Positions 1-36,709 of a DNA stretch of 36,709 nucleotides are shown here, one piece after another. The position numbers and the translations under genes are program-made. Source of the DNA: Candidatus Omnitrophota bacterium (GTDB lineage Bacteria > Omnitrophota > Gorgyraeia > 2-02-FULL-51-18); assembly GCA_016180585.1 (NCBI GenBank), contig JACPAX010000084.1:1-36709 (forward strand), written 5' to 3'. The notes under the pieces are model-generated. The model was not told where the DNA came from. It saw only the letters and a program-made list of their open reading frames with translations, and did not search any database. Position 1 is the first letter of the stretch. Every line of letters begins with the position of its first letter.

Positions 1-1312
1 CACTACTGTCCCAACGTTTAACGGTTGATATTGCGTAACCCTATGATATATCAATGATAACGATAAAAAATAAATTAATCGATTTGAATCAACTCGCGTG
101 TTATTTTGGCGCTCCTACCCTAGGAGCCGCCAATGAACTCAGGCAAAACCGTTTTTTCTCAGGTCATGGAATTCCTGCCCGTTTACGAATTTCAAAAATG
201 CGTCGAGCGCTACGACGGCGAATACAAAGTCAAAAGTTTTTCCTGCATGGATCAATTTCTGTGCATGGCCTTCGCGCAACTGACGTATCGCGAGAGTCTG
301 CGCGACATCGAATCGTGTCTGCGATCGATGCACTCCCGACTTTAGCATATGGGAATTCGCTCCCAAGTATCCCGCAACACGCTTTCAAACGCGAACTCTC
401 AAAGAGATTGGCGTATCTGGGCCGACTTCGCGCAAGTTCTGATTCACAAAGCAAGACGTTTATATCTGGACGAACCCTTCGGAGTCGAACTCAAAGAGAC
501 TGTCTATGCCCTGGATGCGACCGTGATCGATCTTTGTCTTTCGCTTTTTCCCTGGGCCAGATTCCGCAAACACAAGGCTGCGGTGAAGCTTCACACGCTT
601 TTGGATCTTCGCGGTTCCATTCCCTCTTTCATCGAAATTACCGAGGGAAAAGTGCACGACGTGAACATCCTCGATCTTTTGATTCTCGAACCCGGGTCCT
701 TCTGCGTCATGGACCGAGGATATCTGGATTTCCAGAGGCTTCATACGTTGCGCCTTCAAGGAGCCTTCTTTGTCGTGCGAGCCAAATCCAATTTAAACTA
801 TCGCCGCCTGTATTCAAGGCCGGTGAAAAAGAAAACGGGCTTGCGGTCCGACCAGACGATCGCTTTGAACGTTTATCAGTCATCAAAAGAATATCCGGAC
901 AATCTTCGTCTGGTGCGTTTCGTGGACAAAGACGGCAGAAGATATTCGTTTCTGACGAACAACTTCTCTCTCAAGGCAATCACCGTCGCCGATCTTTACA
1001 AAGAGCACTGGAAGGTAGAGCTTTTCTTCAAATGGATCAAACAGCACCTTCGCATCAAATCGTTCTTCGGGACCTCCGAGAACGCGGTAAAGACTCAAGT
1101 CTGGATCGCCATCTCCATTTACGTGCTTGTGGCGATTGTCAAGAAGGAACTGGGCTTAAAAAAATCGCTCTACGAAATTCTACAGATTTTGAGCGTGACG
1201 ATATTTGAGAAAGATCAGTTGTTTCAAGCACTTATGGAAACTGAGCAACAAAATCAGAACACGGAAAACAATAACCAACTGCTAATGTTCAACTTATGAT
1301 GGGACAGTAGTG
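1..1312 (+). mobile_element. IS4-family-like insertion sequence with 13-bp perfect terminal inverted repeats
   Basis: Left end CACTACTGTCCCA (1-13) is the exact reverse complement of TGGGACAGTAGTG (1300-1312); it encloses a DDE transposase reading frame. Confidence 0.9.
133..1299 (+). pseudogene. IS4-type transposase (DUF4372 plus DDE domain) interrupted by one in-frame TAG
   Basis: ORFs 133..345 and 349..1299 are in the same frame, separated only by TAG at 343-345 (...MHSRL*HMGIRSQVSRNTL...). The downstream part has DDE-type motifs (LDATVIDLCLSLFPWA, VMDRGYLDF, YKEHWKVELFFKWIKQHLRIKSFFG). Confidence 0.85.
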
Positions 1313-1321
1313 TATCGCTTG

Positions 1322-2173
1322 CTAAATTCCAAGACGTTGATATCTTGAGGCGAGAATTCCAGTAAATTGGCTCCGAAATTCAGCGGGAAGGCGGCTGGCC
1401 TTGATTAAATGGCTCATAAGCTCAATCTTGCCTACAAATTTTTCATATCGGACTCTTGGGGGAATTTCCAAGTAGTCCGCCAGGACATCAAAATCCTTTC
1501 TTGTCAGTTTGTCGTCTTTTCCATTGATGGTTAAAGCGGAATCTGCGCCCTTTGGAAGAGCCAGTTTCGAACATACCATGTCATAAGCGGGCGAAAGACG
1601 AGTCCCGCCATGATGCGAAATAGAATAGTTCTTGAAATGCGCGTCGCCATTCCCGATTAAAAAATTAAAAACTACGCGCTCAAAGAACAACTGGACATCG
1701 AGACCCGGAACAGACGAAACCTGTTTTAATTTAATCCCTATTTGTTCAACCGAACCGGAATATTTGTCCTTTTGTCCAAGAATTTGTGAAAAAGTTTCTT
1801 GATGAATCTTGGTTTGCCCGTCTCTATCAAAACGTTTGACGACATAAGCCAGGCTTCCATCCGTTAACGCAAGCAAGCAATGAGGCGGAACATTGATGCC
1901 GATACTTTCTGCGATATCCATGCAACAATTTTCATTTTCGGGTGTGTTCGAAAATGCTTGAGTTTGTGGTTTTAAAATATACCCGCCTTCTCCCGCCACC
2001 GCAATGAGTTCGGCATGGGCTTTATCGAGTTTGACGGATAACTTGGGTTGCACGCCGGAAATGGACATCTTACCGACCATTTCCTGCGCTTTGAGAGGAA
2101 TATCCCGGAGAGACAATCGAATGATAGGCGCTCGGCCCAGACCGAATACTTTTCTAAATAATTCCGCACTCAT
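1322..2173 (-). CDS. hipT: HipT-like (HipA C-terminal) Ser/Thr kinase toxin lacking the HipA N-subdomain
   Basis: 283 aa. Gly-rich loop GKMSISGVQPKLSVKLD, catalytic NFLIGNGDAHFKN, metal-binding PAYDMV; the HipA N-terminal domain is encoded by a separate upstream ORF. Confidence 0.85.
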   Translation of the reverse strand: MSAELFRKVFGLGRAPIIRLSLRDIPLKAQEMVGKMSISGVQPKLSVKLDKAHAELIAVAGEGGYILKPQTQAFSNTPENENCCMDIAESIGINVPPHCLLALTDGSLAYVVKRFDRDGQTKIHQETFSQILGQKDKYSGSVEQIGIKLKQVSSVPGLDVQLFFERVVFNFLIGNGDAHFKNYSISHHGGTRLSPAYDMVCSKLALPKGADSALTINGKDDKLTRKDFDVLADYLEIPPRVRYEKFVGKIELMSHLIKASRLPAEFRSQFTGILASRYQRLGI

Positions 2174-2183
2174 TTTTATTTTC

Positions 2184-2507
2184 TCAAGTTTTATGAACCG
2201 TCACAGCGCCTATGGTGTTTGAAGTTGTCGCCAACAATAGCCCAAACGCGTCTCGTGGGTCTATTTTCGCAGTCGCGCTTACAATATGGAGGTACCATCC
2301 TTCCGGAAGAAGACCCTCAAAAAAGGGAAACAGATCTTTTGATTCATAAGGCCCTTTTTGTAAAGGCAAAGACAGAGAAATAGCCTGCCCTTTTTCAAGA
2401 TAGCTCGCCTCGTACACAAATTTGTAGCCATTCTCGGTTTCGGATAAATGGCCGGCCAATAAACCGTTATATTTAACCAGGGCGTTCCGAAATTCGCTTT
2501 TTGTCAT
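2184..2507 (-). CDS. hipS: HipS-like protein (stand-alone HipA N-terminal domain)
   Basis: About 107 aa from MTKSEF (ORF track 2184..2600); YNGLLAGHLSE...FSLSLP-type pattern (ISLSLPLQKGPYES) and FPFFEGLLPEGW typical of the HipA N-terminal domain. 10-bp gap to hipT. Confidence 0.8.
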   Translation of the reverse strand: MTKSEFRNALVKYNGLLAGHLSETENGYKFVYEASYLEKGQAISLSLPLQKGPYESKDLFPFFEGLLPEGWYLHIVSATAKIDPRDAFGLLLATTSNTIGAVTVHKT

Positions 2508-2703
2508 GGTTGGGCGCAATATCCAAATGGTGTCCAAGAAATGCCAGTACCTTGTTGACTTTATCCAGACGAACGCTTGCCTTGCCCTGCTCAAGCTCAC
2601 GCATAAAACGAAGTCCGACGCCGGCTCTTTTTGAAAATTCTATTTGAGTCAGTCCGGCGTTCTTTCGGAGAAGTTTTATTTGTTGGCTTAACTCGCTTAC
2701 CAT
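2473..2703 (-). CDS. hipB: HipB-like XRE-family antitoxin/repressor
   Basis: 76 aa; HTH pattern IKLLRKNAGLTQIEFSKRAGVGLRFMRELEQGKASVRLDKVNKVLAFLG; overlaps the hipS start. Confidence 0.88.
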   Translation of the reverse strand: MVSELSQQIKLLRKNAGLTQIEFSKRAGVGLRFMRELEQGKASVRLDKVNKVLAFLGHHLDIAPNHDKKRISERPG

Positions 2704-2714
2704 AATGATAATAT

Positions 2715-2836
2715 TATACTAGATAGGGTATAATTGCAAGTTTAATAAATACTTATTGTACCCTAAAGGGTATATTTATTTATTAGATGCACCCGATAGG
2801 GGCTATATTTATATAATATATACCCTTTCGGGTATA
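2715..2836. promoter_or_regulatory. Four-copy operator array, consensus TATACCC-N4-GGGTATA, upstream of hipB
   Basis: TATACTA-GATA-GGGTATA (2715-2732), TGTACCC-TAAA-GGGTATA (2757-2774), TGCACCC-GATA-GGGGCTA (2788-2805), TATACCC-TTTC-GGGTATA (2819-2836). Start spacings are 42, 31 and 31 bp. The minus-strand -10 TATAAT lies at 2713-2718. Confidence 0.8.
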
Positions 2837-2969
2837 TTTATGGATTACTGCCTACGCATACGGAACGCGCTCAGTCCGGCATACGGCATACAAAACGCCG
2901 GCCAAAACCGCTCCCTTCGGCTAAATCTCTGTAGCTTTTTCGTTTCCGGGCGTAAAATAGATTGGACCA

Positions 2970-3638
2970 ATGGAATACATCTCAACCCGTCAAATGCAAG
3001 GCATTGACCGCTGGGCCTCGGGAAAGCTGGGCATTCCCTCCCTTCTCCTGATGGAAAACGCGGGACTCGCGGTGGCGGCGGAGGTTCTGAAGTTCAAACC
3101 TCGAAAAGTCCTCCTTTTCTGCGGGAGCGGAAACAACGGCGGCGACGGATTTGTCGCGGCGCGACATCTGGCCGGCCGCGCGGTGGAGTGCGCGGTCGTC
3201 TATTTCCAAAGACCCGACAAGGCCGACCCCGAGCTCAATTTTGGAGTCCTTGAGAGGATGAGGATCCCGCTTCTCGTGTGGGGGCGGCTCACGAAGGCCC
3301 GCCGGCGGGCCCTCCTGCGGCGCGCGGACGCGGTGGTTGACGCGATTTTTGGAATCGGGATTTCGAGAGACGTCGCAGAGCCTTATAAAACCGCCATCGA
3401 AGAGATAAACCGATCGAAGAATCCCGTGGTGAGCGTCGACATCCCCTCGGGGATGAACGCGGATACCGGCGAGCCCATGGGCGCTTGCGTCCGCGCGACC
3501 CGCACCGTGACGCTGGCGCTTCCGAAGCTCGCTTTCAAACGCAAGGGCTCGCGCGCGCATACCGGCAAGGTGGTGGTCGCGAATATCTCTATCCCCCCGC
3601 GTCGGGACTCACGCCCCTCCGTATCCGGCGATTTCTGA
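2970..3638 (+). CDS. nnrE: NAD(P)H-hydrate epimerase (YjeF N-terminal domain)
   Basis: 222 aa; LLMENAGLAVA, CGSGNNGGDGFVAARHL, VDAIFGIG, VSVDIPSGMNADTG. Confidence 0.92.
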   Translation: MEYISTRQMQGIDRWASGKLGIPSLLLMENAGLAVAAEVLKFKPRKVLLFCGSGNNGGDGFVAARHLAGRAVECAVVYFQRPDKADPELNFGVLERMRIPLLVWGRLTKARRRALLRRADAVVDAIFGIGISRDVAEPYKTAIEEINRSKNPVVSVDIPSGMNADTGEPMGACVRATRTVTLALPKLAFKRKGSRAHTGKVVVANISIPPRRDSRPSVSGDF

Positions 3639-5435
3639 GAGAAAAATCCTGCCAAATTCCCGGAGCTTTTTGTCCCCGACGCCGCTGATCTGCCGGAACT
3701 GTCTCTCATCGGCGGGCAAGTCTCTGGCCATCTGGCGGAGCGAGACGTCGGAAAACACGATATAGGCCGGCACATTGCGTTCGTCGGCCAATTTCTTTCG
3801 CAAACGCCTCAGGCGTTCGAACAGCGCCTCCTCGCAGACCCGATCGCCGGGCCCGCGCATTTTCGGCTTCGCCTCCGCGGGAACGGCCGGCGGAGGCGGC
3901 GGTTCGACGCCCCGGCTCAAGAGCACGGGCGCGCGCGCTTTTAAAACGTCCCGGCCTGCCGGCGTCAATTCGAGAATGCTGAATTTCCCGGCGGTCTGGC
4001 TCACGAACCCCAGACGCATGAGCTCCCTTCCGATCGCGGCCCAACGCCGTCGGTCGCATTCTTTGCCGATCCCATATGTCGAGAGCTCTTCGTGTTTCCA
4101 GCGCCGTATTTTTTCCGTGTCCGCGCCGGTCAGGACCTCCGCGAGGTGGTTGAGTCCGACGCCAAACCCGCTTTTTTCGCGGACCCGGCAAACACAGGAG
4201 AGGAATTTCTGCGCCAAAACGGTGCCGTCGTAGGTCTCGCGCGGCGTGAGACAATTGTCGCAGGCGCCGCAGCCGGCCGCTCCGGGCTCCTCCCCGAAAT
4301 ACCGCAGGAGCTCCGCGCGGCGGCACGCGGCGCTCTCGGCGTAATGGACGACCTGCTGCAGCTGCGCCCGCGCGATTTGCCTCTCCCGCAGGTCGGGCTT
4401 CTCCTCGATGAAACGCGAGTATTTGACCGTGTCCCCCGCGCCGAAAAGAAGCACGCATTCCGCCGGGAGCCCGTCACGCCCCGCCCGCCCGGATTCCTGG
4501 TAATAACCTTCGATATTTTTGGGGAGATCGTAATGGATCACAAAGCGCACGTTCGGCTTGTGAATCCCCATGCCGAAAGCGATCGTCGCGCAAACGACGC
4601 GCACCTCATCGCGCAAAAACAAATCCTGATTCTTCCCGCGTTCGCCGGCGTCCAGCCCCGCATGGTAAGGCCTGGCCGGGATGCCGTCCCCGTTCAGCCG
4701 TCCGGCCAGATTCTCCGCCGTCCTGCGGCTCTGACAATAAACAATCCCGGCCTCCCCCGGCGTTTTTTTCACATGCGCCAGCACCTGCGCGTAGGCTTTG
4801 TGTTTGGCCGACACGCGATAAGTCAGATTGGGCCGGTTGAAGCTGGCGACATAAACGGAAGGGTTCTTTAAATGAAGCTGGCGCAGAATATCTTCGCGCA
4901 CGCGCGCGGTCGCGGTGGCCGTCAGCGCCAGCACCGGCGCGTCGGGCAGCGCCCGGCGCAGTTGGTCCAAACGCCGGTACTCCGGACGAAAATCATGCCC
5001 CCATTCGCTGATGCAGTGCGCCTCGTCCACCGCGATGAGCGACACCCGCCAGCGCCTCAAGTCCCCAAGAAACCCCTCGGACAAAATGCGCTCCGGGGCC
5101 GCGTACAGAAGACGGCACTCCCCCCGCTCCAATCTCCCGATCCTGCCGGCCGTCTCGGGCGCCCCCAGCGACGAATTCAAAAAAACCGCGGGGATCCCGA
5201 TCGACTCCATCGCGTCCACCTGGTCTTTCATCAGCGAGATCAGAGGCGACACGACGAGCGTCAACCCGGGCCGCACCAGCGCGGGCAGCTGATAGCAAAG
5301 CGATTTCCCTCCGCCCGTGGGCAACAGAGCGAAGACATCGCGTCCCGCCAGAGAATCCTCGATGATCTCCCGCTGCAAAGGACGAAACGAGTCAAATCCG
5401 AACGATTGCTTGAGAACGGCCGATAAATTCATCAT
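3609..5435 (-). CDS. recQ: ATP-dependent DNA helicase RecQ
   Basis: 608 aa; FRPLQREII, LLPTGGGKSLCYQLPAL, DEAHCISEWGHDFRPEY, YYQESGRAGRDG, Zn-binding CGACDNC, C-terminal HRDC-like region. Confidence 0.95.
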   Translation of the reverse strand: MMNLSAVLKQSFGFDSFRPLQREIIEDSLAGRDVFALLPTGGGKSLCYQLPALVRPGLTLVVSPLISLMKDQVDAMESIGIPAVFLNSSLGAPETAGRIGRLERGECRLLYAAPERILSEGFLGDLRRWRVSLIAVDEAHCISEWGHDFRPEYRRLDQLRRALPDAPVLALTATATARVREDILRQLHLKNPSVYVASFNRPNLTYRVSAKHKAYAQVLAHVKKTPGEAGIVYCQSRRTAENLAGRLNGDGIPARPYHAGLDAGERGKNQDLFLRDEVRVVCATIAFGMGIHKPNVRFVIHYDLPKNIEGYYQESGRAGRDGLPAECVLLFGAGDTVKYSRFIEEKPDLRERQIARAQLQQVVHYAESAACRRAELLRYFGEEPGAAGCGACDNCLTPRETYDGTVLAQKFLSCVCRVREKSGFGVGLNHLAEVLTGADTEKIRRWKHEELSTYGIGKECDRRRWAAIGRELMRLGFVSQTAGKFSILELTPAGRDVLKARAPVLLSRGVEPPPPPAVPAEAKPKMRGPGDRVCEEALFERLRRLRKKLADERNVPAYIVFSDVSLRQMARDLPADERQFRQISGVGDKKLREFGRIFLSEIAGYGGA

Positions 5436-5488
5436 TATTCCGTATATGCTAACATACTTTTATTCCGAGCGGTCGTCGCCCTCACCCT

Positions 5489-5698
5489 ACAGGACGACTG
5501 AGGACGCTGTTTTCGTTCAAAAAATATCAAGATTTTTCTATCGGTTAACATTTAAGACTCTAAAAGTAGTGGGTCAATTTGGGGGGTGACGCCGGAGGGG
5601 AGGCCTCCGCGGCGCGGAGTGAAGAATTACACGAGCACCGCGGAGTCCCGCAGGCGGCAGGACCCGCCAAATTGACCCAAGACCCAACCTCGTCCTGT
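5489..5698. repeat. Nested imperfect palindromic intergenic element
   Basis: Inner IR GGGTCAATTTGG (5571-5582) / CCAAATTGACCC (5667-5678) with further interrupted complementarity inward; outer IR ACAGGACGA (5489-5497) / TCGTCCTGT (5690-5698). Confidence 0.55.
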
Positions 5699-5766
5699 TA
5701 GCGCCAGATTACAGTAGCTATTCCCGCGGGATAGTGGTAGCTTGTCTCTTCGAGAGAGGAGAAAAC

Positions 5767-5937
5767 ATGAGACAGAACTTCAGCCGCAACAAAAAAAAGC
5801 TTGAGGAAGCCAAAAGAAAGAAGCGGGAAGAAAAAAGGAACCGCCGCCTGGCCAAAAAAACGGAAGCGGTTTCTCCGGGGACGCCCCTTCAGGAGGATCC
5901 GATGGCCGCTCCTCCCCTTCCTCCCGCGGAGGCCTAA
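5767..5937 (+). CDS. Small highly basic hypothetical protein
   Basis: 56 aa from MRQNFSRNKKKLEEAKRKKREEKRNRRLAKK; preceded by GAGAGGAG; directly upstream of the desaturase. Confidence 0.55.
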   Translation: MRQNFSRNKKKLEEAKRKKREEKRNRRLAKKTEAVSPGTPLQEDPMAAPPLPPAEA

Positions 5938-5942
5938 ACCCC

Positions 5943-6938
5943 ATGGAACAAGGGCTGCTGCGCCGGGACGCGTTGATGGACATGGACGGATTTATCGAAA
6001 AACAGCTCCATTTCCTGAAGCCCGTGGAGACCTGCTGGCAGCCGAGCGACGTCCTACCGAACATGGCCGCCGAAGACTGGGACGAGACCGTCAAGCAACT
6101 CCGTCTCAGGGCCTCCGCGCTCTCCGATGAGCTTCTGGTGATTCTCGTCGGCAATCTCGTCACCGAAGAGGCGCTGCCCTCCTACCAGACGTGGCTCAAC
6201 CGTCCCGCCGGGTTCAAAGACGAGACGGGCGTAAGCCCCGCCCCCTGGGCCGTCTGGACGAGGTCCTGGACCGCCGAGGAGAACCGGCACGGGGAGGTCC
6301 TCAACAAATACCTGTACCTTTCGGGACGCGTGGACATGCGCTCGGTCGAGCTCACCACCCAATACCTCATCCGCAACGGTTTTGACCTGAAATCGGGAAA
6401 CGACCCCTACCAATCGATCGTTTACGTCGCCTTTCAGGAAAGGGCCACCAAGATTTCGCATGCCAATACGGGGAAACTCGCCGAAAGAGACGGCGACCAG
6501 ACCCTGGGAAAAATATGCGCGCTGATCGCCTCGGACGAGGCGCGCCATGAAGAGGCCTACAAACGCTTTTTTGGCTGCGTCGTCGAGGCGGACCCGTCCG
6601 CGGCCGTGATTGCGTTCGCGCGGATGATGAGGCAAAAGATCGCGATGCCCGCGCGGCTCATGTCCGACGGGACGGACAGAAATCTTTTTAATCAGTTCGC
6701 CGTGGTGGCGCAAAAAAGCGGGGTCTATACGACAAGGGATTACGCGGCCATTATCAAGCACTTGGTGGAGTTCTGGAACATCGCGGGGCTTCTGGGTCTC
6801 TCGAGCGAGGCGACGCAGTCCCAGGAATTTTTATGCGGCCTGGAGAAGCGCTACCTCGACAAAGCCGACCGCATCGAAGAGGCCGTTTTCAACCTTCCGA
6901 GGGAGCCCTTCCGCTGGATCTTCGACCGCTGCGCCTAG
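5943..6938 (+). CDS. Soluble (plant-type) acyl-ACP desaturase family, di-iron
   Basis: 331 aa; di-iron motifs EENRHGEVLNKYLYLSG and DEARHEEAYKRFFG; W/D-rich N-terminus. Confidence 0.9.
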   Translation: MEQGLLRRDALMDMDGFIEKQLHFLKPVETCWQPSDVLPNMAAEDWDETVKQLRLRASALSDELLVILVGNLVTEEALPSYQTWLNRPAGFKDETGVSPAPWAVWTRSWTAEENRHGEVLNKYLYLSGRVDMRSVELTTQYLIRNGFDLKSGNDPYQSIVYVAFQERATKISHANTGKLAERDGDQTLGKICALIASDEARHEEAYKRFFGCVVEADPSAAVIAFARMMRQKIAMPARLMSDGTDRNLFNQFAVVAQKSGVYTTRDYAAIIKHLVEFWNIAGLLGLSSEATQSQEFLCGLEKRYLDKADRIEEAVFNLPREPFRWIFDRCA

Positions 6939-7063
6939 CAGTTTGCCGAAAAAGCCTCATCTGCGGCGTTGCTCGGTCGCTCGCTTGTGCGGCGCTATTC
7001 CCATAGCGCCTCCGCGCTCGTTTCCTCGCGCCTTGCATCTGAGGCTTTTTCGGCAAACTGCTA
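6936..7063. repeat. Palindromic element family A, copy 1 (128 bp, 24-bp perfect arms)
   Basis: TAGCAGTTTGCCGAAAAAGCCTCA (6936-6959) / TGAGGCTTTTTCGGCAAACTGCTA (7040-7063); inner hairpin GGCGCTAT-TCCC-ATAGCGCC type. Confidence 0.9.
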
Positions 7064-7366
7064 AAGAATCTCTTGGGCGTCCGGCGATGTTTCCTGGCCG
7101 GCGCGGACGACTTTGTAGACGGTCTCGTTTTCTTTCGCTTTGTTGAATTTGCGGCGGGCCACTTTTTCCAGATACACCGGGTCGTGTCGCAGGAGCCGGA
7201 TCTCGTTTTCAAGCTTCAGATTTTCCTCTTTCAACTTCCGTAGTTCGGCCTCGATCGCGCGGCTTCTGGCCTTGAGGCCCCCCACGCGCAGCACGCTGGG
7301 CACCAGCACCAGGGCCGCCAGGCCCGCGAGCAACCCGAACGCAAGGACCGCTCGGGGGTGCTTCAT
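7061..7366 (-). CDS. FtsB/DivIC-like septum formation initiator
   Basis: 101 aa; N-terminal TM, coiled coil RAIEAELRKLKEENLKLENEIRLLRHDPVYLEKVARRKF; next to eno. Confidence 0.82.
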   Translation of the reverse strand: MKHPRAVLAFGLLAGLAALVLVPSVLRVGGLKARSRAIEAELRKLKEENLKLENEIRLLRHDPVYLEKVARRKFNKAKENETVYKVVRAGQETSPDAQEIL

Positions 7367-9261
<1,895 letters not shown>

Positions 9262-9263
9262 GT

Positions 9264-9336
9264 GTCATTGCGAGCGAAGCGAAGCAATCTCTGCGCAAAG
9301 ATTGCTTCGTCGCTGCGCTCCTCGCAAGGACATGAC
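9264..9336. repeat. GTCATTGCGAGCGAAGCGAAGCAATCT-type intergenic palindromic repeat, copy 1
   Basis: GTCATTGCGAGCGAAGCGAAGCAATCT ... AGATTGCTTCGTCGCTGCGCTCCTCGCAAGGACATGAC. Confidence 0.85.
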
Positions 9337-9339
9337 GAC

Positions 9340-9690
9340 TCAGCCCACCAGCGCCTTGTCGATTTTATTCCTCAGATCGGTCTCGCTCATCGCGCCGATG
9401 AAACGGGCCGCTTCCCTCCCGTCTTTGAAAAGAATCATCGTCGGGATGTTCATCACGCCGAACTGCGTCGGGGCGTCCTGGTTTTCGTCGACATTGAGCT
9501 TGCCGATCTTGAGTCTGCCCTGATAAACGGGCGCGATCTTTTCAAGAATCGGCCCCATGAGCCGGCAAGGGCCGCACCATTCGGCCCAGAAATCCACCAG
9601 CGCCGGGACGGCGGATTTTTTGACCTCGCTCTCAAAGTTCGCGTCCGTGATTTTCAGCACGTTGTCTCCCATGTTTTCCCCTTTCGTCAA
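9340..9690 (-). CDS. trxA: Thioredoxin
   Basis: 116 aa; VDFWAEWCGPCRLMGPILE, NVDENQDAPTQFGVMNIPTMILFKDG. Confidence 0.95.
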   Translation of the reverse strand: MTKGENMGDNVLKITDANFESEVKKSAVPALVDFWAEWCGPCRLMGPILEKIAPVYQGRLKIGKLNVDENQDAPTQFGVMNIPTMILFKDGREAARFIGAMSETDLRNKIDKALVG

Positions 9691-9700
9691 TGAAACTTAA

Positions 9701-9772
9701 GCTGGAGACCGGGATCGAACCGGTGACCTGTCGATTACGAATCGACTGCTCTACCAGCTGAGCTACTCCAGC
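9701..9772 (-). tRNA. tRNA-Thr (anticodon CGT)
   Basis: Minus strand GCTGGAGTAGCTCAGCTGGTAGAGCAGTCGATTCGTAATCGACAGGTCACCGGTTCGATCCCGGTCTCCAGC; acceptor GCTGGAG/CTCCAGC; anticodon stem GTCGA/TCGAC with loop TTCGTAA. Confidence 0.93.
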
Positions 9773-9790
9773 AAAACCTTTATATCCTCT

Positions 9791-9869
9791 TACCAGCTGT
9801 CCGCCCGCTTCGGCGGGACGGATCCGTCCTGCTGCCTGTGGCAGCAGGCGGAAGCTACTCCAGCAAAAC
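9791..9869 (-). repeat. Duplicated 5' fragment of the tRNA-Thr gene split by a 53-bp multi-hairpin insert (9800-9852)
   Basis: TACCAGCTG + AGCTACTCCAGCAAAAC (contiguous at 9752-9777) recur at 9791-9799 and 9853-9869, separated by TCCGCC...GGCGGA. Confidence 0.88.
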
Positions 9870-9946
9870 TAAAATAAAAAGGCTCCTCAACAGAGGAGCT
9901 ATTCTAGCACAAAAAGCTATTTGGGAACGGGCGAAAAACCGGGGCT

Positions 9947-10867
9947 TTAGTATTCTTTTCCGGCCGTCTGGAGCAGGGATCGCCGGACCCCAAACTCCTG
10001 GACCGGCCGCGTCACTCCGACGGCTTTCGCCTGCGTCACGGGCAGATGAATGTGCGAAGCCAGGCCGAGCACCCACAGAAGCTGTATCGTGCGGTAAGTC
10101 AGGTCGATCTCCCACCACCGTATCCCGTGCCTTGCCGACCGCTGAAACGCGTGGTGGTTGTTGTGCCAGCCCTCGCCGAAACTCAAGAGGGCCACCCACC
10201 AGTTGTTTTTCGACAGGTCGGACGTGCAGTAGCTCCGGTAGCCCCAGACATGGGACGCCGAGTTGACGAGCCACGTGCTGTGGTAGACGAGCACCGACCG
10301 GACAAACATGCCCCACACCACAAACGACCATCCGCCGAGGCCGTAAAGCGCCAGCGTCAGGAAGAGAGCGGGCAGCATGTGCATGCGGTCCAAAAATACG
10401 AGAAACTTGTCGTGGGCCATGTCCGGGGCGAAACGCTTGTATGAATCAAACCTGGCGAGAAACGCCTCGCGGCCGAAAAGCCACGACACGTGCGCCCAGA
10501 GGAAGCCCTTGAGCGGCGAATGCGGGTCTTTGTCGGTGTCCGAATGCGTGTGATGGTAACGGTGCGCGGCCACCCAGGCGATCGGGCCGGCTTCGCCGGC
10601 CAGACACCCAAAAATCGCCAAAAGGTACTCGATGGGCTTGGAGGTGCTATAGCTCCGGTGCGTGAAATAACGGTGATAGCCCAGACAGATGCCGACGCCG
10701 CCCGTGAGCCACCAGAGAAAGAGGCACACAAAGAGCGCTTTCCAGCTGAACGTGAAAAAAGCCGCCAGGGCGCCGACATGCATGAAGACGATCCACGAGA
10801 AAACGACCCAGTCGTGCGCGGCGCTGAACTTGGGCCTTCGGATCAGGGAGCTAGATAGGGCATCCAT
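9947..10867 (-). CDS. Membrane acyl-CoA (stearoyl-CoA type) fatty acid desaturase
   Basis: 306 aa; histidine boxes HRYFTH, HRYHHTHSD, HNNHHAF. Confidence 0.93.
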   Translation of the reverse strand: MDALSSSLIRRPKFSAAHDWVVFSWIVFMHVGALAAFFTFSWKALFVCLFLWWLTGGVGICLGYHRYFTHRSYSTSKPIEYLLAIFGCLAGEAGPIAWVAAHRYHHTHSDTDKDPHSPLKGFLWAHVSWLFGREAFLARFDSYKRFAPDMAHDKFLVFLDRMHMLPALFLTLALYGLGGWSFVVWGMFVRSVLVYHSTWLVNSASHVWGYRSYCTSDLSKNNWWVALLSFGEGWHNNHHAFQRSARHGIRWWEIDLTYRTIQLLWVLGLASHIHLPVTQAKAVGVTRPVQEFGVRRSLLQTAGKEY

Positions 10868-10905
10868 AGCTTGAGTCTACCACCGCGGGGACGTCTTTTC
10901 CAGAT

Positions 10906-12024
10906 TTATCGGCGCGCAATCAGCTGATCGAGCTCTTTTTTGAGCGCCGGAAGCACTTCGTTGTATCGGAAGAGCCCCACCTGCATGGACTTACGCTTTA
11001 GGGTTACGGTACTGGGCCCGCACCAGAGGCCCAGGTCCGCGTCGTCGGTCTCGCCGGGCCCGTTGACGCGGCAGCCCATCACCGCGATGGTGAGCCGATG
11101 CCCGCCGGCATAGGCCGTCATCGCCTTGACCTGCTTGGCCAGCTCCACAAAATCCGCGTTTTCCACGCGGGAACAGGACGGGCAGGAGATGATGTTGAGC
11201 CCTTTGCCGAAATCCGGCACGGAGACAAAGCGCCCCTCCCGGATGTCCTCGAGAATCCGCCGTCCCCAGGTGATTTCCTCGGACTTCTCGGCGTTGGCAA
11301 GCGTCAGGGACACGCGTATCGTGTCCCCGATCCCCAGAGGGAGGAGCTTCTCGAACGCGACCCTCGTTTTGAGGACGCCGTCGGGGGGCAGCCCCGCCTC
11401 GGTGACTCCCAGATGAATCGGCACGTCGGGGCGACGTTTGGAGAATTCTTGATTGCAAGCGACGACTTTCTGCGGATCGGAATCTTTGAGACTGACCACG
11501 TAGTTGGAAAAATGAAATTCATCGAGCAGGCCGCAATGCCAGACCGCGCTCTCCACGATCGCCCTCAATTGATCGCCGGGATAGCGCTTGAGAAACTCCG
11601 GCGCCACGGAACCGCAGTTGACGCCGACACGGAGCGCCAGACCATGTGCCTTGGCGAGGGACACAAGCCAGGCAACCTTGTCTCGAATCGGCTTCTCTTT
11701 TTCCAGATGGTGGAGATGGCCGGGATTGTAGCGGATCTTGTCCACATGGGGGGCCACGGCATCGGCCAAAGGAAAATTCTCCTGCAGGTCCACGACGAGC
11801 CTGGCCCGAGTCGCCTTGCGAATCTCGGCGAGGGCCGCGACGTCGCTCGGGTTGTCCACCGCGATGCGGATGAGGTCGGCCCCTTTTTTCTCAAGGTCGG
11901 CGATCTGCCCGAGCGTCGCGTCGATATCGCGCGTGCGCGTGGCGCACATGCTCTGGACGGAAACCGGCGCCCCTCCCCCGATCGCCAGATCGCGGACTTT
12001 GACCTTTCGAGTGTTAGACCCCAT
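10906..12024 (-). CDS. ispG: 4-hydroxy-3-methylbut-2-en-1-yl diphosphate synthase
   Basis: 372 aa; [44 protein letters not shown]. Confidence 0.96.
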
Positions 12025-12040
12025 AAATCTCCGTGAAGAC

Positions 12041-12167
12041 AGCAGTTCGCTGAAAAAGCCTCAGATGCAAGGCGCGAGGAAGCGAGCGCGGAGGCGCTAT
12101 GGGAATAGCGCCGCACAAGTAAGCGACCGAGCAACGCCGCAGATGAGGCTTTTTTCAGCGAACTGCT
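12041..12167. repeat. Palindromic element family A, copy 2 (127 bp)
   Basis: AGCAGTTCGCTGAAAAAGCCTCA (12041-12063) / TGAGGCTTTTTTCAGCGAACTGCT (12144-12167); interior nearly identical to the reverse complement of copy 1. Confidence 0.9.
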
Positions 12168-12410
12168 CTAGGCTGGCTGGGTATCGGACTTTCCGGTCAC
12201 CGGGCAGAAAGCTTTTCCCATTCCTACGAGAGGACAACCGCCCGCGCCCATGGATTTGGTCAGCGCGCAGAGACTGGCCGACATCGCCATGACGAGCACG
12301 AAAATACTCAAAATCAGCCCGACCAGACGCACCGTAGACTTCTCTTTGAGCGCGTCGGTGAGCATTTTATAACCCAAAGCCACCGCGATGAGATAAAGCG
12401 CTATCGCCAT
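12168..12410 (-). CDS. Small hypothetical membrane protein
   Basis: 80 aa, two hydrophobic segments, Cys-containing tail SLCALTKSMGAGGCPLVGMGKAFCPVTG. Confidence 0.6.
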   Translation of the reverse strand: MAIALYLIAVALGYKMLTDALKEKSTVRLVGLILSIFVLVMAMSASLCALTKSMGAGGCPLVGMGKAFCPVTGKSDTQPA

Positions 12411-12457
12411 AATTCCTCCTCTTTTTGGCTTGCTAATACAAACACATTAAGTAAAGT

Positions 12458-12554
12458 GTCATTGCGAGCGTAGCGAAGCAATCTATGCAACGCAAAGATT
12501 GCCACGCTCCCGGAGTTTACCCCGAGCGAAGTCGAGGGGGTCGCTCGCAATGAC
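12458..12554. repeat. GTCATTGCGAGCG-type intergenic palindromic repeat, copy 2
   Basis: GTCATTGCGAGCGTAGCGAAGCAATCT ... GTCGCTCGCAATGAC. Confidence 0.85.
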
Positions 12555-12585
12555 AAGGGTAACGTGACTTATTGCGTTTGCTATA

Positions 12586-13635
12586 TTATACCTTACTTTT
12601 GTCCGCTGTCCCCTGGGAAAACGCGACGGGTTTTGCCCTGGCCCCTCCGGGGACCTCGAAGATCTGGATTTCCGCGGGCTCCTTCTGGCGGCCCACCGCC
12701 ACAAACAAGCGGCCGGAGTCCGGATGGAGATAGAGGGCGCTGCCGCCTTTTTTTGAGGGCACCTTTCCGGCGATCTCGTAATGATCCGCGTCTTTTTGCC
12801 GAATGACCTGCAACACACCCTGCCCGCTCGCCAGATAAATCAGGCGGTTGGCGGCGTCGTACGCCATGTCCCCCACCTCGCCGACGGTGTCGAGCTGGGC
12901 GACCTGCCTCCCGCTGGTCGTATCGAATGCCAAAAACTTCGCGGGATTTTGGCAGCTCACCAAAAGACGCCGGCCGACGGGATCCAGCGCGATCGCGTAG
13001 TTTCCCTTGAACTCCCCCAGAGGGATGACCAGCGCCACCTTGCGATTTTTCACGTCTACGGCCGCCACCTGGTTCATGGAGGGAATGTTGACGAAGAGAC
13101 GATCCGTTTCTTCCTCAAGCGCCATCCCCTCCGGATGCCCGGCAATCCTCACGTTCCCGTAGAGATTGTCCACCGTCGGGTCAAACACCCCGATCGAATC
13201 ATCGTACCCCGCGTAGATCATCCGGTTCTTGGGATCATAGAGGATCCGGCCGGCGGCGTAGTGAAAATTGAGGTGCGTCGCGGGGAAAACCGAGCCTTCG
13301 TAAAACACCTCGCAGTAGCCTTTTTTGACCTCATTCACGTAAAATTTCCTGTAGAGGGGGTGATACAGGACATCATAAGGCTCGATGAGGCCGGCGAGAT
13401 TGAAAACGGACTTGCCGAGCTTCAAATCCAGGACGTGGAGCGTGTTGTTGTCCCGGGCGGGGACATACAACCGCTCTTTTTCGGCGTCAAAGGCCATGTG
13501 GCCGAGACGGCCCGTAATCTTTTCGAGAGGAATCGTCCGCTGGAGTTTTAAAAGCTCTTTCCCGCCGGCTTGGGAAGCGCCGGCAAGAAGACCCAAGAAA
13601 AAAAGGAGACAAACCGCCTTTTTCTTCACAAGCAA
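12586..13635 (-). CDS. Secreted YncE/NHL-like beta-propeller protein
   Basis: 349 aa; signal peptide VCLLFFLGLLAGASQA; repeated blades (RLYVPARDNNTLHVLDLKLGK, RLLVSCQNPAKFLAFDTTSGRQV, RLIYLASGQGVLQVI). Confidence 0.75.
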   Translation of the reverse strand: MLVKKKAVCLLFFLGLLAGASQAGGKELLKLQRTIPLEKITGRLGHMAFDAEKERLYVPARDNNTLHVLDLKLGKSVFNLAGLIEPYDVLYHPLYRKFYVNEVKKGYCEVFYEGSVFPATHLNFHYAAGRILYDPKNRMIYAGYDDSIGVFDPTVDNLYGNVRIAGHPEGMALEEETDRLFVNIPSMNQVAAVDVKNRKVALVIPLGEFKGNYAIALDPVGRRLLVSCQNPAKFLAFDTTSGRQVAQLDTVGEVGDMAYDAANRLIYLASGQGVLQVIRQKDADHYEIAGKVPSKKGGSALYLHPDSGRLFVAVGRQKEPAEIQIFEVPGGARAKPVAFSQGTADKSKV

Positions 13636-13688
13636 ATCATATCAAAAGAACGTAAAAGAGTAAACTTCTATCAAATTTTTCAAATTTT

Positions 13689-14891
13689 TCATCCTTCACG
13701 CCCGCACTTTTCGGGCGAGTCCCATTCACCGTCCGACGGGACGCGCCCAAGATAAGGCGCGGCGAAGAGGAGCCAGGCCGCGCCGGTTAAAATCCAAATC
13801 GCCGAGGCGATCCCCACATGTAAAAAATAATGCTCCGGCGCGAGCGACGCCGTCACGCGAACGGCCAGCGCCGCGGCGATGCCGATGAAGATGACCCAAT
13901 AAATCCAAAGCGGCCTGCCTAGTTTGTCGCCATGGCCGGAATGGCTCAAGACGACCATCGTCGAGACAAGAAACGTCATCAGGCTGAACCCGCCCAAAAA
14001 CAAAAAGTGAAGCATCGTCGCGCGCTGCGCCGGAAACAACGCCGCCAACCAGACGCCCGCGAGCACGGACCAGAAGGAAAACCAAAGAAACCGCTGGAAA
14101 ATACCCGGGACCCTGGGAGGCGCCAGCACACCGCCGAGGCACGCCAGCTCAAGGGTCACGACGGCCGCGCGTAAAAAAAGCGAGGGCCGCGCTTCCCATA
14201 GAAAGGAAACCAGGAGAAAAAATCCCAGCAAAAGATGCGCGGCCAACCGGCGTTTATAAAAATCCTGGGGCTTCCGCATCATGGCGGGAGTCGGCAGCTG
14301 ATGCAGGCCCATCAGCCGGGGCCCGAGAAACCCGCCGATGCCCAGGACCAGCGACAGGACGAACCCCTGCTCCACGAGAACACGCCCGGCGCCTAAAAAA
14401 CGAGGGGCGAGGAGGTCGTGTTGGCTCAAGGCCATCATGACAATTCCCGTCGCCGCGTGGAGAAACGCGACGGGAATCCAGACGAATTCGGCGGGGGGAT
14501 TCGCCGCGCGCCCTTTGTTGAGAAAACGCCTGACGATAAACGAGAAAAGAAGGACCAGCCAGGCGGCATAGGCCATGTCCGAGAGAAGCCAGGCCTTTTG
14601 AATGAGAAAAACGAAGTTGAGAAGCATGCCAAGCAACACGCCCGAGACTTCTTTCGGCCCGGCGTGCGGCGCCGAAGCGAACCGGGGGATCGCCGTCATC
14701 AGGAAACCGCCCACGAAAGCGCCCAGATAAAGTTTGACCTGAACGCTCGCGTGATAATACCCCGAATAGGAACCGCTCCACCCCACGCCGTAAACGAGCC
14801 AGTGCCCCGTCCCAATGACGCCAAAAAGAACGCCCAGCGGAAAAAACAGGCGGAACGGCTCCCGCTGAATCAGCAGCCAGTGTTGATGCAT
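13689..14891 (-). CDS. nnrS: NnrS family multi-TM protein
   Basis: Start MHQHWLLIQREPFRLFFPLGVLFGVIG (ORF track 13689..14981); about 12 hydrophobic segments; FVGGFLMTAIPRF and HFLFLGGFSLMTFLVSTMVVLSHSGH. Confidence 0.85.
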   Translation of the reverse strand: MHQHWLLIQREPFRLFFPLGVLFGVIGTGHWLVYGVGWSGSYSGYYHASVQVKLYLGAFVGGFLMTAIPRFASAPHAGPKEVSGVLLGMLLNFVFLIQKAWLLSDMAYAAWLVLLFSFIVRRFLNKGRAANPPAEFVWIPVAFLHAATGIVMMALSQHDLLAPRFLGAGRVLVEQGFVLSLVLGIGGFLGPRLMGLHQLPTPAMMRKPQDFYKRRLAAHLLLGFFLLVSFLWEARPSLFLRAAVVTLELACLGGVLAPPRVPGIFQRFLWFSFWSVLAGVWLAALFPAQRATMLHFLFLGGFSLMTFLVSTMVVLSHSGHGDKLGRPLWIYWVIFIGIAAALAVRVTASLAPEHYFLHVGIASAIWILTGAAWLLFAAPYLGRVPSDGEWDSPEKCGREG

Positions 14892-14892
14892 C

Positions 14893-15506
14893 TCACCCGG
14901 TCTTTTGAAGCGTAAAATCGAACGTGTTGGTCTCGCCGTCCGCCACGGTGATTTGGGCCGTCTGCGTCCCCAGTTTTTCATGCCAAACTTCGATCGTGTA
15001 AGCGCCCGCCGGCAGGCCGTCGATCCGGTAGCTGCCGTCGTCGCCGGTCACCGCATAGAATGGGTGATCCAGCACATGGATGAACGAGGCCATCCAAAAG
15101 TGGACATCGCAGCGCATCTTAATGCCGATCTCCGGCTGCGCAAAGGTCTTGGCGGTCGTCATGCCCTGTATGGGCTGAGCGATATTGAACGCTTTGTTGA
15201 CTTTGGACTCCGACCGCACGTTATGCAAAACCGGGTCGCTGTTTTTGAAAATTCCTTCACATAGACCAATGTCCACTTGACGGTCCGGTTCGGGTTCACG
15301 ACCAATTCCTCGGATACCGGCATCCGGTCGCCATGCATCGCCGCGCACTGCTTCTCCGCGCCGAAATTGATCGGCTTGGGAGCCGGCGTTTCTCCCTCAA
15401 ACGCGACTTTGCCGCTCAACACGGCCGCCTGGGCCGTCAGCGCTCCGAATCCCATTAAAACACATCCCGCCAGTACGCCGAAAATAACCTTGTAATTCCC
15501 GTTCAT
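14893..15506 (-). pseudogene. Secreted cupredoxin-like/carboxypeptidase-regulatory-like protein, frame-disrupted
   Basis: N-terminal half (15159..15506: signal peptide, ...VKWTLVYVKE) and C-terminal half (KNSDPVLHNV...MRCDVHFWMASFIHVLDHPFYAVTGDDGSYRIDGLPAGAYTIEVWHEKLG) are in different frames. Confidence 0.7.
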
Positions 15507-15964
15507 TTCGCTTCCTCCTTTGTCAAATCCAACCACTCATTCCAATGGAGCACACGCCCGGTTTTCTCTTTGGCAAATCTCCGGGCGTTCTCCCCGGCCG
15601 CAAACGCCGCCAACCCATAGCCCATCGGAGTCGCCAGATCCCGTGAATGAACAAAATGCGCCTCCTCCGTCCCGATCCAGACGTCCGCGCCGGCGTCCCG
15701 CACCCAGGACCGAAGCGCTCGTTCTTCGGATGAATTTTTATAAGCCGCCAAACACCCGATATCATCAAATTTTTGGAAACGCCCGTCGGCCGATACGGCC
15801 GCGCAGGCGAACCGCTGATCCTCGATGATCATGCGGCACCGGGCGCAAACGTCGCGGCCGTAGAAAATCTTAGGCGGCCTTGAAAGGTCTGTCTTGCCGC
15901 AACCGGCAAGCGCGGCCGCTCCCAGGCAAAACACAAGGACGGCCCAAATCTTCAGTCCGCGCAT
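15503..15964 (-). CDS. nosL: NosL copper chaperone lipoprotein
   Basis: From MRGLKIWAVL; lipobox LAGCGK; YGRDVCARCRMIIEDQRFA; ATPMGYG. ORF track 15503..16048. Confidence 0.9.
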   Translation of the reverse strand: MRGLKIWAVLVFCLGAAALAGCGKTDLSRPPKIFYGRDVCARCRMIIEDQRFACAAVSADGRFQKFDDIGCLAAYKNSSEERALRSWVRDAGADVWIGTEEAHFVHSRDLATPMGYGLAAFAAGENARRFAKEKTGRVLHWNEWLDLTKEEAK

Positions 15965-16782
15965 CGGCGGCCAAAAAAAACAAGCGCGGCGCCGAGCGGC
16001 GCCAGTATCCACACACACAGGATGCCTCCCAAGACGACAGCCAACCACGGCCCAAAAAGCTCCGACGCATACAGCCCGGCCGGACCGAATGATTCAAGAC
16101 TCTTTTGCAGCGCCCCTATCACGGCGAGCTTGAACGACTGCGCGGGGTTGATCAGAACCGCCCAGAAAAGTTCGTTTGGCGAAAGCCTCAAAACGATCGC
16201 CGTTCCCATCAGACCCAGGTCGCTCAAGAAAATGAAAGTAAACCACAGAAAAAGCGCGGCGCCCACGGCCGTCGCCTGGCGGCGTGTGAACACGGACAAA
16301 AGAAATCCCAGGCTCAAATACGAAAGCCCCAGAAGCGTCGTAAACGCGATCAGCCTCAGATAATCTCCAATCTCCTGCGCGCCCGCGTAACGCGCGATGA
16401 CCACGGCGCTCGCGCCAAAACCCAGGAGGATCGTTGAAACCAGCGCCGACGCGGCGCCCAGGTACTTGCCGATAAAAACTTCGCCCACGGTCACCGGCTG
16501 CGCCAATAAGGTGATCAGCGTGCCCTGCTCGCGCTCGCCGGCAATGCTCATCGCCCCCAAAAGCAGGCCCATCAGCGGCACGATGAGCAGCACCAGATTC
16601 AAGAGGCTCGCGGCCGTGCGGCCGAATCCCGATATCCCGAGCGAGCCCAAGCCCGCCAAACCCAAGAGGCTCAATGAAACGGATAAAAGCGCAAACAACG
16701 CCGACACGACGATAAACCAGCGGTTGCGCCGCGCGTCGCGCGTCTCTTTGAGGGATAAGAGCCACACCGCTCCCAACCTCAC
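15952..16782 (-). CDS. nosY: NosY ABC-2 type permease
   Basis: Likely GTG start (VRLGAVWLLSLKE) overlapping the nosF stop; AGEREQGTLITLLAQPVTVGEVFIGKYLG, C-terminal TMs. ORF track 15952..16905. Confidence 0.9.
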   Translation of the reverse strand: MRLGAVWLLSLKETRDARRNRWFIVVSALFALLSVSLSLLGLAGLGSLGISGFGRTAASLLNLVLLIVPLMGLLLGAMSIAGEREQGTLITLLAQPVTVGEVFIGKYLGAASALVSTILLGFGASAVVIARYAGAQEIGDYLRLIAFTTLLGLSYLSLGFLLSVFTRRQATAVGAALFLWFTFIFLSDLGLMGTAIVLRLSPNELFWAVLINPAQSFKLAVIGALQKSLESFGPAGLYASELFGPWLAVVLGGILCVWILAPLGAALVFFGRRCAD

Positions 16783-18806
16783 GGCATCCTCCTCGCCAAA
16801 TAGGCGCCTACCGATTCCGGCCGCCCTTCGGCTTTCAGGACACCGCCTTCGAGCACGATCACGCGGTCCGCGCTTTTTTGCACTTCCACCGCGCGGTGCG
16901 TGCAAAATACGAGCGTCTTTCCGGCCGCCTTGAGCCGCTCAAGACCGCGGTGAAATTCACGCCGTGTGTGCGCATCGAGATTACTGGTCGGCTCGTCCAG
17001 AAAAAGAAGCGGCGGATCCGAAAGCAGCGCGATAATAAGGGCGAGTTTCTGTTTCATCCCGCCCGAAAGATTCTGCGTCATCTCGCGACGCGACGCCGAC
17101 AGCTCCCATTCGTTCAAAAGCGTTTCCACCCGCTCGCGTGAAACATCGCGGAGCCGGGCATAAAAAGACACCGTCTCCCACACGGTCTGATCTTGATGCA
17201 GACGGATCTCCTGGGGCACATAACCGATCAGCGCGCGCGCGTCCCGGCCGCGGCGCTTGACGTCAAAACCAGCCACCTCGGCAGACCCTTCAAACCGGAC
17301 TATCCCCAAGAGACAACGCAAAAGCGTGGTCTTGCCGGCGCCGTTAGGGCCCCAAAGCGCGACGGCCTCGCCCCGGCGCACCTCGATGTCGACGCTTGAA
17401 AGCGCCTGCACTTTTTTGTAGCGCTTGCTCACTCCGCGGGCCCGAATCAACGCGGCAACCGTGCCATTCCTCGCACGGGGCGCGGGATGGTCCGCCAAGC
17501 CGGCCGGACTATCCGTCCCTCTTCTCAAGAGGCCTGCCAGCGGTAAAAAGATAAGAAACGAGAAGGCCCCCCACGCCGCGGAATGAGGCGCGCGATCGCC
17601 GGCGACCGCCACGGCGGCGGGGCGCATCCGCGGGTGTTCGTCTTCGAACTTCGGAGTCGGCGCGAACACCGGAAAGGTCGCGGCCGCGAAATCGACCGCT
17701 TGAGCGGAGGGGCCGCCCGAGAATATTCTCAAGTCATGAAAACGATCCGTCAACCGCTCAAAAAGACGCATCGGCCGATACGGGACGTCGCCCCGTCCGT
17801 CGCGATCGGCGTCAAAGCCGCGATAGTCGCTCCAATAATTTCCGGCCCAGTCGTTCAGGCTTTGCGCGCTTGGTCCGTCGATCCGCGTCTGTTCGGCGTT
17901 GTCGATGACGTTATTGCTTTCAAACCGGTTCCGCCGCGCGGTCGGCACAAGATCAAAACCGATGTCGTTATGCGCGATGATGTTGTTGCGGCAGACCATC
18001 GCCTCACAGCCGTCCAAATAAAGCCCGACGCGGTTGGACGCGACAAGATTGTTCTCGAGAAAGGCGTTCTTCATGTCCTTAAACCCGATCCCGAAGCCGC
18101 TGGGACCCCGATTGCCGGATACCGTGTTGCCGCTCAATCTCAACCCCTCGCTGTACATGAGATACGCGCCCACGGAGTTGCCGATCAAGCGGTTACCCTC
18201 CACTTCGGCGTCCCGGCAATACATGAAATGCACGCCGTAGCGGCCGTGCCGAAAGTCGTTGCCTCGCAGGTTCAAGTTCTTGGAGAACCACAGCACGACA
18301 TCACGGCCGCGCTCGGTGCGGTTATTCTCGATCAGCACGTTGTCGCTGTACCAGACACGAATAAGGTCCCCGCGCCGCGAAGTCTCGAGCGTTTTACCAA
18401 GAAAAGAATTCCCCTTGAGAACGGCCCCGGCGGCGCGGCTCAAATACACGCCGAATAAAACGTCTTCAAAACGGTTATTCTCGATCACCGGGCGCGCGCC
18501 TGCAGCCAAAATCCCCGAATTTTCGGAGGCCAAAAGATCGCCCGAGTTCCTGATCACAAAACCGCGTAAAACGACATCCGGCGCCTTGATCGTCACGACA
18601 GTTCCCTTCCCGCCTCCGTCGATGACCGGAGTGTCCCGGCCTTCACACCGCACGGATTTGGTAATCTCCAAGGGTCCCGAGTAAATCCCTTTTTCAACCA
18701 CGATCGTGTCGCCGTCCGCCGCTTTTTCCAGCGCCGATTGGATCGTGGGATAATCCGGGGCGCCGCCCGTTACAGTTTGAGCGAAACCCTCACGCGGAAA
18801 GAGGAC
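16779..18806 (-). CDS. nosD/nosF: NosD::NosF fusion: periplasmic beta-helix NosD, TM helix, ABC ATPase NosF
   Basis: Continuous ORF (track 16779..18701, 640 aa; NosD-like codons continue upstream to about 18806). NosD repeats (VIENNRFEDVLFGVYL, FGIGFKDMKNAFLENN, NYWSDYRGFDADRDGRGDVPYRP), hydrophobic WGAFSFLIFLPLAGLL, then Walker A GPNGAGKTTLL, signature LSGGMKQKLAL, Walker B LLFLDEP. Confidence 0.9.
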   Translation of the reverse strand, partial: VLFPREGFAQTVTGGAPDYPTIQSALEKAADGDTIVVEKGIYSGPLEITKSVRCEGRDTPVIDGGGKGTVVTIKAPDVVLRGFVIRNSGDLLASENSGILAAGARPVIENNRFEDVLFGVYLSRAAGAVLKGNSFLGKTLETSRRGDLIRVWYSDNVLIENNRTERGRDVVLWFSKNLNLRGNDFRHGRYGVHFMYCRDAEVEGNRLIGNSVGAYLMYSEGLRLSGNTVSGNRGPSGFGIGFKDMKNAFLENNLVASNRVGLYLDGCEAMVCRNNIIAHNDIGFDLVPTARRNRFESNNVIDNAEQTRIDGPSAQSLNDWAGNYWSDYRGFDADRDGRGDVPYRPMRLFERLTDRFHDLRIFSGGPSAQAVDFAAATFPVFAPTPKFEDEHPRMRPAAVAVAGDRAPHSAAWGAFSFLIFLPLAGLLRRGTDSPAGLADHPAPRARNGTVAALIRARGVSKRYKKVQALSSVDIEVRRGEAVALWGPNGAGKTTLLRCLLGIVRFEGSAEVAGFDVKRRGRDARALIGYVPQEIRLHQDQTVWETVSFYARLRDVSRERVETLLNEWELSASRREMTQNLSGGMKQKLALIIALLSDPPLLFLDEPTSNLDAHTRREFHRGLERLKAAGKTLVFCTHRAVEVQKSADRVIVLEGGVLKAEGRPESVGAYLARRMP

Positions 18807-19356
18807 TCACCGCGAGGGAAAGAAAAGCCGAGAGCATGCTAAGCCCGTGGCCCAGGCCAAAATTGGCATCGGCATGAAACTGGGCAATCTTCCCCTGCCC
18901 CAGGAGCGGCGGCACGAAGGGCTTGATCGAAGAGCTGAGAGCCGCGTGGGGATTCAAGTGGAGACCAAAATCCCTCAGCCAAAAATAAAGATCGGCGGCA
19001 AAAACGGCCGGCAGCACGGTCGCGGGCAAGATAAGCAGTATTGAAAACTTGCCTCGAATAAAAACAGCGGCGATCAAGCAAACGACGATGAACACGATCC
19101 CCGGCCCAGCGAACTTTTTCTCAAACTTCGCGGCGTCTCCCAAAGGCCGCATGCCGATATAATGCTTCAGATGGTCGATCTCTCCCACCTCGCCCGTGAC
19201 ATGGTCCAGATAAACCTGCACATGAAGGCCTTTGGGATATTGCGGCGCCTTCACGGTCAAATACCAATAAGGAAAAAAGACCGACGAAAGCACCGCCACT
19301 GCGGCGCCCAAAAGCAGCGCCTTCGCGATCTTTTCTTTCATCTTGGCCCCCCCCAA
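18790..19356 (-). CDS. nosB: Multi-TM protein directly downstream of nosZ, NosB-like (clade II nos)
   Basis: 188 aa, about 4 hydrophobic segments; position between nosZ and nosD matches nosB of clade II clusters. Assigned by synteny and topology, not by a motif. Confidence 0.6.
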   Translation of the reverse strand: MGGAKMKEKIAKALLLGAAVAVLSSVFFPYWYLTVKAPQYPKGLHVQVYLDHVTGEVGEIDHLKHYIGMRPLGDAAKFEKKFAGPGIVFIVVCLIAAVFIRGKFSILLILPATVLPAVFAADLYFWLRDFGLHLNPHAALSSSIKPFVPPLLGQGKIAQFHADANFGLGHGLSMLSAFLSLAVSPLSA

Positions 19357-19366
19357 CCCGATCCAA

Positions 19367-21385
19367 CTATTTTTTTGGTTTCACCATCAAATACCCGGTC
19401 ATCTCCAGATGCAGCGCCGAGCAGAATTCCAGACAATAGTAGGGATACACGCCCGGTTTTTCGGCCGTGAATTCTATCGTGACGGTCTCGCCCGGCTCGA
19501 TACTGGCGGCAATGTTGTAGCCGGCGATCGAAAAACCGTGCGTCGCGTCGATCGTTCGCTCAAGATTGGTCAAATACATCGTCACGTGCTGACCCTGCTC
19601 GATCTCGATGTGTTCGGGATCGAAATGACTGCGAATCAACGGCATGTAGACCTCGACGTGGTTGCCGTTTCTGACGATCTTGCCCTCCGTGACCATCTTG
19701 TCGCTCTTGGACTGTGTCATCGTGTTCCAGCCGATCTCCGGATAAACGTCCCAGGTTTTCAGTTTATCGGCCTTGATGATCTGGGCGTAGTGCGGTTCAC
19801 CCGAGCCCATGGGCATGTCATAAAGGACTTTGAGCGTGTCGCCGGTTTTCCCGATGTCCACCAGTTGCAGGTTCTGCGGCAACAGCGGCCCAAGCTTCGA
19901 GAAGCGGTCCACCGACCATTTGTTGAGCGCGACGAGGTGCTTGCCGTCGGGACTTACGGTGTCCCCCTCGGCCGTCGCCAAATGCCCGATATTGAACTGA
20001 ACCGGCACTTTGCTTACCAGCGTCCAGGGTTTCTCGGGCGCCCGGTATTTGTCGTCGCCGAGCGTCCAGCGCGCGACCGCGCTCTCAAGGAACAAGCTCG
20101 TATAAGCGTAGCCTTGATTATCGAACTGAGTGTGAAGCGGTCCAAGACCCAATTCCACCTGCGCTTCTTTAACTGCATCAAAACGAAGGATCGGCACCCC
20201 ATAGTCATCTTTACCCTCGAAATCCTTGGCATCGATGGCTTTTTTCATTTTCTCGAAGCTGTAGACCGTCACGTGCGGGTCGAGTTTGCCCGCGACGACC
20301 ATGTATTTGCCGCTGGGCGTCACGTCCACGCCGTGAGGGCTCTTGGGTTCGGGAATAAAATAGAGTACGCCCTCATCAACGGCGGTTTTAAGCGTAATGA
20401 GTTTAAAACCGTTTTTCGTCTCGAACTTGCCGGCTTTGATCAACTCCTCGGATTTCTTCCAATTGAACACGTGCATATAATCCATATCGCGCTGGGCCGT
20501 ACCCGCTTCAAAAGGCGGGTTGCCTTCCTCAATTCCGCCCGTGGCCATTTCGGTATTCAATGAATTCATAAAAGCCCAGCCTTCGCTCGGGCCTTTACCC
20601 GCATCGGCCAAGTCCTGCCAATAGGGAGGCAGTTCGACTGCGAATGAATTTTCGACGTCAATGCGGCCCTTTTGGCGGTCAAATTTCCAGAACGTCGCGA
20701 GCCCTCTGTATTTTTCCCTATATTGGGAGATCGGCGCGTACTCGCCGCCGAGGGGCTCCGAGTACTGCGCGCCCTCGATGACGTATTCGGTATTCGGCGT
20801 CACGAAGCAGCCGCCGTGATCGTTGTGCATCAGCGGTCCATCGGCAAACTGCTTGGTCTCGAAATCCTTCAGATCAATGACCGCGATACGGCCGTGTGAC
20901 TTGTCGCCGATGAACAGGAATTGCCCGTCATAATCCCCGTTGGTTTCGCTGAGCGCCGGGTGATGCGTATCGGCCCATCCCGCTTTCTGGCCATCGCCGC
21001 CCGTCGGCACGCTCACGAGCGGGCTTTCTTTCACGCCAAAGCCATAACCCTGCCAGGACTCGGCCTCAAACACCGCGATAGTGCGCAAAAGCCGCATCGA
21101 CGGCAGGCCGATCACAAAAATCTGGCCGCTGTGTCCGCCGGAAGCGAACATCATGTAGTCGTCGTATTGGCCGCTGGGCATAAAGGTCGAAACGGCGCCA
21201 AGAATGTCGTCGGGCTTGAGCCCTCTTTCCTGGATTACTTTCGCCGCATCGGCGGGGAGCTTGGCGTCGCTCACCACGGCGGGAGTATTTTCCACAGGTT
21301 TATCCGTCGTCCATTTGAACCCAAAACCGGCAAGCGCCGACACAAGGACCGGCGCCACCCACAACGATTTTTTCATGGCATTCAT
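19367..21385 (-). CDS. nosZ: Nitrous-oxide reductase, Sec-type (clade II-like)
   Basis: 672 aa; CuA motif YYCLEFCSALHLEMTGY; NDHGGCFVTPNTEYVIEGAQY; SPHGVDVTPSGKYMVVAGKLDPHVTVY; N-terminus MNAMKKSLWVAPVLVSALAGFGF has no twin arginine. Confidence 0.97.
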   Translation of the reverse strand: MNAMKKSLWVAPVLVSALAGFGFKWTTDKPVENTPAVVSDAKLPADAAKVIQERGLKPDDILGAVSTFMPSGQYDDYMMFASGGHSGQIFVIGLPSMRLLRTIAVFEAESWQGYGFGVKESPLVSVPTGGDGQKAGWADTHHPALSETNGDYDGQFLFIGDKSHGRIAVIDLKDFETKQFADGPLMHNDHGGCFVTPNTEYVIEGAQYSEPLGGEYAPISQYREKYRGLATFWKFDRQKGRIDVENSFAVELPPYWQDLADAGKGPSEGWAFMNSLNTEMATGGIEEGNPPFEAGTAQRDMDYMHVFNWKKSEELIKAGKFETKNGFKLITLKTAVDEGVLYFIPEPKSPHGVDVTPSGKYMVVAGKLDPHVTVYSFEKMKKAIDAKDFEGKDDYGVPILRFDAVKEAQVELGLGPLHTQFDNQGYAYTSLFLESAVARWTLGDDKYRAPEKPWTLVSKVPVQFNIGHLATAEGDTVSPDGKHLVALNKWSVDRFSKLGPLLPQNLQLVDIGKTGDTLKVLYDMPMGSGEPHYAQIIKADKLKTWDVYPEIGWNTMTQSKSDKMVTEGKIVRNGNHVEVYMPLIRSHFDPEHIEIEQGQHVTMYLTNLERTIDATHGFSIAGYNIAASIEPGETVTIEFTAEKPGVYPYYCLEFCSALHLEMTGYLMVKPKK

Positions 21386-21386
21386 C

Positions 21387-21800
21387 TTAAGCCCCCTCCT
21401 CTATGAGTCCCGCGACGGGTCTGCTCCCCAATTGTCTGATCAGACTCGCTTTCGTTTTCATCCACATCGGATGAAGAGAACAGCGACCTTTGTGATCGCA
21501 CTTATTGTCCTGGACCACGCACTTATCAAATGCGTTTCTGCCATCAATGGCGTAGACCACGCTTAAAATAGAGACCTTCCCCGGATCTTTGCTGAAACGG
21601 TAACCTCCGCCCGGACCGCGTTTGGCGGTCAGCACGCGGCTTTTGACCAGCGCTTGAAATACCTTCCTGGTAAAAAACTCCGGAAGCCCGGCCCTCCTGC
21701 AAATCAACCGCGCCGAAAAACCGCGCCGGCACTCTTCCCGGCTGATAGTCATCAACGCCTGGATCGCATGTTCGCAGCCTTTCGAATAAAGACGCAACAT
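21387..21800 (-). CDS. Rrf2-family transcriptional regulator, putative Fe-S (NsrR/IscR-like)
   Basis: 137 aa; AIQALMTIS, RKVFQALVKSRVLTAKRGPGGGYRF, three Cys CVVQDNKCDHKGRC. Confidence 0.92.
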   Translation of the reverse strand: MLRLYSKGCEHAIQALMTISREECRRGFSARLICRRAGLPEFFTRKVFQALVKSRVLTAKRGPGGGYRFSKDPGKVSILSVVYAIDGRNAFDKCVVQDNKCDHKGRCSLHPMWMKTKASLIRQLGSRPVAGLIEEGA

Positions 21801-21824
21801 TGGGTCCGCCCCTCCGAATATTTA

Positions 21825-21840
21825 TGGACTATAAAGTCCA
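21825..21840. promoter_or_regulatory. Candidate Rrf2 operator TGGACT-ATAA-AGTCCA
   Basis: 6-bp perfect arms, 4-nt spacer, 25 bp upstream of the Rrf2 start. Confidence 0.6.
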
Positions 21841-21967
21841 CAATTAGAGTCTACCGAACGGGCCTTTTGGAATCTGTGACGGATGTCACTTGCCGGAAGA
21901 AATCATTTGATATAAGCGGCTTTGATGAATTACAATCCCCTTCTCGGTCCGAGAACGATCAATTTCA

Positions 21968-22042
21968 GCCGAGGTAGCTCAGTGGTAGAGCGCTGCCCTG
22001 AAAAGGCAGGCGTGGGCAGTTCGATTCTGCCCCTCGGCACCA
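21968..22042 (+). tRNA. tRNA-Phe (anticodon GAA), CCA encoded
   Basis: GCCGAGGTAGCTCAGTGGTAGAGCGCTGCCCTGAAAAGGCAGGCGTGGGCAGTTCGATTCTGCCCCTCGGCACCA; anticodon stem CTGCC/GGCAG with loop CTGAAAA. Confidence 0.95.
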
Positions 22043-22064
22043 TTACGAAGCAACGAACCGCCTA

Positions 22065-22103
22065 TGCGCGCGGGGGCTCGCCAGTCCGCGGCCCCCGCGC
22101 GCA
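22065..22103. other. Very stable GC hairpin downstream of tRNA-Phe
   Basis: TGCGCGCGGGGGC (22065-22077) / GCCCCCGCGCGCA (22091-22103), 13-bp perfect arms, 13-nt loop; no T-tract follows. Confidence 0.6.
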
Positions 22104-22330
22104 TTCTCGCCGCCCTCCTGCCGGACTGACCGAGCGCAAGCCCGCCACTCTCGACCCCACTCTCGAAATCGTTTGCATCTTTAAGAAAACATAAGGTAAA
22201 ATAATTTCATCTTACCTCAAGACGCTTGGTGCAATGCCCTCCGAGTCCTTTAAGCGCCCAAGTAGTTCAGCCCATCTGAACGAAAGACAGTAAAAAATAA
22301 ACGTCTTTTCATTCAAAAGGAGCTTGAACT

Positions 22331-22867
22331 GTGTCAAAACAAATTGTCTCTGTCATACAGGGTTCTACGATCACCTCGAAGATTTATCTGATCCGCGAAA
22401 AGCGGGTGATGTTGGATTCGGACCTCGCGGACTTATACGCTGTTAAAACAAAGTCTTTGAACTTGGCGGTGCGTCGGAATGTCGAGCGTTTCCCCGAGGA
22501 CTTCATGTTTCAGCTTAGCCCCGAAGAGGCAAAATCTTTGAGGTTTCAATATGAAACCTCAAAGAAAGGCCGAGGGGGTCGTCGTTACCTTCCCTTTGCC
22601 TTTACTCAAGAAGGGGTGGCGATGCTCTCAGCCGTGTTAAGCAGTCCTCGCGCTATCCACGCACACATACTTATCATGCGGGCTTTCATAAAGCTACGTG
22701 AAATGGTCGCCACCAATGAACTGATCCGTCAAAAAATAGAAGAGCTTGAGCGAAAATACGAGAAACACGACAAGGATATTCAAGACATCTTGGAAGCCAT
22801 CCGGGAATTATTTGAACCGCCTAAATCGCGAAGAAAAAAACCTATTGGATTTCACGTAAAATACTAA
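22331..22867 (+). CDS. ORF6N-domain protein
   Basis: 178 aa; [69 protein letters not shown]. Confidence 0.9.
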   Translation: MSKQIVSVIQGSTITSKIYLIREKRVMLDSDLADLYAVKTKSLNLAVRRNVERFPEDFMFQLSPEEAKSLRFQYETSKKGRGGRRYLPFAFTQEGVAMLSAVLSSPRAIHAHILIMRAFIKLREMVATNELIRQKIEELERKYEKHDKDIQDILEAIRELFEPPKSRRKKPIGFHVKY

Positions 22868-22883
22868 AAGGAGATAAATCGCC

Positions 22884-23033
22884 ATGAAAAACTGATACGC
22901 CATCTACACCCGTGTCTCTACCACCATGCAAGCCGAGGTTGAATATAATTCCTGCGAGGCCCAGCGAGACAAAATTCTCTCCTACATCAAAAGCCAGGAA
23001 GGTTTAACGTTAGCAGAAAGGGGGTCAGTCTGA
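22884..23033 (+). pseudogene. Serine recombinase (resolvase/invertase) N-terminal remnant
   Basis: Conceptual translation MKN*YAIYTRVSTTMQAEVEYNSCEAQRDKILSYIKSQEGL; catalytic-Ser YTRVST motif; TGA at codon 4 and abrupt truncation. Confidence 0.75.
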
Positions 23034-23054
23034 AAGTTGACATCAAAAATAGGG

Positions 23055-23276
23055 TCAAGGTGGCCCCTTATGCACTTCAATGGCCCGGTCACTATTTAAG
23101 ACGCTCGAAAGCATCGCCACTCCCTGCTCGGTGAAGACATAGGGTAGATAGCGCCTGCCCCCACGGCCCTTTGAGGTCACAAATTGTGACCTCAAACGCT
23201 TGGCTTCGCCCTTGGTTAACTGCCACATGAAATCAGTTGGAAAGCGTCGGGGATTGCGTTTGACCGACTGGATCAT
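23055..23276 (-). pseudogene. ORF6N-domain remnant truncated at both ends
   Basis: [65 protein letters not shown], then unrelated KGPP*; no N-terminal LMLDxDLAxLY region. Confidence 0.8.
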
Positions 23277-23527
23277 GACTTTGGTGGGGACACGGTACTA
23301 GAGTTCGGCAAGGTCAGCATCGACTATGACCTTGCGCCCGTGGATAGGGAGGGCGGGAATTTCTAGCGATAGGAAGTTTTTTGCAATCCAGAATAGACCC
23401 CTCTGCGTGGGGCTTAATCGGAGAAACTTTCTATCAGTAGACCGTAGATTCGCGGGAAACCGCAGATTTGGCTAACGTTTCAAAGGGAGTAGGCTGTGTG
23501 GGAAGAGTACTTTCCCGATCTTTTGCA

Positions 23528-24655
23528 TCAAAAACGTTTGACTCGCCAATTAAGATCATAGCTGACACTTCGGCCACCTTTTGCTGGCTTTTGACATAAG
23601 ACGCCTTTTTTAACAAGATCGGAGATTTCACGAAAAGCGGTTGCACGACTGGTCTTGGCCATCGAAACGTATTTCCGGGTCGTGAGGCCGCCTTGGAAAC
23701 CACCCTTTCCTGCGTCCAAAAGACGGTTGACAATTTTACGCTGGCGCTCGTTGATCGTGGCTGTGTCGTGCGCTTGCCAAAAAGCGCTCCTGGAAAGAAC
23801 GTCGCCGACAAGCTTGCTTGCACCATCCACCGCCCGGATATGGCACTCAAAAAACCACTGAAGCCATTCGGTTAAATCTCCATGGCCTTTTTGCGACCTT
23901 TCAAGAATTTCATAATAGTCGTTTCGCTCTTCCATGATTTGAGAAGAAAGGCTGTAATACCTCGTCGCTAGTTTTTCATCCTGCGCCAAAGCCATGTCCG
24001 TCAGAGCGCGGGCAATACGCCCGTTTCCATCTTCGAAAGGGTGGATTGTCACAAAATAAAAGTGAGCAAGGCCTGCACGTAAAAGCCCATCTTCCTTGCC
24101 TTTCGTAGAGCCCCACCATGAAAGAAATGCTTTCATTTCTTTCTTTACCCTCTCACCGGGCGGCGCTTCAAAGTGTATCTTCTCGTGCCCCACAGCTCCC
24201 AAAACCACACGCACGGGATGACTTCCTCTCCATTTACCGACGCGGATACGTGAAAGCCCCGAGTATCCGGTCGGAAAAAGAGCGGCCTGCCAGCGTTTAA
24301 GCCTGTGAGCCGTCAATGGTTTGTTGTAATTCTGTGTTGCTTCAAGAAGCGCTTCCACAAGACCGTCAACTGCTCGGCTTGGAGCTGGAAGACCTGCATG
24401 AGAAAGTCCAAGCCTGCGTGCAACCGAGGATCTCACGGACTCGCGGTTTAAGCGTTCTCCTTCGATAGCGGAGGTTTTTACCGCTTCTTCGATTAAGACT
24501 TCGGCTTGTGCCTGTCGATTCAAGCCTAACCCAAGACCCGATAGTTGGCTTATGAGTTTTCCCTGCTCTAAACGCGCGTGGCTTATTAAAGGGAGCAAGG
24601 GATCGCTCTTCCAGGTAAAATGCGGCCAACTGTCATGCTGCCAGATATATTTCAT
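23528..24655 (-). CDS. Fic-family (class II) putative AMPylase with N-terminal DUF4172-like and C-terminal winged-HTH regions
   Basis: 375 aa; Fic motif HPFEDGNGRIAR, inhibitory motif TSAIEGE, N-terminal YIWQHDSWPHFTW. Confidence 0.93.
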   Translation of the reverse strand: MKYIWQHDSWPHFTWKSDPLLPLISHARLEQGKLISQLSGLGLGLNRQAQAEVLIEEAVKTSAIEGERLNRESVRSSVARRLGLSHAGLPAPSRAVDGLVEALLEATQNYNKPLTAHRLKRWQAALFPTGYSGLSRIRVGKWRGSHPVRVVLGAVGHEKIHFEAPPGERVKKEMKAFLSWWGSTKGKEDGLLRAGLAHFYFVTIHPFEDGNGRIARALTDMALAQDEKLATRYYSLSSQIMEERNDYYEILERSQKGHGDLTEWLQWFFECHIRAVDGASKLVGDVLSRSAFWQAHDTATINERQRKIVNRLLDAGKGGFQGGLTTRKYVSMAKTSRATAFREISDLVKKGVLCQKPAKGGRSVSYDLNWRVKRF

Positions 24656-24660
24656 ATTCT

Positions 24661-24718
24661 TAATCGCCTCATTAATCGCTTCAATTTATGAAGCAATTAT
24701 ACCCGCTAATCGCTTCAT
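24661..24718. promoter_or_regulatory. Direct and inverted TAATCGCTTCA repeats upstream of fic
   Basis: TAATCGCCTCA (24661-24671), TAATCGCTTCA (24673-24683), inverted TGAAGCAATTA (24689-24699), TAATCGCTTCA (24708-24718). Confidence 0.75.
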
Positions 24719-24822
24719 GGGCAAGGGTGACTTTGCGGGCTTAAGCACCATTTCCGAGCGGGGAGGGCGCCGCTCTTGAGCTTCCGCCAAGTCCTTTGTA
24801 TTGCGGTCTGACGTTTTATCCG

Positions 24823-25173
24823 TTAAAGAATTTCCTTCAGCCGATCCGCGGGGCGGGCGAGTATCGCTTTGTCGCCTTTTTCGACGATCGGGCGCTGGAT
24901 GAGGTCGGGGTATTTCAGCATGAGGTCGATGATCTGGCCGTCCGTGAGCTTTTTCCCGGCCAGACCGAGCGTTGCGTAGATCTCCTCTTTCTTGCGGAGC
25001 AGCGCCTCGGCGCCGATGCCCATCTTTTTGATGAGTCCTTTCAGCTTGTCCTTCGACAGGCGGTCGGTGTAGTAATTGACGTCTTTGAAATCGACGCCGC
25101 TTTTTTTCAAGGCGGCGTAGACCTCCCGGCAGGTCGTGCAGGTCGGTTTTTGGTAAACGGTGATGGCGGGCAT
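24823..25173 (-). CDS. ArsC/Spx-family thioredoxin-fold protein
   Basis: 116 aa; ITVYQKPTCTTCREVYAALKKSGVDF, RRPIV-like IQRPIVEKGDKAILARP. Confidence 0.9.
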   Translation of the reverse strand: MPAITVYQKPTCTTCREVYAALKKSGVDFKDVNYYTDRLSKDKLKGLIKKMGIGAEALLRKKEEIYATLGLAGKKLTDGQIIDLMLKYPDLIQRPIVEKGDKAILARPADRLKEIL

Positions 25174-25252
25174 GGTCTCTCCTTTGAAACTTAACTTTTT
25201 ATTATAACCCGAATTCCTTTGAACCGTTCAAAAAAATGGTTATAATGCTCCC

Positions 25253-26782
25253 ATGTCTTTCCGACCCAAAAAATTTTCCGTCGCCGTCTTGGGGTGTCTG
25301 TGGCTTGCGGGGACCTGCCTCCTCCCCAGCCGCGCCGAGGCCGGACCGGCGGACGCCGCGCTGCGGGCGGCCAAGCTCATCCCGGTCCTGCACAACGGCC
25401 GCGTGAAGCCGCTCGACTCGTTCGCGCGCCAGACCGTGAAGCTCATCACCGGCGGAGAACGATGGGACAAGAAAGGGGCTGTAGAGCTCGTGCTCGGCGC
25501 CGCCGGCAACCCCGAGAAGGCCTTTGACCTGCGTTGGATCCGCATCGACTACGGCGAACTCAAGACCTCGCTGGGCCTGGTCTCCGACAAACATTTTTTC
25601 TCGTACAACGATCTCGCGGAAAAAAGAAGGCCGATCGAGGACCTGGTCAGAAGCGCCCAAAAAAAGCGCGACGCCGACGTCCGCCCGACCCGGCTCGAGC
25701 AAAAAGGCGAGCTCCTCTTCAGCCAGCTGGCCACCCTGGAGGCCCTCGCCTCGGGAGACCTGGTCACGGTGATCCCCTCTCCTGCCGGCGACGGGTGGCT
25801 GTCCCCTTATCACGTCCAGCCGCCGATGATGCCGGATTTCAAGGCGATGCTCGGACTCTTCAATTCCGGAAAGTTTGAGGCCTTTGAAGAGGCGGCCCAA
25901 AAATGGACGGCGCTCGTGCTCGGCGTCGGGCGGGACATCTCCTCTTCCAAGCTGTCCCTCGAGGTTTGGTATTTCAATGTCCGTCCCGCGGCGACGCTTG
26001 GCGTGGCCGTCGCGTGTCACACGGCGGGCATTCTCCTCCGCGTCCTCGTCCTCTCCAGGCCGCCGGTCTCCAACATGTACGAATCCATGATCTTCATGAA
26101 CTGGGCGCTCATCCTCTTCGCCTCGGCCTTCTCGCTCCTCCGGAAAAACACGCCGGCGCTCGTCGTGGGGGCGCTCGTGAGCGGATTCGTGATGCTCTAC
26201 GGAAACCTCCTGCCCATCGATTCGAGCCTCGAGGTCCTGGTGCCGGTCCTGCGGTCCAACTACTGGTTGACGATCCACGTGATGACCATCGTGGCAAGCT
26301 ACGGCGCCTTCGGCCTGGCGATGGGGCTCGGCCACCGTCATCTTTTTTGCGAGACCTTCGGCAAATTTTCCAAAAAAGCCGCCAAGGAATCGGCGGACCT
26401 CATCTACCGCGTGATCCAGCTTGGAACGATCCTGGTCGGCGTGGGCACCGTGCTCGGCGGGGTGTGGGCCAACGAGTCGTGGGGACGTTTTTGGGGTTGG
26501 GACCCCAAAGAAACCTGGGCGCTCATCACGTTTCTCGTCTACCTCATCGTCGTGCATCTGCGCTACGCCAAAAAGCTGTCCGATTTCCACCTGGCCCTGA
26601 GCGCGGTGCTGGGGTTTCTTTCCGTCCTGATGACCTGGTACGGCGTGAATTTCGTGCTCGGGCGGGGCCTCCACAGCTACGGCTCCGGCGCGGGCGGGAC
26701 CAACTGGATTGCGTATTACCTGATTTTTGAAGCGGCGTTTCTGGGATTCATCCTGCAGAGGTCACTGCGGGGAACGAAGTGA
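25253..26782 (+). CDS. CcsA/ResC-like cytochrome c biogenesis protein with long N-terminal domain
   Basis: 509 aa; tryptophan-rich motif WGRFWGWDPKETWALITFLVY; NGRVKPLDSFARQTVKLITGG; multiple TMs. Confidence 0.9.
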   Translation: MSFRPKKFSVAVLGCLWLAGTCLLPSRAEAGPADAALRAAKLIPVLHNGRVKPLDSFARQTVKLITGGERWDKKGAVELVLGAAGNPEKAFDLRWIRIDYGELKTSLGLVSDKHFFSYNDLAEKRRPIEDLVRSAQKKRDADVRPTRLEQKGELLFSQLATLEALASGDLVTVIPSPAGDGWLSPYHVQPPMMPDFKAMLGLFNSGKFEAFEEAAQKWTALVLGVGRDISSSKLSLEVWYFNVRPAATLGVAVACHTAGILLRVLVLSRPPVSNMYESMIFMNWALILFASAFSLLRKNTPALVVGALVSGFVMLYGNLLPIDSSLEVLVPVLRSNYWLTIHVMTIVASYGAFGLAMGLGHRHLFCETFGKFSKKAAKESADLIYRVIQLGTILVGVGTVLGGVWANESWGRFWGWDPKETWALITFLVYLIVVHLRYAKKLSDFHLALSAVLGFLSVLMTWYGVNFVLGRGLHSYGSGAGGTNWIAYYLIFEAAFLGFILQRSLRGTK

Positions 26783-27943
26783 CACGATCTTCCGGATAAT
26801 TTCCAGAAGTGTCACGTCCGGCGTCGAGGCGCCCGAAGTGATGCCGATGCGCCGCGTCGTCGGAGAAAACCAGTCCTTCATCACGGCCGCCCGCCCGATC
26901 CTCGGGTCGCGGGCGCGGATTTCCCCCGCCGAAAGAATGTCGTCGGCTCCCTCGATATGATAAAAAGGCAGTCGCCCCAGCGCGATCTCGGCCAGGTGCG
27001 AGGTATTTGAGCTGTTGAATCCCCCTACGACGAGCGCCAAATCGAGGTCCTTGCCGAGCAGTTTTCTCAACGCGTCCTGTCGGTCCTGGGTCGCGCCGCA
27101 GATCGTGTCAAAGCTCCGGAAACGCCCGCGCGTCGCCTCCTCGCCGAATGCCTCGCGAAAGGCCCCGCGCAGGATCTCCTGAATTTCGAGGGACTCCCCT
27201 TTCAACATCGTCGTCTGGTTGGCCATGCCCATCTTGCAGGCGGTTCGGTCGAAAGAAAAACCCTGCGGCGCCGCTTCCGGGTATTTTTTGAGAAAATCCT
27301 CCTCGCACATCCGCCCGAGAATGACCGAGGCGAGCTCCCGCCCCTCCCTGACATTTTCTATCGTGAGGTAGCTCCCGCCCTCCTTCACCGCCTGCGACAC
27401 CGTCGCGCGCGTCTCCTCGTGATTGCGTTTGCCGTGCATCACCGTGATAAACCCGTTTTTGGCGTAGCCCTCGACGCGCTTCCAGACGTTGATGATGGCG
27501 CCGCAGGTCGAGTCGACGATGGTGACCCCCCTCGCCTTCAGATTTTCGATGTCGCGGAAATCCGTGCCGAACGCCGAGACGACGACCTTGTCTCCGGACC
27601 GGAGCCCGTCGCAGACCAGGAGGTTCCGCGCGTCCCTTTTGAGATAGAGGACCCCTTTTTCCTTGAGTTTGCCGTTGATATAAGGGTTGTGGATGAGCTG
27701 GTCGGTGAGATAAATCCGCGCGCCTTCAAAGCGCCCGCAGGTCTCGAAGACCATGTCGATCGCCTTGTCGACGCCGTAGCAGAACCCGAAATGCTCGGGA
27801 AAATGAAACGAGAGTCCCCCCAGCTCCCAGACGCCCCCCGTCTCCCGGATCTTCGAGATGTCCGAGACGGCGTAGTCCTCGTGGTGGTGTTTGAACCCCT
27901 CCCCGAATTCGCTGAGCTTTTTTATAAATTTCTGGTCGGCCAT
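26762..27943 (-). CDS. ispH: 4-hydroxy-3-methylbut-2-enyl diphosphate reductase, long form
   Basis: 393 aa; FGFCYGVDKAIDMVFE, IVDSTCGAIINVWKRVE, SNTSHLAEIA, GITSGASTPD. Confidence 0.93.
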   Translation of the reverse strand: MADQKFIKKLSEFGEGFKHHHEDYAVSDISKIRETGGVWELGGLSFHFPEHFGFCYGVDKAIDMVFETCGRFEGARIYLTDQLIHNPYINGKLKEKGVLYLKRDARNLLVCDGLRSGDKVVVSAFGTDFRDIENLKARGVTIVDSTCGAIINVWKRVEGYAKNGFITVMHGKRNHEETRATVSQAVKEGGSYLTIENVREGRELASVILGRMCEEDFLKKYPEAAPQGFSFDRTACKMGMANQTTMLKGESLEIQEILRGAFREAFGEEATRGRFRSFDTICGATQDRQDALRKLLGKDLDLALVVGGFNSSNTSHLAEIALGRLPFYHIEGADDILSAGEIRARDPRIGRAAVMKDWFSPTTRRIGITSGASTPDVTLLEIIRKIVSLRSPQ

Positions 27944-27998
27944 CGCCGTATTCTAACACATTTTGAAGCAGGCCAAAGAGCGATCTCCTGAGAGGGTT

Positions 27999-28090
27999 TA
28001 ACAGTCTGCTGAAAAAGCCCCGAGATGCAAGGCGCGAGGAAGCGAGCGACCGAGCAACGCAGCAGGTGAGGCTTTTTCATCAGACTGTTA
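27999..28090. repeat. Palindromic element family A, copy 3 (short form, 92 bp)
   Basis: TAACAGTCTGCTGAAAAAGC (27999-28018) / GCTTTTTCATCAGACTGTTA (28071-28090), one mismatch; shares GATGCAAGGCGCGAGGAAGCGAGCG and GACCGAGCAACGC with copies 1 and 2. Confidence 0.88.
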
Positions 28091-28127
28091 ATTTCATTTT
28101 TTGGCATTTATGTTATAATAATAAAAA

Positions 28128-28490
28128 TTGCGCCGCGAGAAGGCGGGCTATATCGTGATCGCCGACGAGCACCTGAAGGTGGTCGGGATGTTCACCGAGC
28201 GCGAGGTGCTGATGAAAGTCCTGAGGCCGGGAGTGCGGCTTGACGAGCCGGTATCCAAGCACATGCGCACCGACGTGCACACGCTGTCCAAAGGGGACAC
28301 GGTGGGCGCGGCCCTCGATGCGATGAACAAGTTCAGCATCCGGCACGTGCCGCTGGTCGACGAATTCGGCCAGATGAACGGCGTCCTCTCGGTCCGCACG
28401 ATCGCCAACTTTTTATCCGAGCTCTTCCCCACGGAAGTATTCAACATTCCCCCGCGTCCTCAGATCCATGAGACCGTGGAGGGCGGCTAG
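28128..28490 (+). CDS. CBS-domain protein, probably 5'-truncated in the first CBS repeat
   Basis: Reading starts at TTG within REKAGYIVIADEHLKVVGMFTEREVLMKV, followed by a full second CBS (VHTLSKGDTVGAALDAMNKFSIRHVPLVDEFGQMNGVLSVRTIANFL). Confidence 0.7.
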   Translation: MRREKAGYIVIADEHLKVVGMFTEREVLMKVLRPGVRLDEPVSKHMRTDVHTLSKGDTVGAALDAMNKFSIRHVPLVDEFGQMNGVLSVRTIANFLSELFPTEVFNIPPRPQIHETVEGG

Positions 28491-28508
28491 AAAAAAAGGA
28501 GTTTTTCA

Positions 28509-30346
28509 TTGCCGGTCCAAATTCCTGAACGAGAACTAGACTCGGTCACGATCCGTTTTGCCGGAGACTCCGGCGACGGGATGCAACTGACGGGCGACCA
28601 GTTCACCGACACCTCGGCGCTGATGGGCAACGACATCGCCACGCTTCCCGACTTCCCGGCGGAGATCCGCGCGCCGCAAGGCACGCTTCCGGGCGTGTCG
28701 AGCTTCCAAATCCAGTTCAGCAGAAACGAGGTGTTTACGGCGGGGGACGCGCCGGACGTGCTCGTCCTGATGAACTCGGCGGCGCTCAAAGTCAACCTGG
28801 GAGACCTCGTCACAGGGGGCCTTGTCGTCGTCAACTCCGATTCGTTCAACGAAGAAAATCTCAAAAAAGCGGGCTGGAAGTCCAACCCCCTCGAGGACAA
28901 TACCCTGCGCGATTACTCGGTCCTCAAGGTCCCGTTCTCCTCGCTCACGCGCAACGCGCTCGCCCAAAGCAAGATCAAGCCGTCGGAGGTGGACCGTTGC
29001 AAAAACTTTTTCGCGCTGGGGCTCGTCTTCTGGATGTACGGACGCACGCTCGATCATACCGTGAAATGGGTGCAGGAAAAGTTCGCCAAAAAACCCGAGA
29101 TCGCCGAGGCCAATCTGATGGCGCTGAAGGCCGGCTACAACTACGGGGACATCACCGAGACTATGCCGCATCGTTTTTTCGTGAGAAAGGCCGATATCCG
29201 GCCCGGGACCTACCGCAAGATCACCGGCAACGAGGCGACGGCCCTCGGGATCGTCGCCGCGGCGCAGCTCTCCGGCAAAGAAATCCTCTACGGCACCTAC
29301 CCCATCACGCCGGCCAGTAATATCTTGCACGAGCTTTCCAAACGGAAAAATTTCAGCGTGAAGACCTTTCAGGCGGAGGATGAGATCGCCGCCTGCGGAG
29401 CCGCGCTCGGCGCCTCGTTCGGCGGGCATATCGGGATCACCGCCACGAGCGGCCCCGGCATCTGTCTCAAGTCCGAGATGATCAATCTGGCGGTGATGGT
29501 CGAGCTCCCCCTCGTCATCCTGAACGTCCAGCGCGGCGGGCCCTCTACCGGGCTCCCGACCAAGACCGAGCAGTCCGATCTCCTCCAGGTGATGTTCGGC
29601 CGTAACGGCGATTCGCCGGTCGCGGTCGTGGCCGCCTCGACGCCGTCCAATTGTTTCGACTACACCCTCGAGGCCGTCCGGATCGCCGTCAAATACATGA
29701 CCCCCGTATTTTTCCTGTCCGACGGATACCTGGCCAACGGCGCGGAACCGTGGAATCTGCCGAAGATCGAAAATCTGACACCCATCAAAATCGAGCACGC
29801 GCGGCCGGTCGACGGCCGGCCGTTTTGGCCCTACGTGCGCGACGAGAAAACGCTCGCGCGCGGGTGGGCGTACCCCGGGACGCCGGGCCTTGAGCACCGC
29901 ATCGGCGGCATCGAGAAAGCCGACAAGACCGGCGCGGTCAGCTACGACCCTGAGAACCACCACCGCATGACGGAGCTCAGGCGCGACAAAATCCGGCGCA
30001 TCGCCGAGGACATCCCCCGCGCGGAGGTGCATGGCGATCAAAAAGGAAAAACGCTGGTGCTCGGCTGGGGCGGGACCTACGGCGCGATCTACGCCGCCGT
30101 GAGCGAACTGCGGAAAGAAGGCAAAAAAGTTTCCTCCTGCCATCTGAACTACCTCAACCCTTTTCCCAAAAACCTGGGGGAGATCCTAAAGAATTTCGAG
30201 ACCATCCTCATCCCCGAGCTTAATATGGGGCAGCTTCTTTTCCTGATTCGGGCCGAATTCGAGGGAGTGCGCGCGGTGGGCTGCAACAAAGTCAAAGGAC
30301 AGCCGTTCAAAATCAGAGAGATCCGCCAAGCGGTCGAGGAGCTGCG

Positions 30347-30350
<4 letters not shown>
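28509..30350 (+). CDS. korA: 2-oxoacid (2-oxoglutarate-type):ferredoxin oxidoreductase, gamma-alpha fused subunit
   Basis: 613 aa, TTG start; RFAGDSGDGMQLTG, GTYPITPASNILHELS, QAEDEIAACGAALGASFGG, NVQRGGPSTGLPTKTEQSDL. Confidence 0.9.
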
Positions 30351-33570
<3,220 letters not shown>

Positions 33571-33730
33571 GGCAGGCTTGGCTCAGGCTTGGGGACACGG
33601 TAGACGAACGAGCTTTTTAGCGAGTTGGTAGATGTCTTTTTGTCGCCTTCTTTGCGTAGACCAACGGCCAGAATTAAATATTATTTATAATAATCAACAG
33701 CATGAACAGTGGTAAAATGCGACTTATTCT

Positions 33731-34069
33731 ATGATTAAAAAGAATGAAAACCCATCCAATGGCTTATCTCAGGATGACAAAGAATCAATAGTTCGTATCC
33801 TGCTGGAACAGAAAACTATTGAAAAAATTCTATTATTTGGCTCGAGGGCTCGCAAAGATTATAAGAGCACCTCGGATATTGATATCGCCATCGTGGATGC
33901 GCAGTGGACGGACCGGGATATCAATCTCGCCAAGGATGCGCTGGAAGAAAAAATTAAGACCCCTTTAAAAATAGATTTGGTAAACTATCATGGTTTGAAG
34001 AATGAGCGTCTCAAACAACATATCCTGGGGGATGGCCAAGTCCTTTATGACTCAAGAAAGAATCCATGA
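33731..34069 (+). CDS. MNT-type nucleotidyltransferase
   Basis: 112 aa; ILLFGSRARKDYKSTSDIDIAI. Confidence 0.88.
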   Translation: MIKKNENPSNGLSQDDKESIVRILLEQKTIEKILLFGSRARKDYKSTSDIDIAIVDAQWTDRDINLAKDALEEKIKTPLKIDLVNYHGLKNERLKQHILGDGQVLYDSRKNP

Positions 34070-34439
34070 GCTTACGGCCGACTATCAGAACGCGTTGCGG
34101 CGGCTCCGGGAAGCCGCCCATGAGGACGCGTCTAAAGGCAGTATCGTCATTGATGGCACCATTCAAAGATTTGAGTTTACTTTTGAGCTGGCATGGAAGC
34201 TTTTAAAAAATATCCTGGCTTTTCAGGGTGTTGAGGCCGCCACGCCAAGAACCGCAGTCAAGGAAGCCTTTAGGGCGGGTCTTATTCAGGACGGACAAGG
34301 CTGGATTGATATGCTCGAAGACCGCAATCAGACTTCACACCTATACGACGAAGACAAAGCCAGAACAATCTTTCAAAAAATTATCACAGGGCACCTCAAC
34401 CTGCTTGAAACCCTGAGCATCCATCTCAACACTCTCTAA
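34047..34439 (+). CDS. HEPN / nucleotidyltransferase substrate-binding (HI0074-like) protein
   Basis: From MTQERIHELTADYQNALRRL (ORF track 34002..34439); FEFTFELAWKLLKNIL, RNQTSHLYDEDKA (R-x4-H). Confidence 0.88.
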   Translation: MTQERIHELTADYQNALRRLREAAHEDASKGSIVIDGTIQRFEFTFELAWKLLKNILAFQGVEAATPRTAVKEAFRAGLIQDGQGWIDMLEDRNQTSHLYDEDKARTIFQKIITGHLNLLETLSIHLNTL

Positions 34440-34452
34440 GCCAAGAGCTAAG

Positions 34453-34470
34453 CACGATGTTTTTATCGTG
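34453..34470. terminator. Possible hairpin terminator after the HEPN gene
   Basis: CACGAT-GTTTTT-ATCGTG; resembles a hairpin in the TonB-like ORF (35826-35857). Confidence 0.4.
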
Positions 34471-34486
34471 TCTCCCTCGGATTTTA

Positions 34487-34996
34487 TTATAAAAATTGAA
34501 TTGCGATCTCTTTCTGAAGAGACCGGTAGTCGTTGTCTTTGGTGAGAAGCGTCTCGCCGGTTTCGTGCGCGCAAGCCGCAATGTAGCTGTCGGCGATGCC
34601 CAGGCCGTGCTGGGCCTTGATCCGGCCCGCGGTCAAGAGAATGCGTTCATTCGGAAAAACCGTTGGAAGGCGCCAACTTCTCACAAGCCCGTAAATATTG
34701 TCTGCTTCGGCCTTGCCGCGCTTTTCCCATAAAAGATAATAAAGCTCTGTCAGGGCGATGAATGGAATGGAAGACGCCGTTTTGACTTTCGCAACTTCAC
34801 CCGCCTCTTTTTCTTCCGCGAGATAACAAATAAGGGCCGACGTATCCAATAGATAACGCGGGGACGGCATTAGGACCAGAACAATCTCCCCTGCCAGATC
34901 CACCAATTCCAGCCTGGAATGCGCCGCCATCTTGTATTTCTTGCGCACCGAGGACGGAATCACCACCTGCCCCTTGCTCGAAAGTTTGAGTGTCAT
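34487..34996 (-). CDS. AbrB (SpoVT/VapB-type) DNA-binding domain fused to PIN-domain (VapC-type) RNase
   Basis: Single ORF: MTLKLSSKGQVVIPSSVRKKYKMAAHSRLELVDLAGEIVLVL then MPSPRYLLDTSALICYL...FIALTELYYLL...GLGIADSYIAACAHETGETLLTKDNDY. ORF track 34487..35011. Confidence 0.88.
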   Translation of the reverse strand: MTLKLSSKGQVVIPSSVRKKYKMAAHSRLELVDLAGEIVLVLMPSPRYLLDTSALICYLAEEKEAGEVAKVKTASSIPFIALTELYYLLWEKRGKAEADNIYGLVRSWRLPTVFPNERILLTAGRIKAQHGLGIADSYIAACAHETGETLLTKDNDYRSLQKEIAIQFL

Positions 34997-35164
34997 TGGG
35001 TTCCCTCCCAACCAAAAGTATACCCTATTTTAAGAATAAGTAAACCAAAATTATAAAACGTCTTACCTCTCTCATAGAACAGGTGTCTGTCCCCATTTAA
35101 ACCGGCGGGAAAAGCGCGGAGCGGTTTACCCGTCCGAACGTCATTCTGGATCCCAATCCCAAAA

Positions 35165-35241
35165 CGTCATTCTGAGCCCAAAGGGCGAAGAATCTCCGAG
35201 TGAGATCCTTCCCCTTCGCTGCGCTCAGGGTCAGGATGACG
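35165..35241. repeat. GTCATTCTGAGC...GAAGAATCT-type intergenic repeat
   Basis: CGTCATTCTGAGCCCAAAGGGCGAAGAATCT ... CCTTCGCTGCGCTCAGGGTCAGGATGACG. Confidence 0.8.
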
Positions 35242-35367
35242 GGGCTAATTCGGACAGCTATGATTTAAAATATAACATATAGTTGTTACTTATTCCGGTT
35301 AAATAACACAATAATGTTATAAAGTAAATTTGGCCAAAACCGGCACTTTAGCCATTTTACCCAAATT

Positions 35368-36291
35368 TTACCGATAGTGGAAGGTGAAGCTGATCTCCAG
35401 GTCCTCTCGGCCGAGAATCGCCAGGATTTCCTCGGGGAGCGGCCCAAAATCGGGGACCCGCTGCACGGCCTCCAGGCAGTAGGCGGCAAAGAGGGGGTTC
35501 CCGCCGTCGTCCGCGACGCGGAGAATTTTGATCTTTCCTTCTCTATTCAGCGTGAATTGGATCACGGCGTCGGCGCCTCTAAACTCGCTGGGGTACTTGA
35601 ACGCGATGGGCGGAAACCAGGCGAGCCAGATCTTTTCTTTCAGATTTTTCATGTACTCGCCCATGCCGGATCCGGTCGCCTCAAACGAGATGTCGCCTTT
35701 GAACTGGGCGCCGAACGAAGGGGTTTTACTCATCTCCTGCGTCGTAATCTTATCCCGGCCATAGCGAATCGGTTCCACCGGTTCCTGCCTGTCGGCGGGC
35801 AGGCCACCGCTCTGATTCGGCCTGTCGGGGGACACGATTTCTTTATCGCGTCCCCCGGGCATCACCCGCCGGTCCGGTTGGCTTTTGGAAGATGAGCTTT
35901 CAGGCGAAGCCTCCCGAGGCGCGGGAGCGGGCGAAGGAATCCCATCCCCTCTTTGCTGCGCCAGCTGGTCGGAGGGCCCTTCTTTTATCTGGGGAGCGCC
36001 CGGCGCAAGGAGGGACGATTCTTGAGCGTCCTGGTTTACCGCGTCGCGCGAGGAAATCTTTTTGGGGGATTCGGGCTTTTCCGGACGGGTCTTGGGCGGC
36101 GCCTCGATAAACTCAAACCGGAGTTTGTCTTTTTCCGCTTGCCGGAGGGCTTGTTTGTGGATCCGTTCGGCCTGGAGGACATTTGAGAGGAGGGCCCTAT
36201 CGAACGAGACGAACGCCGCGCCGTTCACGGCCAGAGAAAGCGAGAGGCAAATCAGGCCCGTCAGCGCCGGGCGGGTCTCCTGATCGATCAT
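35368..36291 (-). CDS. TonB-like C-terminal domain protein with N-terminal TM and Pro-rich linker
   Basis: 307 aa; N-terminal TM GLICLSLSLAVNGAAFVSF, Pro/Ser-rich linker, C-terminal ...DAVIQFTLNREGKIKILRVADDGGNPLFAAYCLEAVQRVPDFGPLP. Confidence 0.8.
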   Translation of the reverse strand: MIDQETRPALTGLICLSLSLAVNGAAFVSFDRALLSNVLQAERIHKQALRQAEKDKLRFEFIEAPPKTRPEKPESPKKISSRDAVNQDAQESSLLAPGAPQIKEGPSDQLAQQRGDGIPSPAPAPREASPESSSSKSQPDRRVMPGGRDKEIVSPDRPNQSGGLPADRQEPVEPIRYGRDKITTQEMSKTPSFGAQFKGDISFEATGSGMGEYMKNLKEKIWLAWFPPIAFKYPSEFRGADAVIQFTLNREGKIKILRVADDGGNPLFAAYCLEAVQRVPDFGPLPEEILAILGREDLEISFTFHYR

Positions 36292-36317
36292 TTCTCCATT
36301 CCCCCTTTATTTATACG

Positions 36318-36653
36318 TTAATCAATAGGCGCCGGCGGCGTCTTGTTTGGCCGGGGCTCTCTGGACCGTAACGGGATCTCGACCTCCACCTCCCCGCCCA
36401 TCACCTGCGCCTGACAGCCAAGCCGGTAGGGGGGCTTCAGGTCAAACGAATCCAGGATCTCCGCCTCCGGCGGCTCCATCGCCGAGAGGTTCTCGGCCCC
36501 TTTAAGCACCACCACGCAGCAAGTACTGCACGAGCAGTTTCCTCCACAAGTGTGGTAAAGCCCCACGCCATGCTCGAGCGCAGCGTCCAGAATCGAAACA
36601 CCCGGGGCTATTTCCACCGTTACTTTCTTATCCCTAAACATAAGTTTTGGCAT
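36318..36653 (-). CDS. 2Fe-2S ferredoxin
   Basis: 111 aa; CGGNCSCSTCCVVV ... YRLGCQAQV. Confidence 0.92.
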   Translation of the reverse strand: MPKLMFRDKKVTVEIAPGVSILDAALEHGVGLYHTCGGNCSCSTCCVVVLKGAENLSAMEPPEAEILDSFDLKPPYRLGCQAQVMGGEVEVEIPLRSREPRPNKTPPAPID

Positions 36654-36709
36654 AAACCCAGTCCCAAGAAAAACGTTTAAAACTTTTTCTTCTCCGCTCC
36701 AAAGGACTT

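Follow-up and report, generated by a model that had tools for sequence, protein, structure and literature searches.

The NosDFY complex is needed to build the main known enzyme that removes N2O, a greenhouse gas, and the coupling of ATP to NosD across the membrane is unsettled. In the best-studied bacteria NosD, which delivers copper, and NosF, the ATPase motor, are separate proteins. In the stretch of DNA analysed here, a contig of 36,709 nucleotides from a Candidatus Omnitrophota bacterium (JACPAX010000084.1, hereafter “the window”), one frame encodes both. This raises the question of whether the joining is confined to this contig or represents an architecture of its own, and whether the copy found in the window could work. 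We consider it probable that fused NosD-NosF proteins constitute a recurrent class within clade II nos clusters and that the window holds a recently joined copy which, as sequenced, is non-exportable owing to misassembly or very recent damage.

The frame lies on the minus strand, which the preliminary description had not named, and extends from stop to stop without any internal stop; the plus-strand reading of the same interval contains stops. A profile search matches its residues 22-395 to the NosD family TIGR04247 (396-398 bits, cut-off 300), and PF05048 (NosD) scores 133 bits compared to a cut-off of 23.6. Pfam ABC_tran is matched as well. The frame has all motifs of a NosF ATPase (Walker A, Q-loop, LSGG signature, Walker B, D-loop and H-switch), and none of them varies in an alignment of 37 fused proteins. 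An AlphaFold2 model calculated from the alignment of these 37 sequences (mean pLDDT 85) comprises a confidently predicted beta-helix and a likewise confident ABC domain, between which a helix (residues 410-426) and a disordered segment (429-449) are placed. A Foldseek search with the whole model returned ABC ATPases as top matches throughout, the NosF of NosDFYL (7osf_B) ranking 39. Hence, the claim that NosD, a transmembrane helix and a full NosF occupy one uninterrupted frame holds true, and the frame shows the arrangement of NosD, transmembrane (TM) helix, linker and NosF by which the fusion class is defined. It contains the only NosD copy of the assembly (1.57 Mb, 94 contigs, 81% complete). 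The coordinates of all features are given in Table 1.

Table 1. Features of the nos cluster in the window (positions refer to the whole stretch).
Feature	Position	Strand	Basis or remark
NosZ, Sec-type (clade II) nitrous oxide reductase, intact	19367..21385	-	TIGR04246, 842 bits
NosB-like 4-TM protein; C-terminus changed by 84-nt loss	18790..19356	-	homologues fused to NosD in relatives
Site of 84-nt loss compared to L032	18806..18807	-	DNA alignment
NosD-TM helix-linker-NosF open frame	16779..18806	-	675 codons, stop to stop
NosD beta-helix domain	17622..18743	-	TIGR04247 match
Single transmembrane helix WGAFSFLIFLPLAGLL / AAWGAFSFLIFLPLAGL	17529..17579	-	hydrophobic stretch and AlphaFold2 helix
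Linker LRRGTDSPAGLADHPAPRARNGTVAA, about 26 residues, predicted disordered	17451..17528	-	AlphaFold2; contains 28 nt not in L032
NosF ATPase domain	16779..17450	-	profile match (Pfam ABC_tran)
Walker A GPNGAGKT	17328..17351	-	alignment of 37 fused proteins
ABC signature LSGGMKQ	17049..17069	-	alignment of 37 fused proteins
Walker B LLFLDE	16992..17009	-	alignment of 37 fused proteins
NosY permease; GTG start overlaps NosF stop (GTGA)	15952..16782	-	Pfam match
NosL	15503..16048	-	PF05573
Gene after nosL, broken by 109-nt out-of-frame loss	14893..15536	-	intact in 7 relatives

The cluster has the order NosZ, NosB-like protein, NosD-NosF, NosY, NosL and is of the clade II type. The ATPase domain also has the gene context of a NosF, next to nosD, with nosY overlapping and both nosL and nosZ adjacent. 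The gene following nosL encodes a protein with a CarboxypepD_reg-like C-terminal part and is kept in the nos clusters of Omnitrophota, the phylum to which the relatives of the assembly belong; its homologues share a conserved C-x-F-x-P-H segment. We would like to mention three further observations made in the window. HipA is encoded on the minus strand (1322-2600) as two genes, Couple_hipA (2184-2600) and the HipA_C kinase part (1322-2173), resembling HipS/HipT. An acyl-ACP desaturase of the plant-type family FA_desaturase_2 (432 bits) is encoded in this Omnitrophota genome at 5943-6938 (plus strand). On the same strand (54-1299), a transposase-like frame (349-1299) overlaps a long frame beginning at 54, which by eye suggests a frameshift in the 5' part of the former.

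The preliminary description had regarded the frame as coding for a working membrane-spanning polypeptide. This finds no support, as the frame has neither start nor signal peptide and a broken gene is located nearby. Upstream of GTG 18701, which is situated inside mature NosD, the NosD frame contains no ATG, GTG or TTG, and no signal peptide for NosD export was found in the window frame. The usable start and N-terminal hydrophobic export signal present in the fused frame of L054 and others are thus missing, and the relatives L032 and L034 possess both start and signal peptide of nosD. In L032, the closest relative found (72% identity over the NosD query, 76% in the core), nosB, nosD and nosF are separate genes. 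Since this sister is unfused, the joining in the window appears to be recent. Alignment of the DNA of both reveals that 84 nt of L032, comprising the end of nosB as well as start codon and signal peptide of nosD, are absent from the window; a search for this segment elsewhere in the assembly yielded its left flank only. At the junction of nosD and nosF the window has 28 nt more than L032 (17483-17510), and in the gene after nosL it lacks 109 nt at 15252/15253, a segment conserved in seven relatives, whose out-of-frame loss leads to a frameshift. Because start and signal peptide of nosD are missing, the window copy, as sequenced, is not exportable, and it is unlikely to yield a fusion that is exported and works. 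In nosZ, nosD, nosF and nosY the amino-acid changes unique to the window do not outnumber those unique to L032; they are slightly more numerous in nosB (10 versus 7) and nosL (7 versus 6). Synonymous changes outnumber amino-acid changes in nosZ, nosB, nosD, nosF and nosY; in nosL they are not in excess (40 versus 54 codons). The branch of the window is not longer than that of its sister, and its amino-acid changes show no marked excess. Nothing in the substitutions points to a long-standing decay; the lesions are therefore of very recent origin or stem from assembly, the locus having been broken just lately or misassembled at this place.

To place the joining in a wider context, a NosD-alignment scan of 84,980 species genomes was carried out, from whose 252 relatives the best 80 were kept. 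Of the related loci kept, 42 encode NosD and NosF in a single frame (43 of 81 with the window included), a share of about half which is not a rate for all NosD because the sample is biased towards relatives of the window. The fused loci are distributed over eight phyla (Omnitrophota, Planctomycetota, Chloroflexota, Calditrichota, Acidobacteriota, Armatimonadota, Vulcanimicrobiota and Tectimicrobiota); most originate from MAGs, yet the complete genome of an isolate (L054, Ca. Lucifugimonas marina JH1073) and a complete MAG (L052) are included. The isolate belongs to the cultured SAR202 bacteria, which have been reported to carry NosZ (PMC10444878). All nine fused frames examined in full possess start codons and N-terminal hydrophobic stretches, and in seven of the fused genomes no other frame matches NosF better than the fused one. 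In a first set of relatives NosD and NosF are unfused, four of them having the NosB-like protein fused to NosD. A pure assembly artefact as a general account, to which the unfused nearest relatives might point, is ruled out by the 42 other fused loci, and a one-off fusion is not supported either, the architecture being far more general than the preliminary description had assumed.

In a tree of the NosD core, the state changes 14 times between fused and separate, counted without regard to direction (gain or loss), compared to a mean of 26.3 changes for shuffled labels, and none of 500 shufflings gave a number as low. Well-supported branches force at least 8 of these 14 changes. A single origin with all fused rows in one clade was rejected (p-AU 4e-56). 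Wholly fused clades are formed by Lucifugimonadaceae, Calditrichota and the Acidobacteriota set. The fusion state is inherited and recurrent. As the architecture is common to 42 of the 80 loci and follows phylogeny, chance is not behind the joining of NosD and NosF as an architecture.

The anatomy of unfused NosDs suggests why such a fusion may arise easily. In our sample they mostly end in a C-terminal TM helix followed by a short, often basic tail, and such a helix has also been described for NosDs of Bacillus (PMC3475470). The exceptions seen are NosDs anchored by an N-terminal NosB fusion. In all 43 fused proteins the linker region consists of a hydrophobic helix followed by 9-73 residues. 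Since the tail of an unfused NosD would already be on the cytoplasmic side, together with NosF, removal of the nosD stop should suffice for fusion and, if in frame, be topologically harmless. In the mechanism we propose, the nosD stop would be lost in frame with the adjoining nosF, whereby the ATPase would become tethered to the periplasmic copper-delivery domain via one helix and a flexible linker of 9-73 residues. The fused protein, presumably expressed as one chain, is predicted to act within NosDFY, where it would, along with NosL, use ATP to assemble the copper sites of NosZ.

Joining is not restricted to NosD and NosF. L033, L035-L039, L043, L044, L046, L065, L088 and L090 as well as L004-L007 carry the NosB-like 4-TM protein as an in-frame N-terminal extension of NosD, and in several of these fusions NosD is devoid of its C-terminal TM helix. 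In an Armatimonadota MAG (Fimbriimonadia; L046:2239-6144) a single frame of about 1300 residues even comprises the NosB-like protein, NosD, NosF and NosY, with the Pfam order NosD, ABC_tran, ABC2_membrane_2, which would make the whole ABC machine a single chain. The NosB-NosD, NosB-NosD-NosF and NosB-NosD-NosF-NosY frames (L033, L035-L039, L046) contain the same modules in operon order and differ from the window frame in that more of them are joined.

That the joining in the window results from a local assembly error, short stretches having been lost or added in building the contig and true nosB, nosD and nosF being separate or joined differently, is possible but less likely than not. In its favour are three differences in length (-84, -109 and +28 nt) that fall within 3.6 kb of the nos cluster, the fragmented and incomplete state of the MAG, the full length, judged by eye, of most other genes in the window, and the fact that its nos proteins evolve no faster than those of the unfused sister. 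Inspection by hand of the TM/linker region reveals stops only a few codons from the helix in both other frames; an error of a single base at this place would thus likewise have joined nosD and nosF. However, the 28 nt at the junction look like ordinary coding sequence free of stops, and with fusion being common in related lineages the junction may well be right even if the two other sites are wrong. Should the lesions be real, the accessory genes might be decaying, with NosD and NosF as parts of a recent pseudogene. The lack of a nosD start and signal peptide and the frameshift after nosL would agree with this, but we hold it for unlikely, given that NosZ, NosY, NosL and the frame of 675 codons are stop-free, that synonymous changes prevail in all nos genes except nosL, and that the branch is not lengthened. 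Finally, the abutting NosB and NosD frames might be thought to represent a NosB-NosD-NosF triple fusion split by one sequencing frameshift near 18790-18806, since such triple fusions occur in the Omnitrophota loci L036 and L037 and in others. This is highly improbable: the genes of the sister are separate, and the missing 84 nt cover a cytoplasmic loop and a TM segment, so that the frames joined as they stand would put NosD on the wrong side of the membrane.

A further reading concerns the product rather than the DNA: the frame could be continuous but give two products, with NosF made from an internal start and the fusion being incidental. PDB entries of the complex contain 16 NosD chains (16 entries) and 30 NosF chains (15 entries), i.e. 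one NosD per two NosF, which bears out the stoichiometry of one NosD per NosF2Y2 given in the preliminary description and also the deduction that an obligate fusion would imply D2F2Y2. In part of the fused loci, ATG codons with Shine-Dalgarno sequences are indeed enriched at the NosF border. Among the 42 fused loci, ATG accounts for 24 of 630 codons at this border compared to 389 of 27601 (odds ratio 2.8, p 2e-5); these ATGs have a median Shine-Dalgarno energy of -6.3 versus -2.3 kcal/mol (p 9e-8), and of -5.6 versus -4.4 when compared to synonymous recoding of the same residues (p 0.001). All these p-values are optimistic as related sequences were counted separately, and the energies assume the standard anti-Shine-Dalgarno sequence. 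In the window, TTG 17450, proposed earlier as a start to be checked, coincides with the ancestral nosF start in that it exactly matches the position of the nosF ATG in L003 and aligns with the nosF start of L034; its Shine-Dalgarno sequence is weak. In contrast, if a plausible internal start is taken to be one that lies between -20 and +7 and pairs at -4.5 or better (a threshold of our choice), none is present in 20 of the 43 fused loci, the window included, and L057, L069 and L074 have no start codon at all near the NosF border. As the true nosF start of L034 scores only -2.2, these 20 loci represent an upper bound for the obligate-fusion group. Two products at all fused loci are therefore not supported, and we regard the incidental fusion as somewhat unlikely. 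It is likely, judging from these start signals, that two designs exist: one yielding the fused protein plus free NosF, which would keep the ratio of 1:2 (D1F2Y2) in loci with an internal start, a possible one being retained at the NosF border by about half of the fused loci, and an obligate fusion, which would assemble as (DF)2Y2, i.e. 2:2:2, in loci devoid of one. Outside ABC transporters there is a precedent for subunit ratios being set in this way, by internal initiation that yields a second, shorter product (PMC4295842). Tentatively, and with confidence falling a little short of even, we propose that obligate-fusion lineages build a symmetric (DF)2Y2 with two NosD arms while their relatives keep 1:2 by internal initiation, so that gain or loss of one stop codon would toggle the stoichiometry.

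Returning to the recurrent fusion class, its components closely resemble those of known systems. The NosDFY complex of Pseudomonas stutzeri (PDB 7O0Y and related entries) likewise combines a NosD beta-helix and a NosF ATPase with an adjoining NosY gene, NosL and NosZ. There, however, NosD and NosF occur as individual chains at a ratio of 1:2, whereas in the window a TM helix and a linker connect them within one frame. The clade II clusters of Wolinella, Bacillus and Flavobacterium share with the window the Sec-type NosZ, the NosB-like 4-TM protein beside NosD and the C-terminal TM helix of NosD; a D-F fusion is not described in the papers found on them. The known nos fusion is NosB-NosL (PMC9697520). 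No report of a NosD-NosF fusion was found in the open literature searched. The natural fusions would tether both ends of the machine, the copper-delivering and the ATP-consuming one, and fix their ratio at 1:1 wherever no internal start exists. They make both stoichiometry and coupling directly testable, and the cultured Ca. Lucifugimonas marina carries such a fusion.
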